This document shows, piece by piece, positions 1-64,000 of a DNA stretch of 64,000 nucleotides (its first letter is position 1; every line of letters begins with the position of its first letter). The stretch is from Sorangium aterium (GTDB lineage: Bacteria; Myxococcota_A; Polyangia; Polyangiales; Polyangiaceae). A program made the translations under genes and the position numbers. The stretch covers positions 339,001-403,000 of the forward strand of contig NZ_JAQNDK010000006.1 in the NCBI RefSeq assembly GCF_028368935.1, written 5' to 3'. The notes under the pieces were generated by a model. The model did no database searches. It was not told the DNA's origin and saw only the letters and a list, made by a program, of their open reading frames with translations.

Positions 1-148
1 GGGGGTGAATCTCCGTCGAACACCCACCTTCGGAGACGTGGTATCGGGTCTTCGCGTGACTGTCGCGCGCGGACGTCGGCGGGGCTCGGCTGAGCCGCGC
101 CGATCCGCGAGCCGTGGTGTATGCTGCTCCGAGCGGTCGGAGGGCTGG

Positions 149-567
149 ATGATCCATCGACAGACGGGCGAGATCGAGCTCACATCCGGGCTTCGCATCG
201 GACCCTCGTACTCGGAAGCGCAGTTCTTGTCGTCGCCGCTCGCGCGGATGGCCAACGCCCTGAGCGAGACGCAGCCGTGGAGCGGATACCGGACGTCGCG
301 CCAGCGCATCGGCTTCCGGACCTTCCGCATCACGCTGCACTTCTGCAGCGGCAAGATCGCGTGGGTCGAGCTGTTCGAGGTCGGCGCCGAGTCGAAGGCG
401 TTCTGGAACGACTGGTCCGAGAAGGAGGAGGCGGAGCGCAAGGCAAGCCACGACGCCTGGCTGGCGTCGATCCCGGCGCGCCGCCGTACGAGTATCCCTG
501 GGGAAAGATCACCTCCCAGTACGACCCGCGGGGCGGCTACAGCAGCATCGTCGTGCGCTTCGGCTAG
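149..567 (+). pseudogene. Small hypothetical gene with a frameshift
   Basis: I do not recognise the product. The reading frame starting at the ATG at 149 (MIHRQTGEIEL...) runs well to about residue 108 (KASHDAWLASI). There the sensible protein moves to the next frame and continues as GAPPYEYPWGK..., ending at 567. Restoring one base near 473-477 joins the halves into a soluble protein of about 139 residues. Without it, the first frame runs on as low-complexity Arg/Ala text into the antisense of the next gene. The tail is rich in Tyr/Pro/Gly. This is either a recent one-base loss or a sequencing error. No signal peptide or membrane segment is visible, and it stands alone upstream of a convergent acetyltransferase gene. 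Confidence 0.55.
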
Positions 568-655
568 CGCCGGCGCGCTGGGGCCCAGGGCGTCGCTGGT
601 CGCTGGTCCGCGCGCCGGCGCCGCCCTCGGCGTGGCATCCGGCATCCGGGGCGCG

Positions 656-1189
656 CTACAGCGCTCGCCGGTAGCGGATCTCCGGGAGGCTGCCGGCGCC
701 GACCCGCGCCCACCGCCGCGCGCCGTCGCGGGTGAAGCCGGAGAGCTCGTAGAAGTGGCGCGCGCGGGTGTTCCCCTCGAGGACCCAGATCGTCATGGTC
801 CTGTGGCGGCGCCGGGCCAGGTCGGCCTGCGTCGTGTCGAGCAGCGCGGCGCCGAGCCCGCGCCCCCACGCGGCGGGCAGGAGGTAGATCGTGTAGAGCT
901 CGCCGACGTCACCTGGGCCGTCGTCGTCGCGCGTCGGCCCGGCGCTCGCGAAGCCGAGCCCGGCGCCCTCGGCGCAGAGCATCCAGGTCCGCGTCCCGGT
1001 CGCGGGGTCGCGGCTGAGGATGCGCTGCCAGCTCGCCTCGCGCGCCGGCACGGAGAGGGCGTTGAGATCGGCCGCCGGGATCAGGCCCAGGTAGGCCGCC
1101 TGCCAGGAGTCGACCTCGATGCGCGCGATGACGGCCGCGTCTGCCGGCTGCGCCCGGCGGATGACCGCCCCTGTGATCCGCTCTGACAT
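656..1189 (-). CDS. GNAT family N-acetyltransferase
   Basis: Probable acetyl-CoA-dependent N-acetyltransferase of 177 residues, the usual size for a single GNAT domain. The N-terminal part (IRRAQPADAAVIARIEVDSW) is the typical beta1-alpha1 opening. The acetyl-CoA pyrophosphate loop (motif A) is visible as WGRGLGAALLD in the middle of the chain, followed by a beta5/alpha4 region (ARHFYELSGF) typical of the family. I chose the ATG at 1189 (MSERITG) with an AGGTG-type site about ten bases upstream; the ATG at 1201 in the same frame would add four residues. The substrate cannot be told from sequence. It is monocistronic and convergent with the small gene at 149-567. Confidence 0.85.
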   Translation of the reverse strand: MSERITGAVIRRAQPADAAVIARIEVDSWQAAYLGLIPAADLNALSVPAREASWQRILSRDPATGTRTWMLCAEGAGLGFASAGPTRDDDGPGDVGELYTIYLLPAAWGRGLGAALLDTTQADLARRRHRTMTIWVLEGNTRARHFYELSGFTRDGARRWARVGAGSLPEIRYRRAL

Positions 1190-1393
1190 GGTGTCTCGCA
1201 CCTCAGCTTGGCTGGCGCCGCGGCGCTCCGCCAGGGCGCCGCCCGGCGCGCTCGCCGGCCGGAGGCGCGATCAAGCGGTGCCCGACGCCGCATTCATCAT
1301 GATGCTCCATCCCTCGCCGGCGATGGTCCCCTAAGGTCCTTTTGTGCGCTGTGACGCTACCGGGCGCTGCAAAAGGAACCGAAGGAGGGAACC

Positions 1394-1834
1394 ATGCTGT
1401 GCAAGGAGATCATGAAGCAAGACATCCAGAGCGTCCTGGCCGACGACACCATCCAGACGGCCGCGTGCAAGATGCGCGACGCGAACGTCGGCTTCCTTCC
1501 TGTCTGCGACAGCGCCGGGAGGGTGCTGGGGGCGCTGACGGACCGCGACCTCGCCATCCGGGTGCTGGCCCACAGCAGACCGCTGAGCACGAAGGCGGGC
1601 GACGTCATGACGCGCGGGGTGGTCGCGTGCCGGCCCGACGACGACGTGCAGCGCGCGGAGCAGCTGATGGGGCAGCACCACAAGTCGCGCGTCCTGTGCA
1701 CCGAGGCGGACGGCCGCCTGGTCGGCATCATCAGCCTGTCGGACATCGCGCAGAGCGAGGATGACAGGCACACCGCGCAGACCGTCCGCCGGGTGACCGA
1801 GCGGGAGGCGGTGCAGCACGAGAGCACGCGATAG
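1394..1834 (+). CDS. Tandem CBS-domain protein
   Basis: Protein of 146 residues consisting almost only of two CBS domains (about 5-60 and 68-125). Each has the typical pattern of a hydrophobic GxLxGxxTDRD-like strand: VLGALTDRDL in the first and LVGIISLSDI in the second. Such stand-alone Bateman modules bind adenine nucleotides (AMP, ATP, SAM) and act as energy or redox sensors. The partner is usually unknown. A strong GGAGG site lies about eight bases before the ATG. It has three Cys (CKE, ACK, VCD) in the first domain. It is monocistronic; the C-terminal 20 residues are polar and probably disordered. Confidence 0.88.
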   Translation: MLCKEIMKQDIQSVLADDTIQTAACKMRDANVGFLPVCDSAGRVLGALTDRDLAIRVLAHSRPLSTKAGDVMTRGVVACRPDDDVQRAEQLMGQHHKSRVLCTEADGRLVGIISLSDIAQSEDDRHTAQTVRRVTEREAVQHESTR

Positions 1835-2308
1835 GCTCGCCGGGCGATGGTCCGAGCTTCGCGGCGGCGCGCGGCGCGGGCGACGAACCCGCGACGTTCG
1901 CCCTCGCCCCGCGCATCGCCCGCCGCGGCGGCCGCGCGCGCCGCGGCGACCGAGCGTGTCGCGGCGCCGGCGCGCCTCGCGGCGCCTTCACCCCGGCGCT
2001 CCGCCGCCGATCGCGCCTCGAGCACCGGCGACTCGTGCAGCACGAGCGCCGAGAGCAGCGAGGCCCACCTCGTTCCCGCTCATCCTCGAGGCCAACCCGG
2101 TCGTCCAGGGTCGTCTAGAACGGCAGCCTCATGTCGGCGCGTGGATTGCGCCTGCGGGGCGATGTTTGCCCGGCCGGCCGTCGATGGCTGCCGCGAGCGC
2201 CCCCGACGCCCGAGTCGCCCTGGCCGCTGCTGCCCTGCATTTCGAGCGAGCACAGCCCGCTGCACCGGTCGCCTGCCATCCGCGGGTGTTATTCGCTGGA
2301 GGGGACCG
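1835..2308. other. Gene-free stretch with low-complexity sequence and a gene fragment
   Basis: No convincing gene is visible here. Open frames on both strands are rich in Arg/Ala and look like GC-driven shadows. The only recognisable content is a fragment at 2016-2067 that matches the 16S rRNA methyltransferase gene at 8946-8997 (listed separately). Confidence 0.6.
2016..2067 (-). pseudogene. Fragment of a KamB/NpmA-type methyltransferase gene
   Basis: Fifty-two bases match positions 8946-8997, inside the 16S rRNA methyltransferase gene, with four differences by my count. On the minus strand it reads WASLLSALVLHESPVLEA against WASLLSALVLPEAPVIEA in the intact gene. The similarity fades on both sides, so this is a decayed partial copy of this gene or a relative, not a functional gene. 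Confidence 0.6.
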
Positions 2309-2902
2309 TCAATGATTGACCGTGATCGAAGGATCCCATTGGTAGTATCCTTTCACCGGCCGAGCACCTTCCCCGTCCGGCAGCGGGCCGTACACCACGA
2401 ACCTCACCATGAACCACTCCGTGCCGTAGTTGTTGACGTCGATCTCGGCGCAGTTGACGTCTATCGATCTGGCCGAAACCTTGGGCGGCTCGTGGTTGTC
2501 CTGCCCATCCTGCGGCACATTCACAATCTTGGGGAACGACCGGTATCTCATCCCGTCCGTGCTCAGGACGCCGACTGTGCTGGTCTGGCCCTCCGGATCC
2601 CAGTGCACGAAGTCGTAGATGAAGACCTCCTCCTCGACCTGGTGGCTCATGGAGCTCGCCCAGATCCGGAGCGTGTCGCCGGTCGCTGCCTGCAGGTTCA
2701 GATCGGCGGTCCCATTGCCGCCCACAGCGTGTTTCGCGTCAGTGATCATGAACGCGTAACGATGGTCGCACCCCGCCGGGTTATCGGGCGTCGAGCTTGG
2801 CTCGCTGGAGAGCGAGATTGTGTCGACGACGATCGTGAGATCGACCGTCTCGGTAGCATCCTTGTTGATGTCATCAGAATGATTGCGCACTGGGTCCTCC
2901 AT
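2309..2902 (-). CDS. AidA/PixA-type inclusion body protein (copy 1)
   Basis: Protein of 197 residues resembling the PixA/AidA family, soluble proteins that form cytoplasmic inclusions in Xenorhabdus and are quorum-controlled in some beta-proteobacteria. Their biochemical function is unknown. Family-like marks are the N-terminal strand (VDLTIVVDTISL), a central YDFVHWDPEG segment and the C-terminal YYQWDPSITV. The other copy at 7793-8392 ends in NYWFDPSITI. There is no signal peptide. Compared with copy 2, the N-terminus carries about 20 extra polar residues (MEDPVRNHSDDINKD). The gene lies downstream of the tyrosinase on the same strand, 212 bases away, and probably belongs to the same accessory cluster. 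Confidence 0.72.
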   Translation of the reverse strand: MEDPVRNHSDDINKDATETVDLTIVVDTISLSSEPSSTPDNPAGCDHRYAFMITDAKHAVGGNGTADLNLQAATGDTLRIWASSMSHQVEEEVFIYDFVHWDPEGQTSTVGVLSTDGMRYRSFPKIVNVPQDGQDNHEPPKVSARSIDVNCAEIDVNNYGTEWFMVRFVVYGPLPDGEGARPVKGYYQWDPSITVNH

Positions 2903-3114
2903 GCATGTTCGATTCTCGCGAACCCGAGATCCCGCGCCGCGCTGCCTGCCGGCCCCGGGTTGAGACTCCCGGCGGGCGGCCAGGACAGCGCCATCGTCGA
3001 GCCGTGAGCGCGCCCTCGCCGTCGCGCCGCGGGCGGGCTATCACCGACGCGGGGGCGCCGCGGATTGACGCCGGCGCGGGCGCCCATCCTCACCATGAGC
3101 GCCGGCGCCGACCG

Positions 3115-4743
3115 TCAGCCGCGGATCTTGAGAACGGTCTTCAAGCCGGCAGGGAGCACCGACCCGCGATGGTGAACCTTCACGGTGAAGATCGCGCGAT
3201 CGACCTCGTCCTCCGGCATGTTCTTCAGGGAGAAGTGGGCGATGACCTCGAGGTGAGTGCGGCAGTTCGCGCAGTTGCTCACGCTATAACGGCTCAAGAC
3301 AGAGTGGTAGCCCAGGTAGTATTCCTTGGTCTTGCCGCCGTCGCTCGCCACGGTCGCGTGCGCCGTCAGCAGGAACGACCCCTGGAACAGGGCGCGATCG
3401 ATGCCCCTCACCATGAGCTTCTTGGCGCTGAACCCGGGCTTTACCGCTGCCGCGCGGGCCTGGTCATTGAGCGATAGATCGTCGAATGAGCCTGGCCCAT
3501 AGGTGTAGCCGAGCTGGTTCTCGATGTCCACGCAGTCCGTGCTGACGTAGGGCTTGCTCGTGAGCGGGCTCTTGAACGGTTTGAGCGCGGTTCCATCGAG
3601 GGTCAGCTGAGCGCCGGGCGGGACGCCGGGGGTCGGCCCTTGCAGGTCGTTCGAGCTGGTGCCCGGGTAGTCTGTCATGTCGTCGGAGACCTCCAGCGTC
3701 GTGGTTTGGCCATGCAGCTTCTGCCAGAGCCAGAACATGCGGTCGATGTTGCAGTGGTGAAAGAAGAAGATCGGATCGAAGGAGGACGTGTTGTTCTCTC
3801 CCATGTCCCCGTTCGAGCCGCTGACCAGCCCCGTGCCACCAGGAGCTATCTGCGGCGCGTCGAACCCGCCGACGGCCAGGTGGAGGTCGTTGTGGGGCTC
3901 CTCCAGCGCTACCACCATGGGCTGATGGGGTGGGATATCCGCGTTCCAGGCGGCCGCCGAGGTCGTATTGGAGAAGACCGTGTAGTTCGGCGCGAATAGA
4001 CACCCCCTGTACGATGCGTAGAGGTTGGCGCCCTCGGGAGGAGGTGGAACCGTGGGCTCGGGGCCGTTCAACCAGGCCATGATGTTGTTGTTGAGCAGCG
4101 TGTCGTTCGTGTTCTGGTCGGGATACTTCTGGTTGTGGGCGTACGTCAGCTCGGAGTCCCCGAAGTTGCCCACCAGCCCTGAGAGCGGGTACCGCACGGT
4201 CGTGTAGCCGGCCCGCTTGTAGTACGGGTGCGCCTCGTCGGCATTTGCGTTCTGGTCCCCCCAGTAGTTGTCGGAGACCGAGATGGGCAGGGTGAACGAC
4301 CGCAGCGGGTTGGGGATACCCATCAGGCCGTAGCTCGGGAGGTCGACCGTCGGCTGGGTAAAAATGGCCGGGACGCCCTGATGGAGAGAATAGTCGTCCG
4401 TCTCGTCCCAGAAAGGCAGCATCACGCCCGGTACGATGGTTTGCAGCGCCTTTTCCATGCAGTAAAGGTATGCTCTGTGCCAGGTCGGGAACAGGATGTT
4501 GCCGTGGTTGCAGTACCCTCCCCAGTAGGCGTATGTATCCTCCGGCGGCAGTCGATCGACCGCGCGTCGCAGCAGGAAAGGCTCTCCGTGGAGGCCCCCC
4601 AAGGCGAAGAACGAGTTCCATTCACGCGGGTCGAGCCGCTGGATGCCCCTCCAGGCATAGAGCACGTCTTCAAGGGGTTTCGTGTTTCCCTTGGCGTATT
4701 CTTGCTGGAGGACATAGATGGACTGCCGTATCCCTGTGGTCAT
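3115..4743 (-). CDS. Tyrosinase / polyphenol oxidase family protein
   Basis: Type-3 binuclear copper oxidase of 542 residues, predicted to hydroxylate monophenols and/or oxidise diphenols to quinones. CuA ligands are H52 (GGLHGEP), H80 (YCNHGN) and H89 (FPTWHR), with the expected H-x8-H spacing between the last two. CuB shows H284 and H288 (HNDLH) and H329/H330 (FFFHHCNIDR). The LHGEP and YCNHGN forms resemble the plant/hemocyanin-like group more than the short Streptomyces type. A C-terminal beta-rich domain of about 170 residues follows the CuB site and may act as a lid or shield; this is an inference. No signal peptide is seen, so it is likely cytoplasmic. It sits in a cluster with PixA-type proteins and a decarboxylase. 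Confidence 0.9.
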   Translation of the reverse strand: MTTGIRQSIYVLQQEYAKGNTKPLEDVLYAWRGIQRLDPREWNSFFALGGLHGEPFLLRRAVDRLPPEDTYAYWGGYCNHGNILFPTWHRAYLYCMEKALQTIVPGVMLPFWDETDDYSLHQGVPAIFTQPTVDLPSYGLMGIPNPLRSFTLPISVSDNYWGDQNANADEAHPYYKRAGYTTVRYPLSGLVGNFGDSELTYAHNQKYPDQNTNDTLLNNNIMAWLNGPEPTVPPPPEGANLYASYRGCLFAPNYTVFSNTTSAAAWNADIPPHQPMVVALEEPHNDLHLAVGGFDAPQIAPGGTGLVSGSNGDMGENNTSSFDPIFFFHHCNIDRMFWLWQKLHGQTTTLEVSDDMTDYPGTSSNDLQGPTPGVPPGAQLTLDGTALKPFKSPLTSKPYVSTDCVDIENQLGYTYGPGSFDDLSLNDQARAAAVKPGFSAKKLMVRGIDRALFQGSFLLTAHATVASDGGKTKEYYLGYHSVLSRYSVSNCANCRTHLEVIAHFSLKNMPEDEVDRAIFTVKVHHRGSVLPAGLKTVLKIRG

Positions 4744-4824
4744 GTCAGCGCCTTTTCTTCTGTCAGAGCGAGCCTAATCTGTACGGTATCGGAGCGGCGC
4801 GGGGCTCTCCGCGCGCTCCGTGCC

Positions 4825-5355
4825 TCACGGCGGCGAAGGCAGCGACGAGCCCTGCGCTCCCTCCGCCGCACGATCTCGTGAGGGGGACGGCCCCTTCGTC
4901 CGGGAGGCGAGGCGTACGCTCCAGAGCGAGGCGCCGATGAGGAGCAGAGCGCCCGCGTAGAGGAGAGGCGGCGCGTCGAGCCAGAACTTGCCCCCGAGCA
5001 CGGCCGACGCGCCGGCGAGGCCTGCGAGCATGGGGCGGTAGTCCTGGCTCGCCAGTGCGCGCAGCACGAGCGCGCCGAGCGCGAAGGCGAGCAGCCCGGC
5101 GCCGAGCGGCAGCCCCCATGCGTCGCGCAGCCAGGCGCTGGCGCCGAGCGAGCCCAAGATCCCGAGATAGGCCGCCACGCACAAAGGGCACTTCGGGAGC
5201 AGCACCAGCGCGATGGCCGGTAAGAGCGGGAGGTGCTGGCCGGCGCGCCTGGCCAGCGTGGAGGCGCCGGACGAGCGCGGCGAAGGGGCAGCGCGCCCGC
5301 AGGTGCACCCCGGGGGCGAGGAATCCGTGAGGCTCGGTGTCTCCTTGATCGCCAT
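4825..5355 (-). CDS. Small membrane protein with CPLC motif (MerC-like)
   Basis: Protein of 176 residues with a polar, Cys-containing N-terminus (PPGCTCGRAAP) and about four hydrophobic segments between residues 40 and 150. The first membrane segment carries a KCPLC motif (LLPKCPLCVAAYLGILG), like the paired cysteines of MerC-type mercury/metal transport proteins. Overall similarity to MerC is only by motif and topology, so metal handling is a guess. Given the copper tyrosinase next door, a copper role is conceivable. The C-terminal 25 residues are polar. It lies on the same strand as its neighbours: 81 bases separate it from the tyrosinase and 237 from the decarboxylase-like gene. Confidence 0.6.
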   Translation of the reverse strand: MAIKETPSLTDSSPPGCTCGRAAPSPRSSGASTLARRAGQHLPLLPAIALVLLPKCPLCVAAYLGILGSLGASAWLRDAWGLPLGAGLLAFALGALVLRALASQDYRPMLAGLAGASAVLGGKFWLDAPPLLYAGALLLIGASLWSVRLASRTKGPSPSRDRAAEGAQGSSLPSPP

Positions 5356-5592
5356 CGTGGGTCTCCCGGTGGTGCTTCGCGGATGGTCCGGCGTCGCGGG
5401 GCGGCCTTCCGGTGCGAGTCGAGCGCGAGGGCTTCGCCGTGCGCTGCGGCGCGTCCCGCAAAGCGCAAAGAACGTGCTCAGACGCCCTCGACCTTCGAGG
5501 TCCTGCTCGACAGCCCCGAAGCCGCCCTGGGGCCGCGCCGGAGTTCGTTTGTCTCACGTGTGCCGTCGTGAGAGCGCAGCCCCCCAGACTCC

Positions 5593-6792
5593 TCAGGTCC
5601 TTGGGAATGCCTCGGGGATGGATGGCGTGCCCAGAGCGCCAAGGCGGCTCCCCATCAGGACCGAAACGGCGTTGAACACGCCTTTCTGGAAGAGCAGGAT
5701 GTTCAGAGAGCCGCCGTACGCGAAGTGCCCGAGCTCGTCGCCCTTCTTGACCGGGACCGGCTCGCCTCCGACCGGGACCAGGGTCGACCGGTTGTTGACG
5801 AGCGACGGGTACATCGCGCTGATCGTGTTCAGGCCGACCGGGATGACGGCGATGTACCCGTGCTTTTCGGTCTTGATGACGAAGTAGGAGCGATGAAAGT
5901 CCTCGAAGATGCTGAAGTCCGTCGTGCTCTCGCCGACGTTGAAGATGGTGTTGAACCAGTGATCCCCGTCCATGATGCCATTGTAGATTCCAGGCACCTC
6001 CACCCCCTCGACGATCCGGCCGGAGGCAGGAGCGTGGTAGCGATGGTAGTTGGGGGGCATGAGGACGCAGGAGACGGCCGTGCCGCCCTCGAACTTCGCT
6101 GCGTACTTCGACCCGTTCAGGAGCTGCGTGATGTTGAGCTGACGTGACTTCACGTCGAGCTTCTTCGTGAGCGTGAGGTCCGAGAGGATGAAGTTGATCT
6201 CCGAGTCGGCGGACGCCACGAGCACCGAACCGTCGTCAGGCGCCGCGATGGGCCGGGGATTCCTCGCGGGGTTGAGCCTGCGCGTGAAGAACTCGTTGAA
6301 GGACTTGAAGCCACCCTCGGGGACGATGAAGTCCTCGATGTGAGTCCCGGGATCCTTCAGCCAGGCCTCGATGAACTTGAGCGACTCCGGAGAGTCCATG
6401 AACCGCCCCCGCTCCTTGATGAATTTGACGGTCCAGTTGAAGATCTCGGTCGTGTACTCGTCGCTCGTCGTGCGGCTCTTGAACGTGTTCAGGAAGGCGA
6501 ACGCGGACTTGTTGTCGAGGTAGAAGTAGGTGAAAGGTACGATCTTCCCCAGGCCTCCCGTGGGCTCGGGCAGAAAGGTGAACCACTGCTCGAAGTAGCG
6601 CACGAAGTACTCGGCGGTCGCTCCGACCCACGGGTTCTTCGAGCCGTCCTCCACGAAGGGCTTCACGTGCGCGACGGCCTCGTTGAACGCGGCCTCGACC
6701 ACGGGGTTGGCCATGAGGCGCTTGAGCTCGTCGATCAATTGACGCATCGCGGGCGTGAGCGGAATCTGCTGATTGGTCTGCTGGATCGCCAT
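5593..6792 (-). CDS. Phosphatidylserine decarboxylase-like enzyme (PsiD-like group)
   Basis: Protein of 399 residues of the pyruvoyl-dependent phosphatidylserine decarboxylase superfamily. The catalytic domain shows FNEFFTRRL, the YHRYHAPASGRI block and, near the C-terminus, the self-cleavage site YGGSLNILLF with the pyruvoyl-forming serine at about residue 362. It carries a long soluble N-terminal region (about 1-150) with no membrane anchor. This layout, and the GGS-type site, resemble the amino-acid-decarboxylating PSD relatives such as fungal PsiD (L-tryptophan decarboxylase) more than housekeeping Psd. Substrate is therefore uncertain: a free aromatic amino acid or a phospholipid. Adjacent to a tyrosinase and a c-heme protein gene, it may feed a small aromatic-amine pathway (inference). 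Confidence 0.8.
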   Translation of the reverse strand: MAIQQTNQQIPLTPAMRQLIDELKRLMANPVVEAAFNEAVAHVKPFVEDGSKNPWVGATAEYFVRYFEQWFTFLPEPTGGLGKIVPFTYFYLDNKSAFAFLNTFKSRTTSDEYTTEIFNWTVKFIKERGRFMDSPESLKFIEAWLKDPGTHIEDFIVPEGGFKSFNEFFTRRLNPARNPRPIAAPDDGSVLVASADSEINFILSDLTLTKKLDVKSRQLNITQLLNGSKYAAKFEGGTAVSCVLMPPNYHRYHAPASGRIVEGVEVPGIYNGIMDGDHWFNTIFNVGESTTDFSIFEDFHRSYFVIKTEKHGYIAVIPVGLNTISAMYPSLVNNRSTLVPVGGEPVPVKKGDELGHFAYGGSLNILLFQKGVFNAVSVLMGSRLGALGTPSIPEAFPRT

Positions 6793-6826
6793 GGCTGGCT
6801 CCTTGGGAACGTTATCGAGGTTGGAC

Positions 6827-7792
6827 TCAGTGTTTGCGACTGGAGCGATGGAGATACCCCCCGGGGAAGACCGCCTTCTGCGGCTGTCCGGTCTTGATCG
6901 TGGGAGGGCGGATCGTCCCCGGCGCGAGGAGGGCGAAGTACCCCTGAGCGTCAGCCAGCGACAGCGACGACATCGGCACGTCCGGGGTGAAGAGCTCGCA
7001 ACCCCCCTTGCTGGCGTTATAAGCGATGCAAGCCTTCGCCTCGCACTGGTGTCTACAGTAGTCGAGGCACTTGTCGGTCGAGGGGTCGATCAAGGAGTCG
7101 GTCAAGGACGCACACACCTGCCCGGAGCCTGGTACGGGCGTGGCGCTGGCCTTGCTCGACGAGACCCTCAACCCTTGGAGGTCGGCATACGGCGGCTGGA
7201 GCGTATCCGGTGCCACACCCGGCTTGCCGTTGCCGAAGTCGAGAAGGAAGCTGAAATCAGTCCCGAACGCGGTCTGCGCGACGCCGTGGCATCCCTTGCA
7301 GCCTCCCATGTCGTACGTTGTTTTGTTGTACACGGTGTTGTCGCAGTTCCCGAACGTGTTGCCGCCGAAGCCTGGGCCGCTGAAGTTGTTGAGGAACGGG
7401 TCCGTCTCGACGAACAGATTGGCCATGTAGTAATTGGCATTATCCTGCAGGCACTTGGCCGCGCTGCCGTCCTGCGCGCTGATGCAGGCCAGCCCTGCGG
7501 CCATTTTTGTGGCATCCGAGTCGGTGGGGTTCGCCTTCGGGGGAGGGGCGCCGGTGATCTCGCAGTCGGTCACGTCGGCCTGCACGCCGATGAGCTGGTA
7601 GTTCGCCCAGACAGAGCTGAAGCCTTGCAGCTGCTGGCGCATGAGATCGTTCACCTTCCGGATATCCCCGGGGATCGCGTGGTTCTTGGTGCGATCCGTA
7701 TTGGGATCAGGGCTCTGCCGCGCCGCGGGCGTCGGCGCCGCGCCTGCGTACCAGGTCTGCGCGGTGAACCCCCAGGAATAGAAGAGAACAAC
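6827..7792 (-). pseudogene. 5'-truncated c-type heme protein
   Basis: The minus frame encodes about 320 codons ending at 6827. It has a conserved-looking WANYQLIGVQ segment and a class-I heme motif CKGCH (GGCKGCHGVAQTAFGTDFSF), followed by a Cys-rich segment (CLDYCRHQCEAKACIAY). Related proteins in this kind of genome are exported heme proteins. No signal peptide or good start codon precedes the recognisable part: the first candidates are an in-frame GTG and the ATG at 7642, both inside or after the homologous region. The frame simply runs into the antisense of the PixA-like gene at 7793. I infer that the 5' end was lost when that gene arrived. It could still be expressed from an internal start. 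Confidence 0.55.
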
Positions 7793-8392
7793 ATGACAAT
7801 GCACATCATTTTTCTGATCGATAGCAATGCTCTCAAGCAGAATCCTGGAGGCCAGTTTGGCAATCCCCAGAATTATCCTGGGCCGCACCCTCCTCTCAAG
7901 TACGGGAGAGGAAACGACCCCAATACCTACACCAACCAGAGCGGGGACACTCCCGTGACTGTGTACTTCAACGAGGAGGTCCTCATCTCCGTCCAGGACT
8001 CGAACTCCAACATCGGCGTGGCTTGCGCCCCGGTGGGTTTCGTCGCAATGACCTGGCAGTCCAATCCGATTACCCTCGATGACCTCACCGGCGGGGATGC
8101 GGTTATCGGAGACATCAGCTTCCGGGACACTCGCGTCAACTCGTATGGTTATGACTATGTCACCGGTTCGAACTCTCCGTGGGCGCCGGAGAATGACAAC
8201 ACCAATTACCTGGTCACCCGCCACGACGCGAGCCTGACTTCGCCCGTGAAGCGCAACCCGTACATCCTCGTTCCGGCGCTCGCCACCGCGGGCGTGCTGC
8301 AGTACGGCCTCGAGTTCTATTGCTCGATCGGCGGAGAGTATATCGGTAACTACTGGTTCGATCCCTCGATCACGATCGCAGCACCGCAGTGA
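7793..8392 (+). CDS. AidA/PixA-type inclusion body protein (copy 2)
   Basis: Protein of 199 residues, PixA-like: N-terminal strand MTMHIIFLIDSNAL, a Tyr/Asn/Pro-rich loop, YFNEEVLISVQDSNSN and the C-terminal NYWFDPSITIAAPQ. It shares topology and the terminal W-x-DPSI motif with the copy at 2309-2902 but little else, so the two are old paralogues or were acquired separately. Base composition is less GC-rich than its surroundings (many AAT/TAT codons), which suggests transfer. It is oriented against the rest of the cluster, and its start abuts the broken 5' end of the heme-protein gene. The role is unknown; family members accumulate as cytoplasmic inclusions. Confidence 0.72.
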   Translation: MTMHIIFLIDSNALKQNPGGQFGNPQNYPGPHPPLKYGRGNDPNTYTNQSGDTPVTVYFNEEVLISVQDSNSNIGVACAPVGFVAMTWQSNPITLDDLTGGDAVIGDISFRDTRVNSYGYDYVTGSNSPWAPENDNTNYLVTRHDASLTSPVKRNPYILVPALATAGVLQYGLEFYCSIGGEYIGNYWFDPSITIAAPQ

Positions 8393-8439
8393 CCACGGGC
8401 GCCGGCGTCAGCCGGGCCGCCCGAGGACGCCTCTTGCTT

Positions 8440-8667
8440 CTTGTCGGACCTGACCAGGATCGACGACGAGGCGACGCGCGAAGCCGCTGCGCGCGTTCTA
8501 CTTCGATGGATCACCGGAGCTCGGGCCGGTGGTCCACATCGACCACCAAGGCGCCAACCTGAGCTCCGGCGGGTACGGCGACTCGATGGGGGCAGATGCG
8601 CACCAGCTCGTTCATCGAGCGCAGGCGGCTGCTCCGCGAGTTCGAGCCGGTGAACGGCTGCCGGTGC
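8440..8667 (+). pseudogene. Gene remnant of unknown identity
   Basis: One frame gives a plausible protein piece (LRAFYFDGSPELGPVVHID... ending GGYGDS). The next frame then continues sensibly with WGQMRTSSFIERRRLLREFE and PVNGCR. A one-base shift at about 8588 joins them. No start or upstream domain is present. I read this as the decayed 3' end of a gene; the family is not recognised. Confidence 0.35.
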
Positions 8668-9315
8668 TCAGCCTATCGCCTCGGCCGTGAGCAGGCGCGT
8701 CCTCCGGCCCGACGCGAGCGTGAGGTGCTGTCCCCAGCTGGTCTGGTGCGGCATATCCCCCTCGACGAGCTCGCTCGTCCGGATCTCGAAGCCCGCGGCG
8801 CGGTAGGCGGGGCGCAGCGTGTCGTCGACCCACGCTTCCGAGAGCTCGGGGAGCCCGAGCCGCGCCGCGTAGGGCCGGTCGTCGAAGACGCTCTGGTTGA
8901 GCAGCGCGATGAGCTCTCCGCCCGGCCGGACGAGCTGGCGCAGCGCCTCGATCACCGGCGCCTCGGGCAGCACGAGGGCCGAGAGCAGCGAGGCCCAGGG
9001 GAAATTGAGCGTGAGGGTGTGGGCGAGCCCGGTGAGCTCCGCCGGCAGCGCTTGCACGGACGCGACGACGAAGAGCGCGTTCGGCCGGCCGCCTCGGGCG
9101 ACCTTGCGGCTGGCGCGCCACGACACCTCGCGCATCCGCTCCCCCGCGGGATCGACGCCGATGCAGTACGTGTCGGGGTGGGCGCCGGCCGAGCGGTACA
9201 CGAAGCGGCCGTCGCCCGTACCGACGTCGATGAGGACGCGCGCGTGGCCGGCGAGCTTCGCCTCGAGGTCCGCGCGCGTCCACGTGAGGGACGTCTTGCC
9301 GAGCTGCACGATCAT
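8668..9315 (-). CDS. 16S rRNA (adenine-1408-N1)-methyltransferase-like protein (KamB/NpmA family)
   Basis: SAM-dependent methyltransferase of 215 residues matching the KamB/NpmA family, which methylates A1408 in the decoding site and gives kanamycin/apramycin-type aminoglycoside resistance. Visible marks: the SAM loop D30-VGTGDGRF, the conserved CIGVDPAGERMREVS block, W107 in NFPWASLL and W194 in TSWGQHL. These two tryptophans correspond to the pair that sandwiches the target base in NpmA. The start (ATG at 9315) opens directly with the usual family N-terminus. A Sorangium member of this family is known, and some members are catalytically weak, so resistance cannot be assumed. It lies 35 bases downstream of the aminopeptidase gene on the same strand and is likely co-transcribed with it. 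Confidence 0.85.
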   Translation of the reverse strand: MIVQLGKTSLTWTRADLEAKLAGHARVLIDVGTGDGRFVYRSAGAHPDTYCIGVDPAGERMREVSWRASRKVARGGRPNALFVVASVQALPAELTGLAHTLTLNFPWASLLSALVLPEAPVIEALRQLVRPGGELIALLNQSVFDDRPYAARLGLPELSEAWVDDTLRPAYRAAGFEIRTSELVEGDMPHQTSWGQHLTLASGRRTRLLTAEAIG

Positions 9316-9350
9316 CGTCGCCTCGAGCGCCGCTCTCCTGGGTTCCTCGC

Positions 9351-11966
9351 TCAGCCGAGGGCGCCCCCGCCCCCCGGGCGGTGCCCCTCGGCGCTCGCCG
9401 CCGCGACCTCCCGGCAGGCGAGCGCCCGCACGAGGTCGTCGCTCGCCTCGCGGAGCATCCGGACCAGCATCGGCAGCCGCGGCGTCGCCGGCGCGCCGTC
9501 CGGGGCCCGCCCGAGCGCTGCGGTCCGCGCCTCCGCGCGGGCGAGGAGGTCCCGATCGACGCGGTACGAGGGGAACAGATGGGTGAAGTACGCGGACGCG
9601 AACTCGTGCGTCCGCGTCTCGAAGACCTGCTGCACCCGCTCGAAGAACGCCTGCGCGTACGGATCGAGCAGCGCGCGCTGGAACGACCAGTTGAAGCCCG
9701 ACATGGCCGCGCCGGTGAGGTGCAGCGAGCCGTACCCGTCCTCGTGGAAGCGCGCCCACGCCGCGGCCTTCGCCGCCGGATCCGGCCGCGCCGTCTCGGC
9801 GCGCAGCGCGGCGCGCTGGCCGCGATCGGACGGGTCGCGCTCGCGCTCGGCCGCGAGCCGCTCCTCCGCGCCCTTCATGCCGCGCGCGATCCACTTCACG
9901 GCGACCGTCCAGCGCATCTCCTGGTCAATCTCGAGGCCCTCCACCTCGATCTCGCCGTCCGCGAGGCGCGCGGCCAGCGCGAGGTCCGGCGCGGAGTACG
10001 CCGCGTTGAAGAGCGCCCGCGCCCACACGATCTGGGCGTCGCCGCGGGGGGCCGCCCGCAGGGCCGCGAGGGCGAGGCCCGTGAACGCGCTCGCCTCGGC
10101 CTCGCGCAGCGGATCCGGCACGTAGCGCGCGAGCGCCGTCGCCGCGTTCGTGAGCACCGGGTCGACGAGCGAGAGGTCCGGCTCGGCGGGCAGCTTGTCC
10201 CTCACCAGCGCGAGGTACGCGGGGGAGGCGAGCTTCTGGTCGCGCACCATGCTCCAGAGCGACGACCAGAGCAGCTGGCGCAGGAGCGGATCCTCCACGC
10301 GGCCCATGTGCTCGCGCACGAACGCGAGCGAGGCCGGGTCGAGCGCGATCTTCGCGAACGTGAGATCGTTGTGGTTGGGGAACACGAGGAGCGGCGCCCG
10401 CTGCCCCCGCGCGGCGGCGATCTCGGTCGCCGCGCCGTCGATCTCCGCGGGGACGGAGTCGACGACGAGCGCGCCGTCCTCCTCGCGCGCCAGCGCGACG
10501 TCGATGCGGTGCGGCCGGAGGATCGGGTAGTCGGCCGGCGCCGTCTGCAGCACGCGGAGCCGGCCGATGCGGTCGCCCTCGGGCTCCCACTCGGTTGTCA
10601 GCGTGTTGAGGGACGCCTTCTCCAGCCAGAGGCGCGACCACGCGCCGAGGTCGCGGCCCGAGCCCTCCTCCAGCGCGGACAGGAACTCGCGCAGCGTCGC
10701 GTTGCCGTACTGGTAGCGCTTGAAGTACCGGCGCATCCCCTCGCGGAAGGCCGGGAGGCCGATCGCCGCGACGAGCTGCTTCATCGCGGCGGCGCCCTTA
10801 CCGTACGTGATGCCGTCGAAGTTGAGGAACGTCTGCTCCGTGTCGGCGAGCTCCCCGGCGATGGGGTGCGTCGTCACGAGCTGGTCCTGCCGGTAGGCCC
10901 AGCTCTTCATGACGTTGAACGCCTTCCACGCGGCCGGCTTGAACCGGGTCGCCTGGTCCATCGCGAGGAAGGCCATGTACGTGGCGAAGCTCTCGTTCAG
11001 CCAGAGATCGTTCCACCACCGCATGGTCACGAGGTTGCCGAACCACATGTGGGCCATCTCGTGGAGGAGCACCTCCGCGCGCGTGAGGCGCTGGTGGTCC
11101 GTCGGCGGGTCCCGGAAGATCATGCGCTCGCTGTGGGTCACGGCGCCGACGTTCTCCATGGCCCCGGCGTTGAACTCCGGGACGAAGACCTGGTCGTACT
11201 TGCTGAAGGGGTAGGGGTAGTCGAAGAACTCCGGGTAGAAGTCGAAGCCCTGCTTCGTGATCGTGAAGAGCTCCTCGGCGTCGAGGTGCCTCGCGAGCGA
11301 CCTGCGGCAGTAGAGCCCGAGGGGGATCCCGCGGTGCTCGTCGCGGACGCCGCTGTACGGGCCGGCGATCAGCGCGAAGACGTAGGTGCTGAACCGGGTC
11401 GTCTCCTCGAACACCCGCGTCATACGGCCGAGGCCCGCGCCGAACGTGCGGCTGACGCGGGCGTTGCCGATGACCTCCCAGTCCTCGGGCGCGGTGACGG
11501 AGAGCCTGTAGCTCGCCTTGATGTCCGGCTGATCGAAGCAGGGGAACACGCGGTGCGCGCTGAACGGCTCGAGGTCCGAGTAGAGGTAGTCCTCGCCGTC
11601 CTCCGGGTCGCGGAAGTGATGGAAGCCGTCGCCGGTGTGATCGTAGTCGTTCTCGTAGACGACGCGCACGCGCGTCTCCGGGGCGAGCAGCCTCCCCGGG
11701 AGGACGATGCGGCAGTCGGACCACGCGGGCTCGACCTCGACGCCGTTGATCTCGAGCCGCTCGATGCGCCGGCCGCGGAAGTCGATGAACGTGTCGCCGT
11801 GGCCGCGGACGTCGAAGTACGCGACCGCCTCGCCGCGGTAACCGCGGGCGTCGCGCGAGAGGTCGAGGGAGAGCTCGTAGCGCGCATTGCCGATGCGCGC
11901 GGCGCGCTCCTCGGCCTCTGTCTGGGTGAGCACGTCCCTTCCAGGGCCGCCGGTCGTCTCCGTCAT
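9351..11966 (-). CDS. pepN: M1 family aminopeptidase N
   Basis: Zinc metallo-aminopeptidase of 871 residues, the usual length of bacterial PepN/actinobacterial-type M1 enzymes. The N-terminal beta-sandwich leads to the substrate-binding GAMEN motif (268-272) and the zinc site HEMAH (302-306) with the third ligand E325, the classical HExxH-x18-E. The ERAP1-like helical C-terminal domain follows (about 530-850). There is no signal peptide, so it is cytoplasmic and trims peptides. I chose the ATG at 11966 (MTETTGG): upstream codons in the same frame come from the repeat region and have no homologous look. The gene ends 35 bases before the rRNA methyltransferase. Confidence 0.95.
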   Translation of the reverse strand: MTETTGGPGRDVLTQTEAEERAARIGNARYELSLDLSRDARGYRGEAVAYFDVRGHGDTFIDFRGRRIERLEINGVEVEPAWSDCRIVLPGRLLAPETRVRVVYENDYDHTGDGFHHFRDPEDGEDYLYSDLEPFSAHRVFPCFDQPDIKASYRLSVTAPEDWEVIGNARVSRTFGAGLGRMTRVFEETTRFSTYVFALIAGPYSGVRDEHRGIPLGLYCRRSLARHLDAEELFTITKQGFDFYPEFFDYPYPFSKYDQVFVPEFNAGAMENVGAVTHSERMIFRDPPTDHQRLTRAEVLLHEMAHMWFGNLVTMRWWNDLWLNESFATYMAFLAMDQATRFKPAAWKAFNVMKSWAYRQDQLVTTHPIAGELADTEQTFLNFDGITYGKGAAAMKQLVAAIGLPAFREGMRRYFKRYQYGNATLREFLSALEEGSGRDLGAWSRLWLEKASLNTLTTEWEPEGDRIGRLRVLQTAPADYPILRPHRIDVALAREEDGALVVDSVPAEIDGAATEIAAARGQRAPLLVFPNHNDLTFAKIALDPASLAFVREHMGRVEDPLLRQLLWSSLWSMVRDQKLASPAYLALVRDKLPAEPDLSLVDPVLTNAATALARYVPDPLREAEASAFTGLALAALRAAPRGDAQIVWARALFNAAYSAPDLALAARLADGEIEVEGLEIDQEMRWTVAVKWIARGMKGAEERLAAERERDPSDRGQRAALRAETARPDPAAKAAAWARFHEDGYGSLHLTGAAMSGFNWSFQRALLDPYAQAFFERVQQVFETRTHEFASAYFTHLFPSYRVDRDLLARAEARTAALGRAPDGAPATPRLPMLVRMLREASDDLVRALACREVAAASAEGHRPGGGGALG

Positions 11967-12108
11967 GACTGCACACCGTAGGACGAACCGCCGGAGGGTG
12001 GCCAGCGATCTGCCGCGGTCGCGAGCGCCGCCCCGCCGCGAGGCGCGGGAGGGAGGCGGTTGCCGGCCGGCCGGGCGAGGGGACGGCGGGGCGAGGAAGC
12101 CGAGGGAG

Positions 12109-12182
12109 CCGACCCAGGTTGGAGGTTGGGCACCGACCCAGGTTGGGGAGCCGACCCAGGTTGGGGAGCCGACCCAGGTTGG
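12109..12182. repeat. Four copies of a 14-bp motif
   Basis: CCGACCCAGGTTGG occurs at 12109, 12133, 12151 and 12169. The last three are spaced exactly 18 bp apart with an intervening GGAG or GGCA. The array begins 142 bases upstream of the aminopeptidase start and does not encode a credible peptide. Confidence 0.85.
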
Positions 12183-12227
12183 GGCACCGACGCCGCGGGC
12201 GGCCTCTGGAGGGAGCGGAAGTCCTGG

Positions 12228-12433
12228 TTCTGTGCCAGAACGGCGCTGTTCTGTGCCATGGGAGGGGGATCCGGCACCGGCACAAACGCAATGCATTGCG
12301 ACACACTGGGGGCCGGACCCCTCGAGAACGCTCGGTGGAGCGATTTTCAGGGCAAGATTGTGCCAGAAAACGCATTCTTCGACGAAATTCTGTGCCAAAG
12401 AGCCCCTGAACACTCTCTATTTTGTGCCAGAAG
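12228..12433. repeat. Dispersed TTCTGTGCCAGAA-type motif
   Basis: The core TGTGCCA with flanking TT and AGAA recurs five times: about 12228-12240, 12248-12259, 12357-12370, 12387-12400 and 12419-12433. Some copies are exact (TTCTGTGCCAGAA) and some have lost the right flank. The segment is more AT-rich than its surroundings. No gene is visible. The copies may be protein-binding sites or leftovers of an amplified element. Confidence 0.65.
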
Positions 12434-12440
12434 GGGGTCC

Positions 12441-12608
12441 GGACCCCTCCAGACCGCAATGCAGAGCGTTGGCCGGGGTGCCGGACCCCTCCAGACCGCA
12501 ATGCAGAGCGTTGGCCGGCGCGCCGGACCCCTCCCGGGACGCAGTGCAGAGCGCAAGCGGGGGTGCGGACCCCGCCGGGCGCAATGCCGCGCGCAGGGAG
12601 CGCGGTGC
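12441..12608. repeat. 42-bp tandem repeat, four decaying copies
   Basis: Units starting GGACCCCTCC at 12441, 12483 and 12525 and GGACCCCGCC at 12567 have a period of exactly 42 bp. The first two are nearly identical; the third and fourth are progressively diverged. A partial unit (GGACCCCTC) is also seen near 12316. The period is divisible by three but no conserved peptide frame is apparent. There are no unique spacers, so it is not a CRISPR array. It lies about 150 bases upstream of the Uma2 gene. Confidence 0.85.
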
Positions 12609-12763
12609 TGCTCGGCACGGCCTGAGGCGCCAGCCGCGCGAGCGGGAGAGGCGGCGCTGCTCGGCGCGGTCCAGGAACGCCCCCGACGGGCCGAGCCCGG
12701 GCGGGTGCCGGGCCGGGCGCGTGTGCCGTGGTGGCGCGTGCGCGGGCTCGCTATGCTCGGACC

Positions 12764-13582
12764 GTGGAGCGCGCGCCGGTATCCTGGGTGATCGACCCCG
12801 ACGATCCGCGGGCCCCGCCGCAGGAGATCTGGGACAAGATGACCCCCGAGGAGCGGCAGCGCGTCGTCGATGCGCTCCCGTCGGAGCTCGAGATCTCCGA
12901 GGTGAGCCCGCCCGAGGGCGACTTCCACTTCAACGCCAAGGTGGCGGCCCGGGACACGCTGAGCGGGTTCTTCCAGAGCATCGGCAAGCGCGTGTACCTC
13001 GCGTGCGAGCTGCCTGTCTACTACCCGGCAGGGCGCATGGTCGCGCCGGATCTCATCGCCGTGCGCGACGTCGACGTGAAGGAACGCGCCTGCTGGTCCG
13101 TGAGCGCCGAGGGCAAGGGGGTCGAGCTGGCGCTGGAGATCCTCTGGAACGAGCGGAGCAAGGAGGAGCTCGAGAACCTCGCCGCCCGCTACGCGTCGCT
13201 CGGGATCCCCGAGTACTTCGTCTTCGACCGCCGGCGCCGCCGGCTGCGCGGCTTCCGCCTCGCCCAGGGCAGCGCGCGCTACGAGCCGATCGCCCGGCGG
13301 GCGGGCCTGCTCACGAGCGCCGTGCTCGACCTGGACCTGGGCGTGGAGGGCGACCGGCTGTGCTTCTACCACGCGCTGGCCCGGCTGCCGGAGCCGCGCG
13401 AGGTGCTCGCAAGGCTCGGTGCGATGGTGAACGACCTGATGGGGCTGCGTGAAGAGGCGGAGCAGCGGCTCGATGAGGCGGAGCGGCGGATCGAGGACAC
13501 GCGGCAGCGCGCCGAGGAGGCCGAATGGAGGCTGGCCGAGGCCCTGGCCGAGTTGGAGCGGTTCAGGCGCGAGCGCGGCTGA
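12764..13582 (+). CDS. Uma2 family nuclease-like protein with C-terminal coiled coil
   Basis: Protein of 272 residues. Residues about 20-200 form a Uma2 (DUF820) PD-(D/E)xK nuclease-like domain: APDLIAV carries the acidic strand residue and VELALEIL the second acidic position, followed by RYASLGIPEYFVFD. The C-terminal 70 residues (EEAEQRLDEAERR... to ELERFRRERG) are a heptad-rich coiled coil. I chose GTG 12764 because the paralogue at 18130 starts at the equivalent codon. A TATGCT box lies seven bases upstream in both copies, suggesting a leaderless or near-leaderless transcript. Longer starts at 12728 are not conserved. Cellular role is unknown; Uma2 proteins are greatly expanded in myxobacteria and cyanobacteria. 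It lies beside the CHAT/TPR gene, convergent to it. Confidence 0.82.
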   Translation: MERAPVSWVIDPDDPRAPPQEIWDKMTPEERQRVVDALPSELEISEVSPPEGDFHFNAKVAARDTLSGFFQSIGKRVYLACELPVYYPAGRMVAPDLIAVRDVDVKERACWSVSAEGKGVELALEILWNERSKEELENLAARYASLGIPEYFVFDRRRRRLRGFRLAQGSARYEPIARRAGLLTSAVLDLDLGVEGDRLCFYHALARLPEPREVLARLGAMVNDLMGLREEAEQRLDEAERRIEDTRQRAEEAEWRLAEALAELERFRRERG

Positions 13583-13685
13583 GGTCGCGCGGAGCGCCTG
13601 CGCGGCACCAGTTCGGCTTGATGAATCTCCGGGCCGGATCGGAGCACCGGGCGCTACCCGCGAGGCGCGCCGCCTGCGACAGGGA

Positions 13686-14177
13686 TCAGGGCGCCTTTCT
13701 CGCCGCAGGAAGCGCGAGGATCTTCTGGACGATCGGCCCGAGGAGTTGTTCGCTGGTCGGCTGCTTTTCGACCAGCACCTTCCAGGTCCCGCTCGGGTCC
13801 CGCTCGAAGCGTACGTGGGTTTGCAGCAGCAGGAGCGCTGCGACGAGCACGCCGATGGATCTGCCGGTCTTCGCCGGCGCTCTGGGCGGGCCGAAGTGTT
13901 CTGGCTGGGGGCCGTCGAGCAGGGCGGCGATGACGGGCTGCATTGCGGGATCGGTCGCCAGGAGCTGGAGCACCAGGCGGGCAAGGTCGCCCTCGGAGGC
14001 GGGGGCCGCGGCGACGCCGTAGGTCGTCTCCAGGGCGGCACGCAGGTCCGGCGTGAGCTCGGTGGCGAGGGTGCCGTCGCGCAGGCGCGGGGTGGCGATG
14101 GTGGTGAGGAGGCGCGTCGCGGTGGCGTCGTCGAGGGTGGCGAGTCGGTCGTTCATGGATGGGCTCCAGTGGATCAC
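13686..14177 (-). CDS. Small partner protein coupled to the CHAT/TPR gene
   Basis: Protein of up to 163 residues, family not recognised. The GTG start at 14177 overlaps the TGA stop of the CHAT/TPR gene (GTGA), so it is translationally coupled to it. An internal ATG at 14156 (MNDRLATL) is the alternative start. The N-terminal 90 residues are helical and polar (small adaptor-like). A hydrophobic stretch (SIGVLVAALLLLQTHV) follows at about residues 107-122, and the tail is amphipathic (TSEQLLGPIVQKILALP). A membrane-associated effector or adaptor working with the CHAT protein is a reasonable inference from coupling, but nothing in the sequence proves it. Confidence 0.75.
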   Translation of the reverse strand: MIHWSPSMNDRLATLDDATATRLLTTIATPRLRDGTLATELTPDLRAALETTYGVAAAPASEGDLARLVLQLLATDPAMQPVIAALLDGPQPEHFGPPRAPAKTGRSIGVLVAALLLLQTHVRFERDPSGTWKVLVEKQPTSEQLLGPIVQKILALPAARKAP

Positions 14178-17100
14178 GAGGAGGGGTCAGGAGGAGGTGG
14201 AAGCTCACCCAGGCCGCTAGCCTCCCAGATTTGCTTCAGGGTTGCCTGCTCGGTGGCGGGGGCACGGTCGTAGATGCGTCGGAATATCGACAGAGCCTTG
14301 CCAGCATTTTCAGGGTCGTGGCACATGGCGAACGTCTGGATGGACCTTATCAGCCATCGACCGGCCTCCTGAAAGCTGCTCTGGAGACCCGCAATGATCC
14401 CGAGTTGGCCATAGGTGCTCGCCGCACCGTGCTCGTTGCCCTGCTTCTCCTCGATCGCGAGCGACTTGCGATACCATCCCTCGGCCGCCGCAAAGTCCCG
14501 GCGCTCCTGCGCGACGATCCCGAGATGGTGATATGTGCTCGCCGCACCGTGCTCGTCGCCGTGCTTCTCGAAGATAGCGAGCGACTTGCGATACCATCCC
14601 TCGGCCGCCGCAAAGTCCCGGCGCTCCTCCGCGACCATCCCGAGATGGTGACATGTGCTCGCCGCATGGTGCTCGTTGTCGTGCTTCTCCTTGATCGCGA
14701 GCGACTTGCGATACCATCCCTCGGCCGCCGCAAAGTCCCGGCGCTCCTCCGCGACGATCCCGAGCTGGTGATACGTGCTCGCCGCGCGGTGCTCGTCACC
14801 GTGCTTCTCTTTGATCGCGAGCGACTTGCGATACCATCCCTCGGCCGCCGCAAAGTCCCGGCGCTCCTGCGCGACGATCCCGAGATGGTGATATGTGCCC
14901 GCCGCACCGTGCTCGTTGCCGTGCTTCTCGAAGATGGCGAGCGACTTGCGATACCATCCCTCGGCCGCCGCAAAGTCCCGGTGCTCCTCCGCGATGGTCC
15001 CGAGCTGGTGATATGTGCCCGCCGCACCGTGCTCGTCGCCCAGCTTCTCGAAGATGGCGAGCGACTTGCGATACCATCCCTCGGCCGCCGCAAAGTCCCG
15101 GCGCTCCTGCGCGACCATCCCGAGCTGGTGATACGCCACCGCTTCGCCCGCACTGTGTCCGGAATCTCTATGAAGCTCTGCGAGCCGCTGGAAGAGCTGC
15201 TCGGCCTCCGCGAAGCTTCGCGCATTTCGTGCATACGCTGCAAGGCTTTGCGTCAGGGCCGCCTGATCTGCAATCGTACCAAGTCGCTCTGCTTCCACCA
15301 AGGCGCTATAGAAATTGACGGAATGGACATGGAAGGTCACACGCTGCTCATGCAGCTCCAGAGGAGCCAGCGCATCAGCCAGCCTGCCCATCACCTCCAC
15401 GAAGGCGCGGCGCCATCCGTCGCGTGACGGATCGGCCATCGTGGACGCCGCTCCCGATCGCAAGAACCCGGTGAGCGCCGGATGCATCTCATACGCTGCC
15501 TGTCCGACGTCGCGGAGCAGCCCCGCGTGGACCAGCGTGCCGAGGAACATGTCGATCCGCTCCCTCGTCCAGGCAACATCCACCCGCAACGCCATGGCGG
15601 CGAGGTAGTCGCCGTCCACGTACCGCTCATGCAGCCCGAGCGGGAAGAGGAGGGGCCTCAGGTCCTCCGGCAATCCTGCCTCCACGAACCGCAGCGTGGC
15701 GTGGAGCTTCTTCAACGCCTCGTCCCCTCCCTCCCCCAGCGCCGCCAGGTTCGATCGGAGCGCCTTGGCGATCTCCCCGGCTCTCGCTCCCTCGAGCCGC
15801 GGCAGGATCGCCCGCATCGCGAGCGGATGCCCTCCGAGCAGGTCCATCAGCGCGACCAGATCCTTGTCCGTCCGGTCGACCGAGATCCCAAGATCCGCCA
15901 GGATGGCCTCGCAGTAAGCCCACCGCTCCTCCCCGTGCAGCCCGCCGATCGAGATCTTCCGCCGCTGCTCCGGCCCCAACCACGCCTCCTCGCTCCGGCT
16001 CGTGATCAGCACCTTGGTCGGCGCCCCGCGGAGCCGCTGCAGGAATGATCGCAGATGCTGCCGATCGCCCTCCGACATCGTGGACGTGGTCGGGGACTCC
16101 GGAGAGCCGGCGACCACCTCGAAGTTATCCCACACGAGGAGGAAGCGGTGCTTCTTGTAAAACCGGACCAGCGCCTCGATCTTCTGCTCCATGTCGCGCA
16201 AGGCAAGGAACGCGTCGCCAAGGACAGGTCCGCCAAGCTGGTTGAATACATACTCGGCGCTCCGGATGTCATGGAACGAGAGCCAGCGGCACTCGTCGTC
16301 GCCGAGCCCCTCGGTCGCGTTGAGCCATGCGACAAGGCCGCGCGCCAGCGTCGTCTTGCCGACCCCGCCCAGCCCGTGGATCACGATGGCCGGCGCCGGA
16401 CGCCGGAGCGCGCGCTCGAGCTCGAGGAGCGCCCCGTCGCGCCCGATGAACCCATACGGGTTCTCTCTTTCGATCGCCTCCTCGGGGAGGCGCCTCGGCG
16501 CCGATGCCGGCGGCTGGGCCGCCGCAGCGAAGGCCAGCGCTTCGGTGTCCTGCTGGTAGACGACCGGCACGAGCCAGTCCTCGAGGTCGAATCGCCCGCA
16601 CGCGCAGACGCGCCCCCGAGCGGAGAACATCTGCTGGCGCCCGGCGCGGGCGGCTTCGACGAACGTGCCCGTCTCGAACAGCCGCCGGTAGAACGCGGGG
16701 AGGAATTGCTCTGCCCCGCTCACGTACAGCGAGTAGGACATCGCCACCACGCTGCGCGTCCCCGCGTTGATCAGCGCGGTCGCCACGGACGCGAACCGAT
16801 GCTCCGCCTTCTCATCCAGCTTCGCGGACTGGCATGCGTTCAGGACCATCGCCGGGACGTGGTGCTCCTGGAGCAGGTTGCTGAGCACCTCCGCCGTGAC
16901 CGGCGCCTGCTTCCCGTGATCGTCCTCGAAGATCAGCCGCCCCTCCGGCGCTCCGTAGGTGTGCGGGCCCGTCGGCGCCTCCCGAGGGCCATAGGACCCG
17001 TGCCCATCGAAGTGCACAACATGGTAGTGGTTGGGCCGCTCCCGCAGGTGCTCCCGGAGCCGATCCAGCGTCGGCGGCCGGAGCACATGCACGCGCGCCG

Positions 17101-17692
17101 GCAGGCCCTGCTTCTCGATCAGCTCCACCAGCGGCCGGGCGATCGATCGAAACCGGACGTCCGCCTCGTAGGGCCGGGCGATCACCAGCAGGATGTTCAC
17201 GCCTTCCCTCGGCAGCTCTGCCGGCACCGGGGGCGGATCCTGAGCCCAGTTGAGCCGTCGCTCGATCCGACACGCCGGCGACAGCGCGCGGCCCTGCAGA
17301 TCCCGGAGCGCCTCCCAGGGCCAGGCGAGCACCTTCGGGTCGTCGCTCCAGATCTGGAGCAGCAACTCGTGATATCTCCCCCCTGACGCCGCGGCGAGCA
17401 TCCCGCCCGCATCGGCGCGAGCGAACAGCGCCTGGAACGCCTGCTGGCCCCACGCGCGAAGCGCCGCGAGGACCCGCTCCGCGTGCTCCGTCTCCGGCGA
17501 GAACGGATAGTCGAGGAAGCCCTCAAGGTACCATTGCAGCTCCCCGAGGAGATCGCTGTTCGGCCGTCCCTCCACCGGAAACCCCGCCGGCGAGACCACC
17601 GCAACGGGTTGCGCCGAGCGCCCAGCGGGCTGCGCGACCTCGAACTGCGGCGGATCGCTTGCCGCGACATGCCGGATGCACAGCGTCGCCAT
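14174..17692 (-). CDS. CHAT protease - NTPase - TPR protein (NLR-like)
   Basis: Large cytoplasmic protein of 1172 residues with three parts. Residues about 1-385 form a CHAT (caspase-like) domain with the catalytic His in HFDGHG (H231) and Cys in LNACQSA (C287). Residues about 410-720 form a STAND/NB-ARC-like NTPase: P-loop GLGGVGKTT (440-448), Walker B FLLVWDNFEVV (517-526) and a sensor ITSRSEE, followed by a helical linker. Residues about 800-1110 hold TPRs, including about seven 40-residue units (AAEGWYRKSLAIFEKHGDEH type) that are nearly identical to each other. This is the architecture of bacterial NLR-like death or defence proteins: sensor TPRs, NTPase switch, protease effector. The start is ATG 17692; the gene ends overlapping the small partner gene. 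Confidence 0.92.
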   Translation of the reverse strand: MATLCIRHVAASDPPQFEVAQPAGRSAQPVAVVSPAGFPVEGRPNSDLLGELQWYLEGFLDYPFSPETEHAERVLAALRAWGQQAFQALFARADAGGMLAAASGGRYHELLLQIWSDDPKVLAWPWEALRDLQGRALSPACRIERRLNWAQDPPPVPAELPREGVNILLVIARPYEADVRFRSIARPLVELIEKQGLPARVHVLRPPTLDRLREHLRERPNHYHVVHFDGHGSYGPREAPTGPHTYGAPEGRLIFEDDHGKQAPVTAEVLSNLLQEHHVPAMVLNACQSAKLDEKAEHRFASVATALINAGTRSVVAMSYSLYVSGAEQFLPAFYRRLFETGTFVEAARAGRQQMFSARGRVCACGRFDLEDWLVPVVYQQDTEALAFAAAAQPPASAPRRLPEEAIERENPYGFIGRDGALLELERALRRPAPAIVIHGLGGVGKTTLARGLVAWLNATEGLGDDECRWLSFHDIRSAEYVFNQLGGPVLGDAFLALRDMEQKIEALVRFYKKHRFLLVWDNFEVVAGSPESPTTSTMSEGDRQHLRSFLQRLRGAPTKVLITSRSEEAWLGPEQRRKISIGGLHGEERWAYCEAILADLGISVDRTDKDLVALMDLLGGHPLAMRAILPRLEGARAGEIAKALRSNLAALGEGGDEALKKLHATLRFVEAGLPEDLRPLLFPLGLHERYVDGDYLAAMALRVDVAWTRERIDMFLGTLVHAGLLRDVGQAAYEMHPALTGFLRSGAASTMADPSRDGWRRAFVEVMGRLADALAPLELHEQRVTFHVHSVNFYSALVEAERLGTIADQAALTQSLAAYARNARSFAEAEQLFQRLAELHRDSGHSAGEAVAYHQLGMVAQERRDFAAAEGWYRKSLAIFEKLGDEHGAAGTYHQLGTIAEEHRDFAAAEGWYRKSLAIFEKHGNEHGAAGTYHHLGIVAQERRDFAAAEGWYRKSLAIKEKHGDEHRAASTYHQLGIVAEERRDFAAAEGWYRKSLAIKEKHDNEHHAASTCHHLGMVAEERRDFAAAEGWYRKSLAIFEKHGDEHGAASTYHHLGIVAQERRDFAAAEGWYRKSLAIEEKQGNEHGAASTYGQLGIIAGLQSSFQEAGRWLIRSIQTFAMCHDPENAGKALSIFRRIYDRAPATEQATLKQIWEASGLGELPPPPDPSS
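14398..15130 (-). repeat. 120-bp tandem repeats encoding identical TPRs
   Basis: Six to seven units of exactly 120 bp lie inside the CHAT/TPR gene. The block beginning GCGAGCGACTTGCGATACCA recurs at 14458, 14578, 14698, 14818, 14938 and 15058. Units are almost identical at DNA level, including synonymous sites, which indicates recent amplification or gene conversion and predicts copy-number variation between strains. Confidence 0.95.
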
Positions 17693-18129
17693 CCTGCCCT
17701 ACGCCCGCTCCCTCATCGACCGCTCCCTCTCGGCCTGCGCCTCTTCCCCCGGCCACCGCCACGGACCGGGGCACCGCGCGCAGCCAATGACCATTGCACC
17801 CTATCCTGAAATTCGCGTCGGATCGACGATCTCAGCACGACATCGTGGATCCTCGCGCGCCCGGTGGATTCTCGGCCCTTGATGGATGATGGAGGAGCCC
17901 CTCCTGCGGGCCTTCGCGTCGGCACCGGAGGCGTCCTCGGACGCGCACGTGTCGGTTCTGCGGCCTCCACCGATGATCGAGCACGCGCGGCAGTGTGGCG
18001 CAGCAGGACGGAAGCCGGCGAGCGGCGGTTCTCTGAACGGCGGCGTGTTTCCAGGGTGTGGCTGGCTCGAGCGTGGGCCGATCAGGCTCGTGGGTGGTCG
18101 CGTACGCGTGGGCCCGCTATGCTCGGACC
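17693..18129. other. Divergent intergenic region, no gene seen
   Basis: This 437-base stretch separates the start of the CHAT/TPR gene from the deleted Uma2 copy. Open frames here have no recognisable content. The last 30 bases match the region upstream of the intact Uma2 gene, including a shared GCTATGCTCGGACC segment (18117-18129 side). Confidence 0.6.
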
Positions 18130-18408
18130 ATGCAGCGCGCGCCCACGTCCTGGGTGATCGACCCCGACGATCCGCGGGCCCCTCCGCAGGAGCTCTGGGA
18201 CCGCATGGCGCCGGAGGAGCGGCAGCGCGTCCTCGACACGCTCCCGTCGAAGTTCGACATCTCCGAGGCGCGCATCGAGGAGACCGAGATGAGTCTCGAC
18301 GAAGAGCGGCAGCGCGCCGACGAGGAGCGGCAGCGCGCCGACGAGGCCGAGCGGCGGCTGGCCGAGGCCCTGGCCGAGCTGGAGCGCCTCAAGCGCGAGC
18401 GCGGCTGA
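18130..18408 (+). pseudogene. Internally deleted Uma2 paralogue
   Basis: Ninety-two residues remain. The N-terminal 45 (MQRAPTSWVIDPDDPRAPPQ...) and the C-terminal 40 (coiled coil ending ELERLKRERG) match the ends of the Uma2 protein at 12764-13582. The whole nuclease core between them is gone, replaced by a short Glu/Arg heptad repeat (EERQRADEERQRADEAERR). The frame is still open, so a small coiled-coil protein could be made and could bind the full-length protein through its coiled coil. The upstream TATGCT box and spacing are conserved. It is either a decaying copy or a captured regulator-like derivative. Confidence 0.75.
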
Positions 18409-18457
18409 GCGCACGCCCGAGGCGCGCGCGACTCCCCTGGCCCCAGCCGAGCTCGGC

Positions 18458-19525
18458 TCAGGGCGCCGGGGGGCTGCGGCGCCACACGAGCGCGGCGGCG
18501 ATCCCTGCGAGCGCGAAGGCCGCCTGGAGGAGGTGGACGAGCAGCGAGATCGCGATGGCGGAGCTCTCGGTGAGGCCGAGCAGCGAGGCGGCGAGCGCGA
18601 AGGCCCCATCCGTGGCGCCGACCTGACCCGGGATGAGGTCGCCGGCCGCCGTGCCGGCGGCGCCCACGCCGTACGCGGCGAGCGCGCGGAGGGGGCCGCT
18701 CTCGGCGCCGACGACGGCGAGCAGCACGCCGTACTGCACTGCCTGGAGCGCGCGGCCCGCAAGGCAGGCGGCGAACGGCCAGGCCGGGACGGGCGGGCGC
18801 TCGTGGACGGCCTCCTGGAAGGCGGCGGCGAGCTGGCCGGCCCGGGCGAACCGCCGGGTGATCCACGCCGAGGCGGTGCGCTGCCGCGCGGCGAAGGCGA
18901 CGCCGAGGCCGCTCGCGACGAGGAGGGCGGCGTGCGCGAGCACGCCGAGGGCGAGCGGGGAGGCGCCGCCGCCGAGGTGGAAGAGGGCGATGGCCGCGAG
19001 GAGCGACAGCGGGGCCGAGGACAGGAGCGCGAGCGACTGGTTCGCCGTGGCGATCGCGGCCGCGCGCGGGGCGCCGACGTGAGGGGAGAGCAGCGCGGCC
19101 TTGACCGCCTCGCCCGCTGGGCGGCCGGCCGGCATCAGCGTGATGACGGGGTAGGTGACGGCGTGGATGCGAAGGAGCTCCGCGGCCGGGATGCGCCGCG
19201 GCGCGCAGAGAATGCCGGTCGCGAGCGCCTCGCAGCCGACGCGCGCCGCCTCCAGCGCGATCAGGAAAGGCACGAACGGCGCGGCGCGGGTCACCGCGGC
19301 GAGCATCTCCGCCGCGCCGACGTGGCGGATGAGCGCGGCCAGGGCGGCCAGGCCGAGGCCGCCGAGCGCCGCGTGGAGCAGCGCCTTTCGCCGCGCGCGG
19401 CGGGCGGCGGGCGCGTCCGGGGCGGCGGGCGGCGGGGCATCGACGCGCGCCCCGCCGCCGGGCGCGGGCCTGGGATCGCCGCCGGCGCATTCCTCTGCCG
19501 CTCGGGCCGGAGGCAAGGGAGCCAT
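18458..19525 (-). CDS. LPG-synthase-type transmembrane protein (UPF0104-like)
   Basis: Integral membrane protein of 355 residues with about eight hydrophobic segments after a Pro/Ala-rich 45-residue N-terminus. It resembles the lysylphosphatidylglycerol synthase transmembrane region/UPF0104 family, found as stand-alone proteins thought to flip lipids or assist lipid-linked pathways. Typical marks are LMPAGRPAGEAVKAALL and the late GTAAGDLIPGQVGATDGAFAL block (PGxxGxxEG-like). It has no catalytic MprF C-terminal domain. The start is ATG 19525 (MAPLPPA); an upstream in-frame start at 19582 would only add sequence overlapping the 53-bp repeats. It is monocistronic. Confidence 0.75.
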   Translation of the reverse strand: MAPLPPARAAEECAGGDPRPAPGGGARVDAPPPAAPDAPAARRARRKALLHAALGGLGLAALAALIRHVGAAEMLAAVTRAAPFVPFLIALEAARVGCEALATGILCAPRRIPAAELLRIHAVTYPVITLMPAGRPAGEAVKAALLSPHVGAPRAAAIATANQSLALLSSAPLSLLAAIALFHLGGGASPLALGVLAHAALLVASGLGVAFAARQRTASAWITRRFARAGQLAAAFQEAVHERPPVPAWPFAACLAGRALQAVQYGVLLAVVGAESGPLRALAAYGVGAAGTAAGDLIPGQVGATDGAFALAASLLGLTESSAIAISLLVHLLQAAFALAGIAAALVWRRSPPAP

Positions 19526-19569
19526 GGGAAGGTGGTGCGCTGCGAGGAGCGTGCCGGTGACGTGTGGGT

Positions 19570-19755
19570 GCAGCGTGCGCACGCGGCGGTGAGCTGCCTC
19601 GCGGAGCGCGCGTCATGGGCATGCAGCGCGCGCACGCGGCGGTGGGCTGCCTTGCGGAGCGCGCGCCATGGCATGCAGCGCGCGCACGCGGCGGTGAGCT
19701 GCCTCGCGGAGCGCGCGCCATGGGCATGCAGCGCGCGCACGGGGCGGTGAGGTGT
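19570..19755. repeat. 53-bp tandem repeat, about 3.5 copies
   Basis: Units beginning GCAGCGNGCGCACGCGGCGG start at 19570, 19623, 19675 and 19728 (periods 53, 52, 53). Each contains CTGCCTCGCGGAGCGCGCG. The array fills the intergenic region upstream of the membrane protein gene. It encodes only low-complexity frames and has no spacers, so it is a minisatellite. Confidence 0.85.
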
Positions 19756-19837
19756 CGAGCCCCTCGGCGAGCAGGAGCTCAGTGGGGACCTCCGGACGAG
19801 CCGCGGTGAGCGCCCCGGCGCTCGTGGGCGCGGCCGC

Positions 19838-20162
19838 TCACGCCGGATCGAGCGGGACGTGGAGCCGCGTGCCGGGCATGACGATGCCCCCGCGGTCGCC
19901 GGGGGTCAGCGAGCCGTAGCGCTCGCGGAACACCGGCGGCAGCGGCCGCGCCCCGGGCGGAGCGAGCCAGAGGCGGAGCAGGTGCCGCTTGCGATCCGGC
20001 TCGGGCCAGTCCGCGAAGGCCGTGCGATCGTGGAGCAGCGTGTGGTTGTGCACGAGCTGGATGTCGCCCGGGCGAGCTCCATGGTCATGTGGAGCGCAGG
20101 GTCGTTGGCGAGGGCATCGAGCAGGTCGACTCGCGCGGCTTTGCCTGGAGGGGACGGTACCA
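19838..20162 (-). pseudogene. TauD/TfdA-type dioxygenase remnant
   Basis: The 3' end of a taurine-dioxygenase-like (Fe/2-oxoglutarate) gene. One frame gives ARVDLLDALANDPALHMTME; after a frameshift near 20080 another gives RPGDIQLVHNHTLLHDRTAF, then WPEPDRKRHLLRLWL to the stop at 19838. PGDIQLVHNHTLLHDRTAF contains the conserved distal His (HNHTLLHDR) and the WPEPxRKRHLLRLWL tail typical of the family. The first roughly 200 residues, with the HxD metal motif, are missing. The break lies at the start of the IMPase gene. It is non-functional. Confidence 0.7.
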
Positions 20163-20181
20163 GCAGAGGTATCTTGCCGCG

Positions 20182-21096
20182 ATGCCGATCCCCGACGTGG
20201 CCCGCGTGGGCGCCTTCCTGGAGGAGGTCGCGAGCGAGCACATGCTGCCGTTCTGGCGCCGCCTGGCGCCGGGCGACGTGACGTCGAAGGCGACGGTCGC
20301 TGACCCCGGCGACGTCGTGACGACGGTGGATCTCGCGGTGGAGCGGCGCCTGACCGAGGGCCTGCGCGCGCTCCTGCCGGGGTCGGCGATGGTCGGCGAG
20401 GAGGCGGCTCACGCCGACCCGCGGGTGCTCGACGCGCTCGGCGGCGACGGCTGGATCTGGCTCGTCGATCCGCTCGACGGGACGCGCAATTTCGTCGAAG
20501 GCAACGACCGCTTCGGGATCATGGTGACGCTGGTGAGGGCCGCCAGGGCGCGCGCGGCCTGGATCCACCTGCCGGCGCGGGGGCAGACGTTCTTCGCGGA
20601 GCAGGGGGCTGGCGCCTTTCTGAACGGCGCGCGCCTCCGCGCCGATCCTGCGGCCAGCGCGGAGGAGCTGGCGGGCACGATCTACGCGCGGTACATGCCG
20701 AGCGAGGTGCGCGCGACGGTGGAGGCCCGCGCGCGGGGCCGGCTGCCGGTCACGAGCGACGCGGGCGACGCGAGCAACGCGGGCAGCGCGTGCGTCGACT
20801 ACACGAGCGTCGCGCGAGGCGAGAAGGACTTCTACGTCTACTATCGCGTGCTGCCCTGGGACCACGCCCCAGGATCCCTGATCCTCCGCGAGGTGAACGG
20901 CGTTGTCGAGCACCTCGACGGGACGAGCTATGCGGTGACCAGCGAGAGCCGGGTGACGATCGTCGCCCGGACCCGGGACATCGCCGAACGGGTCCGGCGG
21001 GTGCTCTGCGCCGGAGGCGACGGCCACGGCGACGGGTCATGCCCGTCCGAAGGCGAAGGCCTGCCAGGCGTCAGCGTGCTCGAGCAAAAACGTTGA
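20182..21096 (+). CDS. Inositol monophosphatase family protein
   Basis: Mg-dependent phosphatase of 304 residues with the IMPase fold. Motifs in order: the glutamate pair in MVGEEAAHAD, the metal motif DPLDGTRNF (WLVDPLDGT), and the C-terminal WDHAPGSLILREV with the third metal aspartate. The YVYYRVLPWDHAPG version resembles the IMPase/CysQ-like group that acts on inositol phosphates or related sugar or nucleotide phosphates; the substrate cannot be decided. I chose ATG 20182 (MPIPDVARVG), since upstream codons overlap the dioxygenase remnant on the other strand. The C-terminal 30 residues (GDGHGDGSCPSEGEG...) look like an added polar tail. Confidence 0.88.
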   Translation: MPIPDVARVGAFLEEVASEHMLPFWRRLAPGDVTSKATVADPGDVVTTVDLAVERRLTEGLRALLPGSAMVGEEAAHADPRVLDALGGDGWIWLVDPLDGTRNFVEGNDRFGIMVTLVRAARARAAWIHLPARGQTFFAEQGAGAFLNGARLRADPAASAEELAGTIYARYMPSEVRATVEARARGRLPVTSDAGDASNAGSACVDYTSVARGEKDFYVYYRVLPWDHAPGSLILREVNGVVEHLDGTSYAVTSESRVTIVARTRDIAERVRRVLCAGGDGHGDGSCPSEGEGLPGVSVLEQKR

Positions 21097-21177
21097 AGGT
21101 GCCAATCCGCCACGACAGCGCGTCTCTCGCTTGGCGTCTCGGCGCTTCAACGTCCTCCTGCGTCGCCTTCGGCGCGC

Positions 21178-22104
21178 TCAGGATGGGCTCGTCCTTCCCG
21201 TACGGCGCGCGCGCAGCACGGCGTCGGCGCTGAACACCGCGAGCCCGGTCCAGATGAAGGCGAAGCTCACGGCCTGGGCCGCCGTGAACGGCTCGCCATA
21301 GACCAGCACGGCCAGCAGGAACTGGCCGCTCGGCGCGAGGTACTGGAGGAAGCCGACGGTGGTCAGCGACAGGCGGCGCGCCGCGTTCGTGAACCAGACG
21401 AGCGGCAGGGCCGTGATGATGCCCGTCGCGGCGAGGAGAACGTGGGTCCGCAGATCGGCGTGGCCCGCGGCGCCGGCGCCCTCGGCGTGGAGGGCGGCCA
21501 GGTAGGCCGCGCCGAGCGGGGCGATGAACGACGTCTCCAGGGTGGAGCCGGGGAGCGAGCCGACGGCGACGACCTTCCGCAGCAGGCCGTACACCGCGAA
21601 CGTGCTCGCCAGGCCCAGGGCGATCCAGGGGATCGAGCCGGCGCGCACCGCCAGGTACACGACGCCCGAGGCGGCGAGGCCGAGCGCGAGCCACTGGGCG
21701 GGCCGCAGCCGCTCGCGCAGGAAGAGCATGCCGAGGAGCACGCTGAGCAGCGGGTTGATGAAGTAGCCGAGGCTGGCGTCGAGCACGCGCCCCACCGCGA
21801 CGGCGTAGATGAAGAGGACCCAGTTCGCCGACACGAGCGCGCCGGTCACCGCCATCGCCGCGACGACGCGCCGGTCGCGCAGGGCCGCGCCGAGCGCGCG
21901 GCCCTGCCCCGCGGCCAGCGTGAGCGCCACGAACGAGAGCAGGCTCCACACGGTGCGATGGGCCAGGAGCTCGACCGCGCCGACGTGACGGAGCTGCTTC
22001 CAGAAGACAGGGACGACGCCCCAGGAGCTGTAGGCCGCGATCCCGTAGGCCACGCCCCACGCGGCCTCCCGGGGGCTGTCGCGAGCATCTTCGGGCGTGC
22101 GCAT
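21178..22104 (-). CDS. rarD: EamA/RarD family transporter
   Basis: Inner-membrane protein of 308 residues with ten predicted transmembrane segments and the duplicated EamA fold. The start (WGVAYGIAAYSSWGVVPVFWKQL) is the characteristic RarD opening, followed by HRTVWSLL, NWVLFIYAV and GYFINPLLSVLLG, all RarD marks. The family is assigned to drug/metabolite export (RarD was linked to chloramphenicol sensitivity by annotation); the true substrate is unknown. It starts at ATG 22104 and has no apparent operon partners. The 3' end is convergent with the IMPase gene, 81 bases away. Confidence 0.9.
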   Translation of the reverse strand: MRTPEDARDSPREAAWGVAYGIAAYSSWGVVPVFWKQLRHVGAVELLAHRTVWSLLSFVALTLAAGQGRALGAALRDRRVVAAMAVTGALVSANWVLFIYAVAVGRVLDASLGYFINPLLSVLLGMLFLRERLRPAQWLALGLAASGVVYLAVRAGSIPWIALGLASTFAVYGLLRKVVAVGSLPGSTLETSFIAPLGAAYLAALHAEGAGAAGHADLRTHVLLAATGIITALPLVWFTNAARRLSLTTVGFLQYLAPSGQFLLAVLVYGEPFTAAQAVSFAFIWTGLAVFSADAVLRARRTGRTSPS

Positions 22105-22335
22105 CGGGGTCGTGCTTCCTCGGCGGGCGTCGCTCGACGCCGCCCGTCGCCCGGCGCCGCCGCTGCGGGGCGCCGCTCGCGTTCGATCGGACGGCGAACA
22201 TGGCGAACCTGCTCGGCCATTTCAAGCCCTGCGGAGAGGGCCGGGCTCGCAGGCTCGCCGGGAGGTCGCATGGCACTCGCGTTGCTGGACGCGGGGCGCG
22301 GCGCTGGAGTCCGCACCGAGCACAGCGAGGTAGGT

Positions 22336-22785
22336 ATGCGAAGTGTCTACGGTCTGGCAGGGCTATGTGCAGTGATGATGGTCGCGTGCATGGAAAGAAC
22401 GACCGGCGAGACGGAGCCTGGAGGCGCGCACCCTGAAGAGATGGGGTTCGCCACTGTCCAGTGGTCCATCGGGGACAAGACCGACGCCGCGCAGTGCAAG
22501 GCGCGCGGCGCGCAAGCGGTCGAGCTGGTCCTCATCAACACGAAGAACAACGAGGTCACGCGGCAGGTGGTCCCCTGCGATCGATTCGACGCGAGCGTGC
22601 AGGTCGCCGCCGACAAGTATGTCGGGACGATCTCGCTCGTCGATGAGAACGGCAAGGCGGTCAGCGAGCCGCTGCCGGTGGGGCCGTTCGATGTCTCCGC
22701 GTCCGAAGCGACGACGCGCAAGGTCACCTTCCCCGCCGAGGGGCAGCGCGATACGCACCGGCGTCACGATAGGCCACGACGATAG
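22336..22785 (+). CDS. Small lipoprotein of unknown function
   Basis: Protein of 149 residues. The N-terminus (MRSVYGLAGLCAVMMVAC) is a lipoprotein signal with lipobox MVAC, giving a mature protein anchored at Cys18. The mature part is hydrophilic and looks like a single beta-sandwich (VELVLINTKNNEVTRQVV, then VQVAADKYVGTISLVDENGK), with two further Cys (QCKAR, VPCDR) that could pair. It resembles other small secreted lipoproteins of myxobacteria, but the family is not recognised. The tail is His/Arg-rich. A TAGGT element lies just upstream of the ATG. It is monocistronic. Confidence 0.75.
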   Translation: MRSVYGLAGLCAVMMVACMERTTGETEPGGAHPEEMGFATVQWSIGDKTDAAQCKARGAQAVELVLINTKNNEVTRQVVPCDRFDASVQVAADKYVGTISLVDENGKAVSEPLPVGPFDVSASEATTRKVTFPAEGQRDTHRRHDRPRR

Positions 22786-22874
22786 GCCACGGGCGAGCCC
22801 GAGATCGGCGCGCGTAGGAGCTCCGCGCGCCGATCTCTGCCGCACGCCGGCGGAGGCGCCCGATCACGCGGCCC

Positions 22875-23246
22875 TCACGGCGGCGAGGGCGCCCGGTCCC
22901 TCCCCGCCCCGCCGGGGAGCCCGCTCCCTTCGATCAGCCGGAGGAGCTTGTCCTTCGTGGTCAGCCCCACGTGACGGGCCACCTCCTTGCCCCCGGCGAA
23001 CGCGACGACGGTCGGAAACGCGCGGATGCCGAGGCGGCGGGCGATCGCCGGGCACCGATCGCCGTCGACCGCCACCACCTTCAGGCGCCCCGCGCCTTCC
23101 TCCGCCAGCTTGTGCAGGATGGGCGCGAGGGCGCGGCACGGGGGGCACCACTGCGCGGTGAGCTCGACGAGGACGGGCACCCCGGCCTCCAGCACCTCGG
23201 CGTCGAAGCTCGCCTCATCGATCTCGCGGACAGCCTTCGTGGACAT
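22875..23246 (-). CDS. Thioredoxin family protein
   Basis: Thioredoxin-fold protein of 123 residues with active site WCPPC (C34, C37) rather than the WCGPC of classical thioredoxin, and the cis-proline loop at RAFPTVVAF. The C-terminal 15 residues are a Pro/Gly/Arg tail. WCPPC sites are found in thioredoxin-like reductants of varied potential, so it may serve a special partner. There is no signal peptide. I chose ATG 23246 (MSTKAVREID). It is divergent from an ECF sigma gene across 100 bases that contain a palindrome (23289-23314), suggesting shared control and a link to redox stress. Confidence 0.88.
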   Translation of the reverse strand: MSTKAVREIDEASFDAEVLEAGVPVLVELTAQWCPPCRALAPILHKLAEEGAGRLKVVAVDGDRCPAIARRLGIRAFPTVVAFAGGKEVARHVGLTTKDKLLRLIEGSGLPGGAGRDRAPSPP

Positions 23247-23288
23247 GGCGTGAACCTCCATGCCCTGGCAGGTCTCGAGGGCGGCATC

Positions 23289-23314
23289 CATTACAGCGGT
23301 CACCCGTTGTAATG
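23289..23314. promoter_or_regulatory. Palindrome in divergent thioredoxin/ECF sigma promoter
   Basis: CATTACA at 23289-23295 and TGTAATG at 23308-23314 form a perfect 7-bp inverted repeat around a 12-base centre. It sits between the starts of the thioredoxin gene (23246) and the ECF sigma gene (23347), 43 and 33 bases from each. A dimeric regulator site is the simplest reading. Confidence 0.55.
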
Positions 23315-23346
23315 TGGGCGCGGCTCGACACCTGACCTCCTGGACC

Positions 23347-23883
23347 ATGGACGCCATCAAGGACGCGGACGACATCCTGAACCATGTGTCGCACCTTGTG
23401 CGCTCCGAACGTGCGGCGCTCGCGGCGCTGGCGCGCGCGGAGGGGGTGACGCCGGAAGACGCTGTCGACTGCGTGCAGGAGGGCCTCTGCACGCTGCTCA
23501 CGCTCGCCCAGCGAGGCGCGCTCCCGGAGGACGTCGGCGCGTGGGGCGGCGTGCTCGCCGGGACGGTGCGGAACGCCGCGCGCAACCGGCGCCGCCGTCA
23601 CTTCCGCGCCCGGCCGCACGACGACGTGGACGCGCACCCGGAGGCCGTGGGGGACGTCCCGGCGACCGACGAGGCGATCGCGCGGGCCGAGGAGCACGTC
23701 CGCCTGCGCGCGTGCGTCGAGGAGCTCTGCGAGATCCAGAAGGCCGTCGTGACGCTGCGCATGCTCGAGGAGCAACCCGGAGAGGACGTGGCGCGCGCGC
23801 TGGGCATCTCGGCCGGCCACGTCGCGGTGCTCCTGCACCGGGCCAAGCTCGCGCTGCGCGCGTGCATGACGTCGCCGCACTGA
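23347..23883 (+). CDS. ECF-type RNA polymerase sigma factor
   Basis: Protein of 178 residues with sigma region 2 (about 15-85: EDAVDCVQEGLCTLLTLAQ is the region 2.2/2.3 helix, with NAARNRRRRH at its basic end) and region 4 (about 115-178: QKAVVTLRMLEEQPGEDVARALGISAGHVAVLLHRAKLAL). This is the standard ECF size. No anti-sigma gene follows; the next gene downstream encodes a hydrolase 81 bases away. I chose ATG 23347 (MDAIKDADD); the longer frame from 23260 would overlap the palindrome and the divergent promoter. The unusual placement opposite a thioredoxin gene hints at a redox-linked regulon. Confidence 0.85.
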   Translation: MDAIKDADDILNHVSHLVRSERAALAALARAEGVTPEDAVDCVQEGLCTLLTLAQRGALPEDVGAWGGVLAGTVRNAARNRRRRHFRARPHDDVDAHPEAVGDVPATDEAIARAEEHVRLRACVEELCEIQKAVVTLRMLEEQPGEDVARALGISAGHVAVLLHRAKLALRACMTSPH

Positions 23884-23964
23884 GCCCGCGTGCCGCCGCG
23901 CGCCCTCGCGAGAGCGCGCGCGGCGCGGGCGCGCCGGTGTCTGCTATGTCTTGGCCGAGACGTC

Positions 23965-24789
23965 ATGAGCTCTTCTTCGTCCGCTTCGCCAGCCCTGCGC
24001 CTCCTCGCGCCCGATGAGCCGCCCGCGTTCGAGGTGGTGAACCCCGAGGGCCGCTCCAGCGCGGTCCTGCTCTGCGACCACGCGTCCAACGCGGTTCCGA
24101 GGAGCCTCCCCGAGCTGGGCAGGCAGCACGAGGCGCTCCGCGAGCACACCGGCTGGGACATCGGCGCGGCGCGCCTCTCGCGCCGCATGTCCGCGCTCCT
24201 CGACGCGCCGCTCGTGCTCTCCGGCTACTCGCGCCTCGTCATCGACTGCAACCGGCCGCTGGGCTCCCCGACGTCCATCCCCGAGATCAGCTGCGGCGTG
24301 CCCATCCCCGGCAACGCCATCGACGCCGCGGAGGCCAGCGCCCGCGCCGACGCGTGCTTCTGGCCCTACCACCATGCGATCACCGCGCTCCTCGACGCGC
24401 GGCGGGAACGCCGGAAGCGCACCGCGATCCTCAGCATCCACAGCTTCACGCCCGCGATGCCCGGCCAGGAGCGGCCGTGGCACGCGGCCGTCCTCTACGG
24501 GCGCGACCGCAGGCTCGCCGCGCCGTTCCTCGAGGCGCTGCGGCGCGAGCCTGGGCTCTGCGTCGGCGACAACGAGCCCTACCGCGTGACCGAGGGCGGT
24601 GACTACGGGATCCCCACGCACGGCGAGGCCCGCGGCCTGCCCTGCGTGCTCCTCGAGATCCGCCAGGATGGCCTGATCAGCGATGAGGGCGTGGAGGTCT
24701 GGGCGCAGCGCCTCGCGGCGATCTACCGGGCCATCGAGGCAAGTGGCGATCTGAACGCTCTCCCCCCGGACGCCGCCGCCGGCGGGTGA
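23965..24789 (+). CDS. N-formylglutamate amidohydrolase family protein
   Basis: Protein of 274 residues of the N-formylglutamate amidohydrolase (FGase/HutG-like) family, which hydrolyses N-formyl-glutamate or related N-acyl amino acids. Motifs: the early VLLCDHASNAVPRSL (CDHASN), HTGWDIGA, SRLVIDCNRP, then SIHSFTP (IHSFTP with metal-binding His) and VLLEIRQDGL near the C-terminus. The family uses a metal site. No his-utilisation genes are near, so a scavenging or detoxification role is as likely as histidine degradation. I chose ATG 23965, which leaves 81 bases from the ECF sigma gene. Confidence 0.85.
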   Translation: MSSSSSASPALRLLAPDEPPAFEVVNPEGRSSAVLLCDHASNAVPRSLPELGRQHEALREHTGWDIGAARLSRRMSALLDAPLVLSGYSRLVIDCNRPLGSPTSIPEISCGVPIPGNAIDAAEASARADACFWPYHHAITALLDARRERRKRTAILSIHSFTPAMPGQERPWHAAVLYGRDRRLAAPFLEALRREPGLCVGDNEPYRVTEGGDYGIPTHGEARGLPCVLLEIRQDGLISDEGVEVWAQRLAAIYRAIEASGDLNALPPDAAAGG

Positions 24790-24863
24790 CGTAGGCGGGG
24801 CTCGGCGCCCGACGGCGAGGGGATCGCGTCCCTCGCCGTGGCGGGGAAAGTACGGCCTGGCGT

Positions 24864-24887
24864 CATTGACAAAAAAAACTGTCAATG
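24864..24887. promoter_or_regulatory. Operator palindrome upstream of ArsR-type regulator
   Basis: CATTGACA (24864-24871) and TGTCAATG (24880-24887) are perfect 8-bp arms around an A-rich 8-base centre. The site lies 14 bases before the GTG start of the regulator gene, as expected for an autoregulated ArsR-family operon. TTGACA at 24866 may also serve as a -35-like element. Confidence 0.7.
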
Positions 24888-24901
24888 ATACCCACGGCGA
24901 T

Positions 24902-25516
24902 GTGCTCGACGTCGACGTCATCGAGGATCCGGCCGCGGCAGCGGCAGCGCTCGAGCCTGTCAGGAGCCGGCTGCTCTCGGAGCTCTCGGCGCCCGCCTCC
25001 GCCGCGACGCTGGCCACGCGCCTCGGGATCGCGCGCCAGAAGATCAACTACCACCTGCGCGCCCTCGAGGCGCACGGGCTCGTGCGCATGGCCGGGACGC
25101 GCAAGTGGGGTGGGCTGACAGAGCGCCTGCTGGTCGCGAGCGCGGCTTCCTACGTCGTGTCGCCCGGCGCGCTCGGGCCTGTCGCCGCAGACCCGGAGCG
25201 CGCCTCGGACCGCCTCTCCGCCACCTACCTCATCGCCCTGGGCGCGCGCGTCGTGCGCGAGGTCAGCGATCTCCTTCGGCGTTCGCGGGAGGCCGACAAG
25301 CGCCTCGCGTCGCTGTCGATCGACGCCGAGGTCCGCTTCCGTTCCCCGGCGGAGCGCGCCGCCTTCACCGGCGAGCTCACCCGCGCGGTGACGGCGCTCG
25401 TCGCGCGTTACCACGATGATTCGGCGCCAGGCGGGCGATCGCACCGCCTGGTGATCGTCGCTCACCCCACACCCACACCGAACGAAGCACCACGAAAGGA
25501 GTCATCATGCCCGTGA
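24902..25516 (+). CDS. ArsR-type winged-helix transcriptional regulator
   Basis: DNA-binding regulator of about 204 residues. The winged helix is at about residues 8-75: SAATLATRLGIARQKINYHL is the helix-turn-helix, followed by RALEAHGLVRMAG (wing). The rest is a helical effector or dimerisation part without metal-binding Cys pairs. I prefer GTG 24902 over the TTG at 24866, because the latter lies inside the operator palindrome. The 3' end overlaps the SRPBCC gene by ten bases, the classical ArsR-SRPBCC pairing in which the regulator controls its partner and itself. The start is uncertain by up to twelve codons. Confidence 0.82.
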   Translation: MLDVDVIEDPAAAAAALEPVRSRLLSELSAPASAATLATRLGIARQKINYHLRALEAHGLVRMAGTRKWGGLTERLLVASAASYVVSPGALGPVAADPERASDRLSATYLIALGARVVREVSDLLRRSREADKRLASLSIDAEVRFRSPAERAAFTGELTRAVTALVARYHDDSAPGGRSHRLVIVAHPTPTPNEAPRKESSCP

Positions 25517-26325
25517 GAAAAGACGCGTCCGGCCGTCGCAGCGTCGAGGCCGAAGTCGAGGTCCCCGGCAGCCCCGAAGAGGTGTGGAGCGCCATCGCGA
25601 CCGGGCCCGGGATCTCGTCGTGGTTCGTGCCGAGCGAGGTCGAGGAGCGCGAAGGCGGCACGACCGTCTCTCACTTCGGCCCGGGCACGAGCATGGATGC
25701 GGTCGCGACCATCACGGCCTGGGAGCCGCCTCGCCGGTTCTCCGCCGAGGCTCCGGAGGACATGGGACCAGGCGGCCCCAAGGTCGCCACGGAGTGGATC
25801 GTGGAGGCGCGGTCCGGCGGGACGTGCGTCGTGCGCGTGGTGCACAGCTGGTTCGCGAGCACCGACGACTGGGACAACCAGTTCGAGGGCCACATGCACG
25901 GCTGGGCGGCCTTCTTCCGCATCCTTCGGCTCTATCTGTCGCATTTCCGCGGCCAGCCCTGCGCGGCGTTCCAGCTGATGGGCGCCGGATCCGAGCCTCG
26001 ATCCGCGACATGGGACGCGCTGATCGGCCCGCTCGGGCTCGCCGGTGCCGCGGAGGGCCAGCGGGTGAGCTCCGCCGCCGGCGCGCCGCCGTTCGCCGGG
26101 GTGGTCGAGCGCGTCGGCCCGCGCGAGCACCCGGAGCTGCTCCTCCGGCTCGATGCGCCGGCGCCGGGCATCGCTCACCTGTTCGCCCTCCCCATGGCCG
26201 GGCAGATCTTGCTGCCGATCCGGCTGTACCTGTACGGCGACAGGGCGCCCGCCGCGGCGGCGCGCGACGAGCCCGCGTGGCAGGCGTGGATGGCCGAGCG
26301 CTTTCCAGTGCGCGCGCCCGGTTGA
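25507..26325 (+). CDS. SRPBCC (AHSA1-type) domain protein
   Basis: Protein of 272 residues. The N-terminal 155 residues are an AHSA1-type SRPBCC ligand-binding domain (VEVPGSPEEVWSAIATGPGI and ISSWFVPSEVE are typical). A second domain-like half (about 160-272; FAGVVERVGPREHPELLLRL) could be another diverged copy. SRPBCC proteins bind hydrophobic ligands, and with an ArsR partner they often act in detoxification or stress. The ATG lies inside the end of the regulator gene with a GAAAGGAG site before it, so the two genes are co-translated. No catalytic residues can be named. Confidence 0.85.
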   Translation: MPVRKDASGRRSVEAEVEVPGSPEEVWSAIATGPGISSWFVPSEVEEREGGTTVSHFGPGTSMDAVATITAWEPPRRFSAEAPEDMGPGGPKVATEWIVEARSGGTCVVRVVHSWFASTDDWDNQFEGHMHGWAAFFRILRLYLSHFRGQPCAAFQLMGAGSEPRSATWDALIGPLGLAGAAEGQRVSSAAGAPPFAGVVERVGPREHPELLLRLDAPAPGIAHLFALPMAGQILLPIRLYLYGDRAPAAAARDEPAWQAWMAERFPVRAPG

Positions 26326-26550
26326 TACCTCCGAGGCACCTTGTCTCATGTGTGGCGGGCTGACGCAGGCGAGCCTCCGCCTGGGGCGGCGGAGAGGGTC
26401 AATCCGAGACCGCACACGTCGCTGAGAACAGCACGATTCACATCGGTTTCCGGCGAAGGCTCGGGGCGGCACCGTTCGTGTATCGCCGGGCTCACCGCAG
26501 CGATCGGCCCTCGCGCCGGCGCTCGTTCAACGGAGTCGATGGAGGTACCG

Positions 26551-26955
26551 ATGAACCATGCAGTCAATCCGAGGTGGTGGGATGATCACAAGACGTCCGG
26601 CTGGGATCGCGTGAAGGAGGCGCTGCGCCGCGACTGGGAGCAGACCAAGGCGGACTTCACCGACACCAAGGGGCAGGAGCTCAACCAGGACGTCGGCGAT
26701 ACGGTGAAGCAGGCGCTCGGCAAGCAGCCGATCCCGCCGCGCTACGCGCCGAACACCGACTGGAACCAGGTCGAGCCGGGGCTGCGCTACGGCTGGGGCG
26801 CGGCGAGCCATTACAGCGACCACACCGACTGGGACGATCGGGTCGAGAGCAAGCTCAAGGAGGAGTGGAACGACCTCAAGAGCGGGCGCACCTGGGACGA
26901 GGCCAAGAGCGCCGTGCGGCGCGGGTGGGAGTCGGCGCGGCGCAAGGTCTCCTGA
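26551..26955 (+). CDS. Trp-rich amphipathic hypothetical protein
   Basis: Hydrophilic protein of 134 residues, no recognised family. It contains repeats of a pattern W-D/E-x-x-K-x-A-x-R-R-x-W-E: WDRVKEALRRDWEQTK near the start and WDEAKSAVRRGWESARRK at the end, with WDDRVESKLKEEWNDLK between. Eleven or so tryptophans in 134 residues is very unusual for such a polar protein. The helical, charged repeats resemble small stress or desiccation proteins (CsbD/LEA-like) only in general character. ATG 26551 is preferred (GGAGGT six bases upstream); ATG 26539 would overlap that site. It is monocistronic. Confidence 0.72.
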   Translation: MNHAVNPRWWDDHKTSGWDRVKEALRRDWEQTKADFTDTKGQELNQDVGDTVKQALGKQPIPPRYAPNTDWNQVEPGLRYGWGAASHYSDHTDWDDRVESKLKEEWNDLKSGRTWDEAKSAVRRGWESARRKVS

Positions 26956-27039
26956 GCCGCGCCCGGGCGCCGGCCCCGGCCGCGAGACGCGGGCGACCAG
27001 GCCGGCGACGGCGCGCCGGACGCCGCTGCGCCCCTGCGC

Positions 27040-28599
27040 TCAGCCGCCGATGAGGTGCCGCGCGTAGCCGTGCACGTAGACCGTGATGAGCGCGGCGGCG
27101 GCTACGTCGAGCAGGAAGCCTGTCCGGATCATCACCGGGAGCCGCACGTACCCGCTGCCGAACACGATGGCGTTGGGCGGCGTGCCCGCCGGCAGCATGA
27201 AGTCGCAGGACGCGGCGATCGTGGCCGCGAACAGCACGCCGAGGTCCTGCGGGAGCACGTTGAGCGCCACGTTCACCGTGGCGGTGTTGGAGGCCAGCGC
27301 CGACAGGGCGATCGTGCCGGCGCTGGCGAGCCCGAGCTGCGCGAGCAGCGGCGCCTCGGCGACGACCGCGAGCTTCGCGGCCATCCACGCCGAGAGCCCG
27401 CCGCCCTCGATGCCGGCCGCCATCGCGAAGCTGCCGCCGAGCAAGGCGAGCGTGCCCCAGGGCATCCGGCGCAGGGAGGCGAGGGAGAGGGCGCGCAGGG
27501 CGAGCAGGCCGAGCGCCGCCAGCACGGCCACGGTCGCCTCGTAGTGCTTGCCCTGCACCTTGAATCCGGCCGCGGCGCTCGAGCCGAGCGCGGCGCCGAG
27601 GCCCCTGAGCGCGGCCTGGAGAGGGGGCGCGAGCGCGGCGCGCAGCGGATCGCCGAGGATCCAGAGCGCGCTGGACGCCGCGAAGATGGCGGCGACGGTC
27701 TTCTCGCCGCGGCTCATCGGGCCCATGGCCGCGAGCTCGCGGTCGAGCGCGTCGCGCGCGTGGCCGGGGCCGAGCCCGTCCCGCTTGCCCACGCGCCACA
27801 GGGCGAGCCAGAGCAGCGGGACGAAGAGGACCACGAACGGCAGGGCGATCGCCATGTACCGAAGAAAACCGAGATCGTGGCCCAGCTTGTCGGCGAGGAA
27901 GCCGCAGAAGATGGAGTTCGTGCCGGTGCCGATCTTCGTGCCGATCCCGCCGACGTTGGAGGCGTAGGCCACCGCCAGCATGATCGCCGTCCCGTAGTGC
28001 GTGAGCCTGCGCCCCCCGGCGGCCGACTCCAGCTGCGCGAGCAGGGCGAGCCCGATCGGGACCATCATCACGGCGGTCGCGGTGTTGGAGATCCAGAGCG
28101 AGATGGCGCTCGTCGCGACCAGCATGCCGAGCAGGAGCCGCTTCGGGTCCGTGCCGACCGCCCGCATGATGTGGAGCGCCACCCGGCGGTGAAGGCTCCA
28201 CTGCTCCATGGCGGCGCCGATCGCCATGCCGCCGAGGAAGAGGAAGATGTACGCGTCGACGAACGGGGCGGCGGCGCGGGCCGCGTCGCCCGCGAGCCCG
28301 CGGCCGAAGACGCCGAGCAGCGGGAAGAGCACGAGCGGCAAGCAGGCGGTGAGCGCGACGGGCAGCACCTCGAAGAGCCACCACAGCGCCATCCACGCAG
28401 CGACCGCGGCCGCGTACGCAGGGCGGTGGCCAAAGCCGGGGACGGCGTGGAGCCCGCTCGGGACGAGCGCGATCGCGAGGGCGGCGGCTGGACCGGAAGC
28501 GACGCCGAGGCAGCGCAGCATGCTGAGCCGCGCAGGCGGCGGTCGGCCTCGGTGAGGGGCGCCCGGCGGCGCGGCGGCGGGATCGGGGGGGCACTGCAT
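27040..28599 (-). CDS. DASS family (SLC13-type) anion symporter
   Basis: Inner-membrane Na+-coupled transporter of 519 residues with 11-13 membrane segments. The two signature SNT motifs are present: LWISNTATAVMMVPIGLA in the first half and ALASNTATVNVALNVLP in the second. PAGTPPNAIVFGSG follows, which in this family forms part of the sodium and carboxylate site. Substrates are usually di- or tricarboxylates, or sulfate. The N-terminal 30 residues are Pro/Arg-rich and cytoplasmic. ATG 28599 (MQCPPDP) was chosen; an upstream ATG at 28617 is possible. The gene is divergent from arfB. The substrate cannot be told from sequence. Confidence 0.92.
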   Translation of the reverse strand: MQCPPDPAAAPPGAPHRGRPPPARLSMLRCLGVASGPAAALAIALVPSGLHAVPGFGHRPAYAAAVAAWMALWWLFEVLPVALTACLPLVLFPLLGVFGRGLAGDAARAAAPFVDAYIFLFLGGMAIGAAMEQWSLHRRVALHIMRAVGTDPKRLLLGMLVATSAISLWISNTATAVMMVPIGLALLAQLESAAGGRRLTHYGTAIMLAVAYASNVGGIGTKIGTGTNSIFCGFLADKLGHDLGFLRYMAIALPFVVLFVPLLWLALWRVGKRDGLGPGHARDALDRELAAMGPMSRGEKTVAAIFAASSALWILGDPLRAALAPPLQAALRGLGAALGSSAAAGFKVQGKHYEATVAVLAALGLLALRALSLASLRRMPWGTLALLGGSFAMAAGIEGGGLSAWMAAKLAVVAEAPLLAQLGLASAGTIALSALASNTATVNVALNVLPQDLGVLFAATIAASCDFMLPAGTPPNAIVFGSGYVRLPVMIRTGFLLDVAAAALITVYVHGYARHLIGG

Positions 28600-28727
28600 G
28601 GCGACTCTATCGCACACGCGCCTCCTCCCCGGCAGAGCGCGCGCAGCGCGGCGGGCGCGGCGGGCGCGTGCTAGGCGTCAGGCGCTCCGCAGGGCGCTCG
28701 CGCCGCCCGCAGGGCAGGAGAGCCGCC

Positions 28728-29159
28728 GTGTCCGATCCCCTCGTCGTCAACGATGCGCTGACCGCTCCGGCCGCGCTCCTCAGCTGGAGCGCCGTGCGCG
28801 CGTCGGGGCCCGGCGGTCAGAACGTCAACAAGGTCGCCTCCAAGGTGGAGCTGCGCTTCGACTTCGGCGCGTGGCCGGAGCTCGCCGATGACGCCAAGGC
28901 GAGGCTGCGCGAGCTGGCGCGCGGCCGGCTCGACGCCGAGGGGCGGCTGTTCATCGTGAGCCAGCTGACCCGCGACCAGCTGCGCAACCTGGACGACGCG
29001 CGCGAGAAGCTGCGCGCGCTGATCCTGCGCGCGCTCGAGGTGCCGGTGCGGCGAAGGCCGACGCGGCCGACGCGTGCGTCGAAGGCGCGGCGGCTCGACG
29101 AGAAGCGGCGCACGGGCGAGAAGAAGCACGTGCGCCGTGGCGGGGGCGATCACGAGTGA
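28728..29159 (+). CDS. arfB: Alternative ribosome-rescue factor ArfB (peptidyl-tRNA hydrolase)
   Basis: Protein of 143 residues with an RF-1 type catalytic domain: ASGPGGQNVNKVASKVELRF includes the GGQ motif (29-31) that hydrolyses peptidyl-tRNA. It ends in a basic tail (RRPTRPTRASKARRLDEKRR...) that in ArfB/YaeJ enters the empty mRNA channel of stalled ribosomes. It lacks the codon-recognition domain of RF1/RF2, as expected. The start is GTG 28728 with AGGAG eight bases upstream. Frames upstream are Arg-rich and not conserved. It is monocistronic and divergent from the transporter. Confidence 0.93.
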   Translation: MSDPLVVNDALTAPAALLSWSAVRASGPGGQNVNKVASKVELRFDFGAWPELADDAKARLRELARGRLDAEGRLFIVSQLTRDQLRNLDDAREKLRALILRALEVPVRRRPTRPTRASKARRLDEKRRTGEKKHVRRGGGDHE

Positions 29160-29211
29160 CGGGGCGCGCGGGGGAGGGCGCCCGGCGCGCCCTCGCCGCG
29201 GCGGCCCTCGC

Positions 29212-30165
29212 TCAGCGCTTGCGCCGGGAGCCGGCGACGACCTCGGCGGCGGTCGTCGCGGTCGCCGCGCGGGTGAGCCATCGCCGCAGCTTGCTCAGAT
29301 CGTCGCAGCCGGCGATCGCGCGGGCCATCTCGGCCGGCGTGGCGATCCCGCGCGACTTCAGCACCGTGAGGATGGCCTCCTGCGCCATCCTGATCTCGCC
29401 GCGGGCTTCACCGCGCGCCTCGCCGCGGGCTTCACCGCGCGCCTCGCCGCGGGCTTCACCGCGCGCCTCGCCGCGGGCTTCACCGCGCGCCTCGCCGCGC
29501 GCCTCGCCCTCCGCGAGCGCTGCCTCGAGCGCGGGCACGCGCTTGTCGAGTAGCGCGCGGGCCACGGCGTCGTCCGAGGACGCGGCCTCGAGGAGCGCCT
29601 GGATCGGCAGCGGGCGCACGAGGCAGGGATCCTCGATGACCGCATCCTTGGGCAGCGGGCGCCAGCCGTCGGTCTCGCGCGACCACTCCATCACCCGGCG
29701 CTGCTTCACCAGGATGCAGAACACCCGCCGCACGCCGCGAGCGATCAGCAGGCGCGCCTTGGTGGTCGGAACGGCGAGGGCCTGCTTGTCGCTGACCTCG
29801 AACGCCAGCTCCTCCAGCCGCCGGCGGCCCGCGCGATCGAGCTTCTGCGCGAAGATGCTGGCGTCGGCCGCATAATCGCTGCCGAGGTCGGTCCGGGTCA
29901 GCATGTCCACGGCGCCCCGGTAGCCCTCGGCGACATGGGCGCCGAGGACGTAGGTCAGATCGAAATGCTGCGTCGCGTGCGGCGGATCGGCCGGGGCGGC
30001 GTAGACCTCGCCGCCGTGGATGTACTCCACCCGCGTCTCGGGCGGCGCCAGCCGGTCGTCCACGTGCGGCACGTGCGGGCGCGCCCTGCCGGCCGGAGGC
30101 GCGTGGACCGTGCGACCGGAGGCGCCGGCACCGGGAGCGACGAGGACGTGATCGTGCCTGCGCAT
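29212..30165 (-). CDS. Uma2-like nuclease family protein with GEAR repeats
   Basis: Protein of 317 residues. The first 200 residues match the Uma2-like PD-(D/E)xK proteins common in Sorangium: SDYAADASIF gives the first acidic residue, ELAFEVSDK the E-x-S step, then the PTTKARLLIARGVRRVFCI helix and strand. A stretch of nine GEAR tetrapeptides plus GEIR follows (about residues 215-255), encoded by a DNA minisatellite. A helical C-terminal domain (AILTVLKSRGIATPAEMARA...) closes it. Function is unknown. I chose ATG 30165 (MRRHDHVLV); ATG 30177 is the alternative. It is convergent with arfB. Confidence 0.78.
   Translation of the reverse strand: MRRHDHVLVAPGAGASGRTVHAPPAGRARPHVPHVDDRLAPPETRVEYIHGGEVYAAPADPPHATQHFDLTYVLGAHVAEGYRGAVDMLTRTDLGSDYAADASIFAQKLDRAGRRRLEELAFEVSDKQALAVPTTKARLLIARGVRRVFCILVKQRRVMEWSRETDGWRPLPKDAVIEDPCLVRPLPIQALLEAASSDDAVARALLDKRVPALEAALAEGEARGEARGEARGEARGEARGEARGEARGEARGEARGEIRMAQEAILTVLKSRGIATPAEMARAIAGCDDLSKLRRWLTRAATATTAAEVVAGSRRKR
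29397..29515 (-). repeat. 12/24-bp minisatellite encoding GEAR repeats
   Basis: About ten 12-bp units occur, in part as alternating 24-bp pairs of the CTCGCCGCGGGCTTCACCGC type. They keep the coding frame and give (GEAR)n in the Uma2-like protein. Gain or loss of units would change protein length without frameshift. Confidence 0.9.
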
Positions 30166-30178
30166 GCGCTCCACCATA

Positions 30179-30248
30179 GCGCAGCCAGCGACCGGCGGGC
30201 ATCGCGGCGCCCATTGCGCAGCCAGCGACCGGCGGGCATCGCGGCGCC
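30179..30248. repeat. Perfect 33-bp direct repeat
   Basis: The 33-bp segment starting GCGCAGCCAGCGACCGGCGG at 30179 recurs at 30216 (period 37). It ends just before the start codon of the Uma2-like gene and overlaps the C-terminal side of the Nudix region's downstream gap, so it may include or duplicate promoter sequence. Confidence 0.85.
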
Positions 30249-30286
30249 GGCGTGCGCGCTTCCGCCGCGCGGCCCCGCGGCGAGGC

Positions 30287-30832
30287 TCAGGCGCTCGCCC
30301 TCAGACAGCCCAGCTCGTAAAGCCCCATCCACCCGACCTCAGGGTCGGTGCAGGCGCCCTCCCTGAGCTGCTCCACGAAGTCCTCGATCGGTTTCTCGAC
30401 CACGTCGATGAACTCCGTCTCATCCAGCGCTTGCGCCCCTTCGCGCACGCAATCCACAGCCAGGAACGCGTGTCGTTCGATGGTCGAGTAAGCGCACTCC
30501 AGCGGGCGGCCGAGCGGCACGAGCCGCCCGGCGACATACCCCGTCTCCTCGAGAAGCTCGCGCGCCGCCGCCTCCTCCGGGGCCTCGCCGGGCTCGACGC
30601 CGCCCCCTGGGAGCTCGTCGAGGATCCGATCGGGCCCCGGCCTGTACTGGCGCGCCAGGATCACCCTCTTCTCGCGGGAGATCGCGAGGACGCAGACGAC
30701 TCGCCCTTCTTTCTTGAGCGAGAACGTGCGGACCTGCCCGTCCGGGAGCTCGAACGTGACGTCCTCGATCCTCCGCCACGGCGAGTGCTGGACCACGCGC
30801 CGCTCCAATGCCTTCCACCGCACGACCGTCAT
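30287..30832 (-). CDS. NUDIX hydrolase, ADP-ribose pyrophosphatase-like
   Basis: Protein of 181 residues with an intact Nudix box GGGVEPGEAPEEAAARELLE followed by ETGY (G-x5-E-x7-REUxEExGU). The upstream strand RVILARQYRPGPDRILDELPGG and the proline-rich approach to the box are typical of ADP-ribose/ADP-sugar pyrophosphatases (NudF-like), which cleave ADP-ribose to AMP and ribose-5-phosphate. The start is ATG 30832 (MTVVRWKALE); the one at 30838 adds two residues. It is cytoplasmic and not in an operon: the next gene on the same strand lies 163 bases upstream. Confidence 0.88.
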   Translation of the reverse strand: MTVVRWKALERRVVQHSPWRRIEDVTFELPDGQVRTFSLKKEGRVVCVLAISREKRVILARQYRPGPDRILDELPGGGVEPGEAPEEAAARELLEETGYVAGRLVPLGRPLECAYSTIERHAFLAVDCVREGAQALDETEFIDVVEKPIEDFVEQLREGACTDPEVGWMGLYELGCLRASA

Positions 30833-31000
30833 GACCAACCCACCTCGCAGCCGCGACCGCTCCGGCGCCGCCGCTCGGAGGGGCGAGGAGCACGGACGGC
30901 CGCACGGCGAGCACGGCTACCAGGCGCGACAGCGGACATCAAGAGGGCGAGCGCGAGGGCCCCTGTCGCATGAGCCCGTCCGGGGCCCCGGCGCCCTCGC

Positions 31001-32488
31001 TCAGAGGGGGGCCGGCCGGGCGCTCATGGGAACGGCCTCGCTCGCGACGGTGAAGTGCCGCCGGATGAAGTCGTTTGCGAACATGCCGATCGGGTCCAGC
31101 TCCTTCCGGATGCCGGCGAAGTCGGCGTACCGAGGATATGCCTTCTCTGCGTACTCTCGATTCGTGAAATTGATCTTCCCCCAGTGCGGCCGGCCTTGAT
31201 GGCGCTCGATCATGAAGGCCTCGACCTCGGCGAAGATCGCCTTCCAATCTTCCGCCTCGGAAGGGAAGTGCGCGAAGGTCAGGAACACCGAGTCGCGACC
31301 GTAAGCGGGGCTCATCCACGCCGTCTCCTTGGTGACCGTCCGCGCCAGGATGTACCCGTTGATCTTGAACGTCCTCCGCTCCATGAGCTCGAACAGCGAG
31401 GCGATCGCCGGCCCCAGGCCCTCGATCGGGATCGCGATCTCGGACTCGATGTGGCCAGCGACGACCTTGAAGCGAGGATCGTGAGCGAAGAGCAGGAGAT
31501 CGTACGATTTTCCGACCTGGTAGGAGCTCGTGCTCACCGCGGCCAGCGCCGCCTTCAAAAAGCGCGGCTTCAGGTCGATCGGGACCAGCCGCGCGGCGTT
31601 CATCAAGACGCTCAACGTGAGCCTGTCGCCCACGGCGAGGACCGGGTTGCGCAGCCTGTCCCAGAGGGACGGCTCCGACAGCTCCTCCGCCTTCGCGGCG
31701 TAGATGTGCTGCCTGCCGTACGGGAAGAAGAACACCTTGTTCATCGCGTACGGGTCGGAGAGCGAGAGAAAGCGGGGGGCGTTCGCGATCGCCGCCTTCG
31801 TCTCGAAGACCTTCTGGTGCTTCAGCACGTTGAACGACTCGCGGACCGCGAGCGTCGCCTCGACCACGATCCCGAGGCAGCCAAGGTTGGTCCTGACCGC
31901 ATCGAGGTACTGTGCGTTGCGCGCGCTGGATATCTCGATGACCTTGCCAGACGACAGCAAGAGCTTCGCGGAGAGCACGGCGCTGGAGAACGAGCCGGTT
32001 CTTCCGGAGCCGTGCGTCGCGGTCGCGATGACGCCTCCGATGTGCTGCGCGTCGACCTCTCCCAGGTTGACGAGCGCGAGGCCGGCGGCGTCGAGGTGAT
32101 CGATGAGGTCCGCGACGCGCATCCCTGCCTGGACGGTGACGGTCTTGTTCTTCCGATCGAGCTCGATCAGCTTGTTGATGCGCGCGAGGCTGACCATCCA
32201 TTCGTCCGTGCACACGATGTCGGACCAGGAATGTCCCGCGCCGACGATCCGGATCTTCTTGGACCTGGCCCTCGCGCCGTCGACGATCGCCACGAGCTCG
32301 TCGATCGACCCGGGCTCATGGAAGCTCTCGGGTTTGCACCGATGGTTGGCTCCCCAGTTCCGCCAGGTTCCATCCGGACGAAGCGCATTGGACGTCGCGA
32401 AGAACCTCCTGATGCCCTGTGTGATCGCGCTCGGAAGCTTGATGTTTTCGAGACGTTTCTGGTGTCCTTCAACGAATCTCGGCTGCAT
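31001..32488 (-). CDS. FAD-linked oxidoreductase, aldonolactone oxidase type
   Basis: Flavoenzyme of 495 residues of the VAO superfamily with a C-terminal ALO domain, related to L-gulonolactone/D-arabinono-1,4-lactone oxidases. The FAD domain shows RIVGAGHSWSDI, whose His matches the position that carries covalent FAD in the group, and IGGVIATATHGSGR. The C-terminal HWGKINF contains the HWxK motif of the active site. It oxidises a sugar lactone or alditol with O2 or an acceptor; the exact substrate is open. I chose ATG 32488, which has GGAGGT six bases upstream; the in-frame GTG at 32518 is alternative. It is divergent from the TerB/Coq4-like gene. Confidence 0.88.
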   Translation of the reverse strand: MQPRFVEGHQKRLENIKLPSAITQGIRRFFATSNALRPDGTWRNWGANHRCKPESFHEPGSIDELVAIVDGARARSKKIRIVGAGHSWSDIVCTDEWMVSLARINKLIELDRKNKTVTVQAGMRVADLIDHLDAAGLALVNLGEVDAQHIGGVIATATHGSGRTGSFSSAVLSAKLLLSSGKVIEISSARNAQYLDAVRTNLGCLGIVVEATLAVRESFNVLKHQKVFETKAAIANAPRFLSLSDPYAMNKVFFFPYGRQHIYAAKAEELSEPSLWDRLRNPVLAVGDRLTLSVLMNAARLVPIDLKPRFLKAALAAVSTSSYQVGKSYDLLLFAHDPRFKVVAGHIESEIAIPIEGLGPAIASLFELMERRTFKINGYILARTVTKETAWMSPAYGRDSVFLTFAHFPSEAEDWKAIFAEVEAFMIERHQGRPHWGKINFTNREYAEKAYPRYADFAGIRKELDPIGMFANDFIRRHFTVASEAVPMSARPAPL

Positions 32489-32758
32489 GAGACCTCCGCG
32501 AGGCGCCCTCGGGCTCACCCACCCGCAAATAGTTGAGCGGCGAGCGGCCGGCCAGCGAGAACCTTGGGCACAGCGGGAGATCGAGACGGGCTATGTCCCG
32601 GACGCTGTTCGCGCAGCGCATGGCAGGTGGATCGGAGTCGAGCCACCGCGGCGTCGAGCCGCCGCGGACCCTGCTCCTCGGCCAGGCGGCGCGCTCGGTC
32701 AAGACATTGGCGTCGCCGGTCAAGGACGGGACGCGCGCTCGGCATCATCCTCCCCGGC

Positions 32759-33727
32759 ATGACCTACCTCATCCCGAGCCAAGAACAGGCGCACGCGGGC
32801 CTGCGTGCCATCAAGGTCGTCCTTACCTCGGCCAGCCCCCTCGACGGGTCGCGGCGCGACGCGATGGGCGCGGTGCAGCGGCACCTCCTCCACACCGACT
32901 TCGACATCGACGCGCTCGCCCCGATAGCGCCCGACGAGCTCGCGCGCGCCGTCGAGGACCCTCTTCTGCGCGAGCAGCTCGTCAACGGTCTCTGCGCCAT
33001 GACCCTGTGCGGCGAGCGCGTCGAGGAGCGCGAGCTGCTCGAGGTCGAGCGCTTCGCCGCGGCGCTCGGGGCGCGGCCGAACGCGGTCCGCCAGCTCCAC
33101 CACCTCTACGAGCGGCGGCTGCTCCTGCTGCGCATCGACATCAGCCGGAGCTCGCTGCTCGGCAAGAACGTGCGGCGCATGCTCGATGAGGGCGGCCTCT
33201 ACGGGCTCGCAAGGAACGTCGCGAGCTTCGCGGGCATCCTGGAGAACGAGCCAGTCGCCGCGCGCTACCGCTCGCTCGAGGCGTACAGAGAGGGCACCCT
33301 CGGCAAGGCGCTCTTCACCTTCTATCGAGAGAACGGCTTCTCGTTCCCCGGCGAGAAGCGCGGCGTGCCCGAGGGCGTGCTCACCCACGACCTGAGCCAC
33401 ATCCTCGCCGGTTACGGCACCGACCTGCGCGGAGAGGCGATGACGATCGCGTTTCAGGCGGGGTATCGCCGCGAGAACCCGTTCGGTATCCTCGTGTTCC
33501 TGCTGGTGCAGCTCCAGCAGGGCATCCAGCTCACCGTGCTGGCGCCGTCGCAGCAGGGGATGCTCGCGACGCCCGGGCTCGCCGACGAGCTCGTGCGATC
33601 GTTCGTTCGCGGAACGAAGATGAGCATCGACCTGATGGACGACTGGGACTTCTGGTCCGACATGGCGGTGGATCTCGACGAGCTGCGCCGCCGTTACGGT
33701 GTCGTCCCCTGGGAGGCCGCGGCCTGA
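32759..33727 (+). CDS. TerB-like / Coq4-like protein
   Basis: Protein of 322 residues. Residues about 10-110 look like a TerB-type helical domain (LDGSRRDAMGAVQRHLL, then ERELLEVERFAAALG). The C-terminal half carries H210-D211-x2-H214-x11-E226 (THDLSHILAGYGTDLRGE), which is exactly the HDxxHx11E metal motif of Coq4, the protein that handles a ubiquinone precursor. Coq4 proteins are also helical around this motif. So it may bind a metal and a lipid or quinone; this is inference from motif. ATG 32759 is preferred because upstream codons in the same frame are low-complexity. It is monocistronic, and convergent with the VWA operon that also has Ter-type partners. Confidence 0.65.
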   Translation: MTYLIPSQEQAHAGLRAIKVVLTSASPLDGSRRDAMGAVQRHLLHTDFDIDALAPIAPDELARAVEDPLLREQLVNGLCAMTLCGERVEERELLEVERFAAALGARPNAVRQLHHLYERRLLLLRIDISRSSLLGKNVRRMLDEGGLYGLARNVASFAGILENEPVAARYRSLEAYREGTLGKALFTFYRENGFSFPGEKRGVPEGVLTHDLSHILAGYGTDLRGEAMTIAFQAGYRRENPFGILVFLLVQLQQGIQLTVLAPSQQGMLATPGLADELVRSFVRGTKMSIDLMDDWDFWSDMAVDLDELRRRYGVVPWEAAA

Positions 33728-33812
33728 TCCGGGTCCTCCGCTGGATCCGCCGGGAGGTGTGGAGGGCTCGCCGCGGCGCAGGGGGGCGTGCGGCGAGCCC
33801 GGGGTGCGCGCT

Positions 33813-34637
33813 TCACCCTCCGAAGCCGCCGGCGGCCGTCTTCGAGAACGACGCGCCGCCCTGGCTGGCGCGCACCGCCGACTGAGAGAACAGCGCGAAC
33901 GCCTTGCGGACGTCCGCCGCGTCGCTCTTCGGCGTCAGGATCCAGCGGTCCTCGATCCCCATGTCGCGAAAGACGGCGCGGAAATCGGTGTTTCCGTCGT
34001 CGATGCCGATCGCCGCCACGATGTGGGCCTCGGCCCGCCGCATGTCACGGACGAGGGCGCACACGTCCTTGGCCTTGGCCCACGTCGAGCCCGCGTCGGC
34101 GCCGTCCGAGATGATCAGCGTGACGGTGCGCGCCGGGACGCCGCTCAGCGCGAACTCCTGCGCCTTCGCGATCACCGTTCCGAGCAATACCACCGTCTGA
34201 TCGTAGAGGGGCGTGCCGAGCATGGGATCGTAGTTCTTCGTGTCCATCTTCACGGCCTGGGCGATCGGGCAGTATGGATACAGCACCGCCCCGTTCAGGT
34301 AACGGTTGTGCGCCAGGATGGAGTCGCGCTGCCTGGAGTCGGCGAGGGCGCCCACGACCAGGTTGTGCCCGTCCCTCACCGCCGGGGCGTTGCCGGCGAA
34401 TTTGATCGATCCCGAGTCGTCGGGCATCACCGTGACCAGCACCACCTCCGACGACGCGACGTCGTCCACCTGCACGCCGAAGCCGGCCTGGATCTGCGCG
34501 CCCAGGTCGGTGATGTGCAGCGCCTGCATCGCCTCGGGCGAGAGCGCGCCGTCGTCCCGCGCTGCCTCGAAGAGCTGCTCGATGTCGAGCGAGCCATCGC
34601 GGCTCGTTCCGTTGTCGTTCTCCTTGTTCTTGCTCAT
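33813..34637 (-). CDS. VWA domain protein (TerY-like)
   Basis: Protein of 274 residues: an N-terminal acidic/polar 60 residues, then a von Willebrand A domain. The metal site (MIDAS) is D73-x-S75-x-S77 (DDSGS), with the later aspartate in LIISDGADAGST. There is no membrane segment, so it is cytoplasmic. It is the last gene of a minus-strand run: PP2C phosphatase, kinase, isochorismatase-fold hydrolase, VWA. VWA plus PP2C plus kinase is the TerY-P type signalling triad described in comparative genomics; the partner protein is unknown. It is separated by only 14 bases from the hydrolase gene. ATG 34637 has GGATCC-type sequence upstream rather than a strong SD. Confidence 0.85.
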   Translation of the reverse strand: MSKNKENDNGTSRDGSLDIEQLFEAARDDGALSPEAMQALHITDLGAQIQAGFGVQVDDVASSEVVLVTVMPDDSGSIKFAGNAPAVRDGHNLVVGALADSRQRDSILAHNRYLNGAVLYPYCPIAQAVKMDTKNYDPMLGTPLYDQTVVLLGTVIAKAQEFALSGVPARTVTLIISDGADAGSTWAKAKDVCALVRDMRRAEAHIVAAIGIDDGNTDFRAVFRDMGIEDRWILTPKSDAADVRKAFALFSQSAVRASQGGASFSKTAAGGFGG

Positions 34638-34651
34638 CGGATCCTCCACGG

Positions 34652-35698
<1,047 letters not shown>

Positions 35699-35754
35699 GG
35701 TCTCTCTCTCCTCTCGATCGGCCCGCGAGCGCGGGCCGTCAGCTCAGCGTGGAT

Positions 35755-37693
35755 TCATGAGATGCGAAGCAACGTGATCGCCTGTGCGTCGACGACGAAC
35801 AGGCCCTCTGGCCCGACGAGCAGCCGGGAAGCCTGGGTGACGAACGGCTCGGTGCCGGGGAACTGCCGCGTCTCGACGAGCGCGCCCCCGCGGACCTCGA
35901 CCCGGACGACGCCGCTGTCGGTCGCCGAGAGCAGGAACCCCGAGGCCGCGCATTTGCCGGTCAGCGCGCCGAGCCACGAGCCGCCTTCCCCGTCGCCGTC
36001 GGCGACCGCCTCGACCGCGCCGTCCTCGCTCACGACGACGCACCGGTGCACGGTCCGGCCGGCCTGCTCGGCGGCGAGGAACAGCCATGCGCGCCCGGCG
36101 CGGGAGCGCCCGCGGCCTTCGTGGGACGGAGAGCTCGGGCCGGCGTCGAAGACGCAGGTCGCCGCGGTGAGCTTGCCGCCCGGGAAAGGCAGCTTGACCG
36201 TGTCCTTGAGGCCGGGCCGCTCGGCGTCGAAGACGAACGCTATCGAGACGTTCCCGGCGCGGTAGAAGCCGAGCCCGAAGCTCTGGCCCACCCAGAACAG
36301 CGTTTGCCCGGCGAGGACCTCGCCCATCGGGACGGCGTCCGCCTCGCCCGAGAGGGCGGCGGCGCCCGGCCTCCCGCTGCGCAGGAGCTGCCCGCCGCGC
36401 GTCCAGTAACGGGCGCGCGCGTTGACGTCGAAGATCGGCCTCGTCCCGACGCAGTCCACCTGGATCCGCTCGGGCGCGGCCCCCGGCGAGAGCACCACGA
36501 GATCGCCGCCCCGGCCGATCAAGGTGGCTCTCCCGTGCACCGCGAAGCGCGTCGCGGGGTGCGGCGCGCCGGACATCACGACGGACCGATCCTCCCGCAG
36601 GAAGCGGCCGCCCTCGTTCACGAGATACGAGAGCCCGCCCGGGCCGAGGGCCGCGGCCAGGATCACCCCGCGTGTGGTGAGGATCCGCGTCGCCAGCACC
36701 TCGCCGTGGACGATCGTCGACTCCTTCACGGCGGCCGGCGCGGCGCCGGCGCAGGCCGGGCAGGCCGGGCGCGCGTGCTCGACGCCGCACGAAGGGCACC
36801 TCGTCCAGGCGAGGGCGTCGAGCAGCCGGCGCGGGAACACGCCGCGCCGGTCCTCGACGAAGATGCGGTAGAGCGCGTCCAGGAGATCGTCCGGCAGGAC
36901 GCGGTACGGGATGGCCGGCTTCGGATACCGCACCTCGCGGTCGAACACGGTGATGCGGCGCAGCGGCCTCGCGCTCTCGGGCACCCGCGCCGACGCGGAC
37001 CGCGGCCGGAAGACGCCGCCATAAGGCCCCACGCAGAGCAGGCTCTGCATGACCATCACGGCGAACGCGTACCAGTCGGACTCCTGCGAATACGGCCTCG
37101 ACAGGAGCGGGCGCGGGAGAGAGGGGTCGCAGAGCAGCGGATCGACGAAGCGCTCGGTGAACACCTGGCAGAGATACGGGCCGAACTGGAAGCTGTCGGC
37201 GTCGATGACGAACACCTCGCCGCCGGCGACGAGCACGTTGAGATCGTTGAAGTCGCCGATCACGACGCCCCCGTCGTGGATCGCCGCGACGGCCCGGTGG
37301 AGCCGCGCGAGCACCTCGGAGACCGCGGCCGACGACAGCCCGCCGTGGCGCATCGACGGCTCGCCGTAGCGCAGGAGCGGCTCCGCGGCGCACGAGGCGC
37401 ATGGCGTAGCCCACGATGCGCTTCCTGCTCCTGTCGGTCGCGAGCTCGAGGGGCGCGATCACCTGATCGGGCAGGGCCGGCGGGAACGCGCGCAGCTTGT
37501 CCTGGTGGCGCTCGATGCGGGCCTGGGCGGCGCGCTGCTCGGCGTCCTGCCCGGCATAATCCGGGTGATCGGGCGTCTTCCAGACCTTGAGCGCGCGGCC
37601 GTCGCCGAGGTCGAACACGTCGGCCTCCCCGCCTTTGCCGATCGAGGACCGAGGGTCGAGCCGAACCCGCTTTGAACCAAGAACCACGTCCAC
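35755..37693 (-). pseudogene. TerY-P-type protein kinase with frameshift
   Basis: The N-terminal lobe (SSIGKGGEADVFDLGDGRAL then KVWKTPDHPD) is in one frame from GTG 37693 (GGAGG site six bases before). After GYAMRLV the protein continues in another frame as AAEPLLRYGEPSMRHG and GGLSSAAVSEVLARLH to the stop at 35755. One surplus base near 37400 causes the break; total length 1939 is not a multiple of three. The kinase catalytic loop is VVIGDFNDLNVLV with metal site VIDADSFQFG, the GDxNxxN form known in Ter-associated kinases. A zinc ribbon (CPSCGVEH ... CPACAG) and a beta-rich C-terminal half follow. It could also be a sequencing error, in which case the gene is intact. Confidence 0.75.
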
Positions 37694-37710
37694 CGTTGCC
37701 TCCTTCGGAC

Positions 37711-37780
37711 GCAATCGAATGCAATCGAGCGCAATCGAATGCATTCGATTGCAGTCGAGCGCAATCGAGCGCAGTCGCCC
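37711..37780. repeat. Seven exact 10-bp tandem units (GCAATCGAAT type)
   Basis: Units GCAATCGAAT, GCAATCGAGC, GCAATCGAAT, GCATTCGATT, GCAGTCGAGC, GCAATCGAGC and GCAGTCGCCC run back to back with period 10 exactly, about one helical turn. The core CA(A/G)TCGA recurs on the same face of the DNA. The array occupies the gap between the kinase start and the PP2C gene, just upstream of the kinase Shine-Dalgarno site. It may bind a multimeric protein or be a simple expanded repeat. Confidence 0.85.
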
Positions 37781-37826
37781 TGTCGTTTCCCTCCGCGACT
37801 CCTGCGCCTCCGCGCAGGGCCGCGCC

Positions 37827-38687
37827 TCAATCGCGGGCGCCCTGCGCCCTCCTCACGACGATCACCGTCGTGTCGTCGCGGAGCAGCCCGCCTTCGCGCT
37901 CCATCCGCTCTTCCTTCCACACGGGCCGCGCCACGGATCGGTTGATGAGCGCGAGCCGCCGCCTCACGGCGTCTGGGTTCCGGAAATACCGGTCGTCCTC
38001 CCAGAACCTCGACAGCGGGCCGACCTCGCCGCCCCCCGGGATCTGCCGTGACGACGACTCCAGCAGATCGATCGCGCCGTCGGTCCCGAGAAGGGCAGTC
38101 TGGAGCGCGCTCGACGGGAAGGCGCGGTGCACGGTGAAGCGCGGCGCCTCGCCGCCGGGCGGCCGATCGAGCAGGCCATACGCGAGGTAGGGGGGCTCGT
38201 CCCTCGGGAAGGGGCCGAGCCGCAGGAGCTCGTCGCCGAGCGCGATGAGGCCGTCGCCGAGGGAGAACGCGCACGCCCTGTCGCCGGAGATCGCGAGGCC
38301 GACCACGGTGAAGAGGAAGAAGGTCGACACGACCTCGGCGAAGCTGCCGCCCATGCCGGCGGCCACATCGCGGAGCGGCGCGAGCGCCCCGCGCCGCACC
38401 TCTTCCCACGTCGCGGCCGAATCGAGGTCTCCACCGTTCCGGAGCGCGCCGAGCACCTGCTCGGTCACGATCCGCGCCCCGAGCGCCGCGCCCACCTCGC
38501 TGCGCGCGCCGCTGCCGCAGCCGTCGCAGACCACGGCGACGAGAGAGCCGCCCTCGGCCCGGAAGGCATAGGCGTCCTGGTTGGGCCGCCCCGCGGCGAG
38601 GTGATCGGTCCCGGTCACCGTCCCTCCGGCGACCTCGAAGGCCGAGCCCCCTCCCATGTCAGCCAAGAAAGCGACGTCCCGAAGCAT
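37827..38687 (-). CDS. PP2C-type protein phosphatase
   Basis: Ser/Thr phosphatase of 286 residues, PP2C fold. Motifs in order: RPNQDAYAF (motif 1 with metal Asp), VVCDGCGSGARSEVGA (motif 2 DG), FSLGDGLIAL, LLGTDGAIDLLE (motif 8 Asp) and RDDTTVIVVRR at the C-terminus (DDxT metal Asp). It has no membrane anchor. It is the first gene of the minus-strand run leading to kinase, hydrolase and VWA genes. A palindromic site lies 179 bases upstream (38866-38880). It probably reverses the phosphorylation by the adjacent kinase on a shared target, perhaps the VWA protein. Start ATG 38687. Confidence 0.9.
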   Translation of the reverse strand: MLRDVAFLADMGGGSAFEVAGGTVTGTDHLAAGRPNQDAYAFRAEGGSLVAVVCDGCGSGARSEVGAALGARIVTEQVLGALRNGGDLDSAATWEEVRRGALAPLRDVAAGMGGSFAEVVSTFFLFTVVGLAISGDRACAFSLGDGLIALGDELLRLGPFPRDEPPYLAYGLLDRPPGGEAPRFTVHRAFPSSALQTALLGTDGAIDLLESSSRQIPGGGEVGPLSRFWEDDRYFRNPDAVRRRLALINRSVARPVWKEERMEREGGLLRDDTTVIVVRRAQGARD

Positions 38688-38865
38688 GGAGTTCCCTTCT
38701 GCGCCCGGCGAGGGCGCGCTGCGGCCGGACCCGGGCAGACGGAGGCCGGGGCGCGCGGTCCTCCCGGCGCCGGAGCTCCATCGTCTGCTCGGCGGTCAAC
38801 GCCGACCGTCGGCGCCCGCGCCAGGCGAGCACCCGATCGTTCGTGTATCCTACACACCAAGCTTA

Positions 38866-38880
38866 GTGTTCATGGTACAC
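38866..38880. promoter_or_regulatory. GTGT-N7-ACAC operator upstream of the PP2C operon
   Basis: GTGTTCATGGTACAC matches the palindrome at 39686-39700 (GTGTCGATCGGACAC), with flanks also alike (CTTAGTGT/CTTGGTGT and TGTCAACCCG after each). It is a candidate target of the neighbouring NrtR-like regulator, linking it to the phosphatase-kinase operon. Confidence 0.55.
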
Positions 38881-38962
38881 ATTGTCAACCCGGTCGCCGG
38901 CGTTCCGGCCGCGCTTCCGGAGGCGTTCGAGCGCGTCGCCGACGCACGAGCCGGCGCCCGCT

Positions 38963-39652
38963 TCAGATCTCGAAGCTGAAGCCGTCCTTCTCGAGCCGCT
39001 CGTACTTCCGGCGGTCGAACCGGTAGAGCCGCGCCGCGCGGTGCGCGACGTCCTGCTCGACCTCGTCGAGCTCCACGAGCAGCCCGGTGCCGAGCGCCTT
39101 CTTCCGGAAATTGCGCTTGTCGAGCGGGCGCTCGAGGATCGCCTCGTAGAGCCGCTGGAGCTGCGACAGCGTGAACTTCGGCGGCAGGAGCTCGAACCCG
39201 ATCGGCCGGTATCGGACCTTGCCCTTGAGCCGCTCCAGCGCGACCGCGAGGATCTCGTCGTGATCGAAGGCGAGCGCCGGGGTGTCGTCCACCGCGAACC
39301 ACGCCGCCTCGCGCGCGTCGGTCGCGGCCTTGACCCGGTGATCCCCGAGCTTCACCAGCGCGTAGTACGCCACCGAGACCACGCGCTCGCGCGGGTCGCG
39401 CCCGAGGGCGCCGAACGTGTAGAGCTGCTCCAGGAACACGCCGGAGAGCCCTGTCTCCTCCGCGAGCTCCCGCCGCGCGGCGTCGTCGAGCGCCTCCTCG
39501 ACGCGCACGAACCCGCCCGGGAGCGCCCACCTGCCGCGGAACGGATCGAGCTCCCGCCGGATGAGGAGGACCTTGAGATCCGCCTCATCGAGGCCGAACA
39601 CGACACAATCCACCGTCAGCGCCGGCCGCGGGTGCTCGTAGGAGACGGACAT
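38963..39652 (-). CDS. NrtR-like Nudix-winged helix transcriptional regulator
   Basis: Protein of 229 residues. The N-terminal 140 residues are a Nudix domain with an intact box ([20 protein letters not shown] then ETGL; the REUxEE core is kept, unlike many degenerate NrtR). The C-terminal part, [20 protein letters not shown] then [13 protein letters not shown], is the winged-helix module of NrtR, the ADP-ribose-responsive repressor of NAD metabolism. It may therefore bind ADP-ribose or an analogue and control the palindromes at 38866 and 39686. I chose ATG 39652 ([10 protein letters not shown]); the ATG at 39703 lies in the second palindrome. Its last codons end 83 bases before the first operator. 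Confidence 0.82.
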
Positions 39653-39685
39653 TCGACTCTCCGTGTAATTTGCACATGAATCTTG

Positions 39686-39700
39686 GTGTCGATCGGACAC
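39686..39700. promoter_or_regulatory. GTGT-N7-ACAC operator upstream of the NrtR-like gene
   Basis: GTGTCGATCGGACAC, inside a longer palindrome TGGTGTCGATCGGACACCA (39684-39702), lies 34 bases upstream of the regulator start and in the divergent gap before the PAS-STAS gene. It is near-identical in layout to the site at 38866-38880, so autoregulation is likely. Confidence 0.6.
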
Positions 39701-39806
39701 CATGTCAACCCGCGTCGCGGGGCTCGGCTCCTCGGCGCGGGGGAAACGTCATCGACCGACCGACAGCCCCTCGACGGCCAGCGCGCGTGCGCGGTAGAAG
39801 GCTCCC

Positions 39807-40682
39807 ATGAAGGGGGACGCGGAGTCGGGCGCGGCGGGGGCGGAGACGCGGGAGGAGCTCGAGGCGAAGCTCCGTGAGGCGCAGCTGCTCCTCCGCGCGA
39901 TCCTCGACCACGTTCCGATCACCGTGTGCAGGTACGACCGCGCGGGCGTCTTCACGTTTCACGACGGCAAGGGGCTCGAGGCCGTCGGCGTGAAGCCGGG
40001 GCAGCTCCTCGGAGCGAACGTGCTCGAGCTCTTCGCGAACGAGCCGGAGACCCTGGAGACCAACCGGCAGGCGCTCGCGGGCAAAGGCGCATACAACGTC
40101 TACGACGCATACGGCGCCTCCTGGGAGTCATGGCACGTCCCCGTGCGCGATGGCAACGGGGAGCCCGACGGCATGATCACCCTCAGCCTGGACGGCTCCG
40201 CGGCGAAGCGGCGTGAGCAGGAGCTCCGGGCGAAGATCGAGCTCATCGAGACGCAGCAGGAGGTCATCCGCGATCTCTCGACGCCCATCATCGAGGTCTG
40301 GGACAAGGTGCTGACCCTCCCCATGGTGGGCGTGGTGGACAGCCTGAGGATCTCCGAGGCGATGGACAACCTGCTCTCGGCGATCGTGAACAAGGATGCG
40401 CGGTACGCGATCCTCGATCTCACCGGCGTCGACGCGGTCGACACGCAGACCGCCGGGTACCTCATCGAGATGATCAAGGCCATCCGGCTCCTCGGCGCGG
40501 AGGGGATCATCACGGGGATCCGGGCGAACGTAGCGCAGACGATGATCGCGCTCGGACTCGACCTCTCCGGCGTCACGACCGTCGGCAACCTCCGCGCCGG
40601 ACTCAAGCTCTGCATGCGGCGCATGGCCGCGGCGGGCGAGGGGGTCGAGCGAGCCGCGGCGGGCAGCGCGCCGGCGAAATAG
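39807..40682 (+). CDS. PAS-STAS protein (RsbR-like)
   Basis: Protein of 291 residues. The N-terminal 30 residues are a charged helix; a PAS domain follows (about 30-140: AILDHVPITVCRYDRAGVF then GASWESWHVPVRDGNG), then a linker helix, then a STAS domain (about 165-285) with VWDKVLTLPMVGVVDSLR and the phosphorylatable loop DLTGVDAVDTQTAG. This is the RsbR-type stressosome layout, in which the STAS threonine/serine is phosphorylated by an RsbT-like kinase. No rsbT or rsbS gene is adjacent. The PAS has no evident heme or flavin Cys, so the signal is unknown. Its start region carries no strong SD. Divergent from the NrtR-like gene, it may share its operator. Confidence 0.88.
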   Translation: MKGDAESGAAGAETREELEAKLREAQLLLRAILDHVPITVCRYDRAGVFTFHDGKGLEAVGVKPGQLLGANVLELFANEPETLETNRQALAGKGAYNVYDAYGASWESWHVPVRDGNGEPDGMITLSLDGSAAKRREQELRAKIELIETQQEVIRDLSTPIIEVWDKVLTLPMVGVVDSLRISEAMDNLLSAIVNKDARYAILDLTGVDAVDTQTAGYLIEMIKAIRLLGAEGIITGIRANVAQTMIALGLDLSGVTTVGNLRAGLKLCMRRMAAAGEGVERAAAGSAPAK

Positions 40683-40731
40683 CGGGCTCCGGCAGGCGCG
40701 ACGTGGGCGCACCCCCGCGCCGGGCGGCGGC

Positions 40732-42228
40732 TCAGCGATGGATCACGACGCGCGTGGACGGGTCGTCGCGCGTGGCCTGGACCGCGTACCACTCATCGGG
40801 CACGGAGGGCTCGGTCCAGTGGAAGAGCCATTTCGCGTCGACCGGCGAGAGGTTCACGCACCCGCCGCTCTGCCCTTCGCCCCAGCGGTCGTGCCAGTAG
40901 GCCGCGTGAAGGAGGTACTTGCTGAAGAAGTGCTGGCTCCACGGCACCTCCGCCTCGATCCAGTCGTCCGCGTCGACGTGGGGCGTGATGAGCGTCTTCG
41001 TCACCCATTTGCGGCCGATGCTGTACTGGCCGAGCGGGGTCGTGGAAGGCGGCACGAACGGCTCGATCTTCTCCGGCTCCTCGGCCCCGTTGCGCCCGGC
41101 CGAGATGAGCGTCGCGAACACGGGGCGGTCGTCCTCGTAGGCGATGAGCCAGCCGTCGAGGGCGGCGATCTCGACCCACGTGTTCCTGGGCCCGTTGGCC
41201 GGCGCCGAGGGCGGCTCGCCGCCGAGCTGGATCGGGCGGCCCCACGGGTTCCGCGCCCTCCGCGGCCGGACGACCACCGCGTCTCGCTCGAGCACCCAGT
41301 GCCCGTCGTCCCGGGTCTCGAGGTACGTCAGCTCGCCGACCCGCTTCGATCGGCCCGTCAGCCCGACCCGGGCGAGGCGGTCCCACACGGCGTCCGTCTT
41401 CGCGGGCTGGCCTCCCTCCGTGAGGCGGTGCTTCGGGCGCGCCTTGCGGCGAAAGAAGGCCATCGGCAGGCGCGCCTCGGCGCCGAGGTACACCCCCTCG
41501 AAGGTGGTGGGCTCGTACGGCTTGACCTTGTCCTTCGGTACGAACGTCAGATCCGATGCCCAGAGCCATGTCGTCCCGCCGGCCTCGACCTCCTCGGTCC
41601 AGGCGACCGACGAGCGCGGGCGGACCTGCATGTGCCGCAGATCGTGGGTCCCCTCGGGCCACGCAGGCGCGTCGAAGCCGTCCACGCGCAGGAGGCGCTT
41701 GAGGCCGAGCGACTCGCCGTAGCGGTACGGGAGCGGCCGATCGGCGAGCGGGGCATGGGGGATCAGCGCCTGGCGCACGGGATCGGCGGTGTCCAGGGTG
41801 GCGCGCTCGCCGTCGACGCACACGTAACCGCGCGGCTCCACGGCGTAGAACGCCGGGCAGCCGTCGGCGCCGCGGAGGGGCTCGACGCTCTTCAGGCGGA
41901 CCGAGCCGCCGATCGAGAGCATGCCGATCCACTGGGCCTTGGGCCGCGGCGCGGACCGGATCCACACCTCGCGGCCCTTCGAGTACACGCGCGCGGATCG
42001 CGCCCGCGCCGCCTCCACCTCCGGGACCGGCGCGGACGAGGTCGAGGCGGCCAGCGCCTCCGGCGCGGCGGGGCGCGGGGCGGGCGCGCTGGTGGGCGAG
42101 GGCTCCGCGACCGCCACGCCCGCGCTCGCGGCCGCGTCGGCGCGCGAGCCGGCGTCTTGCCGCGACGGCGTGCACCCGAGCCAGAGGGCGCCGAGGGCAA
42201 CGAACCACGAGCGGCCAGGCATAGGCAC
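40732..42228 (-). CDS. L,D-transpeptidase (YkuD) lipoprotein
   Basis: Exported protein of 498 residues. The N-terminus (MPMPGRSWFVALGALWLGC) is a lipoprotein signal with lipobox LWLGC, followed by an Ala/Pro-rich linker (about 25-80). The C-terminal part holds a YkuD domain with the conserved HAAYWHDRWGEG ... SGGCVNLSP, where the Cys is the nucleophile that cross-links peptidoglycan or attaches proteins to it. The middle has SH3-like repeats (VRLKSVEPLRGADGCPAFYA). The mature protein is likely tethered to a membrane facing the peptidoglycan. Start ATG 42228 or the in-frame ATG 42222. It is monocistronic. Confidence 0.88.
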   Translation of the reverse strand: MPMPGRSWFVALGALWLGCTPSRQDAGSRADAAASAGVAVAEPSPTSAPAPRPAAPEALAASTSSAPVPEVEAARARSARVYSKGREVWIRSAPRPKAQWIGMLSIGGSVRLKSVEPLRGADGCPAFYAVEPRGYVCVDGERATLDTADPVRQALIPHAPLADRPLPYRYGESLGLKRLLRVDGFDAPAWPEGTHDLRHMQVRPRSSVAWTEEVEAGGTTWLWASDLTFVPKDKVKPYEPTTFEGVYLGAEARLPMAFFRRKARPKHRLTEGGQPAKTDAVWDRLARVGLTGRSKRVGELTYLETRDDGHWVLERDAVVVRPRRARNPWGRPIQLGGEPPSAPANGPRNTWVEIAALDGWLIAYEDDRPVFATLISAGRNGAEEPEKIEPFVPPSTTPLGQYSIGRKWVTKTLITPHVDADDWIEAEVPWSQHFFSKYLLHAAYWHDRWGEGQSGGCVNLSPVDAKWLFHWTEPSVPDEWYAVQATRDDPSTRVVIHR

Positions 42229-42457
42229 GAGACCCTAGCACGCCGAGCCCGCCCGTCGGAACGACGTGCCAGGCTGGACGAAGGCGCTCGCGCCGCGACG
42301 CGAGCGGAGAGGAGGTCGTCGCTCGTGCGGCGATCTGCGGCCATGGCGCCGGGCCGCCGGATTTCGATCGCCGCGGGTGTCACGCTCGCCCCGCTCGCGC
42401 CTAGAGCCGAGGAAGGTCGGCGAGGACAGCCGGCCAGAGAAGACAAGGAGAGATCCC

Positions 42458-42589
42458 ATGCGTCGTTGGCTCAAGGTGACCCTGATCGCGGCCGTCCTCG
42501 GAATCCCGGCGGTGGCCTATGCTGGAACGCAGCTCAAGGGCGGCTGTCCGTGCGCGGATTGCCCGTGTCCGGACTGCCCCTGCGGCTGA
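42458..42589 (+). CDS. Cys-rich secreted mini-protein
   Basis: Only 43 residues: a signal peptide (MRRWLKVTLIAAVLGIPAVA, probably cleaved after AYA) and a tail of about 20 residues with six Cys in a CPC-x2-CPC-x2-CPC pattern (GGCPCADCPCPDCPCG). Such a regular CxC array could bind a metal (Cu, Zn, Hg) or form disulfides. A strong AAGGAGA site lies nine bases before the ATG. It stops 14 bases before the ECF sigma gene, so it is probably in one operon with sigma and the membrane protein. I know no family for it. Confidence 0.8.
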   Translation: MRRWLKVTLIAAVLGIPAVAYAGTQLKGGCPCADCPCPDCPCG

Positions 42590-42602
42590 GGACCCAGCGC
42601 CC

Positions 42603-43145
42603 TTGGAACCGCGCGCGCGATCGCTGCTCAACGCGTCGATGAGGCGCCTCGCCGACGGCGATCGCGCGGCGTTCGAGCCTGTCTATGCCGCGCTCTTGCC
42701 GGCGATCGGCGCGTTCTGCCGCCGCATGCTCGGGGGCGGAGCGGACGCGGAGGACGCGGCCCAGCAGGCGCTCTTGAAGGTGTTCGACCGCGCCAGCTCG
42801 TTCGATCCCGACGGGGACGCGCTGACCTGGGCGCTCGCCATCGCGACGTGGGAGTGCCGCACGACGCGGCGGCGGCGGTCCCGGTCGAGGGAGGCGCCGG
42901 ACGGGCATGTCCCATCGATCGCGGCGGACGCGCCGACGCCGGAAGAGGCGGCGATCGCCAGGGATCTGGACGACGCGGCGCGCGAGGTGCTCGGCACGCT
43001 GGCCGAGGCGGATCGCGAGACGCTGAGGGCGACCCTGCTGGAGGGCGAGCGCGATCCTTCGGTGTCGGGCGCGGCGCTCCGCAAGCGCCGCGAGCGCGCA
43101 TTTGCTCGCCTGCGGGAGGCGTGGAGGAGGATCTATGGAACGTGA
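42603..43145 (+). CDS. ECF-type RNA polymerase sigma factor
   Basis: Sigma factor of 168-180 residues, depending on TTG 42603 or ATG 42639 (MRRLADGDRA). Region 2 is seen as DAEDAAQQALLKVFDRASSF and TWALAIATWECRTTRRRR; region 4 is at the end (VLGTLAEADRETLRATLLE, then ALRKRRERAFARLREAWRRI). The ATG at 42639 fits the usual ECF start; TTG adds twelve residues. It overlaps the following membrane-protein gene by eleven bases and follows the Cys-rich mini-gene, so the three are one operon. The membrane protein may act as its anti-sigma or sensor, though it lacks a typical anti-sigma domain. Confidence 0.82.
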   Translation: MEPRARSLLNASMRRLADGDRAAFEPVYAALLPAIGAFCRRMLGGGADAEDAAQQALLKVFDRASSFDPDGDALTWALAIATWECRTTRRRRSRSREAPDGHVPSIAADAPTPEEAAIARDLDDAAREVLGTLAEADRETLRATLLEGERDPSVSGAALRKRRERAFARLREAWRRIYGT

Positions 43146-43680
43146 GGCGCTCGCCGGCCTGAGCCTGAAGGAGAGGGCCTATCGCGCGTACGAGCGGGGG
43201 AGGGCGAGGAGGGCCGCCTGGGCAGCGACACCGACGATCGCCGTGGGGCTCGTGGCGGCGCTGATGAGCGACCGTCCGGTCACCACCGCGATCCTCGGCG
43301 CGGCGCTCTACGTCGCGGCGGCGCTGCTCTCGTGGCGCGGGCAGCACCTCGGGCGAGGCGTGCTCCCGGGCGTCGCGGCGGGGCTCGTGCCCTTCGCAGC
43401 GGCTCACGCGGCGCGCATCTACGGTCACCTGTGCACGCCGGAAGGGTGCGTATCCATCTGCGTCCCTGCATGCCTGGCGGGCGGGGTCGCCGCCGGCGTG
43501 CTGCTCGCGCGGGTGCTGCGCCGCTCGGAGCGGCTCGGGGCGTCGTGGGCCTCGGCGTGCGGCGTCGCCGCCCTGACGGGCGCGCTCGGCTGCGCCTGCG
43601 TCGGCTTCGGCGGCGTCGTCGCCCTCGCGGCGGGGCTGCTCACCGGCACCGCGTCCCTCGCCCTCCGCCCTGCGCGCTAG
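43135..43680 (+). CDS. Cys-containing membrane protein in ECF operon
   Basis: Protein of 181 residues. A basic N-terminus of about 30 residues is followed by five hydrophobic segments. Loops between them carry Cys (HLCTPEGCVSICVPACLAG and SACGV...GCACVG). The Cys placement suggests a metal or redox sensor. The ATG lies in the end of the ECF sigma gene, with GGAGG upstream, so the genes are co-translated. It may hold the sigma factor at the membrane, in line with the sigma/anti-sigma pairs of the family, but no ZAS motif or RskA-like domain is visible. The tail ends ALRPAR. No family is recognised. Confidence 0.72.
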   Translation: MEREALAGLSLKERAYRAYERGRARRAAWAATPTIAVGLVAALMSDRPVTTAILGAALYVAAALLSWRGQHLGRGVLPGVAAGLVPFAAAHAARIYGHLCTPEGCVSICVPACLAGGVAAGVLLARVLRRSERLGASWASACGVAALTGALGCACVGFGGVVALAAGLLTGTASLALRPAR

Positions 43681-43685
43681 AGCGA

Positions 43686-43798
43686 CGGTCACCCGCTTCG
43701 GATACGGGCCCACCTCGGCGTTTTCGGTGCTCAGCGCACCGGAGTGCGCTTCCGCGCCGAAAACGCCGATCTGGGCCCGTCTCCTGTGCGGGTGACCG
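43686..43798. repeat. Large imperfect inverted repeat (113 bp)
   Basis: CGGTCACCCGC at 43686-43696 pairs with GCGGGTGACCG at 43788-43798. Further in, GGGCCCA with CTCGGCGTTTTCGG pairs with CCGAAAACGCCGA and TGGGCCCG. The centre is GGTGCTCAGCGCACC. It lies between the ECF operon end and the DUF2809 gene. A strong hairpin at the 3' end of the operon could terminate transcription, but the size and structure also suit a MITE-like element. Confidence 0.75.
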
Positions 43799-43852
43799 CC
43801 GCTCTGCTCGGCATGGTGCAGAGGGGGGCGGAAACCGCTGTAGGCTCTGCGC

Positions 43853-44245
43853 ATGCCGGAAGCCGCTCGCAAGCGCCTCGCGCTGGCCCTCCTGATCGTT
43901 GCGGTCATCCCGGTCGGCTTGATCACCCGGTTCCACGGCGGCCCAGCCTGGCTGCGCAACAGCGCCGGCGCGGTGCTCTACGAGGTCGTGTGGATCGCCG
44001 CGGCGCAGATCGTGTGGATCTCCGCGCGCACGCATCGGTTGGCGCTCTCGGTCCTCGCCGCGACCTGCGTGATCGAGCTGCTCCAGCTGAGCCAGGCGCC
44101 GTGGCTGTGGGCCGCGCGCAGCACCACCCCGGGGCGGCTCCTGCTCGGCGCGAACGGCGGCTTCGATCCGGCGGACTTCGCGCTGTATGGCCTCGGCTGC
44201 GTCCTGGGTTACGGGCTCTGCCGGCCGCTCCGGACCCCCGCGTGA
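43853..44245 (+). CDS. DUF2809-type small membrane protein
   Basis: Protein of 130 residues with four hydrophobic segments. The sequence (AGAVLYEVVWIAAAQIVWIS, then CVIELLQLSQAPWLWAARST and TTPGRLLLGANGGFDPAD) fits the DUF2809 family, in which E-L-Q, the R-x-T-x-x-G loop and the FDPxDF segment are typical. Function is unknown. The protein is fully membrane-embedded with short loops. It is monocistronic; the inverted repeat at 43686-43798 separates it from the ECF operon. Confidence 0.8.
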   Translation: MPEAARKRLALALLIVAVIPVGLITRFHGGPAWLRNSAGAVLYEVVWIAAAQIVWISARTHRLALSVLAATCVIELLQLSQAPWLWAARSTTPGRLLLGANGGFDPADFALYGLGCVLGYGLCRPLRTPA

Positions 44246-44335
44246 GGCCAGCGCCGCGCCGAGCGCGCGCGCCGGTTGCCGCGCATGCAGTGAGGGGCCA
44301 GGCTGGCGATCGCGAGATCCAGGAACCAGGAGGCG

Positions 44336-44758
44336 ATGGCCATGTCCGAGGCTCACCACACCGGCGGCTGTTTGTGCGGCGCGATCCGCTACCGCGCGCG
44401 CGGGGCGCCGGTGAGCGTCAATGTTTGCTATTGCAGCCAGTGCCGGCGCCAGAGCGGCGCGCCGATGCCGGCCTTCGCGTCCTTCGCTGACGAGCAGTTC
44501 GAGCTGCTCTCGGGCGCGCCCGCAACGTATCGCTCATCCAGCTTCGCCGTCCGCCAGTTCTGCGCGACCTGCGGCTCGTCGCTGTTCTGGCGCCGCGACG
44601 GGGCGCGGGAACTCGACATCTTCCTCGGCACGATGGACAGGCCCGGCGACGTGCCGCCGCCGTCCTTCCAGCTCTGGACCGTGCACCGCGTGCCCTGGCT
44701 GCCCCCCATCCAGGGGGCCACGGACTATCGCGGGGACAAGGCCGGCAGCCAGAGCTAG
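44336..44758 (+). CDS. GFA family zinc protein
   Basis: Protein of 140 residues of the GFA (glutathione-dependent formaldehyde-activating/CENP-V) fold. Zinc ligands: GGCLCGAIRYRA (CxC), CYCSQCRRQSGAP (CxCxxC) and QFCATCGSSLFW (CxxC). Most members are not real formaldehyde enzymes and have unknown activity. ATG 44336 (MAMSEAHH) or 44342 may start it; both leave the first Cys pair intact. It is convergent with the thioredoxin gene, and the two stop codons overlap (44755-44758). Confidence 0.88.
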   Translation: MAMSEAHHTGGCLCGAIRYRARGAPVSVNVCYCSQCRRQSGAPMPAFASFADEQFELLSGAPATYRSSSFAVRQFCATCGSSLFWRRDGARELDIFLGTMDRPGDVPPPSFQLWTVHRVPWLPPIQGATDYRGDKAGSQS

Positions 44759-45147
44759 CCGGCGCTGTCCTCGCCGGCGGCCTCCTTCGCTTCCTCCTCG
44801 GCGATCTTCGCCCGCACCTCGTCCATGTCGAGCGAGCGCACCTTCTCGATCACCTGATCGAGCGCCGATGCGGGCAGCGAGCCCGCCTCCGCGAACAGGA
44901 GGACCTTCTCGCGGAAGATGAAGAGCGTCGGGATGGAGCGGATGTTGAATGCCTGCGCCAGATCCTTCTGGTCGTCCGTGTTGATCTTCCCGAACACGAT
45001 GTCCGCGTGCTTCTCGGAGGCCTTCTCGAAGACGGGCCCGAAGACCCGGCACGGGCCGCACCAGGGCGCCCACCAGTCGACGAGCACGATGCCGTTCGAC
45101 TCGACCGTCTTCTCGAAATTCTCCGCGCTGAGCTCGATGGTACTCAT
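44755..45147 (-). CDS. trxA: Thioredoxin
   Basis: Thioredoxin of 130 residues with classical active site WAPWCGPC (C30, C33), the buried Asp region (LVDWWAP) and cis-Pro loop SIPTLFIFRE. It has a C-terminal 25-residue acidic helix (EVRAKIAEEEAKEAAGEDSAG) beyond the standard 105-residue fold; this extension is unusual and could bind a partner. There is no signal peptide, so it is a cytoplasmic reductant. ATG 45147 (MSTIELSAEN). It is convergent with the GFA gene with overlapping stops. Confidence 0.92.
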   Translation of the reverse strand: MSTIELSAENFEKTVESNGIVLVDWWAPWCGPCRVFGPVFEKASEKHADIVFGKINTDDQKDLAQAFNIRSIPTLFIFREKVLLFAEAGSLPASALDQVIEKVRSLDMDEVRAKIAEEEAKEAAGEDSAG

Positions 45148-45407
45148 CCGCGGAGCATACCCTCCGGGCACGCCCGTGTCGTGGAGCGAGCGGCCAGGCG
45201 CCGCCGGCGGCGCTCAGGGCGCGCTGCAGGCGACGATGGGCTCGATCGGCTCGACGAGGAGCTGATCGACGCGTACGCGCCCGACGTCGCGGCGCGGGCG
45301 GAGCCGCTCCAGCGTGCTCCTCCACCGAGGGGGGGCCCCGCGTCCCGGCTCCGCGCGGGCGCCGTGCTACACCATCGGCACAGCTTACCGTCGAAGGAGA
45401 GTGCGCC

Positions 45408-45917
45408 ATGACGAACGCGTCAGTTCAATCCCTCGCCGATGCCATGGATCTCGGGTCGTTGCTGCAGGAGATCCGGGATCGACACGGCGAGTTCGATCTC
45501 CTCGCCCACTGGAAGCAGGGCGAGTTCCACCACGACGTGGTCCTCCGGGTGCACCGCTTCGCGCCGCTGCCGGCGCCGGTGCTCGTCGTGAGCACGAACT
45601 GCAACGGCGGGGTCAAGGAAGTGCTCTGCCTCGGCGATGTCCCGGAGCGTTATGCCCTCTGGCATCATCGCTGCCCCGGCGTGCCGGAGTTCTCCGGCGA
45701 CCTGCCGCCCATCGCCGCTCAGGCGCGGACGTCGCACTACTTCGACCCGTGCGAGCTGCTCGCGACCGACGCCCGCAGCGAGCTGCGCCCCGAGTTCCGC
45801 GAGCGCGACGTGGGCGGCGGATGGCGCCCGCGGTGCGGGCAGCCCGGCCCGGCGCTCGACGCTACGGGAGAGCCCGGAGGCGCGCGCGGGTCAGCGCCAG
45901 GGGAGACGTGCTCGTGA
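45408..45917 (+). CDS. Hypothetical protein
   Basis: Protein of 169 residues, no recognised family. The first 130 residues look globular and conserved in style (LLQEIRDRHGEFDLLAHWKQ, FHHDVVLRVHRFAPLPAPVLVVSTNCNG is a beta-rich stretch, HYFDPCELL), with Cys at NCNGG, LCLGD and HRCPG. The last 35 residues (DVGGGWRPRCGQPG...) are low-complexity and may result from a frame loss, so the true C-terminus is uncertain. An AAGGAGAG site sits about nine bases before the ATG. It is monocistronic. Confidence 0.62.
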   Translation: MTNASVQSLADAMDLGSLLQEIRDRHGEFDLLAHWKQGEFHHDVVLRVHRFAPLPAPVLVVSTNCNGGVKEVLCLGDVPERYALWHHRCPGVPEFSGDLPPIAAQARTSHYFDPCELLATDARSELRPEFRERDVGGGWRPRCGQPGPALDATGEPGGARGSAPGETCS

Positions 45918-45966
45918 TGCGCCGGTGATCCCCGCCGCGCCGATCTTCTCCGGCGGGGAAGGCCGC

Positions 45967-46446
45967 TCAGCGGCGCCTTTTGCCCATCGCGCCTCGCCCC
46001 GTGGCGCGCGCCGCGCAGAAGGCCGCGTCCAGCCGCCAGGCCGCGCGCGACGCCTCGCCCTCCGTCGCGCCGCGCGCGCCCGCGGCCGCGGCGATCACCT
46101 TCCTGAAGTGCGCGCCTGCCCTGCGGCGCTCGATCGTGACGAGCGCCAGACAGAGCGCGACGAGCAGCACGTCGCGGGCGCTGGGCTCCGGCAGCGTCCA
46201 CGCGAGCCAGCCGGTGGCGATCGCGAGCATCGCGGTACAGAGCTCCCAGGACGCGGCGCGCTCGGCGCCCTCCGACTCCGCCGTGGCGGCCAGCGCGTGC
46301 GTCACGCTGGGTGGCGGCTCGAGCTCCCCTCCGGAGAGCTCCGGCGCCCCTGCGCCGGGATCAACGGTCGCGCCGGCGCTCGCCGCGGGACGCGCCAGGG
46401 ACGCTGCGACTACATTCGTTGCCGCACCGGGATGGATTGAGCTCAT
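45967..46446 (-). CDS. Hypothetical protein with two membrane segments
   Basis: Protein of 159 residues. The N-terminal 65 residues are Ala/Pro/Gly-rich and polar; two hydrophobic segments follow (about 70-90 and 95-112: CTAMLAIATGWLAW, DVLLVALCLALVTIE), then a basic/Ala-rich cytoplasmic tail ending GKRRR. Family is not recognised. ATG 46446 has GAGGGTG upstream. It lies downstream of the EBP-type activator on the same strand, separated by the 301-base gap that holds two direct repeats (46570-46624), which could be its activator sites. Confidence 0.6.
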   Translation of the reverse strand: MSSIHPGAATNVVAASLARPAASAGATVDPGAGAPELSGGELEPPPSVTHALAATAESEGAERAASWELCTAMLAIATGWLAWTLPEPSARDVLLVALCLALVTIERRRAGAHFRKVIAAAAGARGATEGEASRAAWRLDAAFCAARATGRGAMGKRRR

Positions 46447-46569
46447 ACAAACACCCTCCTCGCCTTGCCGTCCGGCCCTGCACGATCCCCAGGCTCGCAC
46501 GCCGCGCGCCAACGTGAAAAGAGCGACCCGACGCGCTCTGCGAGGCTCGGAGCACGCATCACGTGCGCG

Positions 46570-46624
46570 TCTGTTGTGCAGGACACGCAATCGGTGCATC
46601 TGTTGTTCAGGACACGCAGTCGGC
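46570..46624. repeat. Two 25-bp direct repeats upstream of a membrane-protein gene
   Basis: TCTGTTGTGCAGGACACGCA at 46570 and TCTGTTGTTCAGGACACGCA at 46600 (both followed by R-TCGG) differ at two positions over 25 bp, period 30 (close to three helical turns). They lie 124 bases and more upstream of the gene starting at 46446, a position typical of enhancer-binding-protein sites. The rest of the 46447-46747 gap shows no gene. Confidence 0.6.
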
Positions 46625-46747
46625 TCGTGCCCGCGAGACTCGCTCGCACCGGGGGCGTAGGGGGGCTTGTCGCTCTATCTCGCACCTTTGCTGGTCCGGC
46701 GCGAGGCGCGGGCCTCTTGGCGGGGAGGAGCGACGCGGCGGCGTCGA

Positions 46748-47884
<1,137 letters not shown>

Positions 47885-47895
47885 GGGTATACCGC

Positions 47896-48462
47896 TCAGG
47901 CCGCCACCTCGCGCGCCGGCAGCGGGAGGCCTTCCCGGATCACGCTGTCGATGAAGGGCCTCACGATCTCTTCCAGCTTGCTCCCGAGCTCGTCATCGAC
48001 GTCGAGCACCCCGTCCTCCCCGAGCCGCAGCGCCTTGTCGAGGAGGAACAGCCCCGCGACGACGTGCCGCGCGCCGAGCGACTGGAGCACCGGACGGAGC
48101 GCGTAATCGATGGCCAGCACGTGCGCGAGCGTCCCGCCCGTCGCGAGGGGGAGAGCTGCCTTCCCCGCGAGCCCGAACTGCGGCAAGAGGTCGAGGAACG
48201 CCTTGAGCGCCCCCGTGTACGAGGCCTTGTAAATGGGTGTCGCGATGACGACCCCGGCCGCCTCCGCGACGACCCGCGCCGCGTCCGCCAGGGCGGGGGA
48301 GTCGAAGCGCCCGTGCAGGAGATCCTCGGCCGGGAGCTCGCGGACGTGGATGGTGGTGACGCGAAACCCCTCGCGCACGAGCCGCGCCGCGATGCGGGCC
48401 GCGAGCGCCGAGGTCTTCGAGCGCGCAGAGACGCTTCCGGTGATGATGGCAATGCCTGACAT
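47896..48462 (-). CDS. ssuE: NADPH-dependent FMN reductase (SsuE-like)
   Basis: Flavodoxin-fold FMN reductase of 188 residues. GIAIITGSVSARSKTSALA is the phosphate-binding loop, ATPIYKASYTGALKAFLDLLPQ the family signature loop, and LATGGTLAHVLAIDYALRPV the SsuE-type strand-helix. It would supply reduced FMN to a two-component monooxygenase (SsuD-like), but none is nearby. It is the first gene of an operon with the activator. A palindrome (48503-48519) lies 41 bases upstream. ATG 48462 (MSGIA); an ATG at 48468 adds two residues. Confidence 0.88.
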   Translation of the reverse strand: MSGIAIITGSVSARSKTSALAARIAARLVREGFRVTTIHVRELPAEDLLHGRFDSPALADAARVVAEAAGVVIATPIYKASYTGALKAFLDLLPQFGLAGKAALPLATGGTLAHVLAIDYALRPVLQSLGARHVVAGLFLLDKALRLGEDGVLDVDDELGSKLEEIVRPFIDSVIREGLPLPAREVAA

Positions 48463-48502
48463 GAGCACAGCATACCAAGGCCCGAGAGCGATGTCTACTA
48501 TA

Positions 48503-48519
48503 ACGGATGAATTATCCGT
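48503..48519. promoter_or_regulatory. Perfect palindrome upstream of ssuE
   Basis: ACGGATGAATTATCCGT: 6-bp arms ACGGAT/ATCCGT around a 5-base AT-rich centre, 41 bases before the ssuE start. It is in the AT-richest part of the gap, so probably overlaps the promoter. A dimeric repressor (TetR/MarR-like) site is the simplest reading; the linked activator is a Fis-type protein and a candidate too. Confidence 0.55.
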
Positions 48520-48611
48520 CCGGGCGGATCATGTTGCTGGAGGTCGGCCTCGGGGGAGGGGCCGTGTGTGGGCGCGCGTGGGAGGATCGGTATCCGGGCG
48601 CAAGAGAAGAA

Positions 48612-48640
48612 GAGGGCGCCGGTGGGGGGCCGGCGCCCTC
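48612..48640 (-). terminator. Intrinsic terminator of the heme-lipoprotein gene
   Basis: Perfect 11-bp stem GAGGGCGCCGG / CCGGCGCCCTC with a 7-base loop, 48 bases after the stop at 48688. On the minus strand it is followed by a CTTCTTCTCTTG pyrimidine run. This is a good rho-independent terminator for the minus-strand gene; it may also act in the other direction. Confidence 0.75.
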
Positions 48641-48687
48641 TTCATGAGCGAACGCTCGCTCTCACGCGCACGAGCGCTCGCTCGCGG

Positions 48688-50715
48688 TCAGTTCTCGAAC
48701 CGCACGTTGTCGAGGTAGTACGGACCGGAGTTGCTGGTCACGTTGAGGTTGAACTGCAGCTTCACGTCGCTGGCCCCTGCGTTCAGCGCGTTCTTGGTGG
48801 CCGTCGGCAGCGTGGCGAACTGGATCTTCACGAACTGGCCCCGGGTGAGCGGGGTGAGCGGGACGTTGCCGGCCCACTGGTTGTTGATGCCGGCCGAAGG
48901 GATCGAGATCAGCACTTCGATGTTCCCGACCCAGCTCGGGTTCGGCTGGGCGGGAGAGACGAAGAGATCGAGCGTGATCTTGTTGCCCACCGGGGCGAGG
49001 TTCGCCGAGCTGAAGTTCGGGCTGACGATCGCGTTGAACGCGGCGGGCGTCTTCACCTGGAGCGACGAGATGCCCTCCACCACCCGGCCCGTGTGGACCG
49101 ACAGCTGGGCCTGCGCCGACGTCCACGCGCCCGGCTTCTCGAACCCGAGGATCGGGTTGTTGAGGAGGAAGTCCGCCATCACGTTCTTCCGGAACGGGAT
49201 GAACACGCCCGTGAGGGCCTCCGAGATCTTGAAGCGCTGCCCGCCCGGCTCGTCCGGATCGGCCTCCAGCTGCTCGGAGGTCTGCGTGAACGGCCTCAGC
49301 TTCGCCAGCGTCGCGGTCGTGCCGAGATCGAGCCCGACGGTCGGGGAGCCCGTGGCGTCGCCGATCGGCTCATGGCACCCGCTGCACGACAGGGAGAACG
49401 CGCGACCCACGACCTGATCCGGGGTGAGCGCGCTGCCCATCGCGGTGAGCTTGCTCTGGATGCTCGTCCTGAGGGCCGAGGGCCCGGCGCCGAACGTCGC
49501 GAAGTAGTTGTTCTGGAGGCCGATCATCTGGCTCTCTCCGGCGTTCATCGTCGTCGGATAGCTCGGCTCGAAGGCGAAGCGGTTGATGTCGTCCGCCGCG
49601 ACGAGCCGCTCCACGAGGCCCGGGAACGACGTGCTCCTGAAGGCGACGGCGCGCGCGTCGGTCGAGGCGGGATCGAAGAGCGGCGCGGCCGGGGTGTCCT
49701 TCACGAACGACGGGGTCACGACCAGCGTGCCGCTGCTCCCCGAGCCGCTGTGGAGGAGCCTGAACTCCCGGAGGTTCCACGTCGTGAAGGGCTCGGGCGC
49801 ATTGCCGTCGACCGCGGGGGCGAAGAGGAACTCGTTGGTCCGGATCTGGCCGCCGTACGGCCCCGCGTTCTGGCCGTAATGATTGATGTGGAAGACGGGC
49901 TCGAACCCCCCGGGCAGGCCGTCGAAATAGAAGGCGAGCAGATCGTCCCTCCGTTCCGCCAGGCTCTTCGCCGGATCCGACAGGTGGTACCAGAAGTCGA
50001 CGACCGGGCGGCACCCTTCCCGGCCAAGGCTCGGGGTCGGGTTGGGCAGCCGGCCCTCGAAGATGATGAAGTTGCGCATCTGGAACGCCCCCTCCGGGAT
50101 GCCGGAGCGCCTGGCGAAGACGACGCGGTATTCACCGCAGTTGGCGCCGTCCGGCGGGGCGAGGTCGAAGCGGTTCGACAGGGTCGTGGCGACGTAGGCG
50201 TTCGGGGCTTCCTCATCGGCGAAAGGATCCCTATCGGCCTCCAGGCCCACGACGCGGGGGCAGTCGATCGGCCACCCGTTGATGGACCCGGCCGAGCCGG
50301 GGATCAGCACGTCGTCGCAGTGCGGGCCGAGGCCGATCCCGTCTGCGGCCTTCCGGTTCGTGTCCATGAACTGCCGGAAGAGCTGGAGGGGCGTCAGGCT
50401 GACGCCCGCCTGATCGATGAGCTGCTGGAGCACGTCCTTCAGCTTGAACGCGCCGACGATGTCGGTGTTCGTGACGACGAGCGAACTCCGCTCCTTGATG
50501 GGGAAAGTCAGCGAGAGCGCCTGGCCGGCCTCCGCGATCTCGCCCTCGGCGAGATCGGCAGGAGCGCCGTCCGTGGGCCCGAGATCCGCGCAAGAAATCG
50601 GCAGAATCGCGAGCGCGGCCAGCGCGGCGCGCCGCGCCCCCTGCCACGCGCCGGGGGAGGCAGAATCAGAATGAGAGCGCACCGGACTGCTCGAACTCGA
50701 CAGCTTCGACGACAT
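48688..50715 (-). CDS. c-heme lipoprotein with C-terminal carbohydrate-binding-like domain
   Basis: Exported protein of 675 residues. After a 45-residue Ser-rich start, the lipoprotein signal (AALAALAILPISC) has lipobox LPISC. A long middle domain with many conserved aromatic blocks (VFHINHYGQNAGPYGGQ, TTWNLREFRLLHSG) leads to a single c-type heme motif CSGCHEP at about residues 443-448. The last 140 residues form a beta-sandwich like carbohydrate-binding modules (ending PYYLDNVRFEN, a jelly-roll signature). Probable role: surface electron transfer or oxidation with polymer binding; the substrate is unknown. ATG 50715 (MSSKLSSSS). A terminator follows at 48612-48640. Confidence 0.78.
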   Translation of the reverse strand: MSSKLSSSSSPVRSHSDSASPGAWQGARRAALAALAILPISCADLGPTDGAPADLAEGEIAEAGQALSLTFPIKERSSLVVTNTDIVGAFKLKDVLQQLIDQAGVSLTPLQLFRQFMDTNRKAADGIGLGPHCDDVLIPGSAGSINGWPIDCPRVVGLEADRDPFADEEAPNAYVATTLSNRFDLAPPDGANCGEYRVVFARRSGIPEGAFQMRNFIIFEGRLPNPTPSLGREGCRPVVDFWYHLSDPAKSLAERRDDLLAFYFDGLPGGFEPVFHINHYGQNAGPYGGQIRTNEFLFAPAVDGNAPEPFTTWNLREFRLLHSGSGSSGTLVVTPSFVKDTPAAPLFDPASTDARAVAFRSTSFPGLVERLVAADDINRFAFEPSYPTTMNAGESQMIGLQNNYFATFGAGPSALRTSIQSKLTAMGSALTPDQVVGRAFSLSCSGCHEPIGDATGSPTVGLDLGTTATLAKLRPFTQTSEQLEADPDEPGGQRFKISEALTGVFIPFRKNVMADFLLNNPILGFEKPGAWTSAQAQLSVHTGRVVEGISSLQVKTPAAFNAIVSPNFSSANLAPVGNKITLDLFVSPAQPNPSWVGNIEVLISIPSAGINNQWAGNVPLTPLTRGQFVKIQFATLPTATKNALNAGASDVKLQFNLNVTSNSGPYYLDNVRFEN

Positions 50716-51211
50716 GAAACCTCCTGAGATGACCACGAAGAACGGCGGAGCCGCGCGAAAGCGCGAACGCGCGCTCGCGGATGGAACGAGCGGCCCGAGG
50801 AGGACGACCGCCGGCGAGCGCGCGCGTCGTTCACAAGGAGACGACGCTCGGCGCGCGCCGCATGGGCGGCGTGCCTCGCCGCGGCCAGCGCTGCCACGGC
50901 AGCCTGGCCTCATCGAGCCGCTGAATCCACCGTTCTTCGATGAAACGCCAGGGCGCCGGCGCCTCTCGGCGCGGCCGCCCGTGAACGTGGGGCGTATGTT
51001 AATACTGTTTAGGTACCGGGCAAGCGATATGAACGCTCGTGTTTGTACTCGCGTTAATTTTTCGCGGTCCGTGTCTGCGTCGGTTTCATGTCGATTTCTT
51101 GTGGTCCGTGTGAGCGTCGATGTCGTCGCCGCTGGCACAGGCGAGGCGATCCGGCTCGGTTGCTCGAACGTCGTGTGGAGTTCGCGGGTGGAGCCGTCGT
51201 CGTGGAAGCAA
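50716..51211. other. Long promoter region of the heme lipoprotein gene
   Basis: This 496-base gap has no gene on either strand. It contains a less GC-rich stretch around 50990-51130 (TATGTTAATACTGTTTAGGT, TTAATTTTTCGCGG) where promoter elements are likely. No palindrome or terminator was recognised. Confidence 0.5.
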
Positions 51212-51973
51212 TCACCGAGCCGCGGCGACGATGCGGCGCAGCGGCTCGGCGAAGGAGCTCGATGGATACCGCGCGAAGAACGCCGCCGCGCGCGCCCGCG
51301 CCTCATCGGCGCGCCCGAGGCGCACCAGCGCGCGGATCGCGATGAACTCCCGCTCTTCCGCCAGCCGCCCCTTCGGGAACTCGGCCTGGTGCCTCTCCAG
51401 CGCGGCGAGGGCGGCCTCCGGATCCTGCGCGAGCGCCGCTCTGGACGCGTCGACCAGGTTGGACTCCCGGACCAGGTCGTCGCCGTCCGCCGAGGCGGTC
51501 GTCTCCGGCGCCGGCGCGGCCGGCCGGGGGCTCCGCGGCGCCTCGCGGCGGAGGGCGGACGGGGGCGGGCGCGGCGCCTCGGCCGCCGGTGCTTCGGCGA
51601 CCGGGGCCTCGGCCGCCGGCGACCCGGCCGGCTCGCGGCCGCCCGCGCGTGAGAGGAGCCGCTCCAGCGGCAGATCGGTGAGCACCGGAGGGGGCGCGAT
51701 CGGCGCGGCGGCGTTCGGGGCCTCGCCGAGGGCAGCGTGGAGCCCTGCTCCGCCGGCCCCGATGCCCACCGCGAGGAAGATCCCCTTGATCCACGCCGGC
51801 ACCGTGGCGCCGGCGGCCGCGCCCGCGGCCGTCTCGAGCGGCGCCACCCGGGCCGCGGTGCGCGTAAGCTCGGCGGACGTCATCGGGCGGATGGGCGCGG
51901 CGGCGCGGAGCAGCTCGCGTGCGCCCGGCGGAGCGCCTCCTCCCTCCTGGTTCCATCGCTTCGGATCGCTCAT
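51212..51973 (-). CDS. Single-pass membrane protein with periplasmic TPR-like end
   Basis: Protein of 253 residues, third gene of an ECF operon. A cytoplasmic N-terminal 55 residues (MTSAELTRTAARVAPLE) precedes one membrane segment (AWIKGIFLAVGIGAGGAGLHAAL). A Pro/Ala-rich linker follows, then a C-terminal TPR-like tail (ESNLVDASRAALAQDPEAALAALERH ... AFFARYPSSSFAEPLRRI). This resembles anti-sigma-like partners found beside ECF sigma factors in myxobacteria. Its ATG overlaps the sigma stop by four bases. No ZAS zinc motif is seen. Confidence 0.75.
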   Translation of the reverse strand: MSDPKRWNQEGGGAPPGARELLRAAAPIRPMTSAELTRTAARVAPLETAAGAAAGATVPAWIKGIFLAVGIGAGGAGLHAALGEAPNAAAPIAPPPVLTDLPLERLLSRAGGREPAGSPAAEAPVAEAPAAEAPRPPPSALRREAPRSPRPAAPAPETTASADGDDLVRESNLVDASRAALAQDPEAALAALERHQAEFPKGRLAEEREFIAIRALVRLGRADEARARAAAFFARYPSSSFAEPLRRIVAAAR

Positions 51974-52575
51974 CTGGCCCCCCTGCGCGCGCGCTCGACC
52001 TCGGACTTCTTCAGGAGCGTCGCGAACTCCTTCCGCGCCGCGTGGAGCCGCGAGTAGACGGTCCCGATCGGGACGCCGACCAGGCGCGCGATCTCGTCGC
52101 ACGGCATCTCCTCGATCTCGAACATGACGAACACGGCCCTTCGATCGAGATCCATGGCCGCGAGGATGCCCTCGAGCTGCAGCCGCGCCTCGCGGCTGGA
52201 GGTGATCTCTTCCGGGCCGCGCGCGGGGTCCGGCACGTCGTCCACCACCTCGCCGAGCCGCTCGCGGCGCGTGTGGGCGCGGCGGCGGTGCGACGCGGCG
52301 ACGCGGCGGCAGATGGCGAAGAGCCAGGTGGTGATGGGGCAGGCCCAGTCGAAGGACGGGAGCCGCTGCTGGACGACGACGAAGACGTCCTGGAAGGCAT
52401 CCTCCAGGTCAGGGTGCTGGATGCCGAACCGCTGGAGGGTCGCCCAGACGAAGTTGCCGTGCTCGGCGTGCAGGGCGACGAGGCTCCGTGGCGGCTGCTT
52501 GGCGTCGCGCAGGACGTCGGCTCGTAAGCACTGCTCCACGGGAGACTGAATGCCGGCAGCCCGTGGATCCTTCAT
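51970..52575 (-). CDS. ECF-type RNA polymerase sigma factor
   Basis: Sigma factor of 201 residues. Region 2 is seen in HPDLEDAFQDVFVVVQQRLPSF and WLFAICRRVAASHRRRAHTRR; region 4 in LDRRAVFVMFEIEEMPCDEIARLVGVPIGTVYSRLHAARKEF. It belongs to the RpoE-like group common in myxobacteria. ATG 52575 overlaps the stop of the upstream gene by about one base, and its own TGA overlaps the next start (ATGA), so three proteins are made from one coupled message. The N-terminal 30 residues extend the usual start. Confidence 0.88.
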   Translation of the reverse strand: MKDPRAAGIQSPVEQCLRADVLRDAKQPPRSLVALHAEHGNFVWATLQRFGIQHPDLEDAFQDVFVVVQQRLPSFDWACPITTWLFAICRRVAASHRRRAHTRRERLGEVVDDVPDPARGPEEITSSREARLQLEGILAAMDLDRRAVFVMFEIEEMPCDEIARLVGVPIGTVYSRLHAARKEFATLLKKSEVERARRGAR

Positions 52576-53636
52576 CAAAACGTGAGGCCGACCCCCCCGA
52601 ACGCCGCGGCGGCGAGCGCGGCCTGCTCCAGGCCCGTCGGCCGCCCGCCCTCGAGCTGGAAATCGTACCGTGTCACGGGGACGAAGAGGTCGATGCCGGT
52701 CTCGAGCCGCAGCGGTCCGAGGACGCGGACGCCGAGCCGCGTGCCGGCCCCGAGGCTGAGCCACGCGCGCGAGCCGACGTCGGTCGGCAGGATCGTCGGG
52801 AGGACGCCGTCGTCCCCGTAGATGACGGCGTAGATGGCGCCCGCCACCGCCCGGCCGCAGAGCCCGAGGGCGACCGAGCGGCTCCGGACCATCTCCAAGC
52901 ACGCGCCGAGCCAGCCCGCCGTGAGCCCGAAGGCGAACGTCCGCTGGGCCGCGCGCTGCTCCGGGAGCCACAGCACGCCCGTCTCGAGCGTCCACCGCGG
53001 CAGGATCGACCATTCGCCCGACAAGGCGACGCCGAACCCGGGCGAGGGGACGATGCCCATGGAAGCGAGCCCGCGCCAGGCGACCGAGAGCCCGGGGGGC
53101 GGCGTGGTCTCGGCCTCCGCCGGCCAGGGGAACGGCGGCTCCGGCGCCCGCTCCGCCGCCGGAGGGCGCGCAGGAGGGGCCGGAGGGCGCGGCGCCTCGG
53201 CGGCCTGCGGGGAGCGCGGCGCCTCGGCGGTCGGGGGGGAGAGGCCGGCCTCTGGATCGATCGTGAGCAGGATGTGCACCGCCGCTGCGGCCACGATGCC
53301 GTCGCAGCTCTGAGTGTTGTCGGAGAGCTCGCGGACCGTCGGCGGGGAGCCGTCGCACAGCTCGGTCCGGATCGTGGCCGACCAGGCCCCGGGCTGCCCC
53401 TGCACCGCGGCCTCGATCGAGGCGGCCTTGCCCATCGTGACGAGCCCCCGCCCGAGCCGCCGCGAGATCTCGGCGCGGAACCGCGACGCCGACGGGCACC
53501 GCCCCTCCGCGCCCGCGAGGCGCACCCACGACACGTCCGCGGCCGCGCGATCGCACTCGGCCCGCGCGCTGGCCGGCGTGAGCGCCGCGCAGGCGCCGAG
53601 CGCCGAGACGAGCGCACGCACGGCCGGCGCGCTCAC
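52575..53636 (-). CDS. Exported outer-membrane-type protein in ECF operon
   Basis: Protein of 353 residues, first gene of the ECF operon. GTG 53636 with GGAGG six bases upstream starts a signal peptide (MSAPAVRALVSALGACAALT ending ARA). The N-terminal 130 residues form a globular domain with Cys pairs (CDRAAADVSWVRL, GRCPSASRF, LCDGSPPTV, QSCDGI). A Pro-rich linker (about 135-190) follows, then a beta-rich C-terminal half of about 160 residues that looks like a small barrel or OmpA-like fold (PSPGFGVALSGEWSILPRW, RLGVRVLGPLRLETGIDLF). It may be an envelope sensor for the sigma factor. No family is recognised. Confidence 0.75.
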   Translation of the reverse strand: MSAPAVRALVSALGACAALTPASARAECDRAAADVSWVRLAGAEGRCPSASRFRAEISRRLGRGLVTMGKAASIEAAVQGQPGAWSATIRTELCDGSPPTVRELSDNTQSCDGIVAAAAVHILLTIDPEAGLSPPTAEAPRSPQAAEAPRPPAPPARPPAAERAPEPPFPWPAEAETTPPPGLSVAWRGLASMGIVPSPGFGVALSGEWSILPRWTLETGVLWLPEQRAAQRTFAFGLTAGWLGACLEMVRSRSVALGLCGRAVAGAIYAVIYGDDGVLPTILPTDVGSRAWLSLGAGTRLGVRVLGPLRLETGIDLFVPVTRYDFQLEGGRPTGLEQAALAAAAFGGVGLTF

Positions 53637-53865
53637 CCTCCGCTCCCTTCCTCTCGCCCGATCGATCCCTCTGCGGGGAAGGACGTGGGCTCGTAACGGG
53701 GGCGCGCCATGACGGCGAGGATGTTTCGATCGATGGCCAAACGGATCGGCGATGCTGTACACCCGGACGATTCGCGAGTCACCGGAATTTCTGGCGGGTG
53801 GTGGTGAAGGCCGTCGGTGAGCGAGACGGAGATCCGGTATTCATCCATTCGCGAGCCCGCAGCCC

Positions 53866-56046
53866 ATGCACTCCCGCCCGACCACCATCGGCGTCCTCAC
53901 GCCCTTCCTCGACGGCTTTTATTTCACGTCGGTCCTCAGGGGGATCCATCAGGAGGCGCAGCAGCGCGGCCATCGTGTCTTGGTGGTGCGCGGCACGCCA
54001 GCCTACGTCCAGGCGCCCTCGCTCGCCCGGGACCAGGTGGACGGGTGGATCGTCGTGCTCGCCACGGATGGCATCGAGCTCCTCGCGCAGGCGCGTGTCC
54101 CGCTCGTCACGGTCAGCTCCTGCGCCCCCGAGGCGGGCTGTCCGACCGTCATGGCGGACAACCGCGAGGGCGTCCGGAGCGCGGTGCGCCACCTGATCGA
54201 GCATGGCCATCGGCGCATCGCGTTCGTCGGCTGCATCGATCAGGACGACATCCGCGCGCGCTTCGACGGCTACATGGAGATGCTCATCGAGAGCGGGATC
54301 CCCTTCGATCCCGGCCTCGTCTTCGACGCCGACAACAACTGGCACTCCGGCGGCCAGCGCGCCGCAGAGGCCCTCATCGCGCGCAGGGGAGATCTCACCG
54401 CCGCGGTCGTCGCCACGGACAAGAACGCGCTCGGGATGATGTCGGCCCTCCAGGCCGCCGGATACCGCATCCCCGACGATCTGGCGATCATCGGCTTCGA
54501 CGACATCACCGATGCGCAGTGGTCGGCCCCTCCGCTGACGACCGTGCGCCAGCGCTTCGACGCCCTCGGAGCGCTCGCGTACGAGCTCGTGCTGGCGCAG
54601 GTCGCGGGCCAGGTCGTCCCGTCCGGGCCCGTGCTCGCGCCGACCACGTTCGTCAGGCGGCGGACGTGCGGGTGCGACCCGCTCCAGGGCTTGCTCCACC
54701 CGAAGCGCGCGGCGCCCGACGACGACCTCGAGCGGCAGATGGTCGAGCTGCTCCTCCGCCTGCCGCTCCCGCCCGAGGCGCCCCCGGCGTCGGTGTGGCC
54801 CGGCGTCTCCGCCGTGATCGCGGGATATGCCGCGGCGATCGAGGGCGCCGCGCCCCCGCCCGCGGCCGAGATCGACGAGGCCTGTCAGCAGGCCGTCCGC
54901 CTCACGCCTGACGTGGAGAGCCTCATGGGGATCGTCCGCCTCCTCGGCCGGTCCGGAATGCGACGCCGCGCGCGCCTGGACAGGGAAGCAGCGGAGTCCG
55001 CGGAGGCGCGAGCCGAGGAGTTCCAGGAGCGGCTACGCCTCTCGCTCATGCTGGCTCGCGTCGAGACCGAGCGGCAGTTCGTCGACGACCTCGGGGCGCT
55101 CATGCGGTCCGATCACGAGGTGAGCCTCGCGCTGCTCGGCGGCACCCAGGAAGAGTCGCGCTCGCTCTCCTGGCTCGACTCGACCGCCGCCGTCTGGGGC
55201 TGCCTCGCGCTCTGGGAAGACCCGGCGACCCGCGCGCGCCTCGTCATCGCAGGCGCCTACAGCCGCGATGGCAGCCCGACTCCCCCGCTCGGCGCCCTCT
55301 GCGCGCGGGAGGATTTCCCGCTCGCAGAGCACTTGCCGCCCTCGACCGCCGGCGGCCCGTTCATGGTGACGCTCCTGCCGATCCGCACGCTCCACCACGA
55401 CTGGGGGGTCCTCGCGATCGTCGGCCCGAGCTCGATCGAGGTCGCCGGCGACGAGGGCACCATCTCGATCTGGGGGGCGCTCCTCGGCGCCGCGCTCGAG
55501 CGGGACGCGCTCGTGCAGTCGCTCTCCGAGCAGCACGCGAGCCTCCAGGAGGCCTATCAGCGCGAGCGCACCCTCTCGGCCGCGGTGCGCGAGCTCGGCT
55601 GCCCGCTCATCCCGCTCATGCCCGGCGTGCTGCTCGTCCCGCTCGTCGGCGAGCTCGATGGAGATCGTGCCCGGCAGATGCTCGAGCGGGTGGTCGATGG
55701 GGTGAGCCGACACGGGGCGCGCTGCGTGCTGCTCGATATCACGGGCGTCCCGAGCATCGATGCCCAGGTGGCCCACGCGCTCGGGCAGACGCAGCGCGCG
55801 GCCTCCCTGCTCGGCGCCCGCGTCCGCCTCGTCGGCGTGCGGCCCGAGCTCGCGATGCGCCTCGTCGCCCTCGATATGCAGCTGGGCGATCTGTCCAGCC
55901 ACCAGTCGCTGGCGTCGGCGCTCGAGGACCTCGCGTCGACCGAGGTCCCCTCGCTCCGCACGAGACGGAATAACGTGGCTGAAGCGACGCCGCGTTCGTC
56001 GCGCAACGCGATCTCGGATATGGGGCGTCGCGGAGGATCGGAGTGA
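53866..56046 (+). CDS. LacI-like sensor fused to GAF-like and STAS domains
   Basis: Protein of 726 residues with an unusual layout. Residues about 5-270 are a LacI/PBP1-type sugar-binding sensor (IGVLTPFLDGFYFTSVLRGI, GIRRIAFVG-like HRRIAFVGCID, DLAIIGFDDIT) but with no DNA-binding domain and no signal peptide, so it is cytoplasmic. A Cys-containing link (RRRTCGCDP) and a helix (about 365-395) follow, then a GAF-like region (about 400-560), then a STAS domain (about 575-690: GVLLVPLVGELDGDRARQML with LLDITGVPSIDAQVAHAL). This makes it an RsbR-type stressosome protein with a ligand-binding sensor. ATG 53866 is likely. Confidence 0.82.
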   Translation: MHSRPTTIGVLTPFLDGFYFTSVLRGIHQEAQQRGHRVLVVRGTPAYVQAPSLARDQVDGWIVVLATDGIELLAQARVPLVTVSSCAPEAGCPTVMADNREGVRSAVRHLIEHGHRRIAFVGCIDQDDIRARFDGYMEMLIESGIPFDPGLVFDADNNWHSGGQRAAEALIARRGDLTAAVVATDKNALGMMSALQAAGYRIPDDLAIIGFDDITDAQWSAPPLTTVRQRFDALGALAYELVLAQVAGQVVPSGPVLAPTTFVRRRTCGCDPLQGLLHPKRAAPDDDLERQMVELLLRLPLPPEAPPASVWPGVSAVIAGYAAAIEGAAPPPAAEIDEACQQAVRLTPDVESLMGIVRLLGRSGMRRRARLDREAAESAEARAEEFQERLRLSLMLARVETERQFVDDLGALMRSDHEVSLALLGGTQEESRSLSWLDSTAAVWGCLALWEDPATRARLVIAGAYSRDGSPTPPLGALCAREDFPLAEHLPPSTAGGPFMVTLLPIRTLHHDWGVLAIVGPSSIEVAGDEGTISIWGALLGAALERDALVQSLSEQHASLQEAYQRERTLSAAVRELGCPLIPLMPGVLLVPLVGELDGDRARQMLERVVDGVSRHGARCVLLDITGVPSIDAQVAHALGQTQRAASLLGARVRLVGVRPELAMRLVALDMQLGDLSSHQSLASALEDLASTEVPSLRTRRNNVAEATPRSSRNAISDMGRRGGSE

Positions 56047-56310
56047 CGCTCCACGCGCCGCGCTGAGCGCGCGCGCAGCGCTGTGGCCCGCGCCCTCGGC
56101 GCGCCGCCGGCGCCGGTCTCGTCTGGGGCTGAGCACGTCTCGAACGTGCATGTCGCCTCCCACGGTGCTTGTCGAGCACGCAACATGTGCGGGACATTGC
56201 GGGGCGTCGCGAGGTATCGCGAGAGCTCGCGAGATGCCGAGCGATGTGCCGTGTCTCCCCGGCTCCACGCGCGCTGGACAGGAGATCCGCCGCCGGGCGA
56301 TACTCGATCC

Positions 56311-57791
56311 ATGCGCGTCGGCGACGTCGTCGGGGGGCGGTTCGAGCTGCTCGCGCTCGCCGGCTCCGGCGGTATGGGGGAGGTCTATCGGGCGCTCGAT
56401 CGGGTGACAGGCACCACCGTCGCTCTCACGGTGGTGCTCGGGGCGGGCGTGCACGTGGCGCGGTTCGACCGGGAGGCAAGGTTCCTGTCGGAGCTCTCGC
56501 ACCCTGGGATCGTGCGGCACGTGGCCCACGGGAGGACCTCCTCGGGGAGGTCCTATCTCGCCATGGAATGGCTCGAAGGAGAGGACCTCTCGCGGCGCCT
56601 CGTGCGCGGCCGCCTCACCGTCGAAGAGACGCTGACGCTCGGCGTGAAGGCCGCCGAGGCGCTGGCGGAGGCGCACGCCCGCGAGAACGTCCACCGCGAT
56701 CTCAAGCCGAGCAACCTGTTCCTCGTGGACGGGCAGATTGAGCAGGTGAAGATCCTGGACTTCGGGATCGCGCGGCGGCTCGACGCGACGCCGATGACGC
56801 TGACCGGGGTCGCCCTCGGGACGCCGGCCTACATGGCCCCGGAGCAGGCGCGCGTCGGGTACAGCGCGCTCACGCCGCGCGCCGACGTGTTCGCCCTCGG
56901 CTGCGTGCTCTTCGAGTGCCTCGTGGGCGCCCCCGTGTTCGTCGGCGAGAACATCCCCGCGATCCTCGCGAAGATCCTGTTCGGCGAGGTCCCCTCGATC
57001 CGCTCGCTCCGCCCCGAGGTCCCCGCCTAGCTCGACGCGGTCGTCCACCTGACGCTCGCGAAGGATCCGGAGCAGCGCATCGGCGACGGCGCGACCGCCG
57101 CCGTGATCCTGAGCACGCTGCGCGCCGCCGGGGCCTCGGCCCGCGGGGCCGCGCTCGAGCGTCCCGAGGCGCTCACCGCGAGCGAGCGGCGGCTGCTCTC
57201 CGTGGACGCTGCTCGGCAAGGCGAGCACGTTCGTGGCGGTGTTCCTCGGGGAGATCGCCGGCGTCGAACTCGAGGGCGAGGAGAGCGCGCTGCTCTCTGC
57301 GGCCCGCGCGGACACGGAGACCATGGGGCGGCAGATGCGCCGCGCCTGGGAGGACTTCCTCGCCGCCGAGACGTCGGCGCACCCCGTCGTGCTCGTGCTC
57401 GAGGACCTGCACTGGGGCGTTCTGCCGACCGTGCGCTTCGTCGACGCGGCGCTCGGCTCGCTCGGCGAGCGGCCGTTCCTGGCGCTCGGGCTCGCGCGCC
57501 CCGAGGTCCACGAGCTGTTCCCGGCGCTCTGGGGCGGGCGCGCGCTCAACGTGATCCACCTGACCCGGCTGCCGCGGAAGGCCTGCGAGCGCCTCGTCCG
57601 CCACGCGCTCGGCGACGGCGTGGACGCGGAGACCGTGGCGCGCCTCGTGGTCCACGCGGACGGCCACGCGTTCTACCTCGAGGAGCTGATCCGCGCCGTG
57701 GCCGAGGGGATGGGCGACGCGCTGCCGGAGACGGTGCTGGCGATGGTCCAGGCGCGGCTCGCGGCGCTGGACGGCGAGGCGCGCACCGCGC
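56311..57791 (+). pseudogene. Broken Ser/Thr kinase-AAA gene
   Basis: The first 240 codons encode a eukaryotic-type kinase (VVGGRFELLALAGSGGMGEV; catalytic VHRDLKPSNLF; ILDFGIAR). The VAxK lysine is replaced by Thr (TVALTVVLG). A TAG at 57028 interrupts it; the frame then continues (LDAVVHLTLAKDPEQRIGDG) to about 57200. Next comes a deletion that removes the usual cyclase-like middle and the P-loop of the AAA part. Then an AAA-type segment (WEDFLAAETSAHPVVLVLED ... YLEELIRAVAEGMGDALP) follows until the IS66 at 57792. So four lesions: dead lysine, stop, internal deletion and 3' truncation. The intact form is a known Sorangium kinase-cyclase-AAA type. Confidence 0.85.
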
Positions 57792-57950
57792 TTTCTGCCG
57801 GTCCACGTGGTGACGGACGCATCGGCCATCGCGCCGGAGCCGATCGAGATCGCGCTGCCCAACGGGCGGGTGGTGCGGGTCCGGCCGGGCTTCGACCCGG
57901 CCACGCTCGAGCGGGTCCTGGCGGTCGCGGCCGAGGAGACGCCGTGCTGA
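57792..57950 (+). pseudogene. IS66 OrfA fragment (3' end)
   Basis: Fifty-two codons give VHVVTDASAIAPEPIEIALP and VVRVRPGFDPATLERVLAVA to the TGA, the usual end of an IS66 TnpA. The 5' half with the helix-turn-helix is missing. The stop overlaps the OrfB start (GTGCTGA), as in intact IS66. Confidence 0.75.
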
Positions 57951-58112
57951 CGCTGCCGCCGTCGGTGCGCGTGTACATCGCAGCCGAGCCCACAGACCTG
58001 CGCAAGAGCTTTGATGGGCTGTCGGCCTTGGTCTCTCAGCGCTTCGGAGCCGACCCGCTCTGCGGGCATCTGTTCGTGTTCAGGAATCGGCGTGGTGACC
58101 AGGTGCGCGTCT
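57944..58112 (+). pseudogene. IS66 OrfB fragment (5' part)
   Basis: The first 56 codons read VRVYIAAEPTDLRKSFDGLS and FGADPLCGHLFVFRNRRGDQ, then the sequence jumps out of the family at RVL and enters the transposase region in another frame. About half of the usual 115 residues is gone. Confidence 0.75.
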
Positions 58113-59608
58113 TGTCTGCCCGCCGATCTGGCGGACGTGCGGAGCAAGCTCGAGCAGCTGGCGGCCGCCGGGCAGCTTCCGGAGCTCATCGAGCTGGTGC
58201 TCGGGCTTCTGGTCCAGCTGCGCGACAAGAACACCGCGCTCTCGGCGAGGCTCGCGAGCGCGCTGCGCGAGCTGTACGGCCGCAAGAGTCAGCAGGTCTC
58301 TACCGAGCAGCTGATGCTGATGTTCGCCGAGCTCGGGGCGGAAGCGCTGCCGGGGGCGGCGGGCTCGGAGCCCGGCGCGGACGCTCCGCCGCAGCCGGAG
58401 CAGGGGCTGGTGCCGCCACCCCCTGAGCCGCCGAAGCCACCGCGAGGACGGGGTGGGCGCGCCCCGCTCCCCGAGCACCTGCCGCGTGAGACGCGCGTGG
58501 TGCCCGTCCCTGAGGCGGAGCGGACGTGCCCGCAGTGCGGCTCGGACAAGAAGTGCATTGGTCATCGTACGACCGAAGCGCTCGAGTTCGTGCCGGCGCA
58601 GTTCAAGATCATCGAGGAGAAGCGGGAGAAGCTCGCATGCCCGCGCTGCCCGGAGCAGGGCGTATCGACGGCGGACAGCGAGAAGGTGATGGACCGAGGG
58701 CGTCCGGGACCGGGGCTGCTCGCCAGCATCCTTGTCGAGAAGTTCGAGGACTCGATGCCGCTGTACCGGCAGACGCAGCAGTACGCGCGCTTCGGCGTGT
58801 CGCTGTCGCCGTCGACGCTGGGAGACTGGTCCGCGTTCGCGCTCGATGTGCTCGCGCCCGTGGCCGAGAGGCTCGGGGAGCGGGTGCTGGACTCGTTCTA
58901 TCTGCGCGCCGACGACACGGGGATGCGGGTGCTGGATCGAGATCATCCGGCGGGGGTGAAGCGAGGCCACATCTGGGCCTTCGTCGGCGCGGATCTCGTG
59001 GCGTTCCTGTACGCACCGGACTGGAAGGCGAAGCATCCTGCCGCGCTGCTGCAGGGCTTCACCGGCGACTTGCAGGGCGATGGGTACGCGGGCTATGGCG
59101 CGATGCTCCGCGGAGGCGACGACGGCGAGATGATCGTGCCCGAGGAGCGCCGGCTCGGCTGCGGGATGCACATCCGCGCCAAGTTCGAGAAGGCGGCCAA
59201 GGGCGGCGACACGCGAGCGGCGGTGGCGCTCTCGTGCTTCAAGGTCATCTACCGAACCGAGGCGACCTGCAAAGAGGAGGCGCTCTCCACGGCGGCGCGC
59301 CTGCCGCGCCGGCAGGAGCGGTCGCTCCCCGTTGTCGACGAGCTGTATCAGTGGATTCACGAGCTGCACCTGCGGCTCGTGCCAGGCACGCCGCGGGCTC
59401 CGACAAGGGCGCTCAGCGCCTGGCCATCGGTTACACGATCTTCGGCACGTGTCGGATGCACGGAGTCAACCCGCTCGCCTGGGCGACAGACGTCATCGGC
59501 AAGTTGCAGGCGGGCTGGCCGCGCGATCGGCTGGACGAGTTGCTGCCCGACGCCTGGGCGACATCGTCGCGCGCGACTCCGAGCGCCGGCGACGCCGACA
59601 CGACCTGA
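58113..59608 (+). pseudogene. IS66 TnpC transposase, frameshifted and internally deleted
   Basis: N-terminal LPELIELVLGLLVQLRDKNT, the zinc finger (RTCPQCGSDKKCIG ... ACPRCPEQG) and the catalytic-core start (DSFYLRADDTGMRVLD, then GHIWAFVGADLVAFLY and GDLQGDGYAGYGAM) are present up to about 59395. The protein then continues in another frame as GSDKGAQRLAIGYTIFGTC and RMHGVNPLAWATDVIGKLQ to 59608. The segment with the DNNxxER motif, the third catalytic acid of the DDE site, is deleted at the junction. Inactive. Confidence 0.85.
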
Positions 59609-60449
59609 ACAACGCGAGCCTCGGCCGGCGACGCAGGCGGATGCCGCCCCGCCGGGCCCTCTGTCAGGACCGCTGTGCCCGCAATGAATCGTGGGCCGAC
59701 GCCGCCCCGCGCCCAGCATCGTCGCCCCCGGCGAAAACCGCAAGGGGCCGTCCCCATGGCGATGGCCGGGTGGCTACGGCGCGCCGCCTCGACCAGGTGG
59801 ACATCGACGCGGCCGCGCCGCCCTCGACCAAGTGGACGTCCGCACGGCCGCTCCTGACCCCGCGGCCGCTCGTCTGCATGGCGCTTCCCCAAGCGAGCGG
59901 CATCCTCTTGCGGGATACAGTCGACCTACCACCTCAGCGACGGCGCCGGATGCCGAGGACGACCGCGGCGCTCTGCCGAGGAGTACGAGCAAAACCACGC
60001 CGACCCACACCAAATCCCAGGGATCCGAGCTAAACGACACGGCCCACCGCGCCGCACGCGGCAGGTCACGCTCTTCTTTTCATCAGGCAGCGCATCCTTT
60101 CATGAGCCGGCCCTTCCGGTCCGCCGGAACGTGCGGACCCCGCCGCGGTGTTCCTCGACGCCCCGGCCCCGCTATCGTCTAGGGCGCCGTGTACGTTGGC
60201 GCGATCGCGAGCTCGCCGGCGTTCAGCGCCGCGACATGCCCGAGCTCGACACAGGTGGACGGCGACGGTCCTGAGCTCGCCGGCGCTAAGCGCCGGTGTC
60301 CAGTCGCCAGCGCCCGACGTCCCCCTCGACCCGTACGGCGGCCCCGACGCCGCCGGCGTCGTCCTCGACGTTGCGGCCGCGGCGCCTGCTCCGGCGACAT
60401 ATAGGGCGACGCCCACGACGCTCCAGACTAGGCCGGATAGTTCTCGACT
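59609..60449. other. Gene-free stretch after IS66
   Basis: No gene is supported in these 841 bases. Open frames are Arg/Pro/Ala-rich and differ on all strands, with frequent stops in the AT-richer parts. The sequence GCCGGCGTTCAGCGCCG / GCCGGCGCTAAGCGCCG near 60216 and 60279 is a loose direct repeat. Probably the right flank of the IS plus decayed DNA. Confidence 0.5.
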
Positions 60450-61013
60450 ATGGCGACCAATCACAACAAGAATCAGGATGAGCACAGGGGTTCGTCGCAA
60501 ATCGCGTCGATCCTCCACCATTACAAGCAAGCGCTGATTCAGCGCTGGGCCCGCCTCGTGCTGGACGATCCGGGCGTGCCCGAAGCGGACAGGCCGAGCG
60601 AGCCGGAGTTGATCGACCCAATCCCGAGCCTGCTCGACTGAATCATTGAAACTCTCGTTCGACCTGATGTCCAGGCAGATGGGGGGAGGGCCACGCCGTC
60701 GATTTGTGCACGACGAAATGGCAGGACTCGTCAAGTCACACCGCCGGACGCAACGGCTTCCCATGCGACTGAAGCATCGAACACCATGGCTATATATCCA
60801 GCAATGATACGGATGTGCGGTCGTCCCGAACATCCAAAAATTGCGACTCGTCCAGCTCATGGCAGCGGACGGCGAGGTCTCCGGGAGCAGGCTACAGCCG
60901 GCGGTTCTCTCGGTGTGGTATGAGCGGATGCACTAGCTTGAAGACAAGATGGTCCAGCAGTCGACGCAGATGCTCGAGACAGTTGTTCGGCAATTTGCGA
61001 TGAGCATATGAAC
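60450..61013 (+). pseudogene. Decayed RsbRD-like sensor gene
   Basis: The frame from ATG 60450 reads LHHYKQALIQRWARLVLDDP and SEPELIDPIPSLLD before a TGA at 60639. The start and the ELIDPIPSLLD segment fit the N-terminal domain of RsbRD-type STAS proteins, where a helix with RW and LxDxxPxLLD is typical. Further pieces follow in another frame (SHRRTQRLPMRLKHRTPWLY, VWYERMH and LETVVRQFAMS), broken by stops. The STAS end is gone. This fits loss of a stressosome-type gene. No function. Confidence 0.55.
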
Positions 61014-61177
61014 ATCAAATGTTGACGAGTTGGACCATGAAAACGGGTTTCGGCGCTTGACGTCTTGTTGGCCGCGCCATAGTGTTCGATATCGTCATAG
61101 GATCGCCTTTTCTCGATGGCGAGAGAGCCTGACGCACTTTGGGGCCCTCATCTATTGGGCGAGCCGGAGGTTCAAAC

Positions 61178-62365
61178 GTGCGCGCATCGGAGCCGGACGT
61201 CGTCGTCGTCGGAGCAGGCATTGCGGGAGTCGCCGCGGCGACCTCCCTGCGCCGCGAAGGTGTCGACGTCTTGCTGATAGAGCGCGAAGAGACGCCCTCC
61301 AGCCGATTCCATGGCGAGATGATTCAGCCCTACGGATTGTCGCTTTTGTTGCGCCTGGGCATCAGCTGCTTGGACGACGCGACGCGACGGATTACGGATT
61401 ACCGATTTGTCGATTGTGATGCAGACGGGCGTCGCTGTGACGGGCTGACCGTGGCGTATCCGGCGGGGACGTATGCGGTCGCGCATCGCAGTGAAAGACT
61501 GATCGAACGCCTGTGGACACATGCCGCCGCAGTTCTCGGTGATCGATTTGTGCGAGGCGCAGAGATACGCGCAGCCGACAGCGGGTCGATAGACGTAGAC
61601 AGGCCCGAGTTGCTGATTGACAGCGCCGGCGCGCCTCCTCGCCGGGTCAGCCCGCGCATCGTGATTGCCTGCGACGGCCGGAATTCCGCGCTGCGTCGTC
61701 TCGTCAGCGGACGTGCACCGGTGCCGCGGTGCTCGGTGGCTGGCGCGCCGCTCGACTTGATTGTCGGCGGTGAAATAAGCGTCGGAGCGGCGGACCCGCG
61801 AACCGTCCACGTGATGCGCATTGGGAGCGCCGGGACCTTCTCCGTCTTCGGCTTGGATCAAACATCCCAGCGTGTCTACTGGAATACACCAAGTGACAAG
61901 GGAGGACCGAGGGCACTTCGAGACCGCTTTGTCGAGACCTTCGCTATGCTCCCCCCACCCTGGCGTTTCACCGGCTTGGGAAGCCTAGTTCGCGCCATGC
62001 CCGCAGAGACGCGTTGGAACGGCCCGCCGGTTCGCGGACGTTGTTTCTTTGCGGGCGACGCAGCGGCGGTGACGACGCCGCTCGGCGGACAGGGAATGAC
62101 GTGTGCGCTCGAGCACGTGACCGCCCTCCTTGGCATGTCCATCTTCACCGCGGCTTTGACCCCGGCGCGGCTCTGGCTGTTACCGAGCAGGCTGCTTGAT
62201 GGCCGGAAGATCCGGCTCCGTGATGGCCATCGTCGACCCGGATCTCCGCTCACCGCGATTGCAGCGAGGCGAGGCACCGGGGTGACTGCGGTGGTCGCAG
62301 AGCGCCGGTGCGTTCAGTCGGTGTGGAGGGGGAGGCGGTCATCGCCGTCGAGGACGGCGTGGTAG
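61178..62365 (+). CDS. FAD-dependent monooxygenase (disrupted 3' end)
   Basis: Flavin hydroxylase-type protein. GTG 61178 (GGAGG eight bases upstream) starts DVVVVGAGIAGVAAATSLRR, the dinucleotide GxGxxG site; LLIEREETPSSRFHGEMIQP and RGRCFFAGDAAAVTTPLGGQGMTCALEHV (the GD motif) follow at the usual places. After about residue 325 (position about 62160) the homology stops and the frame continues as Arg-rich text across the end of the transposon to 62365. So the last 50-70 residues are probably replaced. The core may still fold, but activity is doubtful. The substrate is unknown (aromatic or quinone-like in this class). Confidence 0.7.
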   Translation: MRASEPDVVVVGAGIAGVAAATSLRREGVDVLLIEREETPSSRFHGEMIQPYGLSLLLRLGISCLDDATRRITDYRFVDCDADGRRCDGLTVAYPAGTYAVAHRSERLIERLWTHAAAVLGDRFVRGAEIRAADSGSIDVDRPELLIDSAGAPPRRVSPRIVIACDGRNSALRRLVSGRAPVPRCSVAGAPLDLIVGGEISVGAADPRTVHVMRIGSAGTFSVFGLDQTSQRVYWNTPSDKGGPRALRDRFVETFAMLPPPWRFTGLGSLVRAMPAETRWNGPPVRGRCFFAGDAAAVTTPLGGQGMTCALEHVTALLGMSIFTAALTPARLWLLPSRLLDGRKIRLRDGHRRPGSPLTAIAARRGTGVTAVVAERRCVQSVWRGRRSSPSRTAW

Positions 62366-62571
62366 CGAGCGAGAGCGTGGTCGAGCCGATCGAGGTAGTG
62401 GAGCACGACGTCGACGGCGTAGAGGCGAGGGCAAAGCGGATCCGGGTCGCTCGGGTAGGGCGCGGTGAGCGCGTCGCGGGCGAGCGCGAGGGAAACGACG
62501 AGGGCGGCGACTGCGCTGCCCTCGACGTCACCGCGCCGCGTGTCCCCCTCGGCCAGGGGGGCGGGGTTCAT
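62314..62571 (-). CDS. Small transposon-associated protein
   Basis: Protein of 85 residues translated from an ATG overlapping the ATPase stop. It contains DPLCPRLYAVDVVLHYLDRL and ARYHAVLDGDDRLPLHTD, a helical amphipathic protein. No family is recognised. Coupling suggests it belongs to the transposition module, as do third proteins in other DDE-ATPase elements. Its short length and shadow-like composition at the C-terminus leave doubt. Confidence 0.55.
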   Translation of the reverse strand: MNPAPLAEGDTRRGDVEGSAVAALVVSLALARDALTAPYPSDPDPLCPRLYAVDVVLHYLDRLDHALARYHAVLDGDDRLPLHTD

Positions 62572-63383
62572 CCGGGCTCCTCTGCGTCCAGTTGCAGGAT
62601 GCGGCTGAAGACATCGCGCTCGACGAGCTTGCGCTTCTTGCGCGCAGCGGCTCGAAGAGCGGCCGTGGCGAGTCGGTCGGTGTCGCGCAGGCTGCCGGCG
62701 GCCGCCTCGTGCAGCATCGCGATCGCGTCGGTGGTGAAGAGCTCTTTCGCGCAGCCGACTCGGTTGAGACGTACACGCAGATAGTCGGCCGTATCGTCCG
62801 GCGTGAGCGGATCGATGGTCAATCGGTAATGGAGGCGCGAATACAGGGAGCGATTGCGGCGCACGCGGAGCCGCTCGCCGAGCTCGGGCAAGCCAAGCAA
62901 CACGAGCGAAAGCAATGCGCGGCTATCCCAGGCGTAATTAAGGAGTATGTGAAGATGATCGAGTGTATCCTGATGAAGTAGATGGGCCTCATCGAGGACG
63001 AAGACCGGAAATACTCGTTCCTTCGCGAGTTCCTCGACGTGCGTGCTGACCGCGTAGAAGACGTCTCCAGCGGTGCTGCAGCGCGCGAGACCGAGCGCCA
63101 GACAGAGCTGGCGATAGAAGTCCCGGCGTCCAAGCGTCACGTTGGCGCAGTAGGTCAAGCGAAACGTCTGCGGCGAAAGGGCATGACGGAGCGCGCGGAG
63201 GAGACACGTCTTGCCAACGCCTGGGTCACCAGCGAGGAGCACGCTCTTTCTGGCGTGCACCGCTTCGATGAGCATCTCGAGTATCGCCTGCTTGGACGGA
63301 GGGAGCCAGAGCTCGCCGTCTTCGACCTCCTTTGAAAATGGCTCTGCGGTGAAGCTGAAGTAGCTACAAAAGTCCATGGTCAT
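62568..63383 (-). CDS. ExeA/TniB-like AAA ATPase of a transposon
   Basis: Protein of 271 residues: CSYFSFTAEPFSKEVEDGEL is the usual ExeA-type start, then Walker A LLAGDPGVGKTCLLRALR, Walker B VFPVFVLDEAHLL, and sensor VLLGLPELGERL. The C-terminal half (TPDDTADYLRVRLNRVG) is the winged domain of the family. Such ATPases work with DDE transposases (as TniB with TniA, TnsC-like) to select targets. ATG 63383 overlaps the transposase stop by four bases. Confidence 0.9.
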   Translation of the reverse strand: MTMDFCSYFSFTAEPFSKEVEDGELWLPPSKQAILEMLIEAVHARKSVLLAGDPGVGKTCLLRALRHALSPQTFRLTYCANVTLGRRDFYRQLCLALGLARCSTAGDVFYAVSTHVEELAKERVFPVFVLDEAHLLHQDTLDHLHILLNYAWDSRALLSLVLLGLPELGERLRVRRNRSLYSRLHYRLTIDPLTPDDTADYLRVRLNRVGCAKELFTTDAIAMLHEAAAGSLRDTDRLATAALRAAARKKRKLVERDVFSRILQLDAEEPG

Positions 63384-64000
63384 TCCTCCTCGCCATCGCG
63401 GGGCGTTCGTCCGAGAGCCTTGTCCAGAAGCGTTTTCGGCGGGTCGAAGGGCACCCGCGCCTCGTGCGCGACATCAAGGTTGCAGGCCGGCCGCGGGCGA
63501 CGGGCGTTCTTCACCGGATCGACCCGGTGCAGGGCGAAGCGTTTGCCCTCGTGTTCGATCCAGGGCGGCTCGTTCGGCGTGACGAGGCACCGCGACACCG
63601 TGACGAGGTGGCCGGCGAGGAAGCCGAGATCGGTCTCCCAATCCTCTCCATCCATCGAGAGCGTGCTGTCGCGTCGGACGCGCCGACGGGCCTGGGTCGT
63701 GAGCGCGTCGCGGAGCTTCCGCTCGTCGAGGTTGTCGGTGACGTGGGGATACCCCTCGTACACCTGCGCGGGGGATTTGCCGAAGAGCGCCGCGTGCGGT
63801 GTGCGGTGGTAGTGCTCGTCGACCCAGGCGTAGAGCCGGACGTTGAGGTCGTGCAGCGAGCCGAGCGCTCCGGTGAAGTCCACGCACCTCTCTCGCAACG
63901 TCCTCCAGAAGCGCTCCATCTTGCCGCGCGCGGGGGCGTCGTACGGACGGGCGTGGATCAGGGTAGTGCCGAGTCGCTCACACGCCAGGTGCAAGGTGTG
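63380..64000 (-). CDS. DDE (rve-type) transposase, 5' end outside window
   Basis: Partial protein, at least 205 residues. HARPYDAPARGKMERFWRTL holds the third acidic residue (E in GKMERF) of an rve-type DDE core. YAWVDEHYHRTPHAALFGKS is the typical LNxxLxxWxxxYHxxxHxxL region. A Mu-transposase-type C-terminal beta-barrel (ETDLGFLAGHLVTVSRCLV, PWIEHEGKRFALHRVDP) follows. The first two acidic residues and the N-terminal DNA-binding part lie beyond the window. It is coupled to the ATPase gene. Confidence 0.88.
   Translation of the reverse strand, partial: HTLHLACERLGTTLIHARPYDAPARGKMERFWRTLRERCVDFTGALGSLHDLNVRLYAWVDEHYHRTPHAALFGKSPAQVYEGYPHVTDNLDERKLRDALTTQARRRVRRDSTLSMDGEDWETDLGFLAGHLVTVSRCLVTPNEPPWIEHEGKRFALHRVDPVKNARRPRPACNLDVAHEARVPFDPPKTLLDKALGRTPRDGEEE

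Follow-up and report, generated by a model that had tools for sequence, protein, structure and literature searches.

Gene content and genomic context

The window analysed in this study is a stretch of 64,000 nucleotides (C6:339001-403000 of G000) from the 13.47-Mb genome of Sorangium aterium, with a G+C content of 70.5%. It contains a cluster of genes encoding a PixA/AidA family protein (PixA1), a tyrosinase, a MerC-like membrane protein, a predicted decarboxylase with the fold of phosphatidylserine decarboxylase (PSD; the product is referred to as the PSD-like enzyme), the remnant of a heme protein, and a 199-aa protein (Table 1). In the downstream direction of the minus strand, the order is heme remnant, PSD-like gene, MerC-like gene, tyrosinase gene, and PixA1 gene; the gene for the 199-aa protein is oriented oppositely.

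Table 1. Features of the gene cluster (positions refer to the window)
Feature	Position	Strand	Basis of assignment
PixA1, PixA/AidA family protein	2309..2902	-	PF12306
Type-3 copper tyrosinase, 542 aa	3115..4743	-	PF00264; 5zrd match
MerC-like membrane protein	4825..5355	-	weak MerC match; homologue upstream of tyrosinase in G002
Predicted PSD-fold (pyruvoyl-type) decarboxylase, 399 aa	5593..6792	-	PF02666, relatives, tree, fold match
5'-truncated c-type heme protein remnant (CKGCHG)	6827..~7705	-	alignment to ~600-aa relatives
199-aa protein, possibly divergent PixA-like	7793..8392	+	weak PixA similarity, C-terminus
Genus-variable stretch containing the cluster	1812..8660		flanks conserved in G002

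The genes for the tyrosinase, the PSD-like enzyme, PixA1, the heme remnant, and the 199-aa protein showed G+C contents of 58-63% and third-position G+C values of 0.76-0.90 versus 69-75% and 0.94-0.96, respectively, in the flanking genes; the MerC-like gene differed from these five in having 74% G+C. In the same-genus genome G002, both flanks (window positions 74-1811 and from 8658 on) were retained with approximately 2.35 kb of other DNA between them, and the cluster was absent. Homology of genomes G001 and G003 to the window started at 8667-8671, and no full-length PSD-like gene was found in the other genomes of the genus examined. The absence of the cluster from this site in relatives, together with its deviating G+C content, marks the site as variable and points to a probable gain by lateral transfer. 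A MerC-like/tyrosinase gene pair is present at another place in G002; thus, the parts of the cluster may have different histories.

A 55-bp stretch flanks the cluster on both sides in the same orientation (2013-2067 and 8943-8997, 93% identical). The right copy is located within genus-conserved sequence, and the left copy may be an insertion scar. At the same variable site, another species of the genus (G001) contains an ORF (L137, 10014-11003) that appeared transposase-like by eye; this may therefore be a hotspot of insertion. Near an aminopeptidase gene, the window carries a 120-bp tandem repeat (14389-15133, 6.2 copies, 90% matches) and shorter arrays with 42-bp and 18-bp units (12434-12587 and 12123-12191, respectively).

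The tyrosinase

The tyrosinase matched PF00264 with 147 bits (curated cut-off 22.6, E=1e-42). An initial annotation made from the sequence had proposed a binuclear-copper tyrosinase with six histidine ligands; in agreement, H52, H80, H89, H284, H288, and H330 were invariant in an alignment with three relatives. The protein matched a solved tyrosinase (PDB 5zrd) over its full length (residues 5-537, 624 bits, 56% identity) with the same copper ligands; we take this structure to be the Burkholderia thailandensis tyrosinase (BtTYR) of Son et al. 2018, a study cited in PMC11609597. The C-terminal region contains a CxxC pair (CANC) within a conserved CANC-x-THLE motif. His284 is followed by Asn285, and an asparagine after this histidine is a feature linked to monophenolase activity. 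Bacterial tyrosinases are usually taken for melanin enzymes that act on tyrosine or other phenols.

Amino acid sequence identities of 48-58% were found to the tyrosinases of Nitrospira (L030), Adonisia (L033), Burkholderia pyrrocinia (L112), and G002 (L154), with 48-53% for the window-clade enzymes of Nitrospira and Adonisia. This tyrosinase clade was detected in 1 of 349 sampled Myxococcota; because the sample is thin within genera and G002 has a tyrosinase of the clade, this count does not mean that the rest of the genus lacks it. The genome of the window encodes a further, distant member of the tyrosinase family elsewhere (G000:C2:831298-832110).

Family assignment and distribution of the PSD-like enzyme

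The PSD-like enzyme matched PF02666 with 115 bits (cut-off 22, E=4e-33) and carries an N-terminal region of approximately 150 amino acids ahead of the PSD domain. The catalytic residues shared with PSD, i.e. the Asp (D196), the HxxH motif (H250 and H253), and the GS cleavage residues (G361-S362), were invariant in 20 relatives, with the GGS site at positions 360-362. The initial description as a PSD-fold enzyme with a long N-terminus and a GGS site was thereby corroborated.

A scan covering the genomes of 84,980 species revealed eight close matches with 61-73% identity, followed by a drop to approximately 40%; close full-length relatives shared 64-71% identity. The hosts were Nitrospira, Aquiflexum, a Saprospiraceae bacterium, Adonisia, Formosa, a Flavobacteriaceae bacterium, Arcicella, and Anammoxibacter (partial gene). 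A further member was found in G942 (Bacteroidota), giving ten known members including that of the window. The clade is rare, with a frequency in the sampled phyla of roughly one genome in 150-380: it was detected in 1 of 292 cyanobacteria (the phylum of Adonisia) and 1 of 148 Nitrospirota, in both cases the seed genome only, in 2 of 395 Bacteroidota (the phylum of Aquiflexum; seed included, high-score level), and in 1 of 377 Myxococcota.

In a tree of 92 rows, the PSD-like clade (25 rows, support 99/96) was separated from housekeeping and other short bacterial PSDs as well as from the pair of PsiD/PF12588 sequences. A housekeeping-type short PSD is encoded elsewhere in the same genome and fell into a different clade; the assignment of the PSD-like enzyme itself as a housekeeping phosphatidylserine decarboxylase was rejected on the basis of this separation.

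The neighbourhoods of the clade with approximately 40% identity contained methyltransferase genes and unrelated genes, and no shared partner was found in them. A Desulfobulbaceae genome encodes two PSD-like genes in tandem (L045, 9902-11137 and 11173-12477). A distant relative on plasmid pUPC1 of Enterobacter cancerogenus (L111, 11878-13161) is a PF12588-type, PsiD-like decarboxylase (PF12588, E=1e-49); its gene directly follows one for a basic amino acid/polyamine antiporter and is located among aspartate/lysine decarboxylase genes and evgA. From this gene order, the two look like an unrecognised pyruvoyl decarboxylase-antiporter pair for acid stress.

Predicted structure and comparison with PsiD

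A model of the PSD-like enzyme was generated with AlphaFold2 from 20 sequences (mean pLDDT 78, weaker at residues 272-297). It was similar to the A. oryzae arginine decarboxylase (Z 22.4, approximately 300 residues, both domains) and to the fungal L-tryptophan decarboxylase PsiD (Z 21.4-21.9), with 298-302 residues from position 14-16 to 360 aligned to these two enzymes; the difference in Z between them (≤1) was counted as a tie. In contrast, only one domain was aligned to E. coli PSD (Z 14.9-15.3, 210-221 residues). A Foldseek search with the model likewise matched PsiD and the Aspergillus arginine decarboxylase. Like the solved structures of PsiD (PDB 8x4q, 8zia) and of the arginine decarboxylase (9jer, 9jf5), the model shows a two-domain PSD fold with a soluble N-terminal domain and a GGS site, at 18-23% identity in the structural alignment.

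The resemblance to the PsiD group that had been proposed initially was therefore retained at the level of the fold, including the N-terminal domain of the PsiD/PSDC group, but not at that of the sequence. No match to PF12588 was obtained in a Pfam search at E≤1, and the cleavage-site sequence YGGSLN contains GGSL rather than GGSS, the signature of fungal tryptophan decarboxylases (PMC6121855). The PSD-like enzyme further differs from PsiD by its separate clade, its bacterial origin, and its partial linkage to tyrosinases. According to the model, its N-terminal part matches that of free amino acid decarboxylases even though it is missed by PF12588. The predicted match of both domains to such enzymes, together with the separate housekeeping-type PSD, favours a soluble substrate. 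Aromatic specificity is not readable from the fold because the nearest solved relatives act on Trp and Arg; PsiD itself was reported to be inactive with Phe, Tyr, and 5-HTP (PMC6121855).

Association of the PSD-like gene with copper oxidase genes

A window-clade tyrosinase gene was found beside the PSD-like gene in 3 of the 10 known members, in two of them together with a multicopper oxidase gene. The gene orders were PSD-like/MerC-like/tyrosinase in the window, multicopper oxidase/PSD-like/tyrosinase in Nitrospira (L030), and tyrosinase/PSD-like/multicopper oxidase in Adonisia (L033). In the latter two genomes, the paired tyrosinase was the sole PF00264 gene found. Given one to two tyrosinases per multi-megabase genome, we estimate the probability of adjacency by chance to be of the order of one in a thousand in each case.

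The three tyrosinase-paired PSD-like enzymes formed one clade (99/89 in the 92-row tree), and thus the pairing may have a single origin. Partners seem to have been exchanged and brought together again, as the gene orders differ and a tyrosinase tree of a small sample joined Nitrospira to Burkholderia pyrrocinia (96/100). The BtTYR-related gene of the latter differs from that of the window in having neither a PSD-like nor a MerC-like neighbour; a small protein of 143 amino acids is encoded after it. That the pair persisted or formed anew despite these exchanges is suggestive of a joint role of the PSD-like enzyme and the tyrosinase. The link between decarboxylase and tyrosinase, as proposed initially, is thus supported by gene neighbourhoods; the lack of co-occurrence elsewhere that the initial annotation had named as a refutation was not observed for this pair.

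The tyrosinase is not a general partner: of the eight other core genomes with a PSD-like enzyme that were searched, six lack PF00264 altogether, which argues that the chemistry of the enzyme does not depend on a tyrosinase. No PF00264 gene was found in any of the five Bacteroidota genomes in this test. In Aquiflexum, Formosa, and the Flavobacteriaceae bacterium, an adenylate cyclase gene is followed by the gene for a 585-aa protein of no known family and then by the PSD-like gene. This order is repeated in G942, and the Arcicella protein is a fusion of the 585-aa protein with the PSD-like enzyme (members of the 585-aa family: L036 8189-11152; L031 8177-9934; L034 8194-9948; L035 8213-9967; L122 9474-11237). 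Lacking PF00264 and having another partner, the Bacteroidota indicate that the PSD-like enzyme is not tied to a tyrosinase everywhere. The upstream adenylate cyclase carries a 7TMR-DISM domain. The structural model of the 585-aa protein was unusable (pLDDT 42), and no relation of this protein to LodA was detectable.

The MerC-like protein and a family of small proteins

The membrane protein with a Cys pair noted in the initial annotation was confirmed. It contains a Cys-rich N-terminus (CTC) and a KCPLC pair, and its match to MerC (PF03203) was weak, with 20.1 bits below Pfam's threshold of 27.6 (E=0.001). A homologue with 58-64% identity is encoded directly upstream of the tyrosinase in G002 (L154), and another was found among several multicopper-oxidase-like matches in G154:C122 (L157). 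A role in copper handling fits the multicopper-oxidase-like neighbours in G154; on the basis of gene context, the MerC-like protein would most likely supply copper to the tyrosinase.

Tyrosinases of Burkholderia (L112), rhizobia (L146, L147), and G002 (L154) are accompanied by a protein of approximately 143 amino acids for which there is no Pfam model (L112 11693-12124; L146 5998-6414; L147 5998-6390; L154 9634-10062). The gene orders were multicopper oxidase/tyrosinase/LodA/small protein/FAD oxidoreductase in Rhizobium, multicopper oxidase/small protein/tyrosinase in Sinorhizobium, and small protein/MerC-like/tyrosinase in G002. In the Saprospiraceae bacterium, two genes of this family (L032, 5742-6299 and 6336-6674) lie downstream of the PSD-like gene. 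A profile search of all ORFs of the window detected no member of this family.

For lodA operons, an association of a small gene with tyrosinase and multicopper oxidase genes has been reported, with no decarboxylase mentioned (PMC4417212). Tyrosinase and multicopper oxidase are recurrent partners in the alphaproteobacterial operons of group ID, which comprise genes for tyrosinase, multicopper oxidase, LodA/GoxA, the small protein, and LodB (PMC4417212). The small protein of these operons is also encoded beside the tyrosinase in G002 and beside the PSD-like gene in the Saprospiraceae bacterium; the window differs from them in lacking LodA, LodB, the small gene, and a multicopper oxidase. Judged from gene order, the PSD-like enzyme is joined to this known copper oxidase neighbourhood by two separate routes, as it adjoins tyrosinase and multicopper oxidase genes directly and the small protein in the Saprospiraceae bacterium. 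A cluster of a PSD-family decarboxylase and a tyrosinase was not described in the literature searched, which covered few subscription journals. While operons with tyrosinase, multicopper oxidase, and small gene are already known, the decarboxylase looks like an undescribed partner.

PixA1, the 199-aa protein, and the heme protein remnant

The initial annotation had assigned two inclusion-body proteins of the PixA type to the same cluster as the enzymes. PixA1 is a member of this family (PF12306, E=2e-18, 67 bits versus a cut-off of 21; PDB matches 4q52/4pib), but the second assignment did not hold to the same degree. The 199-aa protein gave no Pfam match at E≤5, no match to PHROGs or NCBIfam, and no plasmid homologue; only its last 17 residues aligned to the PixA profile (hhalign probability 20.6%, score 28.3 versus ≤20.0 in 40 shuffles). 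On this similarity, it may at best be a divergent PixA-like protein. Among 349 sampled Myxococcota, PF12306 was detected only in the genome of the window itself, and the nine further genomes that carry a member of the PSD-like clade lacked the family. In no other genome examined was a PixA/AidA family gene linked to a PSD-like or tyrosinase locus. The cluster proposed initially was accordingly recovered in part: the PSD-like/tyrosinase pair (in Nitrospira and Adonisia) and the MerC-like/tyrosinase pair recur elsewhere, but PixA was never found with them.

The heme protein, correctly recognised as a fragment, aligned to residues 420-580 of a 603-aa protein from Tistrella (L125) and to residues 516-605 of a 622-aa protein from Paracoccus (L126). 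Full relatives comprise approximately 600 amino acids with a signal-peptide-like start, so that approximately 400 N-terminal residues including the signal peptide are missing; this part was not found in the window. Searches of Pfam, NCBIfam, and PHROGs with the remnant gave no match, and only the heme motif could be aligned to a CMSCHG protein of the Saprospiraceae bacterium (L032). The cut end of the heme gene abuts the start of the gene for the 199-aa protein, which suggests that the arrival of the latter, or a rearrangement with it, truncated the heme gene. From the distribution and state of these genes, PixA1, the 199-aa protein, and the heme remnant do not seem to belong to the decarboxylase-tyrosinase system and are regarded as its neighbours.

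Discussion

We consider it about an even chance (probability approximately 0.5) that the PSD-like, MerC-like, and tyrosinase genes form a laterally acquired phenol-oxidising operon, in which a pyruvoyl-dependent decarboxylase of free amino acids would lead to amine-derived quinones or melanin. The PSD-like protein would most likely cleave itself between Gly361 and Ser362 to give the pyruvoyl group and, as PsiD does, decarboxylate a free, soluble substrate of the amino acid type rather than phosphatidylserine. The tyrosinase, with copper most likely brought in by the MerC-like protein, would hydroxylate and oxidise a phenol to the o-quinone. Acting together, the two enzymes could convert tyrosine or DOPA to amine-derived quinones of the tyramine or dopamine type, which may either form a melanin-like polymer or serve as reactive quinones; the route from amino acid via amine to quinone or melanin is suggested by the tyrosinase partner.

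A broader view would be that a PLP-independent pyruvoyl lineage, distinct from PSD and PsiD, is a dedicated partner of tyrosinases and multicopper oxidases, makes amine-derived (dopamine-type) melanin or quinones, and has been transferred among Myxococcota, Nitrospirota, Cyanobacteriota, and Bacteroidota. We consider this less likely than not. The PSD-like/tyrosinase pair is known from three genomes only, whose PSD-like enzymes share one ancestor.

Possible, but in our view rather doubtful, is a free amino acid decarboxylase with a non-aromatic substrate, such as arginine or another polar amino acid, whose amine product reacts with, or is cross-linked by, the quinones of the tyrosinase. The solved neighbour with the highest Z is an arginine decarboxylase, most genomes with the PSD-like enzyme have no tyrosinase, and the Rhizobium operon with the small protein includes the amino acid oxidase LodA/GoxA, so that amino acid chemistry beside a tyrosinase need not be aromatic. 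However, the Z values of PsiD and the arginine enzyme are tied, and the operon in the window contains neither a transporter nor another amine-handling gene.

We regard as unlikely that the enzyme acts on phosphatidylserine or a related phospholipid and adjoins the tyrosinase gene with no joint function. PS_Dcarbxylase is its sole curated Pfam family, and its catalytic residues are those of PSD; this is countered by the separate housekeeping-type PSD in the same genome, the match of both domains to free amino acid decarboxylases, and the repeated occurrence of its gene near those for copper oxidases in three phyla.

Less probable still would be the modification of a peptide or protein to carry quinone or decarboxylated side chains, a reading modelled on the LodB-dependent maturation in tyrosinase-LodA operons. 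The Rhizobium genes comprise LodA (a CTQ quinoprotein), an FAD oxidoreductase at the position of LodB, and the small protein, which also adjoins the PSD-like gene in the Saprospiraceae bacterium, but no precursor peptide, LodA, or LodB was recognised in the operon of the window, from which the small protein is absent. Finally, the storage of products in inclusions that had been proposed initially, with PixA1, the second PixA-like protein, and the heme protein as parts of one aromatic amine system, accounts for the location of all genes within 6 kb and the lowered G+C content in five of six but is highly improbable, since the nine other genomes of the PSD-like clade have no PixA, the heme gene has lost its 5' part including the signal peptide, and the 199-aa protein is encoded on the opposite strand and not recognised as PixA.

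The PSD-like enzymes represent a bacterial lineage outside PSD and the fungal PsiD that is labelled phosphatidylserine decarboxylase in family databases. The decarboxylase and the tyrosinase constitute a directly testable pair in three unrelated hosts. If the decarboxylase is indeed a conserved partner, some bacterial tyrosinases would work with amines, and bacteria would possess a PLP-free route to such amines.
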